The translations under genes and the position numbers were made by a program. Positions 1-64,000 of a stretch of 64,000 bases of DNA are shown one piece after another (position 1 is the first letter of the stretch; each line of letters begins with the position of its first letter). The notes under the pieces are model-generated. The model was not told where the DNA came from. It searched no databases and saw nothing but the letters and a program-made list of their open reading frames with translations. The DNA is from Planctomycetaceae bacterium. Lineage in GTDB: Bacteria; Planctomycetota; Phycisphaerae; Tepidisphaerales; Tepidisphaeraceae. The stretch spans positions 1 to 64,000 of the forward strand of contig JAIYCY010000034.1 in assembly GCA_027487775.1 (NCBI GenBank), in the 5' to 3' direction.

Positions 1-32
1 CGCGGCGAATTCCCTGCCGGGCTCTCGATCGC

Positions 33-859
33 CCTTCCGCGTTCATCAGAACGCGGCCCCATTGAAGCCAGTGTGTTCATGGCGTTGGGGATGGCTCAAC
101 GCGGACCTTCCGCGTTCATCAGAACGCGGCCCCATTGAAGCCCGTGTCCGCGTGGCGCGTCGGCATCGACGCGGATGGCCTTCCGCGTTCATCAGAACGC
201 GGCCCCATTGAAGCGATCCGCGTTCCGAGCAGTAGAGATTGAGCAACCCTCCTTCCGCGTTCATCAGAACGCGGCCCCATTGAAGCCAGAATAAACGGCT
301 TGACCGCACCATCGGTACGGACCTTCCGCGTTCATCAGAACGCGGCCCCATTGAAGCGTACTCCGACGCTTTGAGTGTGCCGGATGCAACGGCCCTTCCG
401 CGTTCATCAGAACGCGGCCCCATTGAAGCCGGATCGGTCGCCCCAGTCGCCGCCGGCAACGTACTCCTTCCGCGTTCATCAGAACGCGGCCCCATTGAAG
501 CCCGCGCAAATGCTTTCGGGCGGCAGCGCGAAATCGACCTTCCGCGTTCATCAGAACGCGGCCCCATTGAAGCTGGACATCCGAGGCAACGTCATCGAGG
601 CCGGTATCCCTTCCGCGTTCATCAGAACGCGGCCCCATTGAAGCAGAGTGCCACGTCCACTGTGGCTCGGGGTAGAGTTCGCGGACCTTCCGCGTTCATC
701 AGAACGCGGCCCCATTGAAGCGGGTGGTCTCCTTTCGGAACGCATCGCCGACGCCGCCCTTCCGCGTTCATCAGAACGCGGCCCCATTGAAGCGATCGCG
801 TCGTCTTTCAGCCGGCACACTCGCACGCCGTCCTTCCGCGTTCATCAGAACGCGGCCCC
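33..859 (+). CRISPR. CRISPR array, leader-distal end (11 full repeats plus 1 truncated)
   Basis: Identical 36-bp repeats start at 33, 106, 179, 251, 322, 394, 466, 538, 609, 686 and 758. A twelfth copy at 832-859 keeps 28 bases and loses its last 8. The eleven spacers are 35-38 nt, except one of 41 nt (645-685). Each repeat holds a perfect 8-bp hairpin, CCGCGTTC-ATCA-GAACGCGG, and ends in ATTGAAGC, like the 3' end of many type I repeats. The degenerate last copy and the ATTGAAGC end both suggest transcription left to right, with the leader and cas genes off the left edge. No cas gene is visible, so the subtype cannot be assigned. Confidence 0.98.
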
Positions 860-1308
860 GCGGCGGCGCACGTGGCGCGGCCACCTGACTCTGATTCGGT
901 CACAGGGGCGTCATCAGGCTGACGTGCAGCCCGTCGCTCGACCGCCGGCTGGAACAGGCTCGCCTGGTCCTTCTCCGTCGGAACGAACTCGATCCAATCT
1001 ATCTCCCGGCCCATGCACCGCTCAAGCGTCTCCAGAACCAGGCAGAGCGGCATGTGCGTCTTTCGTGCAATCGTCTCCGGCGTGTGCGGCGTGCCACTGG
1101 TTTTGAGCAGCACGCCCCGCTCCGGACTTTTGCTGGCCAGCAGCGCGATGGCCACGAAACAGCCGTAGTGCGATGGCCCTCGCGGATGATCGAGCAGCGT
1201 GAGATACCCGTCCCCATCCTGTTTGTTGGGGAAGGCCAGCCAGCGAAGATCCTTGATCTCGCGTGAGCGATTGTTTTCGTGGCTGTCCCACTGCTTGATG
1301 CGGTACAT
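808..1308 (-). CDS. Phage-type protein whose 3' end runs into the CRISPR array (166 aa, probably truncated)
   Basis: The start MYRIKQWDSHENNRSREIKDL and the block FPNKQDGDGYLTLLDHP (about residues 27-43) resemble the N-terminal part of proteins found in phage and prophage replication regions, which often carry this PNK-DGDGY stretch ahead of a helical DNA-binding part. That family link is from memory and unproven. The ATG at 1306-1308 is preceded by GGGAG. The last residues (GPRSDERGR) are translated from the terminal CRISPR repeat, and the stop codon lies inside the last spacer. The original C-terminus has therefore been replaced by array sequence, and the gene is probably a remnant. Confidence 0.6.
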   Translation of the reverse strand: MYRIKQWDSHENNRSREIKDLRWLAFPNKQDGDGYLTLLDHPRGPSHYGCFVAIALLASKSPERGVLLKTSGTPHTPETIARKTHMPLCLVLETLERCMGREIDWIEFVPTEKDQASLFQPAVERRAARQPDDAPVTESESGGRATCAAAGPRSDERGRTACECAG

Positions 1309-1809
1309 GACTCACTCCCATTTAGACCGCGCTGGCGTTTTGACCTTCGGGCTCGATGAACAGTCCAGACCATCTGGATGTCTGTGAAGAGTGCTGGCTG
1401 CGTCGCAAGACGACACGGAATAGATTTCTTCGAAGCTCAATGAGAGGCTACGCGCCCGCCGTGCGGAGACGCCTATCAAAGATGCCAACCCGAGCGGGTT
1501 CTGGATCGGAGAAACATCAACGCTGCGCATGCCCGGTCCCACGGATCCGCGTCTCAGGGCTGTCCGATTCCGATGCGTGACTTTTCCGAAAGTGGAGTCG
1601 CCGGTCGACCCTCCGCGAGGCACGGTCGGCGGTGGTGTATCGGTCGCGCGGGTGTCGTACGACACCTCCCACGACACCTGCTGGACTGGTTTGTTAGGGT
1701 AAAGTCGTGTATTCTCGGGCATACCTCGCTGCGATGTGCGGCGAGGACTTATTGTGTGATCGCTCGAAAAATCAGGCTTTTTCTGAGTCTTTTCGCCCCG
1801 CGATGACAA
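1309..1809. other. Gene-free stretch between phage-type gene and tRNA-Ala
   Basis: Open frames exist here on both strands, but their translations are low-complexity and Arg/Ser-rich with no recognisable domain. The only structured element I see is the palindrome at 1651-1678, listed separately. The stretch lies downstream of the 3' end of tRNA-Ala, a common site for integrated elements. Confidence 0.5.
1651..1678. promoter_or_regulatory. Perfect 16-bp palindrome plus repeated half-site (candidate operator)
   Basis: GGTGTCGTACGACACC at 1651-1666 is a perfect inverted repeat. The half-site ACGACACC recurs in direct orientation at 1671-1678, twelve bases after its first occurrence. This geometry fits a dimeric regulator with an accessory half-site. 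It lies upstream of the phage-type gene (start 1308). Function is inferred from symmetry only. Confidence 0.4.
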
Positions 1810-1882
1810 TGGACCTGAACGGATTCGAACCGATAACCCCTGCCTTGCAAAGGCAGTGCTCTCCCAATTGAGCTACAGGCCC
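1810..1882 (-). tRNA. tRNA-Ala (TGC)
   Basis: On the minus strand a 73-nt cloverleaf can be drawn. The acceptor GGGCCTG pairs with CAGGTCC and includes the G3-U70 pair that identifies alanine tRNAs. The anticodon stem CTGCC/GGCAG encloses loop TTTGCAA with anticodon TGC. The T-arm contains GGTTCGAATCC. The discriminator is A and CCA is not encoded. The gene lies about 95 bp beyond the last gene of the ubiquitin-like operon, on the same strand. Confidence 0.97.
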
Positions 1883-1976
1883 TCAGAACGATGCATCTTA
1901 ACCGCTCGACGGGGGGTTGGGCAAATGGCCGGAGGCGGAACGGCCTTTGAAACCGCGACGCAGCCGCTCGTGTTGA

Positions 1977-2639
1977 TCAGATGCCTTGTCGAAGGTCGCG
2001 GGGATCGAGGGGTAGTTTGGATTGATTGAGGTCCGCCCACATCGCGGCCTCGGCGTTGAGCGGGCTTTGGATGTTGTAGGCCTGGTAGGCGATCATCTCG
2101 GCGACGCGAAGCACCAGATCGCCCAGCCGCTCGCCGGCTGACCAGTGATCGCCGATGCAGATGCTGACCTTGTCGATGTTCGGATGAAAGACTGGCGTGA
2201 GCATCCGACATCGCGGGGCCGACCTCGGATACTCGCTCGTCAACTCGATTCGCATCACATGCCGGTCCGACGGCTGAATGTTTCCGCTCCGATCAGGCCC
2301 ATGCACCGTGCCACGGACACGCAGTTCGATTTCGAAAGCGGTGGGCGGATCGCCTTCGATGTGTGATAGCTTGGCGACGGGATGTTCCTCGGTGAACCAC
2401 GCTCGCAGCGCATCGGCATCTGCGCGCACGCGTCGTGTTCGCAACACCCCGCCGCTGATCGGCGCAACACGCGCGGGCTCGCCCGCTCCCGCTGATCCCA
2501 TCGACTTCACCTCAGGACTCGATTCCGATCGCAACGGAACCATCAACGACGCCCCGCACGCACACCGCGCTCCACGCCCTGCCAGAGCCTCGGCGACGGC
2601 GTACTGTTTTCCGCACACACCGCACGCAAATCGAATCAT
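1977..2639 (-). CDS. E2-like ubiquitin-conjugating enzyme with N-terminal zinc ribbon (220 aa)
   Basis: Residues 6-28 form a small zinc ribbon (C6xxC9 ... C26xC28). Residues from about 70 onward carry a UBC fold: a YPRSAP segment, then HPNI (152-155), the candidate catalytic cysteine C161 in VSICIGDHW, a downstream Trp and the helix leading to QSPLN. HPN followed by a Cys some seven residues later is the E2 active-site signature. E2 enzymes receive the ubiquitin-like protein from E1 as a thioester and pass it to a lysine. The ATG at 2637-2639 overlaps the stop of the RING-type gene as ATGA, so I chose it over an upstream start 126 bases earlier. It is the last gene of the operon. Confidence 0.9.
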   Translation of the reverse strand: MIRFACGVCGKQYAVAEALAGRGARCACGASLMVPLRSESSPEVKSMGSAGAGEPARVAPISGGVLRTRRVRADADALRAWFTEEHPVAKLSHIEGDPPTAFEIELRVRGTVHGPDRSGNIQPSDRHVMRIELTSEYPRSAPRCRMLTPVFHPNIDKVSICIGDHWSAGERLGDLVLRVAEMIAYQAYNIQSPLNAEAAMWADLNQSKLPLDPRDLRQGI

Positions 2640-3565
2640 CGCAAGCCTCCGATCCACCAGCCGATCGATACACCCACGCCCGCAATCCCCAGTAACACCA
2701 GCGCCACATACATCGCAACGCCCGCGCGGATTCGCCTCACGAGCCAGAACACTAGCAGTCCCCAAGCAAGGGCGCCAAAGGCCATCATCCCCAGCAAACC
2801 GAGCAGCACGATCTGTGCCCAGCGCAGCGTTCGATGGTCATCCGAGGCCGATTCCGAAGATGAATCAACCATCGGCTCAGAATCGGCTTCGGCGATGATC
2901 GTTTCGCTGATTGCCACATCACTCAAATCGATTGGGGGTTGAGCGCCGCAGCCGAAGGTGGCGCAGCTTCCGAGTTCGGCGTGACAGTCGGCGTGATGCA
3001 CGCTGAGGCATCGCGGGCAGACCCAGATCGCCTCGCCCGGCTTGATGTCGCTATGACAAGCACCGCAGGATTGCCTGGCCTGTTGAAGCGTGGACGGCCG
3101 CCATTCGATCGGGCCGTCGCACGCCTTGCATCGGACGATCGCGCGCGTGTCGTGCAGCGGAACAAAACCGACACGCCCGCATCGACAACGCACGAGATGC
3201 CCGCCTTCGCTCTGATCTCCCGCCGGAATCTCAAAGTTGGCGGGCACTTCGCCGATGAAAAAGTGTGCGCGAACGCGACCAAACCGCAGCGCCTGCGCGT
3301 GTCGCAGATCGATCGATGTCGCGTCGTCAGGCCGACCGTCGCGCGTCGGCTTGATCGACCTATTGACAGCGCTGTGATCGATGAATCGCCAGCCTTCGTC
3401 GTTCGGCTCGATCGTTGCGTGAATGCGAGAGACGGTCGGATGAGCGATGACGATGTCGCATTGTCGGTCGCGTCCGATTGTGGTGGCGCGCTCGATCGTG
3501 TGCACGAGCGGGCCGTTGGGCATGAGCATGAGCAGCGTCGCTTGCGTGGTGGTCGTCCTGTTCAT
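2636..3565 (-). CDS. FHA - zinc ribbon - RING-type treble clef - 2 TM protein, candidate E3 ligase (309 aa)
   Basis: Residues 1-105 are an FHA domain with the phosphothreonine-binding residues in place (G31-R32, then S46-R-I-H49). A zinc ribbon follows (C127xC129, C146xxC149). Next is an eight-ligand cross-brace pattern typical of RING fingers: C167xxC170, C183xxC186, H190/H191, C194, C201, C206. Two hydrophobic helices (about 250-275 and 283-305) anchor the C-terminus. Prokaryotic RING families with transmembrane helices are known beside E1, E2 and JAB genes, and this protein fits that description. It probably recruits the E2 at the membrane and reads phosphorylated partners. Start and stop overlap both neighbours by ATGA, indicating translational coupling. 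Confidence 0.85.
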   Translation of the reverse strand: MNRTTTTQATLLMLMPNGPLVHTIERATTIGRDRQCDIVIAHPTVSRIHATIEPNDEGWRFIDHSAVNRSIKPTRDGRPDDATSIDLRHAQALRFGRVRAHFFIGEVPANFEIPAGDQSEGGHLVRCRCGRVGFVPLHDTRAIVRCKACDGPIEWRPSTLQQARQSCGACHSDIKPGEAIWVCPRCLSVHHADCHAELGSCATFGCGAQPPIDLSDVAISETIIAEADSEPMVDSSSESASDDHRTLRWAQIVLLGLLGMMAFGALAWGLLVFWLVRRIRAGVAMYVALVLLGIAGVGVSIGWWIGGLR

Positions 3566-4821
3566 GACGATGCTCCTCGCGTTTCAAAGACGAGGGTCGT
3601 CTGACCGACGTCAATGCGATCGCCGTGGCGGAGGCGGGCGCGGGCGACCGGGCGATCATTGAGCTTTGTCGGTGAGCCCATCGGAAGATTCTCGATCTCA
3701 AAGCCTTCCCGCGTGCGATGAATGGCGGCGTGTCTTCGGCCGACCGTCGGGTCTTTGAAGAGGTAGACGTGACTCATCGGAGACGAACCGATGAATGTCG
3801 GATCGCGATAAAGAATGAACTGCTTGCCCGCGATCAGCCCACGCGCCACGCGAAGCCAGCCGCGCTTGGTCGCGCTCTCGATCGCGCCCCAGGCAAGGCC
3901 CGTCGCCCCGCCCAGCACCAGCAACGCGATCAGGCGCGACACAGTTGCCTGATCCATGCCCATCGCACGCTCGATCGGAACCACGAGCGCCCCACCAACG
4001 CATCCGCCCACGAGTCCGCCGAGCATGCCGACGATCGTCCGCTTGCCGCTTCGCATCACGATGCCGGGCGCAAGGCCAATGAAGAGACCTAGAAGCCCGT
4101 AAATGATCGCATCCCGCAGAACCCGCATCCCGAGCGTGGCAGAGAGAGGATCGCTGCCAATCAGCGCGTCGGAGATGCGGTCTCCTGCCAACGCCGCTAT
4201 CGCCCCTCCCAATAGCCCTGCTATCGCGCCCACGCTCGCGCTGATCGTCGCACCGGCGGAGTTACGCTCGATCACACGCTCCGCCGACGAAAGGGCCAAG
4301 CCGATCAGCACCGCCGCGCACGCATAGGTCAACAGCTCCGCCGTCCGATCGCGCTCACGCTCGGCTTTCGCCAGTTCGTTCAACCGCACCGCTCGCCCGC
4401 CTGCGTCCAGCGATGGATCCGTCTGTATCGCAAAATAGGGATTGCCCGCGCCCGTCCGAACTCGCAATTCCCGCGCACGCATCGCGCGATCGTCGCTCAA
4501 TCTCCCGTCCAGCCGCGCTCGCTCGATCGATTCCAGATCGTTCATCATCATCCGCGCTTCGGCACGAATGTCCGGACGAACGCCCAGCAATGTCCCTGCG
4601 CCCCAGCCCAACAAGCCCCCCAAAAGCCCCGCCAAACAAAGATAAAATGCAGGCCTGAACCACCACGCCGGACGCGACTTCACCGGCGCGATCACCTCGG
4701 CCGATTCGTAATGACGCTTGGTCCCACGCACCCGGTCAAGCTCCGCCAGACGCGCATCCACCTTCGCATCCGCGATCTCGTCGGTCGTGATCTTGATCTT
4801 CGGCTGTTCCATCTCGCTCAT
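3562..4821 (-). CDS. Multi-spanning membrane protein with C-terminal FHA domain (419 aa)
   Basis: A charged N-terminus of about 55 residues precedes a first membrane helix. Glycine-rich helices follow (GLLGGLLGWGAG, later GMLGGLVGG), about six or seven in total, with a polar loop after the first. The last 95 residues form an FHA-like fold. However, the usual GR is GS and the usual SxxH is GRRH, so phosphothreonine binding may be weakened. It sits between the JAMM and RING-type genes in the ubiquitin-like operon and could be a scaffold. I chose ATG 4819-4821 (MSEMEQPK), 8 nt after the upstream stop. An in-frame start at 4887 would lie inside the JAMM gene. Confidence 0.75.
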   Translation of the reverse strand: MSEMEQPKIKITTDEIADAKVDARLAELDRVRGTKRHYESAEVIAPVKSRPAWWFRPAFYLCLAGLLGGLLGWGAGTLLGVRPDIRAEARMMMNDLESIERARLDGRLSDDRAMRARELRVRTGAGNPYFAIQTDPSLDAGGRAVRLNELAKAERERDRTAELLTYACAAVLIGLALSSAERVIERNSAGATISASVGAIAGLLGGAIAALAGDRISDALIGSDPLSATLGMRVLRDAIIYGLLGLFIGLAPGIVMRSGKRTIVGMLGGLVGGCVGGALVVPIERAMGMDQATVSRLIALLVLGGATGLAWGAIESATKRGWLRVARGLIAGKQFILYRDPTFIGSSPMSHVYLFKDPTVGRRHAAIHRTREGFEIENLPMGSPTKLNDRPVARARLRHGDRIDVGQTTLVFETRGASS

Positions 4822-4829
4822 CGTCCCGT

Positions 4830-5471
4830 TCAATTCCCAGTCCAAATCAACCACCCATACACCACGCACGCCACGCCGATCATGCACAACATCATCACCG
4901 CCGCATCCGTCAGCCGCTGCGTCGTCGTTGCAGGTGCTTCCTTTGCCAAGGGCAGCACCTTCGGCGCGTCACGCCGAACAAGCTCCTCCTCATGCCATAC
5001 GAAACTCCCCGCATCACCCGCCACCGGATCAACCACCAACGCTGTCATATGCGGCTGTTCAAAAAAGTTCCGACAAATGAAAACGTCCATGTCCGACAAA
5101 AACACACCAAACCCGGGATGCGAGTGATACCAACCCACCACGCTCGCCCCCGCATGCTTCTGGTCTATCTCCCGATGAATCTCCGCCCACGCCTCGCCCG
5201 TGAACGTCACATGCCCCGCGCCAGTCGTCGCCCGCAATGCCGGCACATAACCCTCCACCCACAACACGGCCCGCCCTGACTCGACTCGCAATTCGCCCAG
5301 CAACACCCCGCCCACCTCGCGATCCGTCACGCTCCGACAATGCGCAACAATCCCCTGCCACACCTCATCGCCGTACCTCACATCCATCGCCCCGTCCGCT
5401 GGTGGCTTCCGGTGCGTCCGCGCTTCGGCTGATTCCCGCGGGCGTCGCTCGCGTTTCTTCTTTACGCCCAT
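4830..5471 (-). CDS. JAMM/JAB-family metallopeptidase, tail-anchored (213 aa)
   Basis: The full JAMM signature is present: the upstream glutamate E52 (REVGG), then H116-S-H118-P, S126 and D129 (HSHPGFGVFLSDMD). This predicts an active zinc isopeptidase of the deubiquitinase type. A hydrophobic helix at about 188-208 followed by only a few residues predicts a C-terminal tail anchor, placing the catalytic domain in the cytoplasm. Its likely jobs are to trim the C-terminal extension of the ubiquitin-like protein and to remove it from targets. The start overlaps the end of the E1 gene by 10 nt. Confidence 0.9.
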   Translation of the reverse strand: MGVKKKRERRPRESAEARTHRKPPADGAMDVRYGDEVWQGIVAHCRSVTDREVGGVLLGELRVESGRAVLWVEGYVPALRATTGAGHVTFTGEAWAEIHREIDQKHAGASVVGWYHSHPGFGVFLSDMDVFICRNFFEQPHMTALVVDPVAGDAGSFVWHEEELVRRDAPKVLPLAKEAPATTTQRLTDAAVMMLCMIGVACVVYGWLIWTGN

Positions 5472-6724
5472 GTCAGCCCCCTGTCATGCAACGGGCCCAG
5501 CACTGCCGACCCATCACCCGCAAGCTCCAGACCGATCGCGCGGTCTTCCTTTCGCGCGACCACCACGTCAAACCGCGGCACGCCCATCTCCGCAAGCCTG
5601 CGATCTCCATAAGGCGACCCCCGTTCCATTTGATGCACAATCGTCGCCTCGCGCACTCGCCCGCAGTCGCACATCGCCTCGCCCACACGCACACGCGACA
5701 GCGCCCTCCCCACCCAATCGATCTTGCCGCAAGCACAAGCAAACCGCGTCACCAGATCACGCCCCACATCGATCACCGCCCCTTCGCCCAAGAGGTCCTG
5801 CGCCAGCTCCAGCAATTCACTCACCGTCACATCGCCTGATCCACCATCCAATTCGACGATCTCGCTCAACGTCTCGTGTGCAAGGCACGTCGGATTACGC
5901 ATGTAGCGCACGCGATCGGTCTCCAACGACAGACCACGAAACACAAACGCCTCGGCAGGGCTGACCGGCATGCCGTGCAGCCATTTGACCGCCTCCTGCA
6001 CCTCGATCGCTCCGATGATCGACGAAACCGTCGGTGTCGTCGGCGTGTGCCCGGTCTGCATCTGCTCACGGCTGAGCAGCGCACAACTACGCCTCTGCGC
6101 CAACAGCTGCCAGTCGCGCTCGCCCAGCGTGCATTCATAGCATGCGTTCTGATTCGCCGGATCAGGGATGAACGTGCGCGCGATGCCGTCGAGTTGCTCG
6201 ATCGCGCCGTCGATGAACGGCTTACCGAATCGCCAGGCCATACGATTCAAATGCAGCCGCGCTTCTCGATTATCCAAACCCCCGACGATCAGGTCCGCCC
6301 AGCGAAAAATGCCCGCGCCGACCTCGCCGCAAACGTCGGCGGTCATCCCGATTGCAGAACTGCCGGGGAATATCTCACGCGCCCTCAGGGCTGCGGTCTC
6401 AGCCTTCATCTTGCCGATGTCATCCTCACGAAACAGCACCGATCGCGCAAGGTTCGACATTTCGATCCGGTCCAGATCAATGATCATGATCTTCCCGATC
6501 CCGAGCAGCGAAAGATTCTTCACAATCTCATTGCCCAACGCACCCGCGCCCACCACCACCAATCGCGCCGCCGACAACGTCTCCTGCTTCCACCAATGAA
6601 TCTGACGCAAACGCGTAAATCGATCATCCACGCCATCCGCGCGTGAATCCGAGGCTGACCTCTCCGCGCGCGGCTCGATCGCGCCGGCGTCGTCGATCGT
6701 GATGCGGATGGGGTCGCTCGACAT
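5462..6724 (-). CDS. E1-like ThiF-fold activating enzyme (420 aa)
   Basis: This is a Rossmann-type adenylation domain with the nucleotide loop GAGALG (59-64), the acidic ribose contact in IIDLDRIEMSNL and the conserved RSVLF segment. C195xxC198 is the first half of the ThiF zinc site. C214 (RRSCALLS), ahead of GHTPTTPTVSSIIGA, is in the position expected for the E1 catalytic cysteine. A second cysteine cluster, C330xC332 ... C352xC354, forms a C-terminal zinc ribbon. The enzyme should adenylate the ubiquitin-like protein encoded just upstream and hand it to the E2. AGGA precedes the ATG at 6722-6724. Confidence 0.92.
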   Translation of the reverse strand: MSSDPIRITIDDAGAIEPRAERSASDSRADGVDDRFTRLRQIHWWKQETLSAARLVVVGAGALGNEIVKNLSLLGIGKIMIIDLDRIEMSNLARSVLFREDDIGKMKAETAALRAREIFPGSSAIGMTADVCGEVGAGIFRWADLIVGGLDNREARLHLNRMAWRFGKPFIDGAIEQLDGIARTFIPDPANQNACYECTLGERDWQLLAQRRSCALLSREQMQTGHTPTTPTVSSIIGAIEVQEAVKWLHGMPVSPAEAFVFRGLSLETDRVRYMRNPTCLAHETLSEIVELDGGSGDVTVSELLELAQDLLGEGAVIDVGRDLVTRFACACGKIDWVGRALSRVRVGEAMCDCGRVREATIVHQMERGSPYGDRRLAEMGVPRFDVVVARKEDRAIGLELAGDGSAVLGPLHDRGLTWA

Positions 6725-6761
6725 GATGATTCCTAATCAGCCCTGCCAGGTGCAAACGCGA

Positions 6762-7079
6762 TCATTCCAACGCAGCGGATCCGAATTCAATGCAGCCTGA
6801 TCTGATCCTCCGCCCCGCCGTGATCTCAGGAACCAGCCGCAGCACATCCCCGCTCGCCACGCCCGCTTCCTTCAAGGTCTGCGATTCCAGCAACTGCCTG
6901 CCCGTCGTGCGATGCTGCAATCGATAGCTCAGCAATTGCCCGTCAGGACCGAGTTGCGGAAACTTCAGCCGCTCAATCAGTACTGCAACCAATCGCGAGA
7001 TCGGCGCGTCACCCGGCACTTCCACTGGCTGCTTCTTCGTCCCGGTCGCGTCGTGAATTTCGATCGAAAGATTCGACAT
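6762..7079 (-). CDS. YukD/EsaB-like ubiquitin-like protein, first gene of the operon (105 aa)
   Basis: Residues 1-86 read as a beta-grasp domain: strand LSIEIHDATG, helix DAPISRLVAVLIERL, then LSYRLQHRTTGRQLLESQTL and the closing SGDVLRLVPEI. This is the pattern of YukD-type ubiquitin-like proteins. The domain ends ITAG (G89), followed by 16 more residues containing a second glycine (G95) and a cysteine (C96). There is no terminal GG, so the C-terminus probably needs trimming before activation, presumably by the JAMM enzyme. A very good Shine-Dalgarno (AAGGAG) precedes the ATG. It is followed after 37 nt by the E1 gene. Confidence 0.82.
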   Translation of the reverse strand: MSNLSIEIHDATGTKKQPVEVPGDAPISRLVAVLIERLKFPQLGPDGQLLSYRLQHRTTGRQLLESQTLKEAGVASGDVLRLVPEITAGRRIRSGCIEFGSAALE

Positions 7080-7625
7080 GACGATTTTGTTCTCCTTACA
7101 CTCACCCGACCGACCTCACCGACATCCCTGACTATCGGACGCTCCCGGAACCATCGCCGAACGTGCGACCGACAGACTCGATGCAGATTGAACCCGACCA
7201 CGCCACACAATCCCACGCCGAGCCGGCTAACCGTTGCCACGGCCGCTCGTCTCTGCGCATGATGCAACCATACACCAGCCCGGCGATCCGGGCATCTAGA
7301 ATTCGAACGGATGCAGACTTGGTTTCACCCGAAGGAACAAAGCTGCCAAGACGATGGTTCATCAGGCTCTGGACCATGACGCCCTTGCAGCTGCATCGCT
7401 GAAAACGATGCATCGAGGCGGATCTGCAATTCAAAACCTCATCGAACATGGCATGACGGAGAAGACATTTGTTCCCATACAATCCGATTGATCCCGTACA
7501 GGCCGATCCATTCGACCCCTCATCGATTCACTGTTGAGTCCGAGAGGCGTTGGCACTACGGGAGCGCGTTGGCAGTCCGAGATGACGTCGGTACGTAGAT
7601 TCAAGACTTAACTCTGAGAGATGAT
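7080..7625. other. Intergenic region between the divergent ubiquitin-like operon and the Wzz gene
   Basis: It should hold divergent promoters for the minus-strand operon (start 7079) and the plus-strand wzz-type gene (start 7626). No convincing -35/-10 pair, operator or small gene stands out to me. Open frames here translate to unstructured Arg/His-rich sequence and I discount them. Confidence 0.5.
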
Positions 7626-9959
7626 TTGACTGATGATCTGAACATTTCGCGTGAGCCCCAGGCGTTATCAACGCGCAGCGTGCAACCCTGGCTCCCGCGC
7701 GCTGTGGCGTGGGGAATCGCAGGGGCGATCGTAGGATCGCTCGCCGGGGCGATATGGACGGCTGCTGCGCCCAAGACCTATCGCGCCGGTGCGAGTCTGC
7801 TCATCGAACGACGAACCGCCGGCACGGAGGGCATTCTCGGTGCGAACCCAAACGCGCCAGATGCCGCCGACGTGCCTGAATCAACCGAAGCCAAAGATTC
7901 CAACCCATCGACATCAGAGATCAGTCGCGACATCGATTTCGATCGAGATGTGGCAGAGAGTCAGATTGATGTACTGAAGTCGGCGGCGGTGCTGGCGCCC
8001 GTGGTGGCGGACCTTGAGCCGGAGATGTTGCAGTTCTTCAGAGCTTCGGGCGATCCGATCGGTCTGCTGCGCGACCGGTTGGCGGCGCAAGTCGGTGCGT
8101 CGGGCGGCGTGGTGCGTGTCCATCTGTCGAGCCGGGGCGAACTGGCGATGCTGGGCGAGGAGTTGCCTCGCGTCTTGGATGCAGTGGTCGATAGCTTTTT
8201 GAGTTACCACGATCGCCGCAACGACGAAGCCGCCGCTGCCATTCGCAACAAACTGGCGGGCGAACTGGAGGAAGCTCAACGCGGACTGCGGGCGATCGAG
8301 ACTGATTTGGCTCACCATCGCAACTCCACCGCGCCGAGCAGCGATCGCGGGCGCCTTCGAGAACGCTTTTCCACACTCGAAGGCGTTTTGGTCGCCGCTG
8401 AAGAAAAACTCGAAGCCGCTCGAATGCGCTATGACCAGAGCGTGCAACGCGCTGGCGTGGAGCGCGACGCACTCGACGCGGCCGAACTCGAAGCCGCGAT
8501 GGTCAACAGCGAAAGCGACGAGGACGCCCGAGTCGGCGAAATCGACGCGCTGCGGCGGCAACTGGATCAACTCGCAAAGAACTATCTGCCCAATCATCCG
8601 AGCGTGATCCGCGCACGACAGCGATTGAAACAGGTGGCGCTTGCAGACGTCGGCTTTACACGCCTCGAATGGCAGCAGGCAGGGCAACGCGTCAAGGATT
8701 TGAGCAGTCAGATCGAGTCGGTCGCTCGAAGCGTGGATCGTGCAGACGCCGACGCACGGGAGGAATCGAGGTTGCAGGATGAAGTGGATCGACGCAGAGA
8801 GGTGGTGAACTCGCTCGACCGAACCCTACGTGAACAGGTCGCGCGAGCAAGGCTCGGGTCGGTGGCGGTCGAAACGCTCGGACCGGCGTCGCTGGATGTC
8901 ATGCGCGATCCGCCCACGCCCCGCATGAATCAGCTCGTGCCGGTGGGTGCAGGCGCGGGGGCTGGCCTGGGACTTCTCATGGCGACGATCGGCTGGCTCG
9001 CGTCGGGGGGCGGGTCGGGATGGAGTGCGGGCGCAGGCTCGAATCGGGCGATTCGGTCGCGCGATGTGGAGGCGATGGAACGCGAAAACCTTGGTGGGAA
9101 AAATGCCGACGGCGCTGCGCGAGTGGGGACGCAGGCGCGCAGCGCGGGGGATCTTAGGGAGGGACGACGTTCGGGCACGCAGCAATCCCAGGATGCAGGC
9201 CGACCAGGCGATGGTCGAGGCCTGCTGGAGCATATGAAGTTTCTCGGCAGCATGCCCGTGGCTGCGGGTCAGTCGCTCTTGGAGGCGAGCTGGTCGAGCG
9301 AGGTCGATCCCGCCGGGGTGACGAGCCGCGCAACACGCGCGCTGCGGAAACGGATCGAGATCGGCGGGCTCTTGCCCGCGACACTCGCGGTGGTGCCCGT
9401 CGAATCGTCGTCGGAAGGGATGGTGGTGGCATCGAATCTCGCAAGTCTTTTGGCGAGCGAAGGTAGACGCGTGTTGCTGGTGGATGCAGGGATCGATCGG
9501 GGCGTGATGGAACGTGTGCACGAGGTGGTGAAAGGCGTTCCCGGGTTGGCGGAAGTGTTGTCTGAGCGTGCGGAAATCGACACGTCCGCGCGGTCGAGCG
9601 GAGTCGCCGGACTGGACGTGATGCGGGCGGGTGTCATCGGATCGACGGAGGCGAAGCCCGGTGCAACGGGGGAAGAAGCCGGCCGCGGGGTCAGGGATTT
9701 GCTCGACTCGCCTCGCATGGGATTGTTCCTGACCGAGTCGGCGGCCCGGTATGACCATGTGATTTTCAGTTGTCCTCCGGTAGAGTCAGACGACGACGCA
9801 AGACTTGTGGCGGCGTTGACGGATGCGACAATCGTGGTGGCCCGAGCGGGGGTGACGAGCCGCTCCAAAGTGGCTCAGGCACGAGACTTGCTCCTCATGC
9901 TGGCAGCGAATGTGCTTGGATTGGTCATTTGCGATGAGTTTGCCGGTTCTGATGACTGA
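7626..9959 (+). CDS. Wzz-type chain-length protein fused to a degenerate tyrosine-kinase domain (777 aa)
   Basis: The layout is that of polysaccharide co-polymerases with a BY-kinase. A membrane helix lies at about 28-47, a long coiled coil from about 200 to 420, the PRMN segment and a second helix at about 437-458, then a P-loop-like domain from about 575. The nucleotide-binding motifs are eroded. Where Walker A should read GKS/T there is VESSSEGMV. The Walker B aspartate is lost (VIFSCPPV), and no C-terminal tyrosine cluster is seen. LLVDAG (about 617-622) keeps the Walker A' aspartate. It probably controls exopolysaccharide length without kinase activity. The start is TTG, preceded by GAGAG. 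Confidence 0.85.
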   Translation: MTDDLNISREPQALSTRSVQPWLPRAVAWGIAGAIVGSLAGAIWTAAAPKTYRAGASLLIERRTAGTEGILGANPNAPDAADVPESTEAKDSNPSTSEISRDIDFDRDVAESQIDVLKSAAVLAPVVADLEPEMLQFFRASGDPIGLLRDRLAAQVGASGGVVRVHLSSRGELAMLGEELPRVLDAVVDSFLSYHDRRNDEAAAAIRNKLAGELEEAQRGLRAIETDLAHHRNSTAPSSDRGRLRERFSTLEGVLVAAEEKLEAARMRYDQSVQRAGVERDALDAAELEAAMVNSESDEDARVGEIDALRRQLDQLAKNYLPNHPSVIRARQRLKQVALADVGFTRLEWQQAGQRVKDLSSQIESVARSVDRADADAREESRLQDEVDRRREVVNSLDRTLREQVARARLGSVAVETLGPASLDVMRDPPTPRMNQLVPVGAGAGAGLGLLMATIGWLASGGGSGWSAGAGSNRAIRSRDVEAMERENLGGKNADGAARVGTQARSAGDLREGRRSGTQQSQDAGRPGDGRGLLEHMKFLGSMPVAAGQSLLEASWSSEVDPAGVTSRATRALRKRIEIGGLLPATLAVVPVESSSEGMVVASNLASLLASEGRRVLLVDAGIDRGVMERVHEVVKGVPGLAEVLSERAEIDTSARSSGVAGLDVMRAGVIGSTEAKPGATGEEAGRGVRDLLDSPRMGLFLTESAARYDHVIFSCPPVESDDDARLVAALTDATIVVARAGVTSRSKVAQARDLLLMLAANVLGLVICDEFAGSDD

Positions 9960-10382
9960 AGCGTTAAGGTCCGGTCAATGTTTGCCCAAAACGTATGGAG
10001 ATCCGTGAGTTTATAGTCGCTTTCGAGGCATCTCCATCCGATGCTTCGCGGGCAGTTGAGTCGATGTGCCCAATAAATGGGCATCTTGCGACGATGGTTC
10101 GACGTCCGATTACGTGCCGTGCTGGACGTGTTGCATCGGACATCGTAAGAAGGATCGTGGTGAGAAGGATCGTACGACGGGCGAAGATCTGTTCGACCGT
10201 CGGACGAAGGACGATCGGAATGAATGAACGAATGATGTCGAAGGACCTATTTGTTGGAGAAATCAAAGTTTGTGACAGTCGGCCTTGAGTGATTGGTCCG
10301 TCTGTTCGATGAATGCGTTAGCAGGATGCGAAGGTTTTGGAGAGGCCTTCGTATCGAGTGGATGTCAGGAAGGGAGAAGAAA
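9960..10382. other. Gene-free stretch between wzz-type and sugar-transferase genes
   Basis: I see no convincing gene. The sequence AGAAGGATCGT occurs twice within about 15 bases near 10150. Short open frames here have no recognisable features. The Shine-Dalgarno for the next gene (GGAG at 10373-10376) closes the stretch. Confidence 0.4.
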
Positions 10383-12017
10383 ATGCAAGGATCACACCCG
10401 CGCGACGGCCAAGTGCCGCCGGCGCGTAAGACAAATTCGACCACGCGCCTGACCCCCGCACCCGCGCCTCATCGATCCGGCCAAGATCGAACTGGCCAAG
10501 ATCGAACTGGCCAAGATCGAACTGGCCGGGCAACTCAAGACGCGATCACGCAACCCGCGACGTCTAACCATGGAACTGCACAATCTCTAAGCACATTCTC
10601 TTCTCTCAGCAGACAGTCTCCACTCAGCAAACATTCACCGAGCCATCACGGGCGACCTGCCCCAACCAACCCTTCGTCCAGACATCAATCCACAAACCCA
10701 ATGCCCGACCTCGATATCCACGTCCCGGCCCGACGCAGTCTCGCCGAAATCTTCAATGCCGAACAAATGGGACACGTCCTACGCCGCGAGCGCGGACGAT
10801 GCGATCGCAGCCACTCGCAGATGTCGCTGGTCGTCCTGCGATTGCAGGACCGAACGAGCAAACGCGACCTGCAGAAACTCGCCTATCGCGTGATGAAACT
10901 CGTCCGCGAAACCGATGAGATCGGATATCTGAACGAACACACGCTGGGCGTGGTGTTGCCCGATACCGATCCGATCGGCGCGTCGATCTTCGTGTCGCGA
11001 ATCAAACAGGTCACGCAAGGCCGCGCCTGGGACCCGACGTGCGTCGTGTATGCCTATCCAGAGGCCCCTGTCGCTCCATCAAACGACGACGAGAACCATC
11101 AGCCCCCGACCGGCGGGCCCCGCAGGCCGAATCGGACCACCAGCAGCCCGGACGATTCCGGCATGCCGCTCGACACCTCGGACCTCTTCGCAGGACCCAA
11201 CGCACAACCGCTCAGCGATCCGCTGGCCAACGCACAACCCGGCAAATCGCAATCCAAACCGCCAGGCCATTCGGATCGATCGATTGATTCAAAACATTCC
11301 GAAGTTTCAGTTATGAGCGAACATGACTCCGCGATCGTTCATCGCGAACCGACCTACGCCGACGATCCGCCCATCGCTGCCGTCAAGATCAAGCCGCTGA
11401 ATGACCTCTTCCGCCAACCCCTGCCTTGGTGGAAACGCGCACTCGACATCGCCGTCTCAGGATCTGCGATCGTCGCCCTAAGCCCCGTGATGGCGGCCGC
11501 CGCGCTCGCCATCCGGCTCGACTCGCCCGGACCCGTCGTCTTCCGACAACAACGCGCCGGTATCGCAGGCCGACCGTTCACCATCTTCAAGTTCCGCACC
11601 ATGTGCATCGACGCTGAAGCCAAACAACGCGCACTCAAAAAGTTCAGCGAACAAGACGGACCCGCCTTCAAAATCAAAAACGACCCACGCATCACACGCA
11701 TCGGGCGATTCCTCCGCAAATCCTCCATCGACGAACTCCCACAACTCTTCAATATCTTCAACGGAACAATGACACTCGTCGGCCCGCGACCGCTCCCGAT
11801 GCACGAGGCCGAAGCATGCCGGGGATGGCATGCCGCTCGCCACGACGTCACCCCCGGACTCACCTGCATCTGGCAAGTCCACGGACGAAGTCGAGTCAAA
11901 TTCGAAGAATGGATGCGCATGGACATGCGCTACGCACGCAAACGAAGCCTCTGGCGCGATCTCAAACTCGTCCTCAGCACCGTGCCCGCCGTACTCCTTA
12001 GACGCGGCGCCAACTAA
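10383..12017 (+). CDS. Undecaprenyl-phosphate sugar transferase with GGDEF-like N-terminal region (544 aa)
   Basis: The C-terminal 200 residues are a bacterial sugar transferase. They show WWKRALDIAVS with its membrane helix, then FRQQRAGIAG, FKFRTMCIDAE, RKSSIDELPQL, LVGPRP and TPGLTCIWQVHGRSR. Such enzymes start polysaccharide synthesis by moving a sugar phosphate to undecaprenyl phosphate. A central segment from MPDLD (about residue 107) to about 220 resembles a GGDEF-fold domain without the GGDEF signature. The first 106 residues are disordered and include a 15-nt repeat. I used ATG 10383 because of its GGAG at 6 nt. ATG 10701 (438 aa) is the alternative, as codon use before it looks non-coding. 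Confidence 0.85.
   Translation: MQGSHPRDGQVPPARKTNSTTRLTPAPAPHRSGQDRTGQDRTGQDRTGRATQDAITQPATSNHGTAQSLSTFSSLSRQSPLSKHSPSHHGRPAPTNPSSRHQSTNPMPDLDIHVPARRSLAEIFNAEQMGHVLRRERGRCDRSHSQMSLVVLRLQDRTSKRDLQKLAYRVMKLVRETDEIGYLNEHTLGVVLPDTDPIGASIFVSRIKQVTQGRAWDPTCVVYAYPEAPVAPSNDDENHQPPTGGPRRPNRTTSSPDDSGMPLDTSDLFAGPNAQPLSDPLANAQPGKSQSKPPGHSDRSIDSKHSEVSVMSEHDSAIVHREPTYADDPPIAAVKIKPLNDLFRQPLPWWKRALDIAVSGSAIVALSPVMAAAALAIRLDSPGPVVFRQQRAGIAGRPFTIFKFRTMCIDAEAKQRALKKFSEQDGPAFKIKNDPRITRIGRFLRKSSIDELPQLFNIFNGTMTLVGPRPLPMHEAEACRGWHAARHDVTPGLTCIWQVHGRSRVKFEEWMRMDMRYARKRSLWRDLKLVLSTVPAVLLRRGAN
10479..10523. repeat. Tandem repeat, 3 x 15 bp
   Basis: GGCCAAGATCGAACT occurs three times in perfect tandem at 10479, 10494 and 10509. 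If the long form of the sugar transferase is made, it encodes three copies of the five-residue unit QDRTG. Otherwise it lies in the leader of that gene. Confidence 0.9.
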
Positions 12018-12059
12018 GCTTCAAGCACGATGCTTCAAGCACGATGCTTCAAGCACGAC
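12018..12059. repeat. Tandem repeat, 3 x 14 bp, starting right after a stop codon
   Basis: GCTTCAAGCACGAT repeats at 12018, 12032 and 12046 (last base changed), beginning at the base after the TAA of the sugar-transferase gene. A related, weaker copy (GCTTCACGCACGAT) follows near 12074. Confidence 0.9.
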
Positions 12060-12181
12060 GCTGTACGCGCGGCGCTTCACGCACGATGCTTCCCCTCCAC
12101 TGCATTCCACGCAGGCCCATAAGCCCATTGGCATTCTCCGACGCGGCAGCTTAGCTTTTCCGCTCCAAGGAGAAGCCCAAC

Positions 12182-13186
12182 ATGATTCGAATCGCAATCG
12201 TCGGATGCGGCGGAATGGCCAACTGGCACGCCTCGGTGCTCAAAAACATTCCTGAATGCAAAGTCGTCGGACTCGTCGATGTCGATCCCAAAAGAACCGC
12301 CGAGTTCAAGCAAAAATACTTTAGTGACGCCTTCGAACTCTCCGACTACGAACAACTCTTTCACCATCCGCCACAACCGATCGACGCCGTCGTTCTCGTC
12401 ACGCCCCACACGCTTCACTACGCTCAAGCCAAGCGTGCTCTCGAGGCTGGGCTTCACGTGCTCTGCGAAAAACCCATGGTCACCGACAGCCGACACGGCT
12501 ACGACCTCTGGAAAACCGTCAAAGCCACCGGCAAACATCTGGGCATCACCTTCCAGGCCCCCTACTGTGCCGAGTATCAGGCGATCAAAAAACTCCGCGA
12601 CTCAGGACAACTCGGCAAACCGCAACTGATCCAGGGATGGCTCGCACAGGGCTGGCTCAAGGCAACTGCAAACACATGGCGGCAGGACCCCGCCCTCTCG
12701 GGCGGTGGGCAGATGTACGACAGCGGATCTCACGTGCTTAACGGCATGATGTGGATCATGAACGAACCCGTCGTCGAGGTCGCTTGCCTCATCGACAATC
12801 TCGGCGCGGCCGTCGACATCAACGGCGTCGCAATCATGCGATTCAAAAGCGGCGCGATGGGCAGTGTCGCCATCGGCGGAAACTCGCCCGGCTGGAACGT
12901 CGATATCCGCCTGCAAACCGATCGCCTCCAAGTCCGTACGGGCCCACACGGAGGGTATCTCGAGTGTCACCGACACGGCAAACCCTTCTATCCCGAAGTC
13001 CCTTTCGATGAATCGCCCAGCGCTTTCACGCCCCACCTCAATTTCATCCGCACGCTCCTCGGCACCGAACAACCACAAGCTGTCGTTCGGCACGGCGTAC
13101 TGCTCAGCGTGCTGATGGACGCTATGTACGAATCCGCACGCACCCAAAAGCCCATGAAAGTAGAACCCGTGCCGGATGTCCTTTAA
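12182..13186 (+). CDS. Gfo/Idh/MocA-family oxidoreductase (334 aa)
   Basis: This is an N-terminal Rossmann fold with IAIVGCGGMANWHA (residues 4-17) and the family signature CEKPMV (about 95-100), which supplies the catalytic lysine of the EKP motif. GGGQMYDSGSHVLN in the C-terminal alpha/beta domain carries the substrate-side aspartate/histidine pair. Such enzymes oxidise or reduce sugars, inositols or related cyclic polyols with NAD(P). The substrate cannot be told from sequence. A strong Shine-Dalgarno (AAGGAG) precedes the ATG. It is one of three paralogues in the window (also 26169 and 41003) and follows polysaccharide genes, so a nucleotide-sugar or polysaccharide-derived substrate is plausible. 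Confidence 0.9.
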   Translation: MIRIAIVGCGGMANWHASVLKNIPECKVVGLVDVDPKRTAEFKQKYFSDAFELSDYEQLFHHPPQPIDAVVLVTPHTLHYAQAKRALEAGLHVLCEKPMVTDSRHGYDLWKTVKATGKHLGITFQAPYCAEYQAIKKLRDSGQLGKPQLIQGWLAQGWLKATANTWRQDPALSGGGQMYDSGSHVLNGMMWIMNEPVVEVACLIDNLGAAVDINGVAIMRFKSGAMGSVAIGGNSPGWNVDIRLQTDRLQVRTGPHGGYLECHRHGKPFYPEVPFDESPSAFTPHLNFIRTLLGTEQPQAVVRHGVLLSVLMDAMYESARTQKPMKVEPVPDVL

Positions 13187-13392
13187 CGCCAGTTCTCGAA
13201 ACCTCCCACGCCGACACCAGCATGTAGATGTCGTCGTCGATATCTGTTGGATGAACACCAACGCGAGACACTATTTGAGTGTGAGTCGATATCGACCCCG
13301 TTCGGACGCCCCAACCGATCCGCATAGGAAATCGCGACGCCCGCGACTTTTGCCACGTCGCTAGGCGTCCGGTTATTCTCTGAACCCGAACT

Positions 13393-13827
13393 ATGGCCAC
13401 TTCCCTCTGTGATTCGTGCGTAGCGCTTTGCTGCCGCTACTTTGCCCTGCAGATCGATCGCCCCAAAAAGGCGGCGGACTACGACAACATCCGATGGTAT
13501 CTCGTCCACGACAACGTCGTCGTCTTCATCGAAAAGGGTAAGTGGTTCCTCGCCGTCCTCAATAAATGCAAGCACCTTCAGCCCGACAATCGTTGCGGCA
13601 TCTACGAAACACGCCCACGCATCTGCCGCGACTACACCACCGACAACTGCGAATACCACAGCATCGAATACGACTACGAACAGATCTTCACCAGCGCAGA
13701 ACAACTCGTCGCCTACGCCAACGAACAACTCGGCCATTCGATGATCTACAAACCACGCGCGCCGCGAAAAGTCGCACGCGCGAAAATCGTCAAAGGCAAG
13801 AAACGCGTCCGACTCAAAGTCGTCTGA
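13393..13827 (+). CDS. YkgJ-family cysteine-cluster protein (144 aa)
   Basis: The N-terminus CDSCVALCC followed by CKHL, CGIYETRPRICRDY and C further on is the cysteine pattern of the YkgJ/UPF0153 family, which is thought to bind a metal or an Fe-S cluster. The enzymatic role of the family is unknown. The C-terminus is strongly basic (PRAPRKVARAKIVKGKKRV), which could contact nucleic acid. It lies in a run of plus-strand genes and is separated by about 75 nt from the HYExAFE gene. Confidence 0.85.
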   Translation: MATSLCDSCVALCCRYFALQIDRPKKAADYDNIRWYLVHDNVVVFIEKGKWFLAVLNKCKHLQPDNRCGIYETRPRICRDYTTDNCEYHSIEYDYEQIFTSAEQLVAYANEQLGHSMIYKPRAPRKVARAKIVKGKKRVRLKVV

Positions 13828-13902
13828 GTCGTCTCGATGATCCGATCGACAGAGTCGTTTCTCGTCTGGTTCGACCGGCGGATTTGAGGGGAGCGTGCAG
13901 TG

Positions 13903-14400
13903 ATGGCCGACCGATCCGTTCATTACGAGGCCGCCCTCGAAGGGCTGCTACGCGAGCGCGGCATCGCTTACGTCGCTGTCGATGAAGCCAAACGCGCGCT
14001 TCACGTCCAGGGAAATCTCAAAAGCTTCGACTTCGTCGTCTATTCACAAAACGGACCAAACCTGCTCGTCGACGTCAAGGGACGCCAGTGTCGCACCAAC
14101 AGCAGCCGACGCAGCTTCCAAACCTGGGCGGAACAATCCGACGTCGAAGACCTCATCCAATGGCAGAAAGTCTTCGGTGATGGCTTCGTCGGCGTACTTC
14201 TTTATGTCTACTGGATCGATCCGCCCATCGCGCCGGAAGAAGGCATGTTCCTCTTTCGCGATCGTTGGTACTGGATGTTCGGCGTGGGCATCGACGACTA
14301 CCGATCCGCCATGCGAACACGCAGCGCCAAGTGGAAAACCGTCAGCCTGCGGGCGGGAGATTTCCGTCAGCTTGCTCGTCCGATCGACCAATGGTTATGA
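13903..14400 (+). CDS. HYExAFE-type protein with PD-(D/E)XK-like core (165 aa)
   Basis: The sequence begins HYEAALEGLLRERGIAYVAVDE, matching the HYExAFE family described from planctomycetes. It continues FDFVVYS ... LLVDVKGR. The aspartate in FDF followed by DVKGR on the next strand is the D...(D/E)xK arrangement of restriction-endonuclease-fold nucleases. I infer this from the motif only, and no activity is known to me. GAGGGGAG lies about 10 bases before the start. A GTG three bases earlier (13900) is an alternative. The stop overlaps the start of the next small gene. Confidence 0.75.
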   Translation: MADRSVHYEAALEGLLRERGIAYVAVDEAKRALHVQGNLKSFDFVVYSQNGPNLLVDVKGRQCRTNSSRRSFQTWAEQSDVEDLIQWQKVFGDGFVGVLLYVYWIDPPIAPEEGMFLFRDRWYWMFGVGIDDYRSAMRTRSAKWKTVSLRAGDFRQLARPIDQWL

Positions 14401-14663
14401 TGCACCACATGAAGTCTTCGACTCGCATTCCGACTCGCACCCTGCTCGCGGGGTGCGCCGTCACCCTGGCGCTTCTCGCTTCACCCACAACCGCCCACGC
14501 GCAGGACGAAGAAGAAGGCCCGCCCGATGCCCGACTCGGCGGATTCACTCAGGAGGTCAAGACCGAAGGGGGAAACATGGTCCAATGGTTCACGCTCTTC
14601 GGCATGGGCATCATCGGCCTTTCCGTACTCTTCATCGACGCCAAAAGAACGCACCTCGACTAA
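14400..14663 (+). CDS. Small secreted or membrane protein (87 aa)
   Basis: A typical signal peptide (basic MKSSTRIPTR, then LLAGCAVTLALLASPTTAHA) is followed by an acidic stretch (QDEEEGPPD). A single membrane helix, WFTLFGMGIIGLSVLFI, ends close to the C-terminus DAKRTHLD. The final helix recalls the first helix of ExbB/TolQ-type proteins, but the protein is far too short to be one. Four in-frame ATGs (14391, 14397, 14400, 14409) are possible. I chose 14400 because it overlaps the preceding stop. It heads a set of three small exported proteins. Confidence 0.65.
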   Translation: MHHMKSSTRIPTRTLLAGCAVTLALLASPTTAHAQDEEEGPPDARLGGFTQEVKTEGGNMVQWFTLFGMGIIGLSVLFIDAKRTHLD

Positions 14664-14767
14664 TTCACGACCCGCATCCTTCCAAACCCGGCCCAACCCT
14701 CGCGACCTTCAGGTGTCTGACTGTCGTCGCTACCATCAACCCGAACTCTTACCGGAGACCGCAAAAC

Positions 14768-15103
14768 ATGAAACGTCCCGGATCCAAACCCGTGATGGGC
14801 ACACTCGTGCTCGTGAATGTCATCCTCCTCGGCACACTCGCATGGCGGGTATCGACCGATACACCTGCCGAAGCCCAAACGCGAAGACCCGGCGAATATC
14901 TGATGGTCGACGGCGAAGCCAGCGGCGCAAGCGTCGATGTCATCTACGTCCTCGATGTCGCCAACGGTGAACTCGGTGCGATCGCCCCGAACAATCAGGA
15001 TAAACTCAGCTCCATCCCAGTCATCAACCTCAATCAAATCTTCGACGCCGCCATGCAGGCCAATCAGCCCGCCGCTCCGGCAGGACGACGCCGCAGCAAC
15101 TGA
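14768..15103 (+). CDS. Small membrane-anchored extracytoplasmic protein (111 aa)
   Basis: A basic start MKRPGSKPVMG and hydrophobic segment TLVLVNVILLGTLAW form a signal anchor. The exported part reads YLMVDGEASGASVDVIYVLD, then GELGAIAPN, which looks like an all-beta unit. The protein encoded at 15198 has the same order of elements (YQLVTGR ... YILDNRTGYVAIFTPEN), so the two are probably paralogues. GGAG lies 12 nt before the ATG. No known domain is recognised. Confidence 0.7.
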   Translation: MKRPGSKPVMGTLVLVNVILLGTLAWRVSTDTPAEAQTRRPGEYLMVDGEASGASVDVIYVLDVANGELGAIAPNNQDKLSSIPVINLNQIFDAAMQANQPAAPAGRRRSN

Positions 15104-15120
15104 CCCCCTTTCAACAACGC

Positions 15121-15162
15121 CACCGCGCCGAAGTCACCGCGCCGAAGTCACCGCACCGAAGA
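15121..15162. repeat. Tandem repeat, 3 x 14 bp, just after a stop codon
   Basis: CACCGCGCCGAAGT at 15121 and 15135 is followed by a diverged third copy at 15149. The array starts 18 nt after the stop of the preceding gene. Confidence 0.85.
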
Positions 15163-15197
15163 TCGATCAACAAACAATTCCCGAGAGTGAGCCTCAA

Positions 15198-15494
15198 ATG
15201 TTCAATCGCCGCACATTCACACTCGCAGCCCTCATCACCACCGCCCTTCTGCTGACCGCCGCCCATCTGCGTTTCGAGCCGGTCGCCCACGCCGAAGCCG
15301 TCGTCGGGCGCGACTATCAACTCGTCACAGGGCGCGTCATCAAGGGCGGAGAAGGCCTCTACATCCTCGACAACCGAACCGGATACGTCGCCATCTTCAC
15401 ACCCGAAAACACCGGCGGCGGCATCCAACTTCGAGTCAAGGACGTTCGCCCCATGGCCGAACTCATGAGCCCCGAAGGCGCCCGCGCTCGCTGA
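15198..15494 (+). CDS. Small secreted protein, likely paralogue of the preceding one (98 aa)
   Basis: The N-terminus MFNRRTFTLAALITTALLLTA is a signal peptide, probably cleaved after AHA (HAEAVVGRDY). The mature part carries the same layout as the 14768 protein: a YQLVTG strand, LYILDNRTGYVAIFTPEN, then a short C-terminal strand. GAGTGAG precedes the ATG. No family is recognised. It sits directly upstream of ruvA, but the gap of 57 nt and unrelated cell location suggest chance proximity. Confidence 0.7.
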   Translation: MFNRRTFTLAALITTALLLTAAHLRFEPVAHAEAVVGRDYQLVTGRVIKGGEGLYILDNRTGYVAIFTPENTGGGIQLRVKDVRPMAELMSPEGARAR

Positions 15495-15551
15495 ACGCTT
15501 TCGCTCGCCAAGCGCTTCTCGCGCTCGCACGCTCCAAAGGCCTCTCGCAGC

Positions 15552-16181
15552 ATGATCCGAAAAATCACCGGAACACTCGCCGCCGCGCTCGATGCGTCGA
15601 TCGACCTCGCAGTCGGACCGATGACGCTCGGCCTGCTTGTGCCCGCGTGCGACCTCGATCATTACCGAGCCAGAATCGGTCGCGAGGTCGAACTCCATAC
15701 GCTTCTCTACCTTGAAGGCGACGCCAGTCGCGGAAACCTCGAACCACGCCTCATCGGCTTCCTCTCCCCTGAAGATCGAGCCTTCTTCGATCTCTTCACC
15801 ACCGTCAAAGGCATCGGCCCCAAGACCGCGCTACGCGCGCTTACCGAGCCCGTGGGCACGCTCGCAGCACACATCGAATCACGCGATGCCCGCGCACTGA
15901 CCAAGCTCCCCGGCATCGGCAAACGAACCGCCGAACTCATCGTCGCTGAGCTTGCGGGCAAATGCGTGAAGTTTGTCACCGGGCCGATTCGTCCCGTCCC
16001 CACACCCACTCGCACCATACCCACCGGCCCCGACGAAGACGCACTCCAAGCCCTCATCCGACTCGGCGAGCGGCGCAGCGACGCCGAAGTCCTGCTCACC
16101 CGCGCCCGTACCGCCCTACCGGAGTCGGCAGACCTCAACCAACTCGTCACCGAAATGCTCCGCCAAAGAGCCGCCCGATAG
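15552..16181 (+). CDS. ruvA: Holliday junction branch-migration protein RuvA (209 aa)
   Basis: An N-terminal OB-like domain (MIRKITGTL, YLEGD) precedes two helix-hairpin-helix motifs, VKGIGPKTA (85-93) and LPGIGKRTA (119-127). A linker and the C-terminal domain III (DALQALIRLGERRSDAE) follow, which contacts RuvB. The usual MI-x-x-(I/L)-x-G start is kept. RuvA tetramers bind four-way junctions and load the RuvB motor during recombination repair. ruvB and ruvC are not adjacent in this window. Confidence 0.95.
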   Translation: MIRKITGTLAAALDASIDLAVGPMTLGLLVPACDLDHYRARIGREVELHTLLYLEGDASRGNLEPRLIGFLSPEDRAFFDLFTTVKGIGPKTALRALTEPVGTLAAHIESRDARALTKLPGIGKRTAELIVAELAGKCVKFVTGPIRPVPTPTRTIPTGPDEDALQALIRLGERRSDAEVLLTRARTALPESADLNQLVTEMLRQRAAR

Positions 16182-16342
16182 CACGTGATCATCGCTCAGG
16201 CCCGCGTTTTGATCGGACGAAGAACCGCCTCCCCGAACTTCTTCATGGCGATCGGACTGGTCATCCGCCGAAATCCGGCCCGATGGCCTGCGAGGAAATG
16301 ATCTCTCCCCGACCCGTGATCCAGACGATACAATCAAGAAGA

Positions 16343-17242
16343 ATGCCACTCGGAGATCCATGGTCGCTGCCGCCTCGCGCACCCGCTAATCCGCGGTTGC
16401 TCAAGGCCCTCGCCTGCACTGCCGAGCCGCATCCGAACCCGGCCAACAACAAGACCGCAGACAAGCCAACCGTCCATGCGGGCGCCTCGACAGACAAGTC
16501 GGCGTCATCAACTGAAAGGCCCCATCAAAACGATAAGCCGAATCAAACCGGCGAGGCCGCAAGTCGACAGGCGATCTACGACGCCCTCCTCCATGCCAAT
16601 CTGCTGATGCCGGTCGAAGAGGATGCCAAGCCCGCGCGCATCATCCTCGCTGACGACGATCGCGGTTCGCCGACGGTCATCGCGTTTACGGACGTTCAGG
16701 CCCTCCAGCGATGGCAGCCGGGCAGTACCAGTTTTCTTGCCCTTCCGCTCCTGCAAATGCTGCGTGAAAGCTTTCCGCACCTCGCCACAGGGCTCTGGCT
16801 CAACGTCGCCGATCGCGCAAACTGCTTCCTCAGCCGAGCCGAGCTTGCCCGCATCACCGGCGGACTGATCGCGCCAACCTACCTGCGTCAGGTCGAGCTC
16901 GACCTCGCACCGCTTCACGAAGATTTCATCGTCGAATCACCCGCACCGGTCACCGCTCAACTCTCCTCACGGATTCGAAACGCCATCACCAGCGAACCGG
17001 AAATCGCCTCCGCTTATCTCTTTCAACTTCGCTATCGCGATGGCACGCGACGACTCGCGCTCGGCGTGCGACTCTTGCGACTCCTCGATGAATCGCTCGT
17101 CGATCGCATGCTCCACCGCATCGCGCGCCACATCAATCTACCCGGCACACCCAGACCACACCTCGACGCCATCATCCTCAACTTCGAGCGCTACCAGGCC
17201 GTCCGGCAAGTCGTCCCGCCGATCCACGAACGCGGCGGATAA
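16343..17242 (+). CDS. SseB N-terminal-domain protein (299 aa)
   Basis: After a disordered, polar N-terminus of about 75 residues comes the region LLMPVEEDAKPARIILADDD, ... TVIAFTDVQALQRW ... FLALPLLQMLRE, typical of the SseB N-terminal domain (enhanced serine sensitivity/type III regulator fold). A second part, YLFQLRYRDGTRRLALGVRLL, matches the SseB C-terminal domain style. Members are used as adaptor domains of unclear function. ATG 16343 is preceded by AAGAAG. In-frame ATGs at 16283 and 16298 are possible. The frame stays open upstream into ruvA, but that part reads as the shadow of ruvA. Confidence 0.7.
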   Translation: MPLGDPWSLPPRAPANPRLLKALACTAEPHPNPANNKTADKPTVHAGASTDKSASSTERPHQNDKPNQTGEAASRQAIYDALLHANLLMPVEEDAKPARIILADDDRGSPTVIAFTDVQALQRWQPGSTSFLALPLLQMLRESFPHLATGLWLNVADRANCFLSRAELARITGGLIAPTYLRQVELDLAPLHEDFIVESPAPVTAQLSSRIRNAITSEPEIASAYLFQLRYRDGTRRLALGVRLLRLLDESLVDRMLHRIARHINLPGTPRPHLDAIILNFERYQAVRQVVPPIHERGG

Positions 17243-17314
17243 TGCGATCCGATCCCGCCTGCTACGCACGCACGCCGACTCCGTGCCCGGCAGTCACGGC
17301 GATTTCTCAACCTG

Positions 17315-17354
17315 CAAAAAAGCAACGACCGCGGGCCAGGGTAGGCTCGCGGTC
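17315..17354 (-). terminator. Rho-independent terminator of the rplK-rplL cluster
   Basis: On the minus strand a stem GACCGCGAGCC/GGCCCGCGGTC (one mismatch, 6-nt loop) is followed by GTTGC and six T residues. It lies about 85 nt past the stop of rplL, and no rpoB follows. Confidence 0.85.
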
Positions 17355-17438
17355 GATGCGGTCTGGGACAAGCTGCCTCTTCGGATCGATGCCGACTCGG
17401 GTAAGAGTCGGCACAAGATCGAACAGGCGATAAAAGGC

Positions 17439-17831
17439 TCACTTGAGTTCGACAACCGCGCCGGCGGCTTCGAGCGACTTCTTGAGCTTCTCGGCTTCTT
17501 CCTTCGGAAGAGCTTCTTTGACGGTCTTCGGAGCGCCATCGACCATGTCCTTGGCTTCCTTGAGACCCAAGCCGGTGGCCGCGCGGACTTCCTTGATCAC
17601 CGCGATCTTCTTGTCAGCGGGGACTGACTTCAGGACAACGTCGAAGTTCGACGGAGCCTCTTCAGCCGCAGGAGCAGCCGCGCCGCCCGCTGCCGCCGCC
17701 ATCACCACGCCGCCGCCTGCTGCAGGCTCGATGCCGTACTTTTCCTTGAGGTAGTTCTTCAGCTCAACCGCCTGCTTGACGGTCAGACCGGCCAGCTGGT
17801 CACCCAGGGATTCGATTGCTGCTTCTGCCAT
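17439..17831 (-). CDS. rplL: 50S ribosomal protein L7/L12 (130 aa)
   Basis: The N-terminal dimerisation part has [18 protein letters not shown]. An Ala-rich hinge ([19 protein letters not shown]) follows, then the conserved factor-binding domain [21 protein letters not shown] ... [14 protein letters not shown] ... [20 protein letters not shown]7/L12 forms the stalk that recruits EF-Tu, EF-G and IF2 to the ribosome. The gene follows rplJ as usual, but a terminator rather than rpoB comes next. The spacing to rplJ is 229 nt, wider than usual. Confidence 0.98.
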
Positions 17832-18060
17832 GACGTTCTTCCTTCACTTGATGACTGTTGCCGGCCGTCATCACGCCGTGTCGATTCGGACCCGCCACAA
17901 TAGCCCGGCTCACTGCGAGCCGATTTAACCTCCGAAGAGGGCTGTCAAGGCTGTCGATCCATCAGAAATTCACTTCAAACTTTGATCCGTTCTCAAATCA
18001 TCCGACGCAAATCACGTCGGCTGTTCAACTCTGAGCTCGGCCTTGAGCTCACCTCTGTGC

Positions 18061-18591
18061 TCAGCCGGGATTCTGTCCGGGCTTGTTCTCGACGGCCTCC
18101 ACCAATGCAGCCAACATGCCGCCCTGGTTCAGTGCGCCGGCGATGCCGGACGCCGGTCCGAGCAGCGCCGCTACCACCTGTCCGATCGCTTCTTCTCGCG
18201 TCGGGAACGTGCTGACAAGCTTCACGCCGGCATCGCCCTCAAAGGCCTCGCCTTCGAAGAAGACTCCGCGAAACTCGAGCTTGTCGTTGTCCTTCTTCAG
18301 GTCAACGAGCAGTCGAGCGACCGCGCTTGCGCCCTTGCCGGGTCCGTACACCACCGCACTCGGGCCGGCGAGCAGCTTCTCGAAGCCCTTCAGCTTCGTC
18401 GCGCCGCCCGCACGTCGTGCGAGGCTGTTACGCACCACAGTCATCTTCATGCCCTGCTCATTCAGCTTGCGGCGAATGAGGTTGGTCTTGTTGCCATCGA
18501 GACCGGCGGGATTCAGGACCGCGACGTTGTCAATGTCCTTAAACTTGCTCCCGAGTTCCTTCTCGATCAGACCTTTGATTTTCTTGCTCAT
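18061..18591 (-). CDS. rplJ: 50S ribosomal protein L10 (176 aa)
   Basis: It begins MSKKIKGLIEKEL, followed by the rRNA-binding core with LNEQGMKMTVVRNSLARRA and GPSAVVYG. The C-terminal helix GALNQGGMLAALVEAVENK carries the L7/L12 dimers. L10 anchors the ribosomal stalk and in many bacteria represses its own operon through the leader upstream of rplJ. Here that leader (18592-18747) contains a 14-bp tandem repeat. Confidence 0.97.
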   Translation of the reverse strand: MSKKIKGLIEKELGSKFKDIDNVAVLNPAGLDGNKTNLIRRKLNEQGMKMTVVRNSLARRAGGATKLKGFEKLLAGPSAVVYGPGKGASAVARLLVDLKKDNDKLEFRGVFFEGEAFEGDAGVKLVSTFPTREEAIGQVVAALLGPASGIAGALNQGGMLAALVEAVENKPGQNPG

Positions 18592-18643
18592 GGGAAACTC
18601 ACTTTCGATTCGCTATCTTCGATACGCCAATTCGATTCGTCGT

Positions 18644-18685
18644 CTGTTCACTGCTCTCTGTTCACTGCTCTCTGTTCACTGCTCT
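18644..18685. repeat. Tandem repeat, 3 x 14 bp, between rplA and rplJ
   Basis: CTGTTCACTGCTCT is repeated perfectly at 18644, 18658 and 18672, with a diverged fourth unit after it. It lies 63 nt past the rplA stop and 53 nt before the rplJ start, in the place where L10 leader control would act. Confidence 0.92.
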
Positions 18686-18747
18686 GTGTTCATTGCCCGT
18701 CGTCGAGCATTTCACCCATTCATTACATTGAACGATGCGAACAGAAC

Positions 18748-19458
18748 TCACTCGGGATTCACGTAAACCGCCGGGGTCATCGAACCCTTCAGCGTGATCT
18801 TTTGCATGTAGACACCCTTGGATGCGGCGGGCTTCAGGCGGCGAACGGTGCTGATCATCGCCTGAATGTTTTCGACGAGCTTCGTGTCGTCAAAGCTCAG
18901 CTTGCCGACCACGCTGTGGATGTTACCGCCCGCGTCGTTGCGGATCTCCATCTTGCCGGCGGTGTATTCACGCACGGCGGTCGCGACATCGGTGGTCACC
19001 GTGCCGGCCTTCGGGCTGGGCATGAGGCCCTTCGGACCAAGCACCTTACCGAGCTTACCGACGAATCGCATCATGTCGGGCGTCGCAATGGCGACATCAA
19101 AATCCGTAAAGTTGGTCTTCTCGATCTCTTCGATAAAGCTCTGACCGCCTGCCTTGATCGCGCCGGCGTCGAGTGCGGTCTGAACCAGGTTCTCGCTCAC
19201 CATCGCCACGACACGCTTGCTCTTACCGATGCCGTGAGGCACAGAAACGCTCGTGCGGATCATCTGGTCGGCGTGCTTGGCGTCGATGCCGAGCTTGAAA
19301 ATCAGCTCGACCGACTGATCAAACTTCGTCGGCTTGAACGTGCGAAGCTGCTTCACAGCTGCCTCAACGGTCATCAACTCGGGCTTGAAGGTCTTGAACG
19401 ATTCGCGATACCGCTTGGAACGGCCTGCGACTTCAACAGATGCAACGGCTTTGGCCAT
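18748..19458 (-). CDS. rplA: 50S ribosomal protein L1 (236 aa)
   Basis: Typical L1 motifs are present: [41 protein letters not shown] followed by [11 protein letters not shown], and the C-terminal [12 protein letters not shown]1 binds 23S rRNA at the mobile stalk beside the E site and in many bacteria autoregulates the rplK-rplA operon. It lies downstream of rplK on the same strand but separated by about 360 bp rather than the usual few. Confidence 0.98.
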
Positions 19459-19820
19459 TGTGCTTTCGCTCTCTGGACGCTCTTACAAGCGGCGTCCGAA
19501 GCTCCCACTCCCGATCCGGAAACCCGAATCGATCCGATCCCCGAAAAAAGCCCAAATGGATGGCTCTTGTGGATCGTGCCCGTGGTCAGGCAAAACATTT
19601 TGTCAACCAAATCAAACTGTCATTCACTTCGTCTACTTCTGATTCAAATGCTGGTTCCGAGTCACTTCGTCATTTACACCACTACTTTGCTCGCGTCAGA
19701 CGACCTCTCTCATCCATTCGAACCATAGCTGGTGGCGACTCCATGACTCGTCGTACTTATCGCCTTACTGCGGCTTTGCCTTTTGGACAAATCGCCACAA
19801 ACTTGATGAATTTGAGCCAA
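19459..19820. other. Unusually long rplA-rplK spacer
   Basis: These 362 bp separate two genes that are normally adjacent. I find no supportable gene, terminator or tRNA. Candidate open frames have no recognisable content. A separate promoter for rplA is possible but not identifiable by eye. Confidence 0.4.
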
Positions 19821-20276
19821 TCAGCCTTCAACAACGATGCCCATCGATCGGGCGGTGCCCGCGATGCTGCGGGCGGCCTTCTTCACGTCGAAGGCATTCA
19901 TGTCAGGGAGCTTGGCCTTGGCGATTTCTTCGCACTCTTTCATGGTCAGCTTCTTGCCGACCTTCTTCTTGTTCGGCTCGCCCGACCCCTTGCTGCGGCC
20001 CTTCTTGTTCTTCTCAGCAACCGCAGCCTTTTCGCACAACAGCGAAGCCGCAGGGCTGCTCTTGATGATGAACGTGAAGGTGCGGTCCTTGTACGTCGTC
20101 ACCTCTGCCACGCAGATCGTGCCCTTGGCGGCGGCGGTCTTGGCATTAAACTGCTGGATGAACTGACCAGGATTCACACCATACTGACCCAGCGTCGGAC
20201 CGACAGGCGGCGCGGGCGTGGCAGTGCCCCCGGGTGCACGAACTTTGAATACCGCGACGACTTCCTTCTTGGCCAT
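19821..20276 (-). CDS. rplK: 50S ribosomal protein L11 (151 aa)
   Basis: The N-terminal domain carries GGTATPAPPVGPTLGQYGVN and FIQQFNAKTA. The C-terminal rRNA-binding domain ends KKAARSIAGTARSMGIVVEG. L11 forms the GTPase-associated centre with 23S rRNA. An insertion rich in Lys/Gly (KNKKGRSKGSGEPNKKKV) sits before the C-terminal domain and makes the protein slightly longer than the usual 141-145 residues. It is the first gene of the leftward ribosomal cluster, with its own promoter at 20308-20336. Confidence 0.97.
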   Translation of the reverse strand: MAKKEVVAVFKVRAPGGTATPAPPVGPTLGQYGVNPGQFIQQFNAKTAAAKGTICVAEVTTYKDRTFTFIIKSSPAASLLCEKAAVAEKNKKGRSKGSGEPNKKKVGKKLTMKECEEIAKAKLPDMNAFDVKKAARSIAGTARSMGIVVEG

Positions 20277-20307
20277 GACCGTCCTCTTGGGTTAAATCGA
20301 GCCGAGC

Positions 20308-20336
20308 AATATAACACGCCCGACATCCGGCTTCAA
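20308..20336 (-). promoter_or_regulatory. Sigma-70-type promoter for rplK
   Basis: Reading the minus strand, TTGAAG (20331-20336), a 17-bp spacer and TATATT (20308-20313) lie about 30 nt ahead of the rplK start. Match to consensus is good for the -10 and fair for the -35. Confidence 0.65.
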
Positions 20337-20395
20337 CACCCCCGCAAACTCAAGAGATTTTGCCCGGCTGGAAATCTGAGTTGGATGTAGGACGT

Positions 20396-20423
20396 TTGAC
20401 ATACCCCGAGCGCCTCTTATACT
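20396..20423 (+). promoter_or_regulatory. Strong sigma-70-type promoter for the tRNA-Thr-tuf-nusG cluster
   Basis: A perfect TTGACA (20396-20401), a 16-bp spacer and TATACT (20418-20423) point rightward toward tRNA-Thr and tuf. It is back to back with the rplK promoter, so two translation operons diverge from about 100 bp. Confidence 0.8.
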
Positions 20424-20719
20424 ACTCGGCTCGATCGAAATCGTGACCGCGCCACCGGCGCGTCCATGATCGTCGATGTTCGGATCGTGTTTCGCATGTT
20501 CGCCCCGCCCGACGATTCCCTTCGTGGGCATCATTCTCATCGGTGGTGCCCAACGAAATGTCGGCTGGCAGGGATAGATGCACGCGGAACCGGATCAATT
20601 GAGGCGTAGTGCGTGCAATGCATGGTTGTCTTGAGCAAGACGAACCGATGTATTGGACGAGTGGTGAGATGGACAAACTGCTGAAGCGTATTTGATTCGT
20701 ATCGCTTTTGACTTGTGTC

Positions 20720-20792
<73 letters not shown>

Positions 20793-20924
20793 TTGCGTAG
20801 GAATGCCGAACGCCGAATGTCAGATTGCCGAGTGGTTCGGCAGCAAGGCGAGTTCCAAACAAGATTTTCGGCATTCGGGAATGAATGGCATTCGGCTAAC
20901 CCAACGCTTTCTGGAGGCATTGCA

Positions 20925-22115
<1,191 letters not shown>

Positions 22116-22241
22116 TCGTCCGACCCCTACCGTCGTTCGACTCGTGATTGAACGTATCCATTAGCTCGTCTGCGGTCGGCGGTTGATTTGGCGGCTTGCC
22201 CCGCCCGACATCCGCCGACCGCAGAACTTTCAGAGGACATC

Positions 22242-22421
22242 ATGGCCAAGGACAACAGAGAATTCGTTTGGCTCCAGTGCACCGAGACCGGCGATCTCAA
22301 CTACCGTACGCAGTTGAAGGTCAAAGGCATCGACGGCAACAAAAAGAAGTTCGAGGGCATGATGAAGTTCTGCCCACGACTTCAACGCCATACCAAGCAC
22401 AAAGTCAAAAAGGGCAAGTAA
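22242..22421 (+). CDS. rpmG: 50S ribosomal protein L33 (59 aa)
   Basis: The short sequence MAKDNREFVWLQCTETGDLN, a YRTQLK strand and the end KFCPRLQRHTKHKVKKGK match L33. Only one cysteine of each potential zinc pair remains (WLQC and KFC), so this is a zinc-free or partial-knuckle form. The position between tuf and secE is the conserved one in many bacteria. AGAGGA precedes the start. Confidence 0.93.
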   Translation: MAKDNREFVWLQCTETGDLNYRTQLKVKGIDGNKKKFEGMMKFCPRLQRHTKHKVKKGK

Positions 22422-22540
22422 GCAAGCTCGACACCCCGATCCGTAATCCGGGCTCGCCATCCGGCAACAGCGCCGTCGTCCATCCGACCCCGTCGCCTTT
22501 TGCTTGGACTTGATTCGGTTACAATCGGGAAAGCTCGCAT

Positions 22541-22613
22541 ACGCCGTTAGCTCAATTGGCAGAGCAGCCGTCTCCAAAGCGGCAGGTTGCAGGTTCGACT
22601 CCTGCACGGCGTG
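22541..22613 (+). tRNA. tRNA-Trp (CCA)
   Basis: Acceptor ACGCCGT pairs with ACGGCGT. The anticodon loop CTCCAAA carries CCA. The D-loop AGCTCAATTGGCAGAGC and T-arm GCAGGTTCGACTCCTGC are normal. The discriminator is G and no CCA tail is encoded. Its place just before secE is a widespread arrangement. Confidence 0.97.
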
Positions 22614-22694
22614 CTGAAGGTCAAAAACCTTCGTCCGACCGCTACCCGTTATCGCGGTACTCACATCGCACTTCGCGCAAGTCAGGTTCCCGGT

Positions 22695-23201
22695 ATGTCC
22701 AGCCTCGAAAGCACCAGCCCACTGCCCGGCTCCTCCGGTCCCACCAAATCCTCAGCTCCCTCGCGCGGATTCTTCGCCATCTACAAACGCGGCCAAGGCT
22801 ACTGGACTCGACTCGGCACCGCCATCGGCCTGGGCGTCATCTTCGCCTTCATCGGCTCTTTCATCTACCGCGAAAGCGCTGCCCTCGTTCAGGACACCAA
22901 CATCCGCCTCGGCGTCACCTCCGGATTCGCCGTCTTTGCAGGATTGGCGATCTGGTGGCTCGTCAACGGCACACGTCGCTGCCAATTCCTCATCGACACC
23001 GACGCGGAAATGAAAAAAGTCAACTGGTCCACCTGGAGCCAGTTGGTCGGCGCTACCCGCATCGTCGTCATCTTCATGATCGCGATCGCAGTCATGCTCT
23101 TTGCCTTCGACGTCATCTACCAACTCTTCTTCTACGTCATCGACATCTGGAAGATCTCGCCGCTCGAAATGTTCGGCGGCTCGCCCACACCGGCGGAATG
23201 A
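22695..23201 (+). CDS. secE: Preprotein translocase subunit SecE, extended form (168 aa)
   Basis: The conserved C-terminal core FLIDTDAEMKKVNWSTWSQ followed by the membrane helix IVVIFMIAIAVMLFAFDVIYQLFF is diagnostic for SecE, which clamps SecY in the translocon. Two further hydrophobic helices (about 38-60 and 73-92) precede it, making three in total and a longer protein than the single-helix SecE of many bacteria. The start ATG 22695 gives a polar N-terminus of about 35 residues. nusG follows 30 nt later, as usual. Confidence 0.93.
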   Translation: MSSLESTSPLPGSSGPTKSSAPSRGFFAIYKRGQGYWTRLGTAIGLGVIFAFIGSFIYRESAALVQDTNIRLGVTSGFAVFAGLAIWWLVNGTRRCQFLIDTDAEMKKVNWSTWSQLVGATRIVVIFMIAIAVMLFAFDVIYQLFFYVIDIWKISPLEMFGGSPTPAE

Positions 23202-23231
23202 AAACCTTTCTCCCACCGAGCCAATAGTCCC

Positions 23232-23792
23232 ATGCGTTTCTACGTCCTGCGCGTCGCAACCAATAAAGAAGACAAGGTCCGTGAGGGCCTGGTTCGCAAA
23301 GCCAAAATCGAAGGCCTCGACCTCGACGGCGAAAAACGCGTCGGGCGCGTACTCGTGCCCACAGAACGCGTTCGCTCCATGAAGGGCGGAGTCAAAAAGG
23401 AAGCCGATCGCAAGCTCTATCCCGGCTACGTCTTCGTCGAACTCGAAACCGAAGCCGACGGGCGAATCCCCGACAAAGTCTGGTTCATGATCAAAGAAAC
23501 CGACGGCGTCGGTGACTTCATCGGCTCAGGCGGCAAACCCAGCCCCATGACCCCCAAAGATCAGGCCCGCATGCTCGAAGAGGCCGAAAGACCCGAAGAA
23601 GACGTCACACTCGACGTCAAATTCAAAAAAGACGACCGCGTCAAAGTTCGCGAAGGCCCCTTCGAAAACTTCGAGGGCGTCGTCGACGAAATCCTCGCAG
23701 ATCAAGGAAAGGTCCGCATCATCACCAGCATCTTCGGCCGCCCCACGCCCCTCGAACTCGAATACTGGCAAATCGAACGCGCAGATCAATAA
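23232..23792 (+). CDS. nusG: Transcription termination/antitermination protein NusG (186 aa)
   Basis: The NGN domain begins MRFYVLRVATNKEDKVREGL and contains RKLYPGYVFVELE. The KOW domain carries DDRVKVREGPFENFEGVVDEI and ends FGRPTPLELEYWQIE. NusG binds RNA polymerase and Rho and couples transcription to translation. It is the last gene of the rightward cluster. A strong terminator follows instead of rplK, which here lies inverted upstream of tuf. Confidence 0.97.
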   Translation: MRFYVLRVATNKEDKVREGLVRKAKIEGLDLDGEKRVGRVLVPTERVRSMKGGVKKEADRKLYPGYVFVELETEADGRIPDKVWFMIKETDGVGDFIGSGGKPSPMTPKDQARMLEEAERPEEDVTLDVKFKKDDRVKVREGPFENFEGVVDEILADQGKVRIITSIFGRPTPLELEYWQIERADQ

Positions 23793-23887
23793 TCCACCGC
23801 ACACCCCAACAGACCAACACAGCAACACAACGCAACACAACAAACCCGCACCCCGCCACAAACCCAATAGTCACCCGCACAAAGCCC

Positions 23888-23927
23888 AACCCGCCAACTC
23901 AACCGAGTCGGCGGGTTGTTCTCTTTT
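23888..23927 (+). terminator. Rho-independent terminator after nusG
   Basis: AACCCGCCAACTC-AACC-GAGTCGGCGGGTT forms a 13-bp stem with one mismatch, followed by GTTCTCTTTT. It closes the tuf-nusG transcription unit about 95 nt after the nusG stop. Confidence 0.9.
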
Positions 23928-24108
23928 CACGACTCAACTCCCGCACGCCACCAACTCATCCCTCGCGCCCCCATCTCACGCATGCCAGCAACACCGACAT
24001 CACACCCATCCAGCATCACACCCTTCAAATCAATCACCTCCCTCCAATCAATCACATCGACCTCATCAACTCCATCTCACGCTTCAAACAAAGCCCCCGC
24101 CACACCGC

Positions 24109-25374
24109 CTACGCCTGCCCTCGCAACTTCAGTCCGCCCCATCGCTCGATCGCCTCCAACAAACGCATCGCACCCACGCCGGCATCAAACTGCTCCACCG
24201 CCCGCTCCCGCGCTCGCTCGCCCATCTGCCTTCGCCTCGCTCGATCTCGCGACATCTCACGCAACGCCCGCGCAATCCCTTCTACATCCCCCTGCCCAGT
24301 CAAAAATCCGTCCACGCCATCACGCACCATATCAGGCGTCGATCCGATCACCGATACCACCACCGGCAACCCACTGCTCATCGCCTCCATCACGCCCACT
24401 GGCGACGCCTCACCCGCGCCAACACTCGTGAGCACAAACACATCCGCGCGCCTCATCGCCTCACGCACGCCCGCCTCACCCAAACTCCCCGTAAGCTTCA
24501 CGCGCTCAACCAACCCCAACCGTCTCACTTCCGCTTCGATCTCCGATCGGTGCGGCCCTTCACCCACCAGCGTCGCCTCCACCAAAATACCCTCATCCAA
24601 CAATCGCCTCATCGCCTCGAATGTATGCACATGACCCTTGCATCGATGCAGCCGCGCCACCGTCACCAATCTCAACACACCCACGTCGTCCCCTTCATCC
24701 CAACCACGCGGCGTAAACTTCCCCGTCTCCACCCCCATCGGCAATGACAAAATCCGCTCACGCTCCACTCCCAAGCGCGCCACAGACTCAATCAAATGAC
24801 GGCCCGCCGTCGCAATGAACGACGCTCGCTCAAACTTCCTCCCATGATCCCGCCCGTAAACCTCCAAGTCCCCATGCAACGTCACACTAAATCCCGGCCC
24901 GCCCATCCGATGCGACATCGACGCCACATGCGCCGCATCCGCTGCGCTATGCACATGCACATGCCCAACGCCCTCCCGCCGCGCCCACGCACACATCCGA
25001 CGCGCACATGCCGATAGCAACATCGCACGAGCCTTCTGCTTCACCCCACTCTCATTGAGCGACATCGCATAACCCACCACGCCCACCCCACGCATCATCG
25101 CACCCATCGCATCCATCACGCCCGGCGGATACACATAAAACGTCTCGAACCGCGCCTCCTCCGCAAAATCATGCCGACACGCATCCGCCCCAGGCGCACG
25201 CGTCGAAATCAACCGCACCCGCACACCCGCCCGACGCAACGCCACAATCTCTCGCCACATCCAGATGTGCGTCTGATTCGGAAACTCCGGCACGAAATAT
25301 CCCAAGGCTGCCATCGCCCGATTCTCCATCCACTCGACTCGTTTCGCCAACAAACCATCTCCATCAACACCCAC
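24109..25374 (-). CDS. Family 4-type glycosyltransferase (421 aa)
   Basis: This has the GT-B fold. The N-terminal half reads MAALGYFVPEFPNQTHIWMWREI and LHGDLEVYG. The C-terminal half has LVTVARLHRCKGH, LVGEGPHRSEIE, LTGSLGEAGVREAM and the donor-binding segment GEASPVGVMEAMSSGLPVV, whose E-x7-E pattern is typical of GT4. It transfers a sugar from a nucleotide donor, probably to a lipid or polysaccharide. The GTG start has AAGGGG upstream. ATG 25314 (MAALGYF) is a plausible later start. There is no obvious operon partner. Confidence 0.88.
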   Translation of the reverse strand: MGVDGDGLLAKRVEWMENRAMAALGYFVPEFPNQTHIWMWREIVALRRAGVRVRLISTRAPGADACRHDFAEEARFETFYVYPPGVMDAMGAMMRGVGVVGYAMSLNESGVKQKARAMLLSACARRMCAWARREGVGHVHVHSAADAAHVASMSHRMGGPGFSVTLHGDLEVYGRDHGRKFERASFIATAGRHLIESVARLGVERERILSLPMGVETGKFTPRGWDEGDDVGVLRLVTVARLHRCKGHVHTFEAMRRLLDEGILVEATLVGEGPHRSEIEAEVRRLGLVERVKLTGSLGEAGVREAMRRADVFVLTSVGAGEASPVGVMEAMSSGLPVVVSVIGSTPDMVRDGVDGFLTGQGDVEGIARALREMSRDRARRRQMGERARERAVEQFDAGVGAMRLLEAIERWGGLKLRGQA

Positions 25375-25459
25375 CTCGCCTTTCCCCTTGTGCTATCTGC
25401 TTCCCTCGATCATCCTACTCCCGTTCAAATCAGACCCATCCACTCGACAGGAGACTCGC

Positions 25460-25924
25460 GTGAGCCAATACCCTCCCTCACCCAACCCCTACGGACAACA
25501 ACCCCACGCATACCAGCCCTACCCCCAGCAACCCTACGGCTACCCGCAACCCCCGCTCAAGCATTCCATGCTCGGCATCCTCTCCCTCGTCATCGGACTC
25601 CTCGCCGGTGTCGGAGCGATCGTCTCCGTCGTCGTCTGCGCCATGGTCATCGCCAAACATCCCGAACTCGCCCAAAATCCCGACGCATTCAACGATCCCA
25701 ACTGGATGCAAAACGACACCGACGGCTCGATGAAACAACTCGTCGCCGGCGGACTCGGCCTCTGCTGCAGCTTCATCTTCCTCGGCGTCGGCGCACTCCT
25801 TGGCATCATCGGACTCGTCGTCGGACCGTCCAAAAAGCTCTTCGCCGCACTCGGCCTAGGTATCAACGGCCTGGCCATCCTCGCCCTGCTCGCCGTCTGG
25901 GCCATCGGCGAAATCTCCTCATGA
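25460..25924 (+). CDS. Small membrane protein with Pro/Tyr/Gln-rich N-terminus (DUF4190-like, 154 aa)
   Basis: The first 45 residues are made of PYGQQPHAYQPYPQQPYG-type repeats. Three hydrophobic segments follow: LGILSLVIGLLAGVGAIVSVVV, GLGLCCSFIFLGVGALLGIIGLVVG and LGINGLAILALLAVWAI. The SLVIGL helix resembles DUF4190 proteins. GTG 25460 is preceded by GACAGGAGAC and is the best start, as the in-frame ATG at 25388 has no support. The function is unknown. Pro/Tyr-rich tails often mediate protein contacts. Confidence 0.7.
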   Translation: MSQYPPSPNPYGQQPHAYQPYPQQPYGYPQPPLKHSMLGILSLVIGLLAGVGAIVSVVVCAMVIAKHPELAQNPDAFNDPNWMQNDTDGSMKQLVAGGLGLCCSFIFLGVGALLGIIGLVVGPSKKLFAALGLGINGLAILALLAVWAIGEISS

Positions 25925-26063
25925 ACGCCCCGCATCTCAGCTAACCCATCGTCGCGGCTCAATGATGGATCGCCTGCGACACTGTCCCACGCCCGTCGTA
26001 TAGAGACGGCTCACCATTGATCGTTTGGGCCATGCCGCGGATCCGCCAAACTCTCAAAGCGAA

Positions 26064-26141
26064 TTGTGAGTCACTCACAAGAAGTTTGATTCACTCGAGA
26101 GTAGTTTGAGATTGACTGGAGAGTAGTTGTGAGAATCTCAA
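26064..26141. repeat. Palindromic, repeat-rich spacer between convergent genes
   Basis: TTGTGAGT-C-ACTCACAA (26064-26080) is a perfect 17-bp inverted repeat. TTGAGATT (26106-26113) pairs with AATCTCAA (26134-26141) across a 20-nt loop. GAGAGTAGTT occurs twice. The spacer separates two convergent 3' ends and could be a bidirectional terminator or a binding site. Confidence 0.55.
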
Positions 26142-26168
26142 TTGACGTAGCGCGTCGGTCGATACCGG

Positions 26169-27371
26169 TTACTGAATGCTGCTCAGTTTCACCGGCGAGC
26201 GATCGCGGGCGGCGACCTCGATCGCCTCGAGCACCCGTTGCGTTTCGTACGCATCAGCAAAATCCGGCAGCGGAACTTCCGGCCTCTGCCCGCCTAGCAC
26301 TCGGAACATATCCACCGCCTGATTGACGAACGCGTGCTCATAGCCCAGCGGGTGCGCCGTCGGCCAGTAGGCGGCCTGATACGGATGCACGCCGGGCACG
26401 CTCGCCTGAATCTTGGTCCAGCCCTGCACATGCCGCGAGGCCGTCGCGTCGAAGTAATACAGGTTGTTCAGGTCTTCGAAATTGAAATACAAACTCCCCT
26501 TCTCGCCATTGATCTCCACGCCGTTCTTATTCTCGCGACCGGTCGCAAATCGCGTGGCCTCAAGACTAAACACACTTCCGCCGGTCAGATGTCCGATCGC
26601 CAGGATCGCGTCATCGACCGTGACTTTTCCCTTCTTTCCCGAAGACTTGGCCCCGCTGGCGATCCCCGCCCCGCCGGCCTCGGTGGGAATCGTTCGCTCC
26701 TTGATGAACGTCTGACTCAGCGCGCCGGTCACTTCGGAAAACTCCTCTCCGGTGATGAACCGCGCCATGTCGATCACATGTGCCCCCAGATCGCCGAGCG
26801 AACCCGAGCCGGCTTGCTTTTTGTCGAATCGCCAGATCAGCGGGATGTCAGGCGAGCTGGCCCAGCCCTGCAGGTAAAACGCGCGCACATGATAGATACG
26901 ACCAAGCCGACCCTCACGCGCAAGCTGATAAGCCGCCGCAACCGCAGGCACGCGACGATAGTTGTACCAGACGAACGTGCGACTCTTCTTCGCCTTCCGC
27001 GCCGCATCACGCATGAGCCTGGCATCACTCAGCGTGGCGGCGAGCGGCTTTTCGCACGCGACATGCTTGCCTGCATCAAGAGCTTCGAGGACGAACTCAA
27101 GATGTTTGTTGTTGGGCGTGGTCACATCGACAAGATCGATCGCCTCGTCGCGGATCGCACGCTTCCAATCCACGCTCGACTGTGCCCAGCCCCATCGCTC
27201 GGCAAAGCTCGCCACGCCCGCAGCATCACGCGCGACGATCGTGTGCATCACGGGCTCGACCGGTAGATCGAAAAACCGCGCGGCCTTCAGATACGCATTG
27301 CTATGCGCTCGGCCCATGAACTTCTGCCCGATCAGACACACATTCACACGCTTCGTCTTCGGCTTGGCCAT
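26169..27371 (-). CDS. Gfo/Idh/MocA-family oxidoreductase (400 aa)
   Basis: The Rossmann start VNVCLIGQKFMGRAHSNAYL and the catalytic EKP motif in ACEKPLAATL are clear. LGDLGAHVIDMARFITGEEF is the C-terminal-domain block with the active-site D/H. The dinucleotide loop reads GxKFMG, a known variant in planctomycete members of the family. Such proteins usually act on sugars or cyclitols, and the exact substrate is unknown. AAGGAG lies upstream. The second of two adjacent ATGs (27371) gives the better spacing. Confidence 0.9.
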   Translation of the reverse strand: MAKPKTKRVNVCLIGQKFMGRAHSNAYLKAARFFDLPVEPVMHTIVARDAAGVASFAERWGWAQSSVDWKRAIRDEAIDLVDVTTPNNKHLEFVLEALDAGKHVACEKPLAATLSDARLMRDAARKAKKSRTFVWYNYRRVPAVAAAYQLAREGRLGRIYHVRAFYLQGWASSPDIPLIWRFDKKQAGSGSLGDLGAHVIDMARFITGEEFSEVTGALSQTFIKERTIPTEAGGAGIASGAKSSGKKGKVTVDDAILAIGHLTGGSVFSLEATRFATGRENKNGVEINGEKGSLYFNFEDLNNLYYFDATASRHVQGWTKIQASVPGVHPYQAAYWPTAHPLGYEHAFVNQAVDMFRVLGGQRPEVPLPDFADAYETQRVLEAIEVAARDRSPVKLSSIQ

Positions 27372-27492
27372 CAAGGTGCTCCTTCAAAAAATACCCGCGA
27401 TCGGAAATGTAGATCAAAAGCCGATCGAGGCAAATGAAAACCGCACCCCGCGGAGTATGACAGACGAATCGACGTGCGTATGATCCAATGCC

Positions 27493-28020
27493 ATGCACGA
27501 CCCGATCGCATACCTCAAGCAAACGATCCGAAACATCCCCGACTTCCCACAGCCGGGCGTTTTGTTTCGCGATATCACGCCTCTGCTCGCCTCGCCGCGA
27601 GCGCTCGCGCTGTCGATCGAACTGATGGCAAACCCCTATCGCGGACGCAGCGTCGATCTGGTCATCGGCGCTGAGAGCCGTGGATTCATCTTCGGAACCG
27701 CCGTCGCGTGCGCGATCTCGGCGGGGTTCGGCATCATCCGCAAGCCCGGCAAACTCCCGTTCCAAAAAGTCAGCACGACCTATGAACTTGAATACGGAAA
27801 CGGCTCGCTCGAAATGCACATGGACACCATCCGACCCGGCGATCGCGTGGTGGTCGTCGATGACGTCCTCGCGACCGGCGGAACCATGAAAGCCTGCTGC
27901 GACCTCGTACGACAGTGCGGCGGGGCGATCGTCGGGGCGTGCACGCTCATCGAAATCAACGCGCTCAACGGCCGCAGCAAACTCGGTGACATCCCCGTGC
28001 ATTCCGTGCTCGTCTACTGA
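27493..28020 (+). CDS. apt: Adenine phosphoribosyltransferase (175 aa)
   Basis: The sequence DPIAYLKQTIRNIPDFPQPG and FRDITPLL are characteristic of Apt, as is GAESRGFIFG. The PRPP-binding loop VVVVDDVLATGGT spans residues 119-131. The enzyme salvages adenine to AMP using PRPP. Length is normal. The gene stands alone between a divergent oxidoreductase and a convergent MATE exporter. Confidence 0.97.
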   Translation: MHDPIAYLKQTIRNIPDFPQPGVLFRDITPLLASPRALALSIELMANPYRGRSVDLVIGAESRGFIFGTAVACAISAGFGIIRKPGKLPFQKVSTTYELEYGNGSLEMHMDTIRPGDRVVVVDDVLATGGTMKACCDLVRQCGGAIVGACTLIEINALNGRSKLGDIPVHSVLVY

Positions 28021-28061
28021 TCCGCAATCGCGATCCATACACGATCACGCTCTAATGAGCG

Positions 28062-28111
28062 ATCACGCTTCATGCGCAATCACGCTTCATGCGCAATCAC
28101 GCTTCATGCGC
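28062..28111. repeat. Tandem repeat, 3 x 17 bp, overlapping the 3' end of the MATE gene
   Basis: ATCACGCTTCATGCGCA repeats at 28062, 28079 and 28096. The third copy contains the stop codon and last codons of the MATE gene (stop 28097-28099), so the array extends outward from that stop. Confidence 0.9.
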
Positions 28112-29506
28112 GACTGCACCGCCGTGCCTCTGCAACTGCCTGCGTCCGCTCGTCCACGGACCGAATTGAAATCGTAGCAGCATGAAGATCCCCACCAGCG
28201 TGCCGTAGATGCACAACACCGTCCAAGGCCCGCCCGGGCCGAACTCGGGGAAATAAATCGTCGTCAGATACGCGGCCCCGACGGTCAGGCCCCAGTTCAG
28301 GCTGATCATCACGATGCTCGGCACGAGCGTATCGCCCGCCCCGCGCAGCCCGCCGGAATAGACGGCATACATCGCGTCGAGAATCTGATACGCCCCCATG
28401 AAAATCAGAATCCGCGCGCCGATGCGAATCACCTCCGCATCCTCCGTAAACAGCCGAATCAACGACTCGCCGAAAACCATCAGGCCCACGCCCACGCTGA
28501 CCATATACACAGACGCGACCGCAAAGCCCCAATGCGCACGTCGCCGCGCGCCAGACCAATCACCCGCGCCGATGTAACGACCCACCAAGGCCGTCACCGC
28601 ATGCGCCACGCCGATGGCAGGCATGAACGCGATCAGCATGTAACGGAACGCATAGTTGTTCCCCTGCATCGCAATCTCACCAAACTGCGCGATGACCCAA
28701 ACGTTAAACAGGCTCCACGCCATCACCTCCGCCGACAGCGCAAGGCCTGCGGGCGTGCCGAGCTTCAGCAGTTGGCCGAGCAGTTTCGGACGAAGCCTCG
28801 CATCGAACGGATGATACGTCCTGCGAATGTGGGCGCTTGCGACGAACGCCACCATCACCAGCAGCTCCGCGAGCATGGCCCCGACCGTCCCCCACGCCGC
28901 ACCCGCCACGCCCATCGCCGGCAGTCCGAGGTTGCCGTAGATCAAGATCCAATTCAGCCCCACATTCACCACGCATCCGACGATCGCGCTGACCAGCACC
29001 AGCGCCGCGCGATCGATCGATATCAGAAACTGACTCATCGCCGACTGCATCAGCTTCAGCACTGCCGCGCCGGTTAAAATCTGAAAATAAACCGCCTCGA
29101 GCTCTGCAAGCTCCGCGGCATGACCAAGTCGCAAAAACATCGGCTCGGCGAACGGCTGCATCAACTGCAGAAGAAGCCCGAATCCGATCGCAACATAAAT
29201 CCCCTGCCACATCACCTGCCCGCACGTTCGAAAATCCTTACGACCAAAGGCCTGACTCGAAAGCGCGTTGACCAACAGCAGGACGCCGAATCCGAACGAC
29301 AGAAACGAAAACTGCATCCCGCCAGCCTGACCCGCAGCCGTCGCCTCTCGATCGCCCACGCGACTGAGCATCAACGTATCCACAAACTGCAACAGCGTGT
29401 AGCTGGCCATCTGAGCGATCGTCGGGATCGCCAGAACAATCAGCTCGCGTAGCGGACTGACACGCTTCGTCGAATCCAATGTCAATGTGTGTTCCTGCAC
29501 CGTCAA
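28097..29506 (-). CDS. MATE-family multidrug/cation exporter (469 aa)
   Basis: About twelve hydrophobic helices occur in two homologous halves, with MATE hallmarks such as ELIVLAIPTIAQMAS in helix 1, VDTLMLSRVG in helix 2 and GALRGAGDT-like GGLRGAGDTLVPS in the second half. These proteins export drugs or metabolites in exchange for Na+ or H+. The start is TTG with AGGA upstream. The C-terminus ends HGGAVAHEA, the last residues being encoded by the tandem repeat. Confidence 0.92.
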   Translation of the reverse strand: MTVQEHTLTLDSTKRVSPLRELIVLAIPTIAQMASYTLLQFVDTLMLSRVGDREATAAGQAGGMQFSFLSFGFGVLLLVNALSSQAFGRKDFRTCGQVMWQGIYVAIGFGLLLQLMQPFAEPMFLRLGHAAELAELEAVYFQILTGAAVLKLMQSAMSQFLISIDRAALVLVSAIVGCVVNVGLNWILIYGNLGLPAMGVAGAAWGTVGAMLAELLVMVAFVASAHIRRTYHPFDARLRPKLLGQLLKLGTPAGLALSAEVMAWSLFNVWVIAQFGEIAMQGNNYAFRYMLIAFMPAIGVAHAVTALVGRYIGAGDWSGARRRAHWGFAVASVYMVSVGVGLMVFGESLIRLFTEDAEVIRIGARILIFMGAYQILDAMYAVYSGGLRGAGDTLVPSIVMISLNWGLTVGAAYLTTIYFPEFGPGGPWTVLCIYGTLVGIFMLLRFQFGPWTSGRRQLQRHGGAVAHEA

Positions 29507-29586
29507 TTGATCCTAACCATTTGTTGTCGCTTGTCTCTGGATGCAAAGCGTCTATCCTTGAGCGTCTAGATCAGGAGATGTCAACG

Positions 29587-29991
29587 ATGGGTGTGATTCA
29601 GATCGACGATGATTGGAAGCGACAGGCACAGGAAGAAAAGCAGCGCCTCGCCGAGCAAGCCGCCGAACGCTCCGCAAACGCCGAACGCGAGGCTGCGTCA
29701 CGCGCTGAATCCTCACGCTCGGATGCCCCGCGCGCCCGCGACCTTCCGCCCGCCAACCTCGAAGGACTCGTCTCCACGCTACTGACACAGGCCTATTACT
29801 ACCTCGGAGAAATGGGCGAAGAACAAATGCCCGTCGATCTGGATATGGCCCGGTATCAACTCGATCTGCTCGGCGTGATTGACGAAAAGACACGCGGCAA
29901 CCTCTCGCCCGACGAGCAACAAGCCCTCGACGCCGGCCTTTACGACCTCCGCTCGCGCTACGTGTCCGTCGCCACACAGATGATCCGCTGA
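29587..29991 (+). CDS. DUF1844 protein (134 aa)
   Basis: A charged coiled-coil N-terminus (DDWKRQAQEEKQRLAEQAAE) precedes the DUF1844 core: LEGLVSTLLTQAYYYLGE, then DLDMARYQLDLLGVIDEKTRGNLS and a closing helix LYDLRSRYV. The role of the family is unknown. I chose ATG 29587 because AGGAG then sits 9 nt upstream. At ATG 29578 the AGGAG would touch the start. The 3' end overlaps that of the convergent gene by 34 nt. Confidence 0.88.
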   Translation: MGVIQIDDDWKRQAQEEKQRLAEQAAERSANAEREAASRAESSRSDAPRARDLPPANLEGLVSTLLTQAYYYLGEMGEEQMPVDLDMARYQLDLLGVIDEKTRGNLSPDEQQALDAGLYDLRSRYVSVATQMIR

Positions 29992-31865
29992 ATCAGTCGG
30001 CTCGTGATCGACAGTCGCCCCTGATGTCTCGATTCGATCGTCTGGCCCGTCCACGCATCCAGCATCGCTCGCCCCATCGTCCGCACCGGATGATGTTTCA
30101 GCCCCGCCCACACATCGACCAGTCGGCCCGAGGTATCGATCACATGGTCGAACGTCCGCACATCCTTGATCGGTCCGCGCCAGACGTTCGAAAGTTCCGG
30201 TTCGTCCTGCCAGCCTTCGCCCCAAATCTGAAAGCCCGACCGCTCACGCGATAGCCGCTTCGCTGTCGCGCGGGCCAGGACTGGGATCACACGTCGCAAC
30301 ATCAGCAGGTCGAGCGGCAGCGTGTCGGGATCGATGCTGAATCGCCGCGCTTCACGCTTCAGCCAATCAACAGCCCCTACCGATCTCGCCTGCTCGCCAT
30401 GCGTGATCACCTTCTCGAGATGATCCCACAATAGTCGATGCGTTGAGAATCGTTCAATCGATTCAGGCACGACGTCCGGCTGACGATCCATCAAAAGTAC
30501 CGTCGGCCCGCGGCTCGTGGGCTTCGCCGCCGTCGCAACAAGCGAATCCTGATCGACATCTCGCACATCAATCGCTCGCACATCGATCGTCCGACGCTCT
30601 CCCCACGTCGCAAGCGCCAAGGTCAGCAGATCTGCATTCATCACGACCACGCGATCACGTGACCGCTCGTCAGCCGCGTCCGACGGCGCGCGCGGCACTC
30701 GCGATTGAGCAAAACACATCCACGGAACCGTGGCCGGCAAAAAACCCGGATGCTCCGCCCGCCCGAAATCGGCACTGAACACAACATCCGCATCCACCGC
30801 ACACTTCGCAAGCTGTGCCGGCGACCGCTCGATCGGATGCGCAAGATCGACCTTAACGCCCATCGGCGAGAATTCAGGTTCCAGTTCGGACGCCTGTTCT
30901 TCAGTCAGCTCAACGTTCCACAACCGCATCGAAGCATCGTTCCATAACGCAAATCGACTGCTACCCATCAAAAGCACGCTCTTCGCGGGCCTCAGCGGCG
31001 ACCGATCTGACGTCGTGATCGACGACAGGCGCACCGCCAATCGCTCGGCCGCGCTGGCGATGATCGGCTGCGCAAGCGATTGGATCCGGTCCGAGATGTC
31101 GCTCGGGGTCGAACCGACCCGCACGAATCGAGTTGGGATCGGCAATTCGATCGGCGACTCAAAAAGCTCCGCGAGCTGCTCACCCCAACGCAGCCCGGCA
31201 CAAATCCGAAGTCGCCCGCGCGAAAGCTCCTCCGACACATCCACCAGCGACAAATGGTGGCCAATCGACTCATCCTCCGGCAGGATCACCAGCAGCATCT
31301 GATCAACAGACAACTTGTCGAGCAACACACGCGTAACCTGCGGATGAATCGGCGCAATCAACACCGCCGCCGGCACCGAAACATCCACTCGCGCTAGCGC
31401 ACACTCCGCCGCCCGTCGCGGAACCGACGTCCCGCCGAGCCAACTCGTCTCGATGACACTCCAATCGCCTCCGCCGCTCCCGTCGCCTCCGCCGCTCCCG
31501 TCACATTCGCCGCTCCCGTCACATTCGCCGCTCAAGTCGCATTCAAGGTCAGGCGGGCCCGAACACTTCCGTTCGGTCCTTGCAACTGCCCGCCTTGCAC
31601 TGATGACATCCTCTTCGGCATCCGAAAAATCCTCGACACGGACCGACAGCGAACCGTCGCGCGCGATCGCATACACGCCCGACGGAATCTCGTCGGGGAT
31701 CAATTGCCTCAGCCACGGACAATGCTCCACGATCGCGCAGCGATTTCTTTCAAAGAGTCCTGCGACGAGTCCCGCGACACGCGAGATCACCCCTGCATCC
31801 TGAATCGGACGCATGCCGCCGGACGGATCATCAAACGAACATGCCTCGAGCAGAGAGTCGATCAC
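29958..31865 (-). CDS. Unrecognised 635-aa protein, possibly a divergent CgeB-like glycosyltransferase
   Basis: I do not recognise a firm family. The N-terminal 90 residues are globular. A low-complexity spacer rich in Gly, Ser, Asp and Cys (about 105-133) follows. The middle third has alternating strands and helices with VLLMGSSRFALW. Near the C-terminus, FQIWGEGWQDEPELSNVWRG and LKHHPVRTMGRAMLDAW are reminiscent of the CgeB-type GT-B ending (a gWG-like strand, then HH and a conserved R before a helix). GTG at 31865 has AAGGGG upstream. Codon use is like its neighbours, so I believe it is a real gene. Confidence 0.6.
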   Translation of the reverse strand: MIDSLLEACSFDDPSGGMRPIQDAGVISRVAGLVAGLFERNRCAIVEHCPWLRQLIPDEIPSGVYAIARDGSLSVRVEDFSDAEEDVISARRAVARTERKCSGPPDLECDLSGECDGSGECDGSGGGDGSGGGDWSVIETSWLGGTSVPRRAAECALARVDVSVPAAVLIAPIHPQVTRVLLDKLSVDQMLLVILPEDESIGHHLSLVDVSEELSRGRLRICAGLRWGEQLAELFESPIELPIPTRFVRVGSTPSDISDRIQSLAQPIIASAAERLAVRLSSITTSDRSPLRPAKSVLLMGSSRFALWNDASMRLWNVELTEEQASELEPEFSPMGVKVDLAHPIERSPAQLAKCAVDADVVFSADFGRAEHPGFLPATVPWMCFAQSRVPRAPSDAADERSRDRVVVMNADLLTLALATWGERRTIDVRAIDVRDVDQDSLVATAAKPTSRGPTVLLMDRQPDVVPESIERFSTHRLLWDHLEKVITHGEQARSVGAVDWLKREARRFSIDPDTLPLDLLMLRRVIPVLARATAKRLSRERSGFQIWGEGWQDEPELSNVWRGPIKDVRTFDHVIDTSGRLVDVWAGLKHHPVRTMGRAMLDAWTGQTIESRHQGRLSITSRLIQRIICVATDT

Positions 31866-31910
31866 ATTCCCCTTATCGGACGAATGCGATCCAGAACTTC
31901 AGTTCTCCGA

Positions 31911-33446
31911 TCAAACGTCAAAGCTCACGCCCTGGGCGAGCGGCAACGCGTCGGAGTAGTTGATCGTGTTGGTGGTGCGTCGCATGTAGGCCTTCCACGA
32001 ATCACTGCCCGATTCGCGACCTCCGCCGGTCTCCTTTTCTCCGCCGAAGGCCCCACCGATCTCTGCGCCGCTGGTCCCGATGTTGACGTTGGCGATCCCG
32101 CAATCAGAGCCCGCCGGGCTCATAAAGCGCTCCGCCTCACGCACGTCGGTGGTGAAGATCGCGCTGCTGAGCCCCTGCGGAACGCCGTTCTGAATTGCGA
32201 TCGCTTCGTCGAGCGTCTTGTACTTAAGCACATAAAGAATCGGCGCGAACGTCTCATGTTGAACCACCTCCGCGTGCGGATCGATTCCTTCAACGATCGC
32301 CGGCCTTACATAAAATCCCCCGGCGGGCACGCCTTCGGTCACACGAGACCCGTCGTGAACGCTCGCGCCAACCTTCCTTGCACTTTCGATCGCCTTCTGC
32401 ATACCGGAAAAACTCATCTCGTCGACGAGCGGCCCCAGCAACGTCCCCGCCGTGCGCGGATCGCCAACCTTCAGCTTACCTGCGATGGCCTTGATGCGTG
32501 GAATCAACCGGTCGTAGACCGATTCATGAACGATCAATCGGCGCAGCGTCGTGCAGCGCTGACCCGCCGTACCGAAGGCGGCAAACGTGATCGCACGGAC
32601 CGCCAATTCAAGATCCGCACTCGGCGCGACGATCATCGCATTGTTACCGCCGAGCTCGAGGATCGTCCGACCGAGTCGCGCGCCGACGACTTCGCCCACG
32701 CGCTTGCCCATGCGTGTCGAGCCCGTCGCACTCACCAGCGGCACACGACGATCCGACGCAAGCGCCTCACCCGCATCGCGACCGCCGACAACAAGACCCA
32801 GCAAGCCGTCCGGGATGTTCAGGTCGGTCGAAGCCAGAGCGACATCGCTGACCAGTCGATGCGTCGCGACGGCGGTCAGAGGCGTCTTCTCGCTCGGCTT
32901 CCACACCACCGCATCACCGCAGACAAGCGCGAGCATCGCATTCCAAGCCCAGACGGCAACGGGAAAATTAAACGCACTGATCACGCCAACCACGCCGATC
33001 GGATGCCACTGTTCCATCATGCGATGCCCCGGACGCTCACTCGCGATCGTCAGGCCATGCAGTTGCCGCGACAGGCCGACAGCAAAGTCGCAAATGTCGA
33101 TCATCTCCTGCACCTCGCCGAGCGATTCGCTGGTGATCTTGCCCGCCTCGATCGTCACCAGTTCGGCAAGATCGGCTTTACGTTCACGCAGCTTCTGTCC
33201 GATGCGTCGAACGAATTCACCTCGCACCGGCGCCGGCACAACGCGCCATTTCAAAAACGCCTGATGCGCCGCCTCGATCACGCGACAAACATCGCCAGCA
33301 TTCGCGCCAGTCACCGTTGTCGTCATCGAACCGTCGATCGGACTCGCGGCTACGATCGACTCGCCCGACCCACGCAAAAACGTGCGCCCGACGGCCACAC
33401 CCGCTTGTGGATTTTCAATGCCGAATGACTTCATCACACTGTTCAT
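31911..33446 (-). CDS. ALDH7-type aldehyde dehydrogenase, probable L-piperidine-6-carboxylate/aminoadipate-semialdehyde dehydrogenase (511 aa)
   Basis: The catalytic cysteine lies in FGTAGQRCTTLRRL and the general-base glutamate in LELGGNNA. The ending GGEKETGGGRESGSDSWKAY and the TNTINYS that follows are distinctive of family 7 (antiquitin), whose members oxidise alpha-aminoadipate semialdehyde in lysine breakdown or similar aldehydes. SAFNFPVAVWAWN is the usual cofactor-domain block. ATG 33446 with GGAG upstream gives the family's normal length. The frame extends 49 codons further upstream without support. No lysine-catabolic partner lies next to it. Confidence 0.9.
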   Translation of the reverse strand: MNSVMKSFGIENPQAGVAVGRTFLRGSGESIVAASPIDGSMTTTVTGANAGDVCRVIEAAHQAFLKWRVVPAPVRGEFVRRIGQKLRERKADLAELVTIEAGKITSESLGEVQEMIDICDFAVGLSRQLHGLTIASERPGHRMMEQWHPIGVVGVISAFNFPVAVWAWNAMLALVCGDAVVWKPSEKTPLTAVATHRLVSDVALASTDLNIPDGLLGLVVGGRDAGEALASDRRVPLVSATGSTRMGKRVGEVVGARLGRTILELGGNNAMIVAPSADLELAVRAITFAAFGTAGQRCTTLRRLIVHESVYDRLIPRIKAIAGKLKVGDPRTAGTLLGPLVDEMSFSGMQKAIESARKVGASVHDGSRVTEGVPAGGFYVRPAIVEGIDPHAEVVQHETFAPILYVLKYKTLDEAIAIQNGVPQGLSSAIFTTDVREAERFMSPAGSDCGIANVNIGTSGAEIGGAFGGEKETGGGRESGSDSWKAYMRRTTNTINYSDALPLAQGVSFDV

Positions 33447-33671
33447 GTTGGTTCTACTCCGATTGTTTGACCGACAAAGACCAGCTGATCTTATCTGAGT
33501 CCGGCCCGGTTTCCGAACCCGGCTTTGCCCGGAGATGCGTATCTCAACCGATGCCCTGCAGAGTGCTTGATTCGACACGCGAAACAAGAACAATCCGCCG
33601 GCATGCCATCGATCAACTGGGGTTCGTCGGGACGCTCGCGCAGCCGTCGTTCAGCATCACGTCCGGGCTGG

Positions 33672-34277
33672 ATGGGGAAAATCGCGCTCTTGGTCAGCCT
33701 CGGCAATCTGCTCATGCGGATTTATCGCTCGTTTAAGGGCAAAGGAACATCCACCCGCTCCGGCGACGGACGCTCCGCTCCGCCCGGATCGGCTCCACCC
33801 AAGGCCGGCTCCGGCAAATCCGCACGTGAATGGAAGCCCGACGACGGTCCTTCAAACTCCGCCACCAACGCCCCGCCGATGCCGCGCCGATCCGGCGGCG
33901 TCGCCCCAGACGCCCCGTCCGCTCCCGTCGCCGCAGGATCAGACGGCGGGATCGGAACACTCTTCAAGCAACAGAAATCCGAAGTCCAGGTCCAAGCGTC
34001 AGGCGAAGTCGTTCACATCCTGCCGGACGACGACTACGACCTCGACGGTTCCGGGCGACATCAAAACTTTCTGGTCGAACTCATGGGCGGATTGACCGTC
34101 AAAATCGCCCACAACCTCGCTTTCGGACGTGCGCCGATCAACAAGGGCGACTTCGTCAGCTTTCGCGGAGAGTACATCTACAACGAAAAGGGCGGGGTCG
34201 TCCACTGGACACACCACGATCCCAAAGGATGGCACGAAGACGGCTGGATCGAACACAACGGCACACGTTACGGATGA
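33672..34277 (+). CDS. DUF3465 protein with membrane-proximal N-terminus (201 aa)
   Basis: After MGKIALLVSLGNLLMRIYRS and a disordered Pro/Ser/Gly-rich linker of about 90 residues comes a compact C-terminal domain. It reads GEVVHILPDDDYDLDGSGRH and QNFLVELMGGLTVKIAHNLA, then GDFVSFRGEYIYNEKGGVVH, WTHHDPKGWHEDGWI. This is the DUF3465 pattern (OB-like fold, with conserved HN, GEY and HWTHHDP). The family has no established function. The start at 33672 is chosen because the upstream part of the frame overlaps the divergent ALDH promoter area. Confidence 0.87.
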   Translation: MGKIALLVSLGNLLMRIYRSFKGKGTSTRSGDGRSAPPGSAPPKAGSGKSAREWKPDDGPSNSATNAPPMPRRSGGVAPDAPSAPVAAGSDGGIGTLFKQQKSEVQVQASGEVVHILPDDDYDLDGSGRHQNFLVELMGGLTVKIAHNLAFGRAPINKGDFVSFRGEYIYNEKGGVVHWTHHDPKGWHEDGWIEHNGTRYG

Positions 34278-34842
34278 TTGAACAAAGGGCAGCGGGTTCG
34301 AATCCCATCGCTCGGCGGTTACGCAGGTGATGGAAATCAAAACAAAATCCCGCGGGCAATCTTTGCGCCTCGCCCTTGGCATCAAATGCGAAACGGTATT
34401 ATCAGCCACGCGTCCGGGCGCGAATTCTGCGGTGCAGTGCGCTAAAGTTTGCGCGGCCATCGGTACGAAACTTACATCGGACACTGCGACATCGACCCGA
34501 ACGCCGCGTCGCTCTCAGGAGCTGAAGAGGCGAATTCAAATGGGTCGATCGAGCGGTGCCGATCCACGGACGGATCGGTGAAGCGAGTCGACAGGGATGT
34601 TGGCGTGCCGGGCGTGTCCTATGCCCGTGCCGTTGCCCTTCTATTCGCCCCATCCACAAACAATGCCGACGGGGATCCTCGGCGGTTCGCTTGAGCAGTC
34701 TGCTCCGTGACGGTTCACGGATGCCGACGCCCGGTCTGAAGCCGGCGCGCTCGGCACGTTGATGCTGCTTGGTGGGCCAACGCACGAAAGTGACGGTCGC
34801 GCACGGATTCGCGCACCGTTTATCTCCATCACGGAGGATCGC
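34278..34842. other. Long non-coding stretch upstream of flagellin
   Basis: This spacer of 565 bp should contain the flagellin promoter and leader. I looked for sigma-28 (TAAA ... GCCGATAA) and sigma-54 (GG ... GC) elements. TAAAGTTT at 34443 lacks a matching -10, and a GGCACG near 34750 has the wrong spacing. Open frames here carry no recognisable domains. A fragment resembling a tRNA T-arm near 34294 has no cloverleaf around it. Confidence 0.45.
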
Positions 34843-36243
34843 ATGTCGCGCATCAATACGAACATCAATTCCATGCAGGCCATTCGCAGCTTCGGCAAAA
34901 ACAACGCCGACCTCGCGACACGCCTGCAAAGGCTCTCCACGGGCCTTCGCATCAACACCGGCAAGGACGCCCCCGCCGGTCTGATCGCCAGTGAAACCCT
35001 GCGATCGGAAATCCAGGGAATCACCCAGGCCATCGACAACACCAACCGCGCCAACAACGTCATCAACACCGCCGAAGGCGCGCTCTCCGAAGTCAACGCG
35101 CTACTGCTCGAAATCCAAAGCCTCACCATTGAAGCCGCCAACACCGGCGCACTCTCACGGGCGGAAATCGAAGCAAACCAGCTCCAGCTCGATCAAATCC
35201 TCAATTCCATCAACCGAATCGCCAACACAACTCAGTTCGCTGGGATCAAACTCCTCGACGGCTCTCTCGATTACACCACCAGCGGCGTCACAAGCACCGC
35301 CATCGATATCGTCACCATCAACAGCGCCAAACTCCCGGACAACGGATTCACCACCGTCAGCGTCGAAGTGACCGCTAGCGCCCAGCTCGGCGCTGTCACC
35401 TACTCAGGCGGTGCCGTCACCGGGCCCGTCACCATCGAAGTCGCTGGGGTTGATGGCAGTGAACAAATCTCCCTCGCCTCCGGCGCCACCGCCAGCAACA
35501 TCGTCGCCGCGGTCAATCAGCTCGTCGCCGCCACTGGCGTGAGCGCAACGGTCGACGCAGGAAACGTCGTCTTCAACACCACGTCGTTCGGATCCGAAAG
35601 CTTCGTCACTGTCCGAACCGTCAGCGGAAGCTTCTCCACCGATGTCACCACCGACAACGGCGAAGACGCCGGCGTCAACATCAACGGTGCCGCCGCAGAC
35701 GTCAAAGGAAACGTCGCCAGCCTCCGAACCTCAAGCCTCGAACTCAGCCTCACGCTCGACCGAGCCTTCGCTCAGTCGTCCAGCAGCACCGATTTCGCCA
35801 TCAACGGCGGCGGAGCGAAATTCCAGATCGGCTCCGAGGTCAACCGCAACGGTCAGATCAACATCGGCATCCAGGGCATCGCCACCACCCGACTCGGCGA
35901 TAACGTCGTCGGCTACATCAGCTCGCTCCGCAACGGCGGGGAAAACAGCCTCGTCGGTGGAAACACGCTGCAGGCCCAGAAGATCCTCAAGGCCGCCATC
36001 AGTCAGGTCGCAACCCTCCGCGGTCGACTTGGTGCGATCCAGAAGAACGTACTCGAGACCAACGTCAACAGCCTCGGCGTCACCCTCGAAAACGTCACCG
36101 CCAGCGAAAGCGCCATCCGAGACGCCGACTTCGCCAAGGAAACCGCCGCTCTCACAAGAGCGCAGATCCTCACGCAGGCCAACACCTCGGTCCTCTCGCA
36201 GGCCAACACCACACCGCAGAACGTCCTCTCGCTCCTGCGGTAA
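34843..36243 (+). CDS. fliC: Flagellin (466 aa)
   Basis: The conserved N-terminal D0/D1 region MSRINTNINSMQAIRSFGKN ... LSTGLRINTGKDAPAGLIAS and the C-terminal D1/D0 region IRDADFAKETAALTRAQIL ... LSQANTTPQNVLSLLR are complete. The middle (about 155-330) is a variable Thr/Val/Ala-rich domain. Flagellin polymerises into the filament after export by the flagellar type III system. GGAGG lies 7 nt before the ATG. A GAAA-loop terminator follows directly, so the gene is monocistronic. No other flagellar gene is nearby. Confidence 0.97.
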   Translation: MSRINTNINSMQAIRSFGKNNADLATRLQRLSTGLRINTGKDAPAGLIASETLRSEIQGITQAIDNTNRANNVINTAEGALSEVNALLLEIQSLTIEAANTGALSRAEIEANQLQLDQILNSINRIANTTQFAGIKLLDGSLDYTTSGVTSTAIDIVTINSAKLPDNGFTTVSVEVTASAQLGAVTYSGGAVTGPVTIEVAGVDGSEQISLASGATASNIVAAVNQLVAATGVSATVDAGNVVFNTTSFGSESFVTVRTVSGSFSTDVTTDNGEDAGVNINGAAADVKGNVASLRTSSLELSLTLDRAFAQSSSSTDFAINGGGAKFQIGSEVNRNGQINIGIQGIATTRLGDNVVGYISSLRNGGENSLVGGNTLQAQKILKAAISQVATLRGRLGAIQKNVLETNVNSLGVTLENVTASESAIRDADFAKETAALTRAQILTQANTSVLSQANTTPQNVLSLLR

Positions 36244-36282
36244 AAGAACCGTCCAAATTCCTGATGACGCAGCATCAACCCG

Positions 36283-36320
36283 CGGGCGATCGGAGAAATC
36301 CGGTCGCCCGTGGTGCTTTT
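36283..36320 (+). terminator. Rho-independent terminator after flagellin
   Basis: CGGGCGATCGGA-GAAA-TCCGGTCGCCCG forms a 12-bp stem with one G-T pair and a GAAA tetraloop, followed by TGGTGCTTTT. It starts 40 nt after the flagellin stop. Confidence 0.88.
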
Positions 36321-36393
36321 GTCCCAGGCTCGAATGCCTCTTTACATTTTGCACTCGACTTTCAACGCGGCCCGTGGTCCACTTCTTACTGTG

Positions 36394-37134
36394 ATGCACG
36401 ACCGGTCCGGCTCAGGCGAAAACGATTCCGAAGGCAAAGGCCCCGCCCCCAGCCCGCGCGAAGTACCCTTCGCTCCGCCTCGCCAACCCGTCCCAGTCTT
36501 CTGCATCAAATGCAAACGCGCCTTCCTCAGCAGCGACATGCGCTACCTCCCAAGGCCCAGCCCATTCGGACCCTACAACGAAGATCAACCCGGCGATTGG
36601 CTCTGCGCTCACGAAAACTGCAACGCCACCGGTTTCTGCTTCGACATCTGGCCCATCAATCAACCCAATCCTTCGCTCTCACTCAACTCGCCAGACTTCG
36701 ATCCTGCGACCTTCGTCGATTTCGACGCCGACGCCTTCGAGCTTGACCAATTCGATGACGACGATGAATCCTCGCTGTTCGATACCGACGACAATGATGA
36801 TCCACACGACGAGGAGATCCACCCCAACGATTTGCACCACATACTCGGCCAAGAATCGACTGACGATGAAGATGACGACGATTTGAGCGACGAGTCTGAG
36901 TCGAGCGACCCCGCGCAGTTGCTCGCGGATTTCCTGGCCCTTCTTCACTCGAACGCCGATGCCGACGCATCCATTTCAGCATCCTCAGACGAAGAAATGC
37001 TCAAGTCGCTATCCAAACACATCTGGCTCGACATCAATACCGACATCGCCAACACCACCAACGCCGAGCCCAAAGCCAACACCGAACAACCCGACCTTCG
37101 CAATCCCAAATACGACGGCGATATCCCCTTCTGA
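36394..37134 (+). CDS. Highly acidic protein with a four-cysteine zinc site (246 aa)
   Basis: Residues 35-85 hold CIKCKRAF and, about 40 residues later, CAHENC, a CxxC...CxxxxC pattern suggesting one zinc. The remaining 150 residues are extremely acidic, with runs such as FDDDDESSLFDTDDNDDPHD and DDEDDDDLSDESESSD. No family is recognised. The acidity may indicate a nucleic-acid mimic, a chaperone-like tail or metal binding, but nothing decides between these. ATG 36394 (MHDRSG) is preceded by a GTG that could also start it. It follows the flagellin terminator and is probably independent. Confidence 0.6.
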   Translation: MHDRSGSGENDSEGKGPAPSPREVPFAPPRQPVPVFCIKCKRAFLSSDMRYLPRPSPFGPYNEDQPGDWLCAHENCNATGFCFDIWPINQPNPSLSLNSPDFDPATFVDFDADAFELDQFDDDDESSLFDTDDNDDPHDEEIHPNDLHHILGQESTDDEDDDDLSDESESSDPAQLLADFLALLHSNADADASISASSDEEMLKSLSKHIWLDINTDIANTTNAEPKANTEQPDLRNPKYDGDIPF

Positions 37135-37221
37135 TCGCTCGATGCCAGTCCGTTCCGCCGATCCCGCTCTGATTCGCAGATCGTCAGCGTTGACGCATCA
37201 TTCCAAGGACGAATCGAACCA

Positions 37222-39249
37222 TCACCCACGCAGCGTCGCACCCAACTTAGCCTGCGCCGCGCCGATGATCGACTTCACATGCGCATCGACCGATTCGCCA
37301 GTCAGTGTCGTCTGATCGGAGCGGAAACGCAGCGATATCGTGACCGATTTCTGTCCTGAACCCACCGACTTGCCTCTGAACGTCGCGGTGTGGCCGAGTT
37401 GTTCGAGGTTCGGAAGCTTCAGTTCCTGCACGAGCAATTCGATTTCCGAAAAACGTATCGACTCCGGCAGCACGAGCGAAACGTCGCGTTCGATGGCGGG
37501 GAATCGGGGGAGTTGCGTCTGCTGCGGAACGTGCCTCGTACCGGCGACCAACGCATCCAACCAAAGCTCCGCCGTCGCGGGCGTGCCACGCAGACCGATC
37601 TGCTCCGCGGCCTTGCGATCGACCCGACCCGCGAATCCGATCGACTCGTCACCCCAAAAAATCTCACCACACGCAACCGCCGAAAATCCCGACCGCTTCG
37701 CCGGCACAATCTTCACCGCCCGCTGCGCATCCAGCGTCCCCAGCAGCGTCTCGATCGTCCCGCGAAGGTTCGAGTAATCGTCCGACCCCACCAACGCAAC
37801 CGTGCGACGCTCGCACGATGAACCGTCCGACGCAATCCAAAACGTGCTGGCGATCTCGTACAGCTTCGCATCCGTTGTCCCGTTCGATTCATTCAGACGA
37901 ATCGATTCCAGCAAACCCGGAATCACACTCGGTCGCAGACGATTGTCCGCGCGACGCGTTCGGGGATCGACCTGATGCAGCGACTTCGCCTCGACGGGCG
38001 TAAACGCATCCGCAAGGGCGTCGGATACAAAACTCAGCGTCAACGCCTCGAAATGACCGGCGGCCTGCAGCGTCCGACGAATCAAATCGATCGCAACCCT
38101 GCGCTCGTCCCGCTCCTGCAATCGAATCGGCACCTCGTCACGCGTCGGAATATGCTCATACCCCACCACACGCGCAACTTCCTCGATCACGTCGGCCTCG
38201 ATCCGAACGTCCAGCCGATGACTCGGCACGCTCACCCTCACCACGTCTTGCGCCGGATGAACATCAAATCCCAATCGCAACAACGCAGATACACATCGAT
38301 CCATCGGCCAATCAACACCCAACAAACTCTGCAGCCGCGCAAGACGCATCTTCACGCTCGCAGGCGTGTAGCCCGATGCGCCAGCAGCAACCATCGGCCC
38401 GACCTCACGCGCGCCGGCGAGTTCAACCAGCAACTCCGCCGCCCGGTCGCTCGCGCGCTCCACCAACGTCGGATCCAGACCACGCTCAAAGCGGTAACTG
38501 CTATCAGACGCCAGACCCAAAGCCCGACTCGTCCGACGAACCGAAAGCATGTCGAATCGCGCTGATTCCAGGATCAGATCCGTCGTCGCTTCGCTCACTC
38601 CCGAATCCATCCCACCCATGATTCCAGCCACCACCTGAGGCCTCTCGGCATCGGCGATCACAAGCATCGAAGGATCAAGTTTCCTCTCCACGCCGTCGAG
38701 CGTCGTCAACATCTCACCTGCCGATGCGCGACGAACAATGATGCTCGAGCCACGCACCTGCCTCGCATCGAACGCATGCAACGGCTGACCCATCTCAAAG
38801 AGCACATAGTTCGTGATGTCGACCACGTTGTTGATAGGACGCTGACCCAGGGCACGCAAACGCCGCTGCATCCATTCCGGGCTTGGGCCCACTCGAATGC
38901 CTGCAATCGTGCGGGCGGTGTAATGCGGGCAAAGCTCGGCTGCATCAATGCGAACGCTTACGCCCGGCGTCGAGCCGATCCGGATCGACTTCGACTTCGA
39001 TGTCGCATGAAAATCCAGCTTCATCAGGCCCGCGATCTCGCGCGCTACGCCCATCACACTCAAACAGTCCACTCGATTGCTCGTCACCTCGACATCAAGC
39101 ACCGTGTCGCTCACTCCAGGTAAACTCTCGTGAACGACCTCGTCGATGTGTTCAACAGGAAGACCGCCCATCGTAAGCGCATCACCCATCCGAGCAGCAG
39201 GCGGGAGCGGCGAGATGAATTCCGACAGCCAATCGCAACTGACCTTCAT
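37222..39249 (-). CDS. pheT: Phenylalanyl-tRNA synthetase beta subunit, short form (675 aa)
   Basis: The B1 start MKVSCDWLSEFISP runs into LDVEVTSNRVDCLSVMGVAR without the OB-fold tRNA-binding (EMAP-type) domain of about 110 residues found in E. coli PheT. The B3/B4 editing domain (NNVVDITNYVLFEMGQPLHA), B5, catalytic-like core (RFERGLDP) and the C-terminal FDX-ACB anticodon-binding domain are present. PheT pairs with PheS to charge tRNA-Phe and edits Tyr. pheS is not adjacent. The ATG overlaps the stop of the small gene upstream (ATGA). Confidence 0.95.
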   Translation of the reverse strand: MKVSCDWLSEFISPLPPAARMGDALTMGGLPVEHIDEVVHESLPGVSDTVLDVEVTSNRVDCLSVMGVAREIAGLMKLDFHATSKSKSIRIGSTPGVSVRIDAAELCPHYTARTIAGIRVGPSPEWMQRRLRALGQRPINNVVDITNYVLFEMGQPLHAFDARQVRGSSIIVRRASAGEMLTTLDGVERKLDPSMLVIADAERPQVVAGIMGGMDSGVSEATTDLILESARFDMLSVRRTSRALGLASDSSYRFERGLDPTLVERASDRAAELLVELAGAREVGPMVAAGASGYTPASVKMRLARLQSLLGVDWPMDRCVSALLRLGFDVHPAQDVVRVSVPSHRLDVRIEADVIEEVARVVGYEHIPTRDEVPIRLQERDERRVAIDLIRRTLQAAGHFEALTLSFVSDALADAFTPVEAKSLHQVDPRTRRADNRLRPSVIPGLLESIRLNESNGTTDAKLYEIASTFWIASDGSSCERRTVALVGSDDYSNLRGTIETLLGTLDAQRAVKIVPAKRSGFSAVACGEIFWGDESIGFAGRVDRKAAEQIGLRGTPATAELWLDALVAGTRHVPQQTQLPRFPAIERDVSLVLPESIRFSEIELLVQELKLPNLEQLGHTATFRGKSVGSGQKSVTISLRFRSDQTTLTGESVDAHVKSIIGAAQAKLGATLRG

Positions 39250-39407
39250 AGCCCTCCCATACTAACCGGATCGTCTCGAAGCCCCAACCGACGAATCATC
39301 CGGCGATCATTCTTCATGGACATGACAAACACCACCCAAAACACCCCAGCACTCACTACCATCAGACCGCGCAGCAGACCCATGCGCGCCCCACCGACGC
39401 ATCTCAT
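39246..39407 (-). CDS. Small single-helix membrane protein coupled to pheT (about 53 aa)
   Basis: The frame encodes one hydrophobic helix (GLLRGLMVVSAGVFWVVFVM) followed by a basic tail (KNDRRMIRRLGLRD). Its stop overlaps the pheT start as ATGA, which argues that it is translated. The frame is open further up to a GTG at 39452, but that lies inside the rpsG terminator. ATGs at 39407 and 39383 are the realistic starts. The Shine-Dalgarno is weak in either case. No family is recognised. Confidence 0.45.
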   Translation of the reverse strand: MRCVGGARMGLLRGLMVVSAGVFWVVFVMSMKNDRRMIRRLGLRDDPVSMGGL

Positions 39408-39423
39408 GAAGTCGTTGCCAAAT

Positions 39424-39460
39424 GAAAAACGCCGACGGCCCGCAACGGACACGTCGGCGT
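39424..39460 (-). terminator. Rho-independent terminator of the rpsL-rpsG operon
   Basis: On the minus strand ACGCCGACG pairs with CGTCGGCGT around a 14-nt loop and is followed by a run of five T (39425-39429). It lies 165 nt after the rpsG stop. Confidence 0.85.
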
Positions 39461-39570
39461 CTGAGTTCTGATTCGATCAGATGTAAACCGACTAGTCAGA
39501 AAGAAAGCGACCAGACTGAGCAGACTCAACGACCGGCTCTGTCAAACGCGCACGCTCGTCTCCACGCCCA

Positions 39571-39630
39571 GGCCGATCGTCAAGCCGATCGACAAGCCGA
39601 TCACCATGCCGATCACCATGCCAATCACCA
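39571..39630. repeat. Tandem repeat, 5 x 12 bp, overlapping the 3' end of rpsG
   Basis: Five 12-bp units related to TGCCGATCACCA (boundaries 39571, 39583, 39595, 39607, 39619) run up to the rpsG stop (39625-39627). On the coding strand the last codon and stop, TGGTGA, are the repeated core, so the array extends outward from the stop. Confidence 0.88.
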
Positions 39631-40101
39631 TGCAAAGTGTGCGAATGCCTTGTTGGCTTCGGCCATGCGGTGGGTCTGTTCGCGGGTCTGGATCGACTTG
39701 CCTTCCTTCTTGTAGGCCGCGATCAACTCGTCCGCGAGACGGTTGGCCATCGGTCGTCCGGATTCACCACGGACCGCTTCGAGGATCCAGCGGATCGCCA
39801 GCGACTGTTGACGACGCTTGTTCACGGGCATCGGAACCTGATAGTTCGCACCGCCAACACGCTTCGAGCGAACCTCGACAAACGGCTTGACGTTGTTGAT
39901 CGCGTTTTCGAACACTTCGAGCGGTGGAACTTCCGTGATCTTCTTCTGGATGATCTCGAAAGCGCCGTACACAAGGTTCTGCGCGGTCTGCTTCTTACCG
40001 CCCCACATGAGGCAGTTGATGAACTTGCTGACGAGTTTGCTGTTGTAGCGAGGATCGGGCTTGAGGATCGACTCGCTGGCGGTAAATTTTTTGAATGCCA
40101 T
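39625..40101 (-). CDS. rpsG: 30S ribosomal protein S7 (158 aa)
   Basis: The S7 hallmarks [36 protein letters not shown] and [19 protein letters not shown] are all present, and the C-terminus [15 protein letters not shown] is close to consensus. S7 nucleates assembly of the 30S head and contacts mRNA and tRNA at the E site. It follows rpsL. The next genes of the usual str operon (fusA, tuf) are absent; instead a terminator follows, and tuf is elsewhere in the window. Confidence 0.98.
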
Positions 40102-40293
40102 GGCTGAAAGGGGTCAGGGGTTTGGATGTTCGCGGGATCAGATCAACAATGTTCTTTTCTTATTCGAAGGGCCCTCGTCGGACCGCATCGAGGACGCCGG
40201 AGAAGCAGAAGACGCTCAGAAGGCCGCTGGTCTCTCGTCGCAAGATCAAGGATCTTCATGCGGCGAACCGACCAACACCAACTCTGAGCAAGA

Positions 40294-40668
40294 TTACTTC
40301 TTGGCGTTCTTGGCACCGTACTTGGAACGGCTTTGCTTACGGCCATCGACGCCGAGCGTGTCGAGCGCGCCTCGGACGATGTGATAACGCACGCCGGGCA
40401 AGTCACGCACACGACCACCTCGGACGAGGACGATCGAGTGTTCCTGCAGGTTGTGCTCTTCGCCGGGGATGTAGGCGGTCACTTCCTGTCCGTTGGACAG
40501 ACGCACGCGGGCGATTTTACGCAGCGCCGAGTTGGGCTTCTTCGGCGTCATGGTCTTCACCTGCACGCAGACGCCACGCTTGAACGGGCTGCGATCGAGG
40601 TTCTTGACCTTGTTGATCTTTGCCAGAGGCTTTCTGGGCTTCTTAATCAGCTGATTGATCGTGGGCAT
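40294..40668 (-). CDS. rpsL: 30S ribosomal protein S12 (124 aa)
   Basis: The sequence [20 protein letters not shown], then [20 protein letters not shown] and [19 protein letters not shown] is S12 throughout. Lys43 in the PKKPNS loop, the usual site of streptomycin-resistance changes, is wild type. S12 sits at the decoding centre. The gap to rpsG is 192 nt. A promoter-like pair lies about 90-115 nt upstream, followed by a GC-rich hairpin in the leader. Confidence 0.98.
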
Positions 40669-40757
40669 AACCGACTTTCAGTTTGACGTTTGACGGCATT
40701 TACGCGCCGACCGCCCGCGTCGAACGGGCCCTCCCCCGACTCAGGGGAGCCCCACAG

Positions 40758-40784
40758 ACTATACGATGCACCGCGATATGACAA
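40758..40784 (-). promoter_or_regulatory. Candidate rpsL promoter
   Basis: On the minus strand TTGTCA (40779-40784), a 15-bp spacer and TATAGT (40758-40763) precede rpsL. Between it and the gene, CTCCCC and GGGGAG (about 40730-40750) could pair as a leader hairpin. The spacer is shorter than ideal. Confidence 0.5.
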
Positions 40785-41002
40785 GGCCCACGGCACATTC
40801 CAGCATCCGACCATCCACCCCCAACTCAAGACCCGCGCCCCACTTCTATAAGCCATTTGCCCATCCGTATCCCGCCGCCCGAACGCCCAAGGGATTTGAT
40901 GAAAATTATTGCCTTACATGCGAATGGAAAATCGACCGCGACGAGGGTGCAAAACCGGCTCGCAGCCTCTATCTTTAGCCGCGATGTTCTCCGGAGGCAC
41001 GA

Positions 41003-42175
41003 TTGTCGCGGACTGAAAAACCGATCGGTATTGCCGTTGTTGGATGTGGAAGCATTGGACCCACGCACGCGGGCGTCGTCCGCGACCTACCCGAAGCAAA
41101 ACTCGTCGCCGTCGTTGATATCGTCCCTGAGCGGGCCCACGAAATGGCTCAGAAGTTCGGCTCGCCCCGCGTATACACCTCGCTCGATGCCGCCCTCGCA
41201 GACCCCGACATCCAGCTGATCACACTCGGAACCCCCAGCGGCATGCATGCCGTCTCTGCCGTCCAAGCACTCCGCGCCGGGCGTCACGTCATCGTCGAAA
41301 AGCCGATGGAAGTTTCACTCCATGCGTGCGACCAAATGATCGACGCCGCACACGAAACCGGTCGCGTCCTCTCGGTCATCTCCCAGCATCGCTTCGACCC
41401 CGCCACTCAACTGGCCAAAAAGCTCATCTCTGAAGGTGCAATCGGCGATATCGTCCTCGCCTGTGCCAATGTCCATTGGTGGCGAACCCAGGCCTACTAC
41501 GACAGCGGCGACTGGCGCGGCACATGGAAGCTCGATGGCGGAGGCGCCCTGATGAACCAGGGCGTCCACACCGTCGATGTGCTCCAATGGCTCGCGGGTG
41601 ATGTCGACGAAGTCGTCGCTCATACCCGAACCGCCGCCCATCAACGGATCGAAGTCGAAGACATCGCCGCTGCCCTTCTCAAATTTAAGAACGGCGCCGT
41701 CGGCACACTCACCGCCACCACCGCAGCCTTCGACGGCTATCCCGTCCGAATCGAAATCTTCGGCACCCAAGGCTCCATCGTCCTCGAAGGCGACGCCGTC
41801 AAACGCATCGTCCTCAAGGACGGCCGCATCTTCGACTCTGCCACCGCCACCGAACACGCCGTACGCGTCGCGCAGGGCGGAACTCGATCCGTTCGCGATG
41901 ACACCCTCACCACCACGTCAACCTCGACCTCACAGGCACAAACCATCGACCCAAAAACACATTCCGAGTCCGCCACCGATTCGCATTCAACCGTCCCCGT
42001 CTGGCGATGGGGTGATGCACACCGCGCACAATTCCGAGACGTGATTCAAGCCATCCATTCCAAAAGCGCTCCGCTCATCACACCCGAAGCCGGACGAGCA
42101 CCCGTCGCGATCATCCGCGCTATCTACGAGTCCGCCGCCTCGGGCAACGCCCGCAGAGTCAGCACACGCGCCTAA
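41003..42175 (+). CDS. Gfo/Idh/MocA-family oxidoreductase (390 aa)
   Basis: The Rossmann motif IGIAVVGCGSIGPTHA lies at residues 8-23, the catalytic EKP in VEKPMEVSLHACD, and GGALMNQGVHTVDVLQWLAG in the second domain. The N- and C-terminal parts resemble dehydrogenases acting on sugars or cyclitols. A Ser/Thr-rich insert (TLTTTSTSTSQAQT, about 305-330) is unusual and sits near the C-terminus. The TTG start is supported by GGAGG six bases upstream. It is the third paralogue of the family in this window. Confidence 0.9.
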   Translation: MSRTEKPIGIAVVGCGSIGPTHAGVVRDLPEAKLVAVVDIVPERAHEMAQKFGSPRVYTSLDAALADPDIQLITLGTPSGMHAVSAVQALRAGRHVIVEKPMEVSLHACDQMIDAAHETGRVLSVISQHRFDPATQLAKKLISEGAIGDIVLACANVHWWRTQAYYDSGDWRGTWKLDGGGALMNQGVHTVDVLQWLAGDVDEVVAHTRTAAHQRIEVEDIAAALLKFKNGAVGTLTATTAAFDGYPVRIEIFGTQGSIVLEGDAVKRIVLKDGRIFDSATATEHAVRVAQGGTRSVRDDTLTTTSTSTSQAQTIDPKTHSESATDSHSTVPVWRWGDAHRAQFRDVIQAIHSKSAPLITPEAGRAPVAIIRAIYESAASGNARRVSTRA

Positions 42176-42191
42176 CCAGGTCCATTCGCCT

Positions 42192-43952
42192 TCACTCTGC
42201 GTCCAGCTTCTCAAGCTCCTCCTCAACCGCCCGCAGCAGCGGAACGATCGTCTTGCTGCTGAAATCAAACACCAGACCTGCCGCCGTGAAAAGCTCGGGC
42301 AGGCTGCGCGTTCCACCCAGCGATAGCGCGCTACGATAGTTCGCCAGCGCCTGCTTCGGATCCTGTCTCGCTTTGAGCCATAGCTGCATCGCGCCGATTT
42401 GCGCAATCGCATATTCAATGTAATAAAACGGCACGTGATAAAGGTGCAACTGACGTTGCCACATCGCATCACGCACCGGCTCACATCCGGTCCAATCCAC
42501 CGCATCTCCGAAACGCGCGATCAGCTTCTTCCAAGCAGCCGTACGCTCGTCGATCGTGTGACTCGGATTTGAATAAACCCAATGCTGAAATTGATCGATC
42601 GTCGCAACCCAGGCCAGAACCACCACATTCCCGCGAAGCTGCTCGATGCACGCCCTCTTATAGTCCGACGGATCCGGATAGTACGCGTCGTAATGATCCA
42701 GCGTGAGCAACTCCATGCCCATGCTCGCCACTTCGCAAAACTCCATCGGTGCCGAGCGGAGGAAAACCAACGGCTCGGCTCGGCTGGCAAGCTGATAATG
42801 AAACGCATGCCCCGCCTCGTGCAAAAGCGTCTCGACGTCGCGATGCAGGCCGGCCGCGTTCATGAAGATGAAAGGCTGCTGCGACTCTTCCAGACTCGAT
42901 TGATATCCGCCGGGCTGTTTGCCCGCACGGGACGCGAGGTCGAGGTTCCCGTGCGTGCGAAGCGATTCAAAATCCCGCGCAAGGTCGGGACTGAGTCGAT
43001 CAAACACGCTGCGGCTTGTTGACACGAATCGATCAATGTCGGACGGATCAAACGGCCTGAGCGGCGGGCGATTCTTCGGATCGACGCTCATGTCCCAAGG
43101 ACGCAGTTTGGGCAATCCCAATCGCCCACGCCGCTTCTCATTCATGCGATGGATCACTGGCATCACGCCCTCCTCCACCGCGTGCGCAAAGTCGTGGCAG
43201 TGCTTCGGTGTGTAATCAAAACGCTTCAGCCTGCGAAACGTGTAATCTGTATAGTTGTCAAAGCCCGCATGGTGCGCGATCTGCTGGCGAAGACCTATCA
43301 ACTCGTTGTAAATCCGATCAAACTCAACGCGATGTTCCAATCGCTTATTCGATAACGCACGCCACGCAGACTCGCGCCGATCACGCTCCTGAACCTCCAG
43401 AAATCTCGCCATCTGCTGAGGCGTATACGTCGAACCCTCGAACGCGATCATCATCGCACCGTTGATCTTGTCGTAATCATTGGTCAGCCGTGTCTCAGCC
43501 GTCTCCAGCGGGACATTCTCCGGTCGAAACAGCTCCACATCCGCAAGCCAGTGCCGCGACAACATCGCGTAACGATGCGATCCGGCAAGGCCGGACAACT
43601 TCTCGCGATGCGGCGAGGCGATGAACTTCTTCTTCAACTCAAAGAAATACGGCTTCAGCTTCGGCTCGATCTGTTCGACCCAGAACATGAACGCCTTCTC
43701 GATGTCGGCGTTGTCGGTGTGGCAGCTCTTGGCGATGTATCGCCGCGCTCCAAACTCATCCACGGCGGCGTAAAGCTCCGAATAATCCGCCAGCCACTTC
43801 TCCATCGCCGCAACATCCGAAAGCTGCCGGTCGCGCAGCTCGATCAACAGCGATTCGATCTGCGAAAAATCCGCAAAGTTGATCCCCTTCGGAACATAGC
43901 GACGACGGGCGACAACTTCGGGTGCGACTTCAGGTGCGAGTGTTGCATTCAT
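42192..43952 (-). CDS. M3-family oligoendopeptidase (586 aa)
   Basis: The zinc-binding HExxH motif is in LLHEAGHAFHYQ (about residues 377-388). The third ligand region FCEVASMGMELLTLDHYD follows at the expected distance, and HVPFYYIEYAIAQIGA matches the M3 substrate-binding region. The length is that of OligoF/PepF-like enzymes, which cut short cytoplasmic peptides. I chose ATG 43952 (MNATLAPEV). ATGs at 43994 and 44153 are in frame, but the sequence between them looks like leader. The gene converges on the oxidoreductase gene. Confidence 0.92.
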   Translation of the reverse strand: MNATLAPEVAPEVVARRRYVPKGINFADFSQIESLLIELRDRQLSDVAAMEKWLADYSELYAAVDEFGARRYIAKSCHTDNADIEKAFMFWVEQIEPKLKPYFFELKKKFIASPHREKLSGLAGSHRYAMLSRHWLADVELFRPENVPLETAETRLTNDYDKINGAMMIAFEGSTYTPQQMARFLEVQERDRRESAWRALSNKRLEHRVEFDRIYNELIGLRQQIAHHAGFDNYTDYTFRRLKRFDYTPKHCHDFAHAVEEGVMPVIHRMNEKRRGRLGLPKLRPWDMSVDPKNRPPLRPFDPSDIDRFVSTSRSVFDRLSPDLARDFESLRTHGNLDLASRAGKQPGGYQSSLEESQQPFIFMNAAGLHRDVETLLHEAGHAFHYQLASRAEPLVFLRSAPMEFCEVASMGMELLTLDHYDAYYPDPSDYKRACIEQLRGNVVVLAWVATIDQFQHWVYSNPSHTIDERTAAWKKLIARFGDAVDWTGCEPVRDAMWQRQLHLYHVPFYYIEYAIAQIGAMQLWLKARQDPKQALANYRSALSLGGTRSLPELFTAAGLVFDFSSKTIVPLLRAVEEELEKLDAE

Positions 43953-44082
43953 CGCCCGTAGCGTAGGCGAATCATCGCCCTTCTTCGAGTTCATCGGACG
44001 AAACAAAAGAAGCCCACGAAAAGCTCGTGGACTTCTTCGATCGACCATCACGTCAATTCTGTAGCAGATGTCAACGGGACAT

Positions 44083-44802
44083 TCACGCGGTCGGGGGCGT
44101 GATGATGTCGCCCTGACCGGTCGGAATCGTGCGCACGCGGTCAACATTCGCAACCAGATCGGTCATCTGACCCGCGCCGCCCGCCTTGATCAGGAAAAAG
44201 TCTTGGCCCGCACCGCCCGTCAGCGTGTTCCCCGTACCGAGCACGCCGCCGAGCACGTCATTGCCCTCGCCGCCCTCGATGAGGTCATCGCCTCGTCCGC
44301 CCCAGAGAATGTCGTTGCCCGCGTTGCCGTAAATCGAATCCGAGCCGTCTTCCCCGTGAATACGATCATTCCCACCGCGGCCGCTAATCACATCATTGCC
44401 ACGGCCGCCTGCGATGCGATCCGTACCTCCACCGCCGTTGATCTGATCATCTCCGCCCCGACCGTTGATTCGCGTATTCCCCGTGTACGACTCGCTCACA
44501 TTCACAATGTCGGGCCTCGCCCCACCTCGAATCTTCACCAGCAACACTTCCGCTAGCGGATATGTCTCGGTCAAAACCGTGTTCGAAGACCCTTCCGGGC
44601 GAACCGTCAACGTCACCACCAGATTCGATCCGTCCACCACCACGTCCACTGTGTTCCGATCTTCATCCGATCCCCGAACCACCACCACCTCGCCGTTGGA
44701 TTCAATCTCCGGCGAGCTGAGCATCCGACGACCTTCCAAAACCTCCACACCCGTTCCAAAACCGAACGCCATCCGACGCACGCATGAATTCTTCTTCGAC
44801 AT
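44083..44802 (-). CDS. RTX-type calcium-binding surface protein with LEGRRMLS motif (239 aa)
   Basis: The N-terminus MSKKNSCVRRMAFGFGTG runs into VEVLEGRRMLSS, close to the LEPR-like motif found near the start of many planctomycete exported proteins. From about residue 110 there are nine-residue glycine-rich repeats (GGDDQINGG, GGRGNDVIS, GNAGNDILW, GGRGDDLIEGG) that form a calcium beta-roll as in RTX proteins. It is probably cell-surface or secreted. Its role is unknown. ATG 44802 has GGAG 9 nt upstream. An ATG 51 nt earlier is also in frame. Confidence 0.85.
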   Translation of the reverse strand: MSKKNSCVRRMAFGFGTGVEVLEGRRMLSSPEIESNGEVVVVRGSDEDRNTVDVVVDGSNLVVTLTVRPEGSSNTVLTETYPLAEVLLVKIRGGARPDIVNVSESYTGNTRINGRGGDDQINGGGGTDRIAGGRGNDVISGRGGNDRIHGEDGSDSIYGNAGNDILWGGRGDDLIEGGEGNDVLGGVLGTGNTLTGGAGQDFFLIKAGGAGQMTDLVANVDRVRTIPTGQGDIITPPTA

Positions 44803-44961
44803 GGCCGATTCTCCAAAACTCGCCCCGTTCACCGAAGGCTCAAAAACCTCCACGCGGAAGTCGATTCGAGCCCTCTCACCTCTTACATCGCCCGAGCCTG
44901 CCGTTTTATTCCCGAATTCCTGTCAACCTCCCTCACGTCCGATCAAATCGAGATTCTGCAC

Positions 44962-45035
44962 TACTGCCTCAAGGGATAATTACTGCCTCAAGGGATAATT
45001 ACTGCCTCAAGGGATAATCACTGCCTCAAGTGATA
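44962..45035. repeat. Tandem repeat, 4 x 19 bp, overlapping the 3' end of the Amt-like gene
   Basis: TACTGCCTCAAGGGATAAT repeats exactly at 44962, 44981 and 45000. A fourth, slightly different copy at 45019-45035 is the last coding part of the Amt-like gene (stop 45018-45020). The array therefore extends outward from the stop codon. Confidence 0.95.
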
Positions 45036-46160
45036 GCTCTTGATGATCGTCTGCTGAAAATCCGGGTACGCGTTGATGTCATGCCGCACGATGTCCAGCC
45101 CCTCCGATTCCTCCGCCGATGTGATGCGCAGCCAACCCAGCAACGCCAGCAGCAACCCGAACACGCCCACCACCACGCCGATCACCACACCCAGGCCCGC
45201 CGCAATCCCCAAGCCGGGCCACGCGCCCAAACCCGCCTGCGTGAGCGTCACCCCTCGACCCGCAGATCCCACAACACCCGCAAGCAGCAGAGAAAGTCCC
45301 AGCCCACCCGGCTCATCGATCCGCAATCTCACATCCACCTTTCGCAAACACCAGGGCACAATCCAGCCCAGCAACACGCCCGATACGACCACCGCCCACG
45401 CATCAGGCCTCGCCACCACCGCGCCCGCCATCACACCCGCCGCACCACTCGCCAGCACCGACCCCACCTCCACTGCGCCGTACTTCATCTTCACAAAACC
45501 CCAACTCACCATCACCGCTATCGATCCACACAACAACGCCGCCACCATTCCCACCGCCAACGATTCCAAAACACCCGCTCCCATACCCCCATCACCCACT
45601 CGCTCGATCCAAGGCAACATCGGCAGCAACATCCAAAGCATCAAACCACCCATCACACCCATCGGCACGTGATGACCCGGAACCATGTTGCATGATCCGT
45701 CACGGTTGTATTTCCCCGACCTCGGACCGACCGCAAACGCAAGCAGCACCGCGCCCAACCCCGAACCGATCATCGCCATCACGCCCGCTGTCGCACCGCT
45801 TACACGCTGCTGCGAAAATCCCTCCAACAACGCAATCCCGCCAGACAGCAATCCCGAAAACACGAACCCCACCAGCACCATCACCCGCGTCCGACTCCGC
45901 TCCAGCATCGCCGTGCCCATCATACCCGTGCCCAGCACCACCCACGGAAAAAGCATCGCAAACACCCCCGCACGATCCGCCGCACCAAACAACGCCGACG
46001 CGCCCGCGCAAGCCACACCCGCGCACGCGAGCTCCAGGACCGCTCGCATCGCTTCCGTCGTCGCAGAACGCGCACGAACCAAGCCCTGCGACCACATCAA
46101 CAACGCAAGCCGCAGCACAACACCAATCACCACCGCCCACGAAGCCACCATCACATCCAT
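45018..46160 (-). CDS. Ammonium-transporter homologue lacking the pore histidines (380 aa)
   Basis: About ten to eleven hydrophobic helices occur. GPRSGKYNRDG and the following GHHVPMGVMGGLMLW match the Amt block GPR-GKY ... HNLPL-VLGG-LLW, and the tail GLDIVRHDINAYPDFQ matches the Amt C-terminus. However, the helix carrying the first pore histidine reads SQQRVSGATAGVMA, and the DDPVGAVSVHG region reads DEPGGLGLSLLLAG, so both twin-His residues are missing. It is probably a transporter-like sensor or a divergent channel. ATG 46160 has GGAG upstream. Confidence 0.75.
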   Translation of the reverse strand: MDVMVASWAVVIGVVLRLALLMWSQGLVRARSATTEAMRAVLELACAGVACAGASALFGAADRAGVFAMLFPWVVLGTGMMGTAMLERSRTRVMVLVGFVFSGLLSGGIALLEGFSQQRVSGATAGVMAMIGSGLGAVLLAFAVGPRSGKYNRDGSCNMVPGHHVPMGVMGGLMLWMLLPMLPWIERVGDGGMGAGVLESLAVGMVAALLCGSIAVMVSWGFVKMKYGAVEVGSVLASGAAGVMAGAVVARPDAWAVVVSGVLLGWIVPWCLRKVDVRLRIDEPGGLGLSLLLAGVVGSAGRGVTLTQAGLGAWPGLGIAAGLGVVIGVVVGVFGLLLALLGWLRITSAEESEGLDIVRHDINAYPDFQQTIIKSYHLRQ

Positions 46161-46211
46161 TTCATTCTCCGTCCGAGACGATTTCAGATTCCCTGCATAC
46201 ACTAAGGCAAG

Positions 46212-46727
46212 ATGCCCCTGACCGTCGACGCCTCATCATCCTCTAAACCGACGACTCAACACCCACACGAGCCGTTCGGACAGGAAGGCATCAGCCGCTA
46301 CTTCTTCTCCTTCTGCTGTTTCATCAGTTTTGTCTGCATGCTCTGCTCGCTCGCCATGTGGTTCAGATCGCATCGGGTCATGGACGAAGTCTGGAAATCA
46401 ACACACGACGGTCGGCTCGTCGTACGAAGCGTCTACGGTCGCGTCGTCATGCAAAAGCTCGTCCTCACCATCGATTACGGCGCAGCCGACGGGTGGAACT
46501 ACAGCCAGGCGTACTTCCGCCGTCCCATCAGCGACGGATGGCGGGACAGTTGGGCCAAGCGATTCGGCTTCGGCTGGGGCGTCGATCCCGGACAGGGCAA
46601 CGTCGCCGAAGTCCGCTGGATTCGCATCCGATGGCCCCTGATCGCCGCAGCCCTTTCCATCCTCCCGGGCTACTGGCTCATCCGAAAACGCACCCAAGCT
46701 CGACTCGCAGAATCCGATCATCCCTGA
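46212..46727 (+). CDS. Two-helix membrane protein of unknown function (171 aa)
   Basis: A polar N-terminus of about 28 residues precedes a helix YFFSFCCFISFVCMLCSLAMWF. An extracytoplasmic stretch of about 85 residues with conserved-looking aromatic and basic residues (GRLVVRSVYGRVVM, then GWNYSQAYFRRP) follows, and a second helix WPLIAAALSILPGYWLI ends in a basic tail. Planctomycetes encode many proteins with this layout. I know no function. It runs divergently from the Amt-like gene. Confidence 0.65.
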   Translation: MPLTVDASSSSKPTTQHPHEPFGQEGISRYFFSFCCFISFVCMLCSLAMWFRSHRVMDEVWKSTHDGRLVVRSVYGRVVMQKLVLTIDYGAADGWNYSQAYFRRPISDGWRDSWAKRFGFGWGVDPGQGNVAEVRWIRIRWPLIAAALSILPGYWLIRKRTQARLAESDHP

Positions 46728-46910
46728 CATCATGACCATCTTCGCTTGACAAACCACCCCAAATACATCTGATAATAAGGCTCGACGAAAAACGTCGAGT
46801 GATTCCGCGACATAGAAGGTTGCGGGGTCGGTCGCGGTGTATCATGGCGGCGTCTGAAGTCCTCGCCTCGCACCGCGATAGCCACATAGGTAGTCGTTCC
46901 GGGAGCAGGT

Positions 46911-49900
46911 TTGGCCAAGATCCGCATCAACGACCTGGCGAAAGAGCTAGGCGTTCCGAGCAAAGCAATTCTCGACAAGTGCATTGCCGAGAACATCGAC
47001 TTCGAAGGCAAAAAGCCGACGGGGGCAATCTCCATCTCACTCGGTCTCGCTGAGACCATCAAAGAGTGGGCCGGCGAAGGCGCTTTTGCCAGCGCTGCTG
47101 TCGCTGTCGCTGAAAAACCCAAAAAGGCACCCGCCAAGAAAAAGGGCGCCAAACAAAACGACGACGACGAGGCTCACGCTGACGAAGCAGCGCAAGACGA
47201 AACATCCTCCGCCGACGATCATGACGATCAACCGGTGCACACTCGCACCGAAAGACCCGCGGACGGCGCACAACCCATCGCCCGAGCCAACGCCAACGCA
47301 CACGACACGTCACCTCCACCACACACTGGCACTCAACCACACATTGGCACTCCCGCTCAAGCTGGCATCCCCACCGCCTCCTCCGACGCAGTGACACACG
47401 TCCCCGTCGAGATCGCCTCGACCGACTTGACCCAGCCAACGATTGCTCAGGCGACCCTCGCACATTCGACTGCACATTCGACTGCACATTCGACTGCACA
47501 TTCGACTGCACATTCGACCGTCGCGCATTCGACTGCACATTCGACTGTCGCGGCATCTCCGAACGCTCAGCCGACGGCCTCGGCAGACTTTTCCGCAAAC
47601 ACCGCTGCACATACCGAACACACCGAAGCAGCAGCCCAGGCTGTCAAGCCCGCGACACGCGCCGACACCTTCGTCGCCCCCTCGGCGGCCGAGATTCCTG
47701 CAACCGCTGCCGCATCCGCTTCGGCAACCGGTGCCACTCAGGTGGCAGCCTCGCAGGTCGCAACATCACAAGCCGCCAACGCACCCGTCGTCGCGGCCTC
47801 ATCGTCCCACGCCGGCCCTCCCACGGGTCATGCCGCTGTCGGTCATCCCGCTGTCGGTCATCCCGCTGGCGGTCATCCCGTAGCCGGACGTGGCGGACCT
47901 CAACAGCCACAAACGCGACCCACCGTCAAGCTCGAAGACCGACTCGCCGCCGAACGCGAAGCTCGTCCGCGCCCACAACCCGTCGCATTCACCCCCAAAA
48001 AGGCCGAAGTCAAAGGACCCGCCCTCATCCGCGAAGAAAAACCCGACTTCGCTCCCGCTCCACGCGCGCGACCAAGACCCGGCGGACCGGGCGGACCCGG
48101 CGATCGTCCCGGCGGTCCTCCCGGACCCAACTCCCTCGGCACCGCGCGACCCAACACCGGACGTGGCGTCCGCACCGGAGCCGGCGATAGCGAAGAAGAT
48201 GAAAAGAAAAAGGGCAAGGCAGGCACCAGCCGTTCCGTCAGACGCTCGCCCGACGGTCGACGCGGTGAAGCCGACGAAAAACTCCGCGAGTTCACCGAAG
48301 CCGACCTCATCGAACGTCGCGACAAACTCTTTGCCGCAACCAGCTACCGCGCAGGCCTCAACCAAAACATGCGAAAAAGCGGCCAGGCCCGACACGGACC
48401 CGCTCAAACCGCCGCCCAACGCGGTGGACCCGCCGAAATCGAAGAACCGATCACCGTCAAATCCCTTTCGCTCGCACTCGGCGTCAAGGTCAATGACATC
48501 ATCGGCAAACTGATGAAGACCGGCGTCTTCGCCACCATCAATCAACCCCTCGATTTCGAGACCGCCGCCACACTCGCACTCGAATGGGGCGTCGAACTTG
48601 CCATCAAACGCGCCCAAACACTCGAAGAAATCTTCATGGATGAATTCGCGGCGCGAAACACCGACGAAGAAAGCCTCGTCCTCAGGCCCCCCGTCGTCAC
48701 CATTCTCGGCCACGTCGACCACGGCAAAACCAGCCTCCTCGACAAAATCCGATCCGCCAACGTCGCTGCGGGCGAAGCCGGCGGAATCACCCAGCATATC
48801 GCCGCCTTCAGCGTCGAACTCGAGCGCGAGGGCACGAAGAAACGCGTCACCTTCATCGACACCCCAGGCCACCAAGCCTTCACCGCCATGCGCGCTCGCG
48901 GCGCGAACATGACCGACGTCGTCGTCCTCGTCGTCGATGCCGCTCAGGGCATGCAGCCCCAAACCGTCGAATCCATCAACCACGCCCGCGCAGCTGGCGT
49001 CCCCATCGTCGTCGCCATCAATAAAATCGACCTCCCCGATGCCAATCCCGACATGGTCCTCGGGCAGATGGCACAAAACGAACTCAACCCCGTCGCGTGG
49101 GGCGGACAAACCGAAACCGTCCAAACCTCCGGACGCACCGGTCAGGGCGTCGATGAACTCATCGAAATTCTCGACCTGCAATCGCAAATCCTCGAACTCA
49201 AATCCGACCCGACCGCTCCCGCTCGCGGCGTCGTCATCGAATCACAGGTCAACCAGGGCCTCGGACCTGTCGCCACCGTCCTCGTCCAGGACGGTACGCT
49301 CAAGGTCGGCGACATCCTGCTCGCAGGGAACGCCTACGGCCGGGTCCGATCGCTTTATGACTCAAACGGCCGACCGGTTCAGTCCGCAGGCCCCAGCACG
49401 CCTGTCGTCGTCGCAGGGCTCTCCAGCGTCTCGATGGCGGGCGATAAGTTCTTCCAGATCGACGACCTCGATCGCGCCATGCAGATCGCAGAACAACGCT
49501 CGGTCGTCACACGCCAACAGCAACTCGCCGTCCAAAATCGCGCCAGCCTCCAAAACATCAGCGAAATGATGAAGTCCGGCGACGTCAAAACGATCAACCT
49601 CATCGTCAAAGCAGACGTCGCAGGCAGCATCGAAACGCTCGCCAAAACCATCACCGACCAAAACACCTCCGAAGTCCAGGTCAAACTCATCCACTCCGCC
49701 GTCGGTCCGATCAACGAAAGCGACGTCGAACTCGCCACCGCCAGCGACGCCGTCATCATCGGCTTCCACGTCACCGCCGAGCCGGCCGCCCAATCGCTCG
49801 CGGAATCCCGCAAAATCGAAATCCGCACCTATCGCGTCATCTACGAGATCTTCGACGATCTCAAAAAGGCCCTCTCCGGCATGCTCGAACCGGAAATCCG

Positions 49901-50201
49901 AGAAAAGCATCACGGCTGGATCGAAATCCGTCAGGTCTTCAAGGTCAGCCGTATCGGCAACGTTGCAGGCTGCTTCGTCACCGAAGGACACGTCTCACGC
50001 GGCTCCAAGATCCGCCTCGTCCGCGACGGAAACGTCATCACCGAAGGTCTCACCATCGATACGCTCCGACGCATCAAAGATGACACAAAGGAAGTCAAGC
50101 AAGGCCTCGAGTGCGGTATCAAACTCGCCGGCTACGACGACATCAAAGTCGGCGATAAACTCGAAGCCTACGTCCGGGAGGAAATCAAACGGACTCTGTA
50201 A
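46911..50201 (+). CDS. infB: Translation initiation factor IF-2 (1096 aa)
   Basis: It begins [20 protein letters not shown] (IF2_N module). A low-complexity region of about 380 residues rich in Ala, His, Thr, Pro and Gly follows, and a second IF2_N-like segment ([20 protein letters not shown]) precedes the G domain. G1 GHVDHGKTS is near residue 600, then DTPGHQAF and NKIDLPD. Domains II-IV close the protein. IF-2 brings fMet-tRNA to the ribosome. The TTG start has GGGAG upstream. The protein is about 200 residues longer than E. coli IF-2. DUF503 and rbfA follow, as in many bacteria. Confidence 0.97.
47460..47546. repeat. In-frame 12-bp tandem repeat inside infB
   Basis: GCACATTCGACT repeats at 47460, 47472, 47484, 47496 and 47508 (last base changed), then continues in an interrupted form. 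It encodes AHST units in the linker of IF-2. A second, GHP-type repeat lies at about 47826-47880. Confidence 0.92.
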
Positions 50202-50391
50202 GCAGAAGCTGTCGCTTGCCAGTTGTCAGTGGCTGGCTCGTTGTTATTCGCCATGCTCCGCAGATCTTTGACCACCCGCTCATCCGCAGCGCCTTTTGCC
50301 ACGCGATCGATTCGAACTTCCAGCATCTGGCACCTGACCTCTGATACCCGGCCACAAACCACGATCCACCGTCCACTCTACACCCCCGTCG

Positions 50392-50673
50392 ATGTACACC
50401 GGCATTCTCAGGCTTGATTTTTCGATCCCCGGCGCCATGACATTGAAAGACAAAAGGCGGGCGGTCAAGAGCCTCAAAGATCGGCTGAGCCACCGCTTCA
50501 ACATCAGCGTCGCCGAGACCGATTCGCTCGACGCCATCCGATCCGCCGTCCTCGGGGTCGCGATGGTCAGCAACGACCAGGCCCACGTCAACGCCGCCCT
50601 TGATCAGGTGATCAACTATGCCCGAAATGATCCCGATATGATCCTCGACGAATACGACATGCACTTCGTCTGA
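50392..50673 (+). CDS. DUF503 (YlxP-like) protein (93 aa)
   Basis: The sequence MYTGILRLDFSIPGAMTLKD, KRRAVKSLKDRLSHRFNISV and AETDSLDAIRSAVLGVAMVS is the DUF503 pattern throughout, with normal length. The family is usually encoded between infB and rbfA, as here, and in firmicutes is called YlxP. A role in ribosome assembly or RNA binding has been suggested from context. The 190 nt between infB and this gene hold no recognisable feature. Confidence 0.92.
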   Translation: MYTGILRLDFSIPGAMTLKDKRRAVKSLKDRLSHRFNISVAETDSLDAIRSAVLGVAMVSNDQAHVNAALDQVINYARNDPDMILDEYDMHFV

Positions 50674-50752
50674 ACCAGAGCCCAAGTCTCTCCCCTCAAA
50701 CCATTGAACTGAAACTCAACAGAACAGCATTCCCCATCAGCCGGTCAACACC

Positions 50753-51190
50753 ATGTCCCGACGCACTGAAAGACTCGCCAGCGCCTTCCAGCGTGAGATC
50801 GCCACGATCATCATGCGGGAACTTCATGATCCACGCATCAAACTCTCACCCTCCGTCACTCGCGTGAAGGTGGCCGAAGACCTCTCCACCGCCGACGTTT
50901 ACGTCACCATCATGGGCACCCCAGGCGAACAGTCCGCAGCCTTCCACGCCCTCCAACACTCCGCCGGCATGATCCGCAGTCGCCTCGCCAAAGACTTCGA
51001 CATCCGCCAAATGCCCTACATCCGATTCCACATCGACCAAGGGGCACGCCGCGAAGTCGAAATGCTCGAACTCCTCCACAAAATCGAACTCGAACGACAA
51101 GCCCAACAGCCCCCAAGCCCCGCCGATTCCGACCCCAGCTCTCCCCAAAATCCCGATCCGGATTCGGCAACAGACCCCTCCAAAACCTGA
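50753..51190 (+). CDS. rbfA: Ribosome-binding factor A (145 aa)
   Basis: The RbfA KH-type domain is clear: RRTERLASAFQREIATIIMR, the HDPRIKLSPSVTRVKVAEDL block, STADVYVTIMG and the closing YIRFHIDQGARREVEMLELL. The C-terminal 25 residues are Pro/Ser/Asp-rich and disordered. RbfA assists late maturation of the 30S subunit and 16S rRNA 5' end. It follows infB and DUF503 in the typical order. Confidence 0.95.
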   Translation: MSRRTERLASAFQREIATIIMRELHDPRIKLSPSVTRVKVAEDLSTADVYVTIMGTPGEQSAAFHALQHSAGMIRSRLAKDFDIRQMPYIRFHIDQGARREVEMLELLHKIELERQAQQPPSPADSDPSSPQNPDPDSATDPSKT

Positions 51191-51314
51191 ATAGTCCCGA
51201 CAAGGCTCATCCCAAGGCACCTCCCGAGGTCACAACTCCGCCCGTTTTTAGCCCTTCGCGTTGCGGGCGACCATCGGTTTCTCGTACAATCCCCGACCCG
51301 GAATCAAATCCACC

Positions 51315-51932
51315 ATGAAGAACGCCACCAAGCACGCCGATACACTCAAAGGTCTGTTGAAGAAGCTTCCCAAGGAACTCCGCGCCGCCGAGCGCCCCAA
51401 ACTCGACGCCCCAGAGGCCATCGTCCGCGCAGGATTCATGTACGATGCCACCGACGCTGAAGCCGATGTCGCCCTCGAACTCCTCCGCGCCGAATTCACC
51501 GACTGGAACGAATTCCGTGTCGCCACCGAACTCGAACTTCAGTCCATGATCGGCGAAGAGTACCCAAAGGTCGAAGAACGCATCTCCCTGACACGCGAAG
51601 TCCTCCAAGCCATCTTCGATCGCGAAAACAGCTACAAACTCGACCGCATCCGTGAACTCAAAAAGGCCGAGCAACGCCAATACATCGCCGATCTCAATTC
51701 CAGCAGCGCCTTCATCGAAGCCTACCTCGCTCTCGCCAGCTTCGATCTTGCCGTCGTGCCCATCGACGAAGCCAGCCTCAAATTCCTCGTCGACGAAGAA
51801 GTCATCGAACCCGAAACCACCGCCCACGAGGCCATGACCTTCCTCGAATCACACCTCAAGGTCGACGACGCCTACCCCTTCTTCCTCCATCTCCGCGAAC
51901 AAGCCATCGGCACCAAACGCCGAAAACGCTAG
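51315..51932 (+). CDS. Divergent HhH-GPD/endonuclease III-like protein (205 aa)
   Basis: The middle of the protein follows the helical pattern of endonuclease III relatives: FTDWNEFRVATELELQSMIG, then helices of about 60 residues and FDLAVVPIDEASLKFLVDE, resembling the VPVD-x-H segment that carries the catalytic Asp. The HhH loop and Fe-S cysteines of genuine endonuclease III are not visible, so catalytic activity is doubtful. The C-terminus is basic (KRRKR). ATG 51315 (MKNATKHADT) is preferred to an open extension upstream. I am only moderately sure of the fold. Confidence 0.5.
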   Translation: MKNATKHADTLKGLLKKLPKELRAAERPKLDAPEAIVRAGFMYDATDAEADVALELLRAEFTDWNEFRVATELELQSMIGEEYPKVEERISLTREVLQAIFDRENSYKLDRIRELKKAEQRQYIADLNSSSAFIEAYLALASFDLAVVPIDEASLKFLVDEEVIEPETTAHEAMTFLESHLKVDDAYPFFLHLREQAIGTKRRKR

Positions 51933-52043
51933 GCCGTCTCCCAGGATGCAATCGACCCATCTGCATCACACCGCTTCCAGCGCCAACGCTTCTCGCGGTG
52001 CGATGACAAATCGATCTCGTCCTGCTAAAGATTTCATCTTCAC

Positions 52044-52931
52044 ATGACCCTTCCACCTTCATCCCTCCGGATCGGGCTTCCCTCGGGCAGCCTGCAAAAT
52101 GCCACCGTAGAACTCTTCGGCCGCGCCGGATATCGCATCCGCATCGCCGACCGTTCCGTCTTCCCCAGCTTTGACGATCCAGGCATCTCCGCAGTCCTCT
52201 TCCGCGCCCAAGAGATCAGCCGTTACGTCGTCGATGGCATCATCGATTGCGGACTCACCGGACACGACTGGATCGTCGAAAACGGCAATCTCGACGACGT
52301 CGTCGAAGTCTGCGAACTCGAATACTCCCGAGCCTCCAGCAACCCCGCCAAATGGGTCCTCGCCGTCCCCGAAGAATCGCCCGTCAAAGCCCCCGAAGAT
52401 CTCGCCTACAAAGTCATCGCCACCGAGCTCGTCCAAACCACGCGCCGCTACTTCCAGGAACGAAACATTCCCGTCACTGTCGAGTTCTCCTGGGGAACCA
52501 CCGAAATCAAAGCCCGCATCCTCGATGGCATCGTCGATATCACCGAGACCGGATCGAGCATCCGTGCCAACAACCTCCGCATCATCGACACCATCCTCAG
52601 CAGCACCACACGCTTCATCGCCAGCAAGTCCGCATGGAACGACCCCGCCAAACGCGAAAAACTCGAAAACATCGCCATGCTCCTCACCGGCGCGATCGCC
52701 GCTCGATCAAAGGTCGGACTGAAATTCAACCTCCCCGAATCCGCTCTCCCCGCCGTCGCGAAACTCCTGCCCTCCGAGCGCTCCCCCACCGTCAGCCGAC
52801 TCAACGAAGCCGGCTGGATCGCGGTCGAAGTCATTCTCGCCGAGAAACAGGAACGCGAACTCATCCCACAACTCAAACGCGCCGGCGCCACCGGACTCAT
52901 CACCTACCCGCTCAACAAAGTCATTCCGTAA
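52044..52931 (+). CDS. hisG: ATP phosphoribosyltransferase, long form (295 aa)
   Basis: The start RIGLPSGSLQNATVELFGRA and DCGLTGHDWIVENG are typical of HisG. The PRPP loop region reads ETGSSIRANNLRI. The length of 295 residues and a C-terminal domain ending AGATGLITYPLNKVIP indicate the long, hexameric form with a regulatory histidine-binding domain, which does not need HisZ. The enzyme performs the first step of histidine synthesis. No other his gene is adjacent. Confidence 0.95.
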   Translation: MTLPPSSLRIGLPSGSLQNATVELFGRAGYRIRIADRSVFPSFDDPGISAVLFRAQEISRYVVDGIIDCGLTGHDWIVENGNLDDVVEVCELEYSRASSNPAKWVLAVPEESPVKAPEDLAYKVIATELVQTTRRYFQERNIPVTVEFSWGTTEIKARILDGIVDITETGSSIRANNLRIIDTILSSTTRFIASKSAWNDPAKREKLENIAMLLTGAIAARSKVGLKFNLPESALPAVAKLLPSERSPTVSRLNEAGWIAVEVILAEKQERELIPQLKRAGATGLITYPLNKVIP

Positions 52932-53025
52932 TCCCGCATCCCATCCCGCCACGATGGGTTCTTTCCCTACCTTTCGTGCACCAACTTGGGACTTCCCGGC
53001 CTTTCGTTTATTCTCTCCCGACCCT

Positions 53026-54204
53026 ATGAAGATCCACGAATATCAGGCGCGTCAACTCCTCACCGACCACGGCATCGCAGTTCCACCCGCCGAGGTCGTC
53101 CGTAGCGCCGACGAAGCCGTCGCCGCCTATCGCAAGTTCGCCGCCGCCGGACAGTCGTTCTGCGTCGTCAAGGCCCAGGTCTACGCCGGTGGACGCGGAA
53201 AAGCCGGCTTCGTCAAGCTCGTCAAGACCGAAGCCGAGGCACGCGACGCCGCTACCTTCATGCTCACCAACCGCATGGTCAGCATCCAGACCGGCCCCGA
53301 AGGCGTCCCAGTCTCCGTACTGCTCGTCGCGCCCGGCGTTGACATCGCCAAGGAATACTACGTCGGCATCGTCCTGGATCGCGGTCGCAACACCGCCGTC
53401 CTCATCGCCAGCGCAGAAGGCGGCATGGACATCGAAGAAGTCGCCGCCAAGCATCCCGAAAAAGTCTTCAAAGAACCGCTACACCCCACGCTCGGCCTCC
53501 TGCCCTACCAAGCCACCGAGATCGCCTTCAAACTCGGCTTCGAAGGCAAGCGCGTCCGCGAAGTCGCCGGCGTCCTGACCAATCTCGCCAAAGCCTTCTA
53601 CGCCACCGACGCCAGCCTCGTCGAAATCAATCCGCTCGTCGTCACCAAGGACGATCGCCTCATCGCGCTGGATGCAAAGTTCAACTTCGACGACAACGCT
53701 CTCTTCAAACATCCCGAGCTTGAAGCGATGCGCGACGAGTCGCAACTCAACGCACTCGACGTCCGCGCCGAAAAGGCCAAACTCAGCTACATCGCACTCG
53801 ACGGAAACATCGGATGCCTCGTCAACGGCGCAGGCCTCGCCATGGCGACCATGGACATCATCAAATTCCACGGCGGCGACCCAGCCAACTTCCTCGACGT
53901 CGGCGGAGGCGTCACGCCTGAGGGCGCTCGCGAAGCCTTCAGCATCCTCATGAGCGACCCCAAGGTGAAAGGCATTCTCGTCAACATCTTCGGCGGAATC
54001 GCAAAGTGTGACCTCATCGCCGAAGCTCTCATCAGCGCCGGCAAGAGCCTCGGCTTCAAGGTCCCCGTCGTCGTGCGACTCGAAGGAACCAACAGCGAGA
54101 TCGCCCGCAAGCTGATCGCGGACGCTCAGAAAGACCTGCCGCAAATCCGACCCGCCAACGACCTCACCGACGCCGCCGAAAAAATCGTCGCCGCGGTGAA
54201 GTGA
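53026..54204 (+). CDS. sucC: Succinyl-CoA ligase [ADP-forming] beta subunit (392 aa)
   Basis: [20 protein letters not shown] opens the ATP-grasp domain, and [13 protein letters not shown] and [19 protein letters not shown] are conserved. The C-terminal CoA-ligase domain has [20 protein letters not shown] and [15 protein letters not shown]. With SucD it makes succinate and ATP from succinyl-CoA in the citric-acid cycle. sucD, normally next, is not in the window. ATG 53026 matches the usual start. The frame extends 24 codons upstream without support. Confidence 0.96.
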
Positions 54205-54260
54205 TCACCGGAGTCAAGTGAACCGACATCCCGCCACGAGGCACATCACATTTCGGATCA

Positions 54261-54395
54261 ATGCCCATGCGTGTCTGGATCCTCGAAGACGATCCGCGCC
54301 GACGTAAGGCCTTTAGTGATGTTGTGTTCGCACTGCGACTCAAGGCACACTTCTTCAGGTCATCCCACGAGATGATCATACCCGCACTCTCATAG
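54261..54395 (+). pseudogene. Receiver-like fragment (44 aa)
   Basis: The frame reads MPMRVWILEDDPRRRKAF, then about 26 further residues and a stop. VWILEDDP-RR is the beta-1/acidic-pocket start of receiver-like domains, especially the cyclic-phosphate-processing type whose first lines read similarly. A full domain needs about 100 residues, and nothing downstream in any frame continues it, so this is probably a remnant or a very short domain protein. The Shine-Dalgarno is weak. Confidence 0.35.
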
Positions 54396-54416
54396 TCTCG
54401 AACAGGTGGCAGCGCG

Positions 54417-54725
54417 ATGGAAACGGTCGAAGCCCGAATCGTCATTCGAAATATGGGTGAGCCCTTCTCACGCCACATTGAGGCCGCTGCGGTCATTACG
54501 GCTGACGAGGCCGCCTCCATCGACGACCTCTTCGCGTGCCTCGACCACGCCGGACTTCCCACCGAAATGGCACGCGCAGCAATCCGTCAACGACTCGAAC
54601 GTCTCAAACCCGCTCCGCCGAAGCCAATCAGATATCTTGAATCTGGGAAACCATTCGACCCGGCACCGACTGCGGAGCCTCTGCGAGCCGATGAAATCAG
54701 CGCCGGAGCCACCCGTTCGCGATAG
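54417..54725 (+). CDS. Hypothetical protein (102 aa)
   Basis: The sequence begins METVEARIVIRNMGEPFSRH and has a helical middle (ADEAASIDDLFACLDHAGLP, TEMARAAIRQRLERLKP) followed by a Pro-rich tail. It is soluble, with no membrane segment or known motif. Its composition fits the neighbouring genes. GTGGCAGCGCG before the ATG gives only a weak ribosome-binding site. It converges on the sugar-dehydrogenase gene 35 nt away. I do not recognise it. Confidence 0.5.
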   Translation: METVEARIVIRNMGEPFSRHIEAAAVITADEAASIDDLFACLDHAGLPTEMARAAIRQRLERLKPAPPKPIRYLESGKPFDPAPTAEPLRADEISAGATRSR

Positions 54726-54760
54726 CCTTCGAAATCCCCGTTGATATGCGTTCGTCGAGT

Positions 54761-55903
54761 TCACTTCGGCTCGACGCGGAACAGCCCGCCACGCTCTTCG
54801 TCGGTCACGACATAAATCATTCCGTCCGGACCTACACGCACATCACGCACTCGCTGGCCGATCACGATCTTGTCCTGACCCACAATCTTCCCGTTCTCAA
54901 TATCCACACGTCGAATATCTCGAGATCGCAGTCCGCCCGCCAGCACGTCGCCCTGCCACTGCGGGAACTTATCACCGCGATACACCGCAAGACCGCTCGG
55001 CGCGATGCACGGCGTCCACACCACCAGCGGATCTCGCATCCCATCCAGCGAAGTGTGCTCACTGATCCGAGGACCGTGATACTCACGACCATACGTCGCC
55101 TTCGGCCAGCCGTAGTTGATCCCCGCCTCCACCTTGTTCAACTCATCCCCATCGTTCGGCCCGTGCTCTGTCGCCCAAATCTCGCCCGTGACAGGATCAC
55201 GCGCCATGCCCTGAATGTTCCGATGCCCATAGCTCCACACCTCCGGCACAGCATCCACACGCGGATAAAACGGGTTCCCCGTCGCCGATGTACCGTCGTC
55301 GCGAAGCCTCAGCACCTTACCCAGATGCGAACCGACATCCTGCGCCTGATTACGCGTTCCGCCTCCGTCGCCTATCGCCAGCAGCATCGTCCCATCAGGA
55401 AGCCAGACGATGCGCGATCCAAAATGAAATCCGTTGCCCTTGTCGGGCGTCGCTTCAAAGAGCGTCTCGAATGCACCAAAGCTCGTGCCGTCGAAGGTTG
55501 CTCGCACCAGCCGTGTGCGATTCTCCCGATTCGTGCCCGCCGAGTGGGTCAAGTAAACGAACTTGTTCTCGGCAAAATTCGGATGCAGCTGCACGTCAAG
55601 CAATCCACCCTGCCGCAAGACCAGAACCTCGGGGACACGCACGAGCGGCTTGGGATCGAGTTGACCATCACGGAAGATGCGAACATCCCCGCCACGCTCG
55701 GTGATGAGAATCGCGCCGTCCGGCAGAAACTCGATGCCCCACGGATGCGCAAGCCCGTCCGCGAGCTTCGTGACGACATATCCCCCGTTGTCGGGCACGT
55801 CGCCGGTCGTCTTCACCGATCCGGTCAACTGACCACACGACACCGACGCCGACGCCAGCACCGCCGTCATCGCTGCCATCGCTGCCATCGTTGAGATGCT
55901 CAT
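54761..55903 (-). CDS. Secreted PQQ-dependent sugar dehydrogenase (glucose/sorbosone dehydrogenase family, 380 aa)
   Basis: A signal peptide (MSISTMAAMAAMTAVLASAS, with a cysteine shortly after that may be lipidated) precedes a six-bladed propeller. Typical family motifs are LAHPWGIEFLPDGAILITER, GGLLDVQLHPNFAENKFVYL, LGKVLRLRDDGT, WSYGHRNIQGMARDP and TEHGPNDGDELNKVEAGINY followed by GWP. These form the PQQ and calcium site. It oxidises sugars in the periplasm. ATG 55903 is used because the earlier ATG (55924) adds only charged residues. There is no operon partner. Confidence 0.92.
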   Translation of the reverse strand: MSISTMAAMAAMTAVLASASVSCGQLTGSVKTTGDVPDNGGYVVTKLADGLAHPWGIEFLPDGAILITERGGDVRIFRDGQLDPKPLVRVPEVLVLRQGGLLDVQLHPNFAENKFVYLTHSAGTNRENRTRLVRATFDGTSFGAFETLFEATPDKGNGFHFGSRIVWLPDGTMLLAIGDGGGTRNQAQDVGSHLGKVLRLRDDGTSATGNPFYPRVDAVPEVWSYGHRNIQGMARDPVTGEIWATEHGPNDGDELNKVEAGINYGWPKATYGREYHGPRISEHTSLDGMRDPLVVWTPCIAPSGLAVYRGDKFPQWQGDVLAGGLRSRDIRRVDIENGKIVGQDKIVIGQRVRDVRVGPDGMIYVVTDEERGGLFRVEPK

Positions 55904-56088
55904 GGTCGATCGCTCTTCTGACATGTCTCTGCTCCCGATGCTTTCTTGATGTCAATCACTCCAGGACACATAAAGACAGAGGCCCACTCAGGCATCTGAT
56001 GCGTCGCCCAAGGATAGGCGCGCAGAAAGAGCCCGGGAGGACCGACGATTGGAACGTCAATCTGATATGGAGCGGCAATGCCGCCCGT

Positions 56089-56268
56089 TCAGCGCAGCAC
56101 CTTCGATCGGGCCGAACTGAGCGTATCGCTGGCGAAACCGAGCTGAGCCAGCAGTTTGCCAAAGCCACTGGCGGGCGCAACAGATCGCGCGCCCGACCGC
56201 GACCCGCTCCGACGCTTCCGTCGCTTGGTGACACGACCGCCGACTTCACGATAAACAGTCTCACGCAT
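56089..56268 (-). CDS. Small basic protein (59 aa)
   Basis: The frame starting at 56268 reads MRETVYREVGGRVTKRRKRR, then a Ser/Gly/Arg-rich link and a short helix FGKLLAQLGFA. GGAGG sits six bases before the ATG, one of the best ribosome-binding sites in the window, which is the main reason to believe it. The KRRKRR run suggests nucleic-acid or ribosome contact. No family is recognised. It lies alone between the divergent sugar-dehydrogenase and GH-GT genes. Confidence 0.5.
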   Translation of the reverse strand: MRETVYREVGGRVTKRRKRRSGSRSGARSVAPASGFGKLLAQLGFASDTLSSARSKVLR

Positions 56269-56461
56269 GCAAACCTCCATGTGCTTGAACGCACCCATCG
56301 TCGCTCCCTCCCTCACCCCAACGCAACCCGAACGCCACCTCGCAACATCCGATAACCATGTTCCATCCCCATGAATCCAGACACCACTCGACGCAAATCC
56401 GCAACTCCGATGATCGCACTTCGTCGCGCTGCCCGAGTTCGGATAGACTCGCATCCGAGCT

Positions 56462-59026
56462 ATGTCAGCCCCGACCCTCACGAATGCAGTCACACATCCC
56501 GCCCCCGATGCCGCCCTCCTGGCCGGATCACGCGCACGCGTCAAAGAGCCCGTACGCGACCGCGTGCGACGCGATGGAAAATTCTTCCGGCTCAACGCGA
56601 GCAAATTCACCGTCAAAGGCGTCACCTACGGCCCCGTTGACGGGCCCGACAACTCGCCCTTCGCCTCGCCAGACCAAACACGCGCAGACTTCGAGCAGAT
56701 CAAACAACTCAATGCCAATACACTCCGCGTTTATCACACCCCGCCGACGTGGTTCCTCGATCTGGCTCAGGAGATGGGCCTGAAAATCTTCGTTGATGTT
56801 GCATGGGCAAAGAATCTCGTCTTCGTTGACGATGCAAAGCTCAAAAACCAGGCGCGCGACGCCGTCCGTGAGGCCGCGCTCGCCTGCGGCAATCACCCCG
56901 CTGTCTTCGCAATCAGCGTCGTCAACGAAGTGCCCGCCGACCTCGTTCGCTATGTCGGCGCCGAGCACGTTGCCGACTTCATCGACGAACTCTGCGACAT
57001 CGCCCGCGCCCAAGCGCCCGACTGCCTCATCACCTTTGCCAACTATCCCACCACCGAATACCTACAACCGCGCAACAGCGATTTCGTCACCTTCAACGTC
57101 TATCTGCACGACCCAACCACCCTCCGAAACTACCTCGTCCGACTTCATCACATCGCCGGCGAAAAGCCGCTCCTCCTCGGCGAATACGGCATCGATACCA
57201 TTCAGGAATCCTCCGAAGAAGATCAGGCACGCCGACTCGCCCAACAACTGTCGGCCGCCTATGAAGAAGGCGTCGCGGGGGCCTTCGTCTTCGCATTCAC
57301 CGACGACTGGTGCGTCCACGGACACGTCATCGACAACTGGGCATTCGGACTCGTTCGACGCGACCGCAGCCCCAAACCATCCTTCTCCGCCGTCGCGGAC
57401 GTGTTCGCTCGTGCGCCGCAGACCACCGATCTCTCCAAGCTCCCCAAGGTCAGCGTCATCATCTGCTCTTACAACGGCGCCAGCACGGTCGAAAGCTGCC
57501 TCCTCTCCACTCGCCGCATTCGCTACCCGAACTTTGAAGTCGTCTTCGTCGATGACGGCTCGAAGGACAACACGCAGGAAATCCTCTCGCGATTCCCGGA
57601 AGTCATCAACATCAAGCAGGTCAACAAAGGACTCTCCGTCGCACGCAACGTCGGCATGCACCACGCGACAGGCGACATCATCGTCTACACCGACAGCGAT
57701 TGTGAGGCCGACGAAGACTGGCTCTACTACCTCGTCCAGCCGCTTGTGCGCGACGGATACATCGGCGTAGGCGGGCCTAACTTGATCCCGGATGAAGGCA
57801 GTTGGGTTGCGGATTGTGTCGGTGTGAGTCCTGGAGGACCGACCCACGTCATGATCAACGATCGCGAAGCCGAGCACGTACCAGGCTGCAACATGGGCTA
57901 TTGGCGATGGGCCGCGCTCGAAATACAGGGATTCGACGCTCAATTCCGAAAGGCGGGCGACGACGTCGATTTCATCTGGCGATTGCAGCACAAAGGCTGG
58001 GCCATCGGCTTCGCACCCGCCGCCCAGGTCTGGCACTATCGCCGCAACACCGTCGAGGCCTACCTCCGACAACAACGCGGCTACGGCGAGGCCGAGGCAC
58101 TGCTCAAGTTCAAACACCCCGATCACTTTAACAGCCTCGGCGCCGGACTCTGGCGCGGACGCATCTACGGCGCTGACATCGGCATCCGCTTCGGTCGCGA
58201 TGTCATCTATCACGGCGTCTTCGGCACTGGACTCTTCCAAACCATCTACCGTCGCCCAGCCAGCATCGGTGCCATGATGCTCATGAGCGTCGAGTGGCAC
58301 CTGCTCACACTCTTCGTCGGCGTCTGCGGCATCGCGTATCGACCGCTCATCTGGATCGCTCTGGCGATGCTCGCCCTCACCATCCTGCTCGCCATCGTCG
58401 CCGCCGTTCAGGCACGCCTCCCGGCGCGACCACGACACTGGCTCGTGCGACCCCTCATCGCCTACCTGCACTGGCGTCAACCCATCGTACGCGGCATGGC
58501 GCGATACACCGTACGGCTTAAGCAAAAGACCCTTCGCGATCAGGCGGTCGGTTTTACTCGCGAAAAACTGCCTCGAAATCCCGATGATCGTCGCGAACTC
58601 CTCTACTGGAGCACGGACATCGATCGCGTCAAAATGCTCGAAGCCGTCGTCAAAGAAGTCGAATCCTCCGGACTGCGACATCGCATCGATGCCGGCTGGG
58701 ACGGCTGGGACCTCGAAGTCTACGCCTCACGCTATGTCAAAACACGACTCGCTACCGTCAGCGAAAAACACGACGGCAAGGGCCTGCTCACCCGCGTTCG
58801 CGTCAGCAAACGCATGACCAATTTCTGCCGCGTGCTCGTGCTCGCGGGAATGCTCCTTGCAGGCTTCCTCGCCGCCACGGTCTGGCCCTTCGCCTGGCCC
58901 GCACTCTTCATTCCCCTCGTCTGGATCGGCGTCTATCGCGTCAATCGCGCACGCGTCGAAAAGCCCATCCTTGGCCTCATCGACACCGCCGCCGAACGCG
59001 CGGGCTTTATGCCGATCCATCGTTAA
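56462..59026 (+). CDS. Glycoside-hydrolase-like barrel fused to a family 2 glycosyltransferase, membrane-bound (854 aa)
   Basis: Residues 40-315 form a clan-A type TIM barrel with the candidate acid/base E156 (SVVNEVPAD) and nucleophile E241 (LLLGEYGID). Residues 328-560 are a GT-A glycosyltransferase 2 domain with CSYNGA, DDGS (364-367), the metal-binding DSD (411-413) and GDDVDFIWRLQ. Two hydrophobic pairs (about 600-660 and 785-830) anchor it. The chain could build a glycan and trim or bind it. GT2-GH fusions of this kind exist in other bacteria, but I know no characterised function. The start ATG gives a short disordered N-terminus. Confidence 0.88.
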   Translation: MSAPTLTNAVTHPAPDAALLAGSRARVKEPVRDRVRRDGKFFRLNASKFTVKGVTYGPVDGPDNSPFASPDQTRADFEQIKQLNANTLRVYHTPPTWFLDLAQEMGLKIFVDVAWAKNLVFVDDAKLKNQARDAVREAALACGNHPAVFAISVVNEVPADLVRYVGAEHVADFIDELCDIARAQAPDCLITFANYPTTEYLQPRNSDFVTFNVYLHDPTTLRNYLVRLHHIAGEKPLLLGEYGIDTIQESSEEDQARRLAQQLSAAYEEGVAGAFVFAFTDDWCVHGHVIDNWAFGLVRRDRSPKPSFSAVADVFARAPQTTDLSKLPKVSVIICSYNGASTVESCLLSTRRIRYPNFEVVFVDDGSKDNTQEILSRFPEVINIKQVNKGLSVARNVGMHHATGDIIVYTDSDCEADEDWLYYLVQPLVRDGYIGVGGPNLIPDEGSWVADCVGVSPGGPTHVMINDREAEHVPGCNMGYWRWAALEIQGFDAQFRKAGDDVDFIWRLQHKGWAIGFAPAAQVWHYRRNTVEAYLRQQRGYGEAEALLKFKHPDHFNSLGAGLWRGRIYGADIGIRFGRDVIYHGVFGTGLFQTIYRRPASIGAMMLMSVEWHLLTLFVGVCGIAYRPLIWIALAMLALTILLAIVAAVQARLPARPRHWLVRPLIAYLHWRQPIVRGMARYTVRLKQKTLRDQAVGFTREKLPRNPDDRRELLYWSTDIDRVKMLEAVVKEVESSGLRHRIDAGWDGWDLEVYASRYVKTRLATVSEKHDGKGLLTRVRVSKRMTNFCRVLVLAGMLLAGFLAATVWPFAWPALFIPLVWIGVYRVNRARVEKPILGLIDTAAERAGFMPIHR

Positions 59027-59048
59027 AAATCCACCCGCCCTCACAATC

Positions 59049-60041
59049 TCAAAGCCAACGCTTCTTCCTCGCCACATAAATCACCCCCGCCACCGCCATC
59101 AGCATGATCGAAAGCGTCAGCCAGAACACATAAAAATTGTGGATCGGCAGATGATCGAAGTTCATCCCGAAGAACCCCGTCACCATGTTGATCGGCAACG
59201 CGATCACCGTGATCAGCGTCAGCGTCTTCATCACGTTATTGAGCTGATTGTTCATCGAGCTCAAATACAAATCCCTCGCGCTTGCGATCAATTCGCGATA
59301 AATCTCGATCAATTCCACCGCACGGATCAAATGATCCTGCACGTCACGCAGATAAACCCGCGCCGCCTCACGGACAAATGGCACTTCCCCACGCGTGAGT
59401 TGCGCAATCACATCCCGCTGCGGGCCAATGATCCGACGAAGATTCATCAAATCACGCTTCAAATGGCTGATCTGCTTCAAAACCTCAGGCCCCGGCGAAT
59501 CCATCGCCGCGTCTTCAAGGTCCTCTATCTTCTCCTGCAAGTGATCCAGAATCGGACTGTAATGATCCACCAGCAAATCCAGAATCCCGTGCAGCATCAT
59601 GTCGATCCCGCCCTCCAGCAAACGCCCGGGATCCGCACGCACCCGACGCATGTACTGCTCGATGCTGCTCATCGGCTCGTCATGCACCGTGATCAAGTAT
59701 CGCTCTGAAACAAAAATGTCGAGCTCTTTCGTCCGCACACGCTCCGTGAACGTCTGTCGATCCGGGCCGTGAATCACCATGTAAAAATACCCGGAATCAT
59801 GCTGCCCGCCGAAATGATCGTAACTCTCGATCTTCGGACGCTGCTGATAGTTGATCGTGTCCTCGATCGCCAACGGGTGAAATCCAAACACATCGTCCAG
59901 CAGTGCCAGTTCGTCTTCGTTCGGCCGATCCAGATCAACCCAGAACCGCGCCGCCGGATCACGCAGCGCTCTCAGCAGCACCTCAGGATCGCCTTCCGTG
60001 ACAACCTCTCCCGATCCGAATCTAATGAACACCGTCAGCAT
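59049..60041 (-). CDS. corA: CorA-type magnesium/divalent cation channel (330 aa)
   Basis: A large cytoplasmic alpha/beta domain (LDRPNEDELALLDDVFGFHP, LAIEDTINYQQRPKIESYDH) and a long helix lead to two C-terminal membrane helices. The signature GMN is at 292-294 (FFGMNFDHLP), followed by a short loop and the last helix with a basic tail. CorA pentamers admit Mg2+ and are gated by intracellular Mg2+. The ATG at 60041 gives the standard length. The gene is divergent from the 60257 gene, with a palindrome between them. Confidence 0.95.
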   Translation of the reverse strand: MLTVFIRFGSGEVVTEGDPEVLLRALRDPAARFWVDLDRPNEDELALLDDVFGFHPLAIEDTINYQQRPKIESYDHFGGQHDSGYFYMVIHGPDRQTFTERVRTKELDIFVSERYLITVHDEPMSSIEQYMRRVRADPGRLLEGGIDMMLHGILDLLVDHYSPILDHLQEKIEDLEDAAMDSPGPEVLKQISHLKRDLMNLRRIIGPQRDVIAQLTRGEVPFVREAARVYLRDVQDHLIRAVELIEIYRELIASARDLYLSSMNNQLNNVMKTLTLITVIALPINMVTGFFGMNFDHLPIHNFYVFWLTLSIMLMAVAGVIYVARKKRWL

Positions 60042-60155
60042 GCGTCCATGAATCTACTTCGAGCCTCTCGATTCACCAACCTCGCCGCAATCGCACATCA
60101 TCCACGCCCCTGCGTCGATTTGCCGCCCGTCACAACCACCTTTCACACGCCCCCA

Positions 60156-60173
60156 AGGTGGGCATGCCCACCT
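60156..60173. promoter_or_regulatory. 18-bp perfect palindrome between divergent genes
   Basis: AGGTGGGCATGCCCACCT is fully self-complementary. It lies 115 nt upstream of corA (minus) and 84 nt upstream of the 60257 gene (plus), well placed for an operator acting on one or both. A dispersed repeat element is the other possibility. Confidence 0.5.
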
Positions 60174-60256
60174 CCAGATGGTATCCTTCACACCTGAGAA
60201 ATCAGTGACAACACTGAAATCAGCTACAACACTTCTGTTCAACGAGGAGCATTCAC

Positions 60257-60811
60257 GTGGACGTCAAGCATTGGACGAGCTGGGAAGCTGCGGTCGATCT
60301 GGTCGCCATGACGGAGGCAGGACTCGCCGGACCGAATCTGATTCTGCACGTCGCACGCATGGTCCACACGCCCGTCGGCAGCGCGCCCGCCGGCATGGTG
60401 CTCTTCCAGCCCGACCCCAAGGCCACGCCCAAGGTCATGGCCTTCGTCAGCCCCAACACCAAGGTCGCCGCCTATTTCGGCCCTCACATCTTCGCCGGCA
60501 CGCCCTTCGAAAACGCACCCGCGCTTGACGCCAGCATCGATATCGTCGTCGAACTGCCCGAACGCGTACGATCCGTCGTCAAAGTCGCCGGCCACACCTT
60601 CGAAACCACCCTCAGCAAGTTCCGCAAACAACACATCGTCCACCGCATCAGCTCCGAACACGCCCCCTTCGTCAGCCAAGGCGTCGAAACCACCGCCACC
60701 CACGCCGAAGTCACACTCGACGGAAAGCCCCTCAAGGTCGTCCTGCCCAACGCAGGCCCCAACGGCGGGCCTCCCGCGCTCTGGGCGCCCTGCGGAACCT
60801 ACGCTCGCTAA
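60257..60811 (+). CDS. Hypothetical protein (184 aa)
   Basis: I recognise no family. The sequence MDVKHWTSWEAAVDLVAMTE and the middle GPHIFAGTPFENAPALDASI, then IDIVVELPERVRSVVKVAGH look like an alpha/beta followed by a beta-rich soluble domain. There are no membrane segments, signal peptide or cysteine clusters. GAGGAG lies 10 nt before the GTG start, which is convincing. The stop codon overlaps that of the convergent desaturase gene by 3 nt. Confidence 0.65.
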   Translation: MDVKHWTSWEAAVDLVAMTEAGLAGPNLILHVARMVHTPVGSAPAGMVLFQPDPKATPKVMAFVSPNTKVAAYFGPHIFAGTPFENAPALDASIDIVVELPERVRSVVKVAGHTFETTLSKFRKQHIVHRISSEHAPFVSQGVETTATHAEVTLDGKPLKVVLPNAGPNGGPPALWAPCGTYAR

Positions 60812-62451
60812 GAAACCGACGACCCCTTCGAAATCTGCGCCCGCTGATCGCTTCGGCGAACGCCCGGCACGACATGGTCCAGCACCTTCGCGCTGCACAG
60901 CACGCCCGGCATCCCCGCGCCAGGATGCGTCCCCGCACCAACAAAATACAGCCCCTCGATCCCCGGCGCCTTGTTGTGAAACCGGAACCACGCACTCTGC
61001 GAAAAGATCGGCTGAATGCTGAAGCCCGCACCGTGCAGGCTGTTCAGATTCTTCTCGAAATGGTCCGGCGTCACATAAAAGTCATCCACGATCGTCTCTG
61101 ACAACTTCGGCAAAATCGTACGCTCAAGATACTTCACCGTCGCGTCACGCATGCGCGGCCCCATCACCGACCAATCGATCGATCCGTCCGCACGCAACGC
61201 GATCTCCATCCCCAAGCCATTGTCGCTACGGCGACGACGCTTGCTGCTCTTCAGCGGCTGATTGTTCGGCACCGGCACCAGCACATAAAAACTCTCACAC
61301 CCCGCCGGCGCCATGCTCGGATCCGTACACGTCGGCCGATGCAGATAGACACTCGTGTCGTCCCCCTCCAGCCCGAAGCGATCAAACAGATCGTCGATCA
61401 ACTCCTTGTACTGCTTGCCCAGCACAATCGTGTGGTGCGCAACGTCGGGATAGGTCGTCTTCGTGCCAAAATACATCACGAACAAACCCATGCTGTACTT
61501 CTGCGGCGCGACCTTCGAATCGATTCTGCGCGCTGCCACGCCGTGACGAAGTCGCGGATCAAGGAGCTTCGAGTAGACCATCGGGGCGTCGGCGTTGCAG
61601 ACGACGATCGAGTCCGGGTCGGTGCCACCGAGTCGATCCATCGACTTCGTACGAACGCCCGCAGTGCCAACTCGACCATTCCTCTCGCTGGTCCAGATCT
61701 TGTCCGCTTCTTCCCCAAGCCGCACCGTAATCCCCTCCTCCCGCATCAGCTTCTCCAGCCCGCGGACGATCGCCCCCGTCCCGCCCATCGCGAACTGCAC
61801 GCCCCATTCGCGCTCCAGATAAAAGATCAGCGAGTAGATGCTCGTCGTGTTGAACGGGTTCCCGCCCACCAGCAACGGCTGAAACGAAAACACCCGGCGG
61901 AGCTTGTCGCTCTTGATGTACTTCTTCGCCATCCCCCAAACCGTCTTGTAGTTCTGCAAACGAATCAGATCCGGCGCACATTTCAGCATCGTCCCGAACT
62001 TGTGGAACGGCACGGCCCCGAGCTCGGTGAAGCCGGTCTCGAAAATCTTCTTGCTGTGCACGAGGTAACGCCGAAAACCCTCAACGTCGTCGTCCCCGCC
62101 GATCTTGCGGATTTGGGCTTCCATCTGCTCGATCGTGCCGCCGTAATCAAATGTCGAGCCGTCCGCGAACTGAATGCGGTACCACGGGTAGATGTCGCGG
62201 AAGTCGATGTAGTCTTCGCGCTTCTTCCCAAAGAGTTCGAACAGCTCGTCAAACAGAAACTTGGCGGTCACGACGGTCGGGCCCGCATCGTGGACAAAGG
62301 TGCCCAGTTCGGTCTGCCGGTGATATTGGTAGCCGCGGCCGCCGAGCTTGTCCTGTTTATCCAGGAGTGTGACGTCGTACCCCTTGGCCCGAAGCCGAAG
62401 CGCCGCAGCCATCCCACCAAATCCCGCACCGATCACAATCGCTTGAGTCAT
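60808..62451 (-). CDS. crtI: CrtI-type phytoene desaturase-family FAD oxidoreductase (547 aa)
   Basis: The FAD-binding start QAIVIGAGFGGMAAALRLRA (GxGxxG at 8-13) and the downstream LGGRGYQY are classical. The middle has SFQPLLVGGNPFNTTSIYSL. The C-terminal carotenoid-desaturase signature runs GLYFVGAGTHPGAGMPGVLC. Enzymes of this family desaturate phytoene or related polyenes, or isomerise carotenoids. The exact reaction is uncertain because no other carotenoid gene lies near. ATG 62451 (MTQAIV) is preferred to an ATG 12 nt earlier. Confidence 0.9.
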   Translation of the reverse strand: MTQAIVIGAGFGGMAAALRLRAKGYDVTLLDKQDKLGGRGYQYHRQTELGTFVHDAGPTVVTAKFLFDELFELFGKKREDYIDFRDIYPWYRIQFADGSTFDYGGTIEQMEAQIRKIGGDDDVEGFRRYLVHSKKIFETGFTELGAVPFHKFGTMLKCAPDLIRLQNYKTVWGMAKKYIKSDKLRRVFSFQPLLVGGNPFNTTSIYSLIFYLEREWGVQFAMGGTGAIVRGLEKLMREEGITVRLGEEADKIWTSERNGRVGTAGVRTKSMDRLGGTDPDSIVVCNADAPMVYSKLLDPRLRHGVAARRIDSKVAPQKYSMGLFVMYFGTKTTYPDVAHHTIVLGKQYKELIDDLFDRFGLEGDDTSVYLHRPTCTDPSMAPAGCESFYVLVPVPNNQPLKSSKRRRRSDNGLGMEIALRADGSIDWSVMGPRMRDATVKYLERTILPKLSETIVDDFYVTPDHFEKNLNSLHGAGFSIQPIFSQSAWFRFHNKAPGIEGLYFVGAGTHPGAGMPGVLCSAKVLDHVVPGVRRSDQRAQISKGSSVS

Positions 62452-62530
62452 ACCGCCGATCATAGGGACCCGCCGGGACTGTCAATCATCCTCCAGACAA
62501 AACCCAGCCGATCTGCGATGAATTGAAAGA

Positions 62531-63415
62531 TCATTCCACCACCCAAGTGACCAGTTGCTTCGACATGCCCCCGATGAGCGCGTCGTTCTGAAGAGGCGCC
62601 TTCAGCGTCGTCACATAATTGGGATAGTTCCCCGCCCCCTGGAAAAGCAGCGGCTTCGAGCTGCCATCTGGAAGCACCGCCACTCCGACGATGTCGTAAA
62701 TGGCGGGCACGAGATCGTTCAGATCATCGTTCTTCTGAGTCGCATTGGGAGAAACCACCCGTTCGATCGTCACAGGCTTGAGCTCGCGACCATCGATCGA
62801 AAGGCTCGTCGGCGTGACGGTAAAGACCAGCTTCGTACCCTCCGGCGGAGCCACCGAAGCCTGCTTCTTATCCGATCGATAGATCGAAAACTGCATGCCG
62901 ACGCTCATCCCATACCAGTGCGTATGGTTGTTCACATCGCTTAAGCCGGCCACGCGGGGCGTCGGGCCGGTGACTTTCCACACGAAGTTCTGCTCGATAC
63001 CTTCGCTCGCATCCTGATTCTTGCTCCAATTGTTCCCTACGGGTTCCAGCGCGAAAGTGAACGGAACATTCTGAAAGTGTACTGCGACTTTCGAAGTGGA
63101 AAACGAGTATTGACCCGCCGGGACCTTCTGGCGGAATGTGCCATTCGGCTTGACGACCGGCACGAACGTGACCCTCTCGCCCGCCTCGGTCACCCCTCGA
63201 ATCGTGATGGTGACGTCCTTGATGTCCCCTTGGAGCGGCGCGCCATCCTCCATTGTGACTTTGCCCACCAAGTGATTCGCCTCCACCGCCGGCGCGACGA
63301 CGGATGCCCCTCCCGCGCTCGGCTCGTTCGCAGTCGCAGCCTTGTCGCAGCCTTGCCCGAATGCGAACAGAGCGGCCGCCAGCGCCGACCACAATACCGA
63401 TTCACGAACTGTCAT
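62531..63415 (-). CDS. Putative lipoprotein with transthyretin-like domain (294 aa)
   Basis: The signal MTVRESVLWSALAAALFAFG ends in QGC, so the mature protein probably begins at a lipidated cysteine. Residues 50-130 (VGKVTMEDGAPLQGDIKDVT, then PNGTFRQKVPAGQYSFSTSK) resemble carboxypeptidase-regulatory/transthyretin-like beta-sandwiches. The rest is beta-rich with no named family. GGAG lies 8 nt before ATG 63415. The gene ends about 80 nt before the crtI start, so co-transcription with crtI is possible. Confidence 0.72.
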   Translation of the reverse strand: MTVRESVLWSALAAALFAFGQGCDKAATANEPSAGGASVVAPAVEANHLVGKVTMEDGAPLQGDIKDVTITIRGVTEAGERVTFVPVVKPNGTFRQKVPAGQYSFSTSKVAVHFQNVPFTFALEPVGNNWSKNQDASEGIEQNFVWKVTGPTPRVAGLSDVNNHTHWYGMSVGMQFSIYRSDKKQASVAPPEGTKLVFTVTPTSLSIDGRELKPVTIERVVSPNATQKNDDLNDLVPAIYDIVGVAVLPDGSSKPLLFQGAGNYPNYVTTLKAPLQNDALIGGMSKQLVTWVVE

Positions 63416-63619
63416 AGATGAACTCCGTCCGAAGTGCTTCAAACCAGAAAACGAACGGTAACGGGGGACATGCGACCTTACAACACTCCAAACCGGACCT
63501 CGTCGAGCACGAAATCACAACGGCCAGCTCATTCACGGCACCCGCGCCCGTGGAGGAGCTGCGCGCCGAATCTGTTGCCTCCGCGGGTCATTTTCAGATC
63601 TGAATCGATCAAAATCGTG

Positions 63620-63648
63620 TTGACAAACGACACCGATATCCGTACATT
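63620..63648 (+). promoter_or_regulatory. Sigma-70-type promoter for the SnoaL-like gene
   Basis: Perfect TTGACA (63620-63625), a 17-bp spacer and TACATT (63643-63648) lie 27 nt before the next gene's ATG. The transcript would have a very short leader with CAGGAGA as ribosome-binding site. Confidence 0.75.
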
Positions 63649-63675
63649 AACCTAACCAATTTTCAGGAGACGCTG

Positions 63676-64000
63676 ATGACTATTGAACAAATCGCAAATC
63701 GCCTGGTCGAACTGTGTCGCAAGGGTGAGTACGAGGCCTGTTATCACGAGCTTTTCGCGCCCGATGCCGAGGCGATCGAAGCGACCGGTGACACCGTGAA
63801 GGGCCTGGAAAACATCGGCAAGAAGGCCGCCCACTGGGCCACCGAGCACGACGTGCACGGCGGGACCGTCTCCGATCCGATCGTCGCCGACCCGTTCTTC
63901 GCCGTCAAAATGACCCTCGATGTCACCCACAAACCCTCCGGACAACGCATCAACATGGGCGAGCTGTGCATGTACACCGTCCGCAACGGAAAAATCACCC
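63676..64000 (+). CDS. SnoaL-like (NTF2-fold) protein, cut by the window edge
   Basis: The sequence MTIEQIANRLVELCRKGEYE, ACYHELFAPDAEAIE and the later strands DPFFAVKMTLDVTHKPSG and LCMYTVRNGKIT follow the cone-shaped alpha+beta pattern of SnoaL-like polyketide-cyclase-type proteins (NTF2 fold). Many of these are small binding proteins or isomerases with no known reaction. CAGGAG precedes the ATG. Its own strong promoter lies just upstream. The 3' end is outside the window. Confidence 0.8.
   Translation, partial: MTIEQIANRLVELCRKGEYEACYHELFAPDAEAIEATGDTVKGLENIGKKAAHWATEHDVHGGTVSDPIVADPFFAVKMTLDVTHKPSGQRINMGELCMYTVRNGKIT

Follow-up and report, generated by a model that had tools for sequence, protein, structure and literature searches.

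Bacterial operons that unite a Prok-RING protein, a YukD-like ubiquitin-like protein (Ubl), an E1, an E2 and a JAB protein were reportedly predicted by Burroughs, Iyer and Aravind in 2011. A passage in PMC4197634, citing a 2011 paper, places operons related to the one of Caldiarchaeum subterraneum in Actinobacteria, Planctomycetes and Acidobacteria, and complete operons in bacteria are mentioned in PMC5654768. The Caldiarchaeum operon clusters genes for a Ubl, an E1, an E2, a RING protein and an Rpn11-like JAMM, and its pro-ubiquitin, a tailed precursor, is trimmed by the Rpn11 homologue (PMC5654768, PMC6043591). Prokaryotic RINGs have been described as C4HC3 with a long last spacing, and the Bil operons (BilABCD) as a four-gene set without a RING, in which BilA has two ubiquitin folds and the JAMM peptidase opens the modifier (PMC11354881). 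In PMC13373217, Bil operons, as bacterial Ubl systems, are counted among the anti-phage pathways, and many of the likewise ubiquitination-like Bub operons are flanked by CapW, CapH with CapP, or CapK with CapS. YukD itself is reported as non-conjugated (PMC1779556), and in T7SSb a YukD-like Ubl is found alongside an FHA membrane protein (YukB/EssC) whose phospho-binding residues are not conserved (PMC9600267).

The six-gene operon described here is a member of a conserved bacterial family of a kind already known by prediction, since PMC4197634 and PMC5654768 mention such bacterial operons. It lies in the window, by which I mean the whole stretch of DNA analysed, the opening 64 kb of a contig of 136,650 bases from a genome of 4.1 Mb that is 94.7% complete. 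A YukD-like Ubl, an E1, a canonical E2, a JAB protein and Prok-RING_1 stand together in it, the same components as in the operons predicted in 2011, for which the passage in PMC4197634 names Planctomycetes among the carriers, and the RING has the same C4HC3 order and long last spacing (PMC11354881). With Caldiarchaeum it shares the clustered Ubl, E1, E2, RING and JAMM as well as a tailed Ubl precursor; however, ubiquitin there ends in GG and the RING is a small protein, whereas here the YukD-like Ubl ends in ITAG, the RING and the JAMM carry membrane segments and an extra FHA membrane protein is present. Ubl, E1, E2 and JAMM are also shared with Bil, but the locus has one YukD-like domain in place of two ubiquitin folds, adds RING and FHA proteins, and yielded a single weak BilD profile match among its six proteins. 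The regulators that PMC13373217 places beside many Bub operons were not recognised in the window. T7SSb resembles the locus in pairing a YukD-like Ubl with an FHA membrane protein that lacks phospho-binding residues, whereas at the locus no secretion ATPase was recognised and the full conjugation enzymes are in place.

All six open reading frames lie on the minus strand in the order Ubl, E1, JAB, FHA1, FHA2-RING, E2, with gene overlaps of 10, 4 and 4 nt. The location and the overlaps given in the original prediction were reproduced (Table 1), as was every residue number given for the E1, JAB, E2 and RING, and profile searches gave Pfam matches above chance to YukD, ThiF, JAB, FHA (twice, 3e-10 each), Prok-RING_1 and UQ_con. 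The claim that the full Ubl-E1-E2-RING-JAMM set is tied to the membrane is also supported, with one hydropathy segment in the JAB protein, six in FHA1 and two in FHA2-RING. As the catalytic residues are intact across the whole part set and the parts are conserved as a single operon, I infer from the sequences that the operon performs conjugation; it probably encodes a bacterial cascade for protein modification that is anchored in the membrane and, with its canonical E2, belongs to the eukaryote-like type.

Table 1. Features of the operon and of its neighbourhood in the window
Feature	Position	Strand	Basis or remark
E2: N-terminal zinc ribbon and UBC domain, 220 aa	1977..2639	-	Pfam UQ_con 41.3 bits, 1.5e-10
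E2 catalytic C161	codon 2157-2159	-	70-row alignment
FHA2-RING: FHA, zinc ribbon, Prok-RING_1 (C4HC3), two membrane segments, 309 aa	2636..3565	-	Pfam; E3 candidate
RING domain C167-C206	2948..3067	-	departs from relatives at A169, H195, S200
FHA1: six-segment membrane protein, C-terminal non-canonical FHA, 419 aa from ATG	3562..4821	-	Pfam FHA / Yop-YscD_cpl
JAMM/JAB deconjugase, 213 aa	4830..5471	-	Pfam JAB 3e-9
JAMM C-terminal membrane segment	residues 191-209 of JAB protein		hydropathy
E1, ThiF/E1 fold, 420 aa, C-terminal Cys-rich region	5462..6724	-	Pfam ThiF 162 bits, 1e-47
E1 candidate catalytic C214	codon 6083-6085	-	Cys conserved among relatives
YukD-like ubiquitin-like protein, 105 aa	6762..7079	-	Pfam YukD 44.3 bits, 3e-11
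Predicted Ubl pro-peptide, residues 90-105, RRIRSGCIEFGSAALE	6765..6812	-	tails past PEITAG without conservation
Wzz/tyrosine-autokinase-like protein, divergent neighbour	7626..9959	+	divergently adjacent in 9 loci, window included
Bacterial sugar transferase, exopolysaccharide initiation type	10293..12017	+	Pfam Bac_transf 213 bits

The end of the Ubl, originally predicted as a beta-grasp protein and now matched to YukD, provides the strongest single argument for conjugation of this YukD-like protein. The motif PEITAG is present in all 39 distinct Ubl homologues, and its Gly is the exact C-terminus in 13 of them; the remainder extend by 1 to 51 residues of no common sequence. As an invariant PEITAG is followed either by nothing or by unconserved tails, the mature modifier should comprise residues 1-89 and end at G89, so that in the window the 16 residues beyond PEITAG (RRIRSGCIEFGSAALE) would have to be removed first. 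By analogy with the Caldiarchaeum pro-ubiquitin (PMC5654768, PMC6043591), the JAMM protein would cut off this tail. Against conjugation stands that the last residues are AG, with one Gly, and not GG.

The enzymes have their catalytic residues intact. In the E1, the candidate catalytic C214 is retained wherever a homologue covers that region in full; in the E2, the HPN motif (H152-P153-N154) and C161 are invariant in the 70 aligned rows; and in the JAMM peptidase E52, H116, H118, S126 and D129 are intact, the motif HxHPx6SxxD being kept in 46/46 relatives. The original prediction was to fall if the 220-aa protein lacked a UBC fold, and that fold is supported by an AF2 model with a mean pLDDT of 89.9, whose best PDB matches are eukaryotic E2s (TM-score on target about 0.6). 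The nearest solved sequences are UBE2C and UBE2N for the E2, the active adenylation half of UBA7/UBA1 for the E1 and Caldiarchaeum Rpn11 (CsRpn11) for the JAMM, that is, eukaryotic and Caldiarchaeum ubiquitin enzymes and not Bil, a comparison that, with the PDB unevenly sampled, is a lead on ancestry and not a phylogeny. In the E1 tree phyla are interleaved, but I do not claim transfer, because support is weak and many of the rows are metagenome-assembled genomes (MAGs).

In FHA domains, a conserved Arg contacts phosphothreonine. FHA1, present in nearly all of the operons, has S, A or C at this position in 52/52 sequences, while SRxH keeps its His but in most cases has lost its Ser; the G-R / S-R-x-H pattern of phosphothreonine binding is therefore absent, and FHA1 is probably a phosphorylation-independent membrane scaffold. 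The FHA2 fold was confirmed by AF2 and Foldseek, and the same pattern is present there, GR being kept in 12/13 sequences and SRxH in nearly all; the FHA2-RING fusion was found in 26 frames, mainly from the window's own and nearby families. The phosphorylation gating that had been proposed for the pathway is thus weakened and would apply at most to the lineage-limited, RING-fused FHA. The genome has 13 Ser/Thr kinase matches; a kinase as standard operon partner was rejected, as no more than 3 loci of relatives showed the motif beside the operon.

When 84,980 species genomes were scanned, 100 relatives were obtained, of which 80 were kept, and the closest named ones are Phycisphaerales/Tepidisphaeraceae MAGs. 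Within the window's own family, 19 of 26 genomes (window included) have an E2 of the UBC family; from outside the family, 1 of 75 does among the relatives searched. Of 392 genomes drawn evenly from the Planctomycetota, 43 match the E2 alignment, several of them via the zinc ribbon alone. The set is therefore common in the family and scattered elsewhere. The gene order Ubl-E1-JAB-FHA1-RING(-RING)-E2 recurs across the Planctomycetota and in MAGs labelled Sumerlaeota, Rifleibacterium, Holophagaceae, Kiritimatiellae, Prosthecobacter and Bacillota, contig labels that can mislead in MAGs; the complete genome CP087563.1 has two such operons, and the window's own genome has one match each for E2 and Prok-RING_1. 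What had been called a rare composition is thus an operon type both broader and more uniform than was then thought.

A Wzz-like gene adjoins the Ubl gene divergently in the window and in eight loci of relatives, and two further loci have it close by; none was seen at loci outside the window's family. The proteins of the relatives match Wzz, AAA_31 and GNVR, and the window's own lacks both a Pfam match and a Walker A motif. In the window the sugar transferase gene follows, homologues of which adjoin the operons of relatives. An all-against-all search for further conserved neighbours left only the Wzz-like gene as notable, since the largest clusters resembled antisense frames of operon genes, and a tRNA-linked insertion was likewise discarded, for a tRNA-Ala adjoins the E2 gene in the window but no tRNA lies beside the operon in 20 relative loci. 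The Wzz-like neighbour fits in-place inheritance and hints at a link to the envelope, although the polysaccharide association may be plain shared ancestry inside one family. With polysaccharide genes adjacent, a role in the envelope or in exopolysaccharide is, weakly, a better guess for this family than defence.

If the cascade works as its parts suggest, the membrane-bound JAMM would trim the Ubl past G89 (PEITAG) where a tail exists, the E1 would adenylate G89 and hold the Ubl on C214, and the Ubl would then be handed to C161 of the E2. The membrane RING protein would deliver E2~Ubl to inner-membrane substrates, its N-terminal FHA possibly selecting phosphothreonine-bearing ones in this lineage, with FHA1 serving as a phosphorylation-independent membrane scaffold, and the JAMM protein would later remove the tag. 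As neither a proteasome nor HslV was matched in the genome, the tag probably serves regulation or feeds a different protease. A more far-reaching proposal, which I offer tentatively, is a widespread bacterial membrane ubiquitination complex with a six-part core: an FHA scaffold, RING and JAMM that would organise a canonical E1-E2 relay with a YukD-derived modifier ending in ITAG, with substrates such as the polysaccharide export machinery and, in some genomes, a branch of Cys-less E2 variants. Its FHA scaffold would be non-phosphobinding, its RING and JAMM both membrane-bound, and its substrates at the inner membrane.

The RING of the window could nevertheless be ineffective, so that the cascade would function as far as the E2 and conjugation be E3-independent or slow, or the operon be decaying in this lineage, which I regard as possible but doubtful. 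The eight zinc ligands of the originally predicted RING are present (C167/C170/C183/C186/H191/C194/C201/C206, in C4HC3 order, invariant in 53 rows), yet its Prok-RING_1 score of 29.8 bits exceeds the cut-off of 29.1 by just 0.7 bits, and the conserved non-ligand residues are absent: the Trp at 195 and the Gly at 200, both invariant in 52 relatives, are replaced by His and Ser, and position 169 is Ala where 45/52 relatives have Ile or Val. The changes at W195 and G200 had been missed originally. They make E3 activity of this copy doubtful and, together with the E1, the longest branch of its tree (end branch 1.96), they mark the window copy as atypical and perhaps altered or partly decayed. Against this, the zinc ligands, catalytic residues, reading frames and overlapping gene order are all retained, and the E2 departs from its relatives at only five strongly conserved positions.

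Alternatively, the operon could act in phosphorylation-gated membrane ubiquitination for phage defence, as was first suggested. FHA2 does retain phosphothreonine-binding residues, Bil operons are named among anti-phage pathways in PMC13373217, and a CRISPR array, whose 12 repeats are 36 nt long, lies about 1 kb from the operon. However, that array sits at the contig edge and no tie between it and the operon was found, the E2 occurs in 19 of 26 family genomes, neither the E2 nor the operon was matched when viral contigs, plasmids and phages were searched, FHA1 lacks the phospho-binding Arg (52/52), PADLOC gave partial and weak E1-E2/JAB/BilD matches only, and the conserved neighbour is a polysaccharide gene instead; a defence role is thus improbable. 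The YukD-type fold, the reported lack of conjugation of YukD (PMC1779556) and the FHA membrane protein without phospho-binding residues, a feature common to YukB/EssC of T7SSb (PMC9600267), would suit a membrane-assembly part that is not conjugated, as in type VII secretion, with the enzymes serving another purpose. I consider this very unlikely, as the neighbours examined showed neither a recognisable secretion ATPase nor an ESAT-6-type gene, the Ubl is fixed in place beside E1, JAMM and E2, and its C-terminal PEITAG is invariant with the tail free or removable. Finally, a ThiS/MoaD-like sulphur-carrier or cofactor pathway, to which the ThiF/MoeB-like E1 could belong, is scarcely credible: a canonical UBC E2 or a RING is not known to have a role in such pathways, and the genome's two other ThiF homologues could cover cofactor synthesis.

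The preferred reading, a membrane-anchored modification cascade, can be examined with few purified proteins through the predicted Gly89 end, trimming by the JAMM and phosphorylation independence of FHA1, and through the altered RING residues. As its E1, E2 and JAMM are, among the unevenly sampled solved structures, closest to eukaryotic and Caldiarchaeum enzymes, the operon would offer a compact test of RING-dependent ubiquitination outside eukaryotes.

A second RING-type protein is found in many relatives' operons (loci L074, L076, L083, L085, L091, L113, L125 and others), where it is placed between the first RING protein and the E2, in frames of about 430-470 residues with the motif CxxC...HHxxCW...GC. 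The complete planctomycete genome syqfu (CP087563.1) has two different six-gene operons (L067 and L124), one with a zinc-ribbon E2 and FHA-RING, the other of a shorter type, and the relative G010 (L034 / L096, G010:C386) has, in addition to its six-gene operon, another E2 locus, this one containing two RING proteins.

In the window, the CRISPR array sits at the contig start, and its final repeat is degenerate. The Wzz/tyrosine-autokinase-like protein shows neither a Walker A motif nor a Pfam match, and is homologous to relatives' proteins that have Wzz and AAA_31 matches. The contig that carries the operon also carries a flagellin gene.

Coordinates of features in the window and in relatives' loci
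Feature	Position	Details
CRISPR array	window 33-867	12 repeats of 36 nt, repeat CCTTCCGCGTTCATCAGAACGCGGCCCCATTGAAGC
Wzz/tyrosine-autokinase-like protein	window 7626-9959	
Flagellin gene	window 34759-36243	Flagellin_N and _C matches
Second UBC-like domain proteins	L045:7399-9942, L046:9137-11959, L047:6847-9798	relatives G010, G001, G012

Three relatives (G010, G001, G012) encode, away from the operon, a second UBC-like domain that lacks the catalytic cysteine and forms the N-terminal head of a frame of 848-984 residues, measured stop to stop, whose long C-terminal part is perhaps a coiled-coil. These frames are predicted E2-variant-like proteins.
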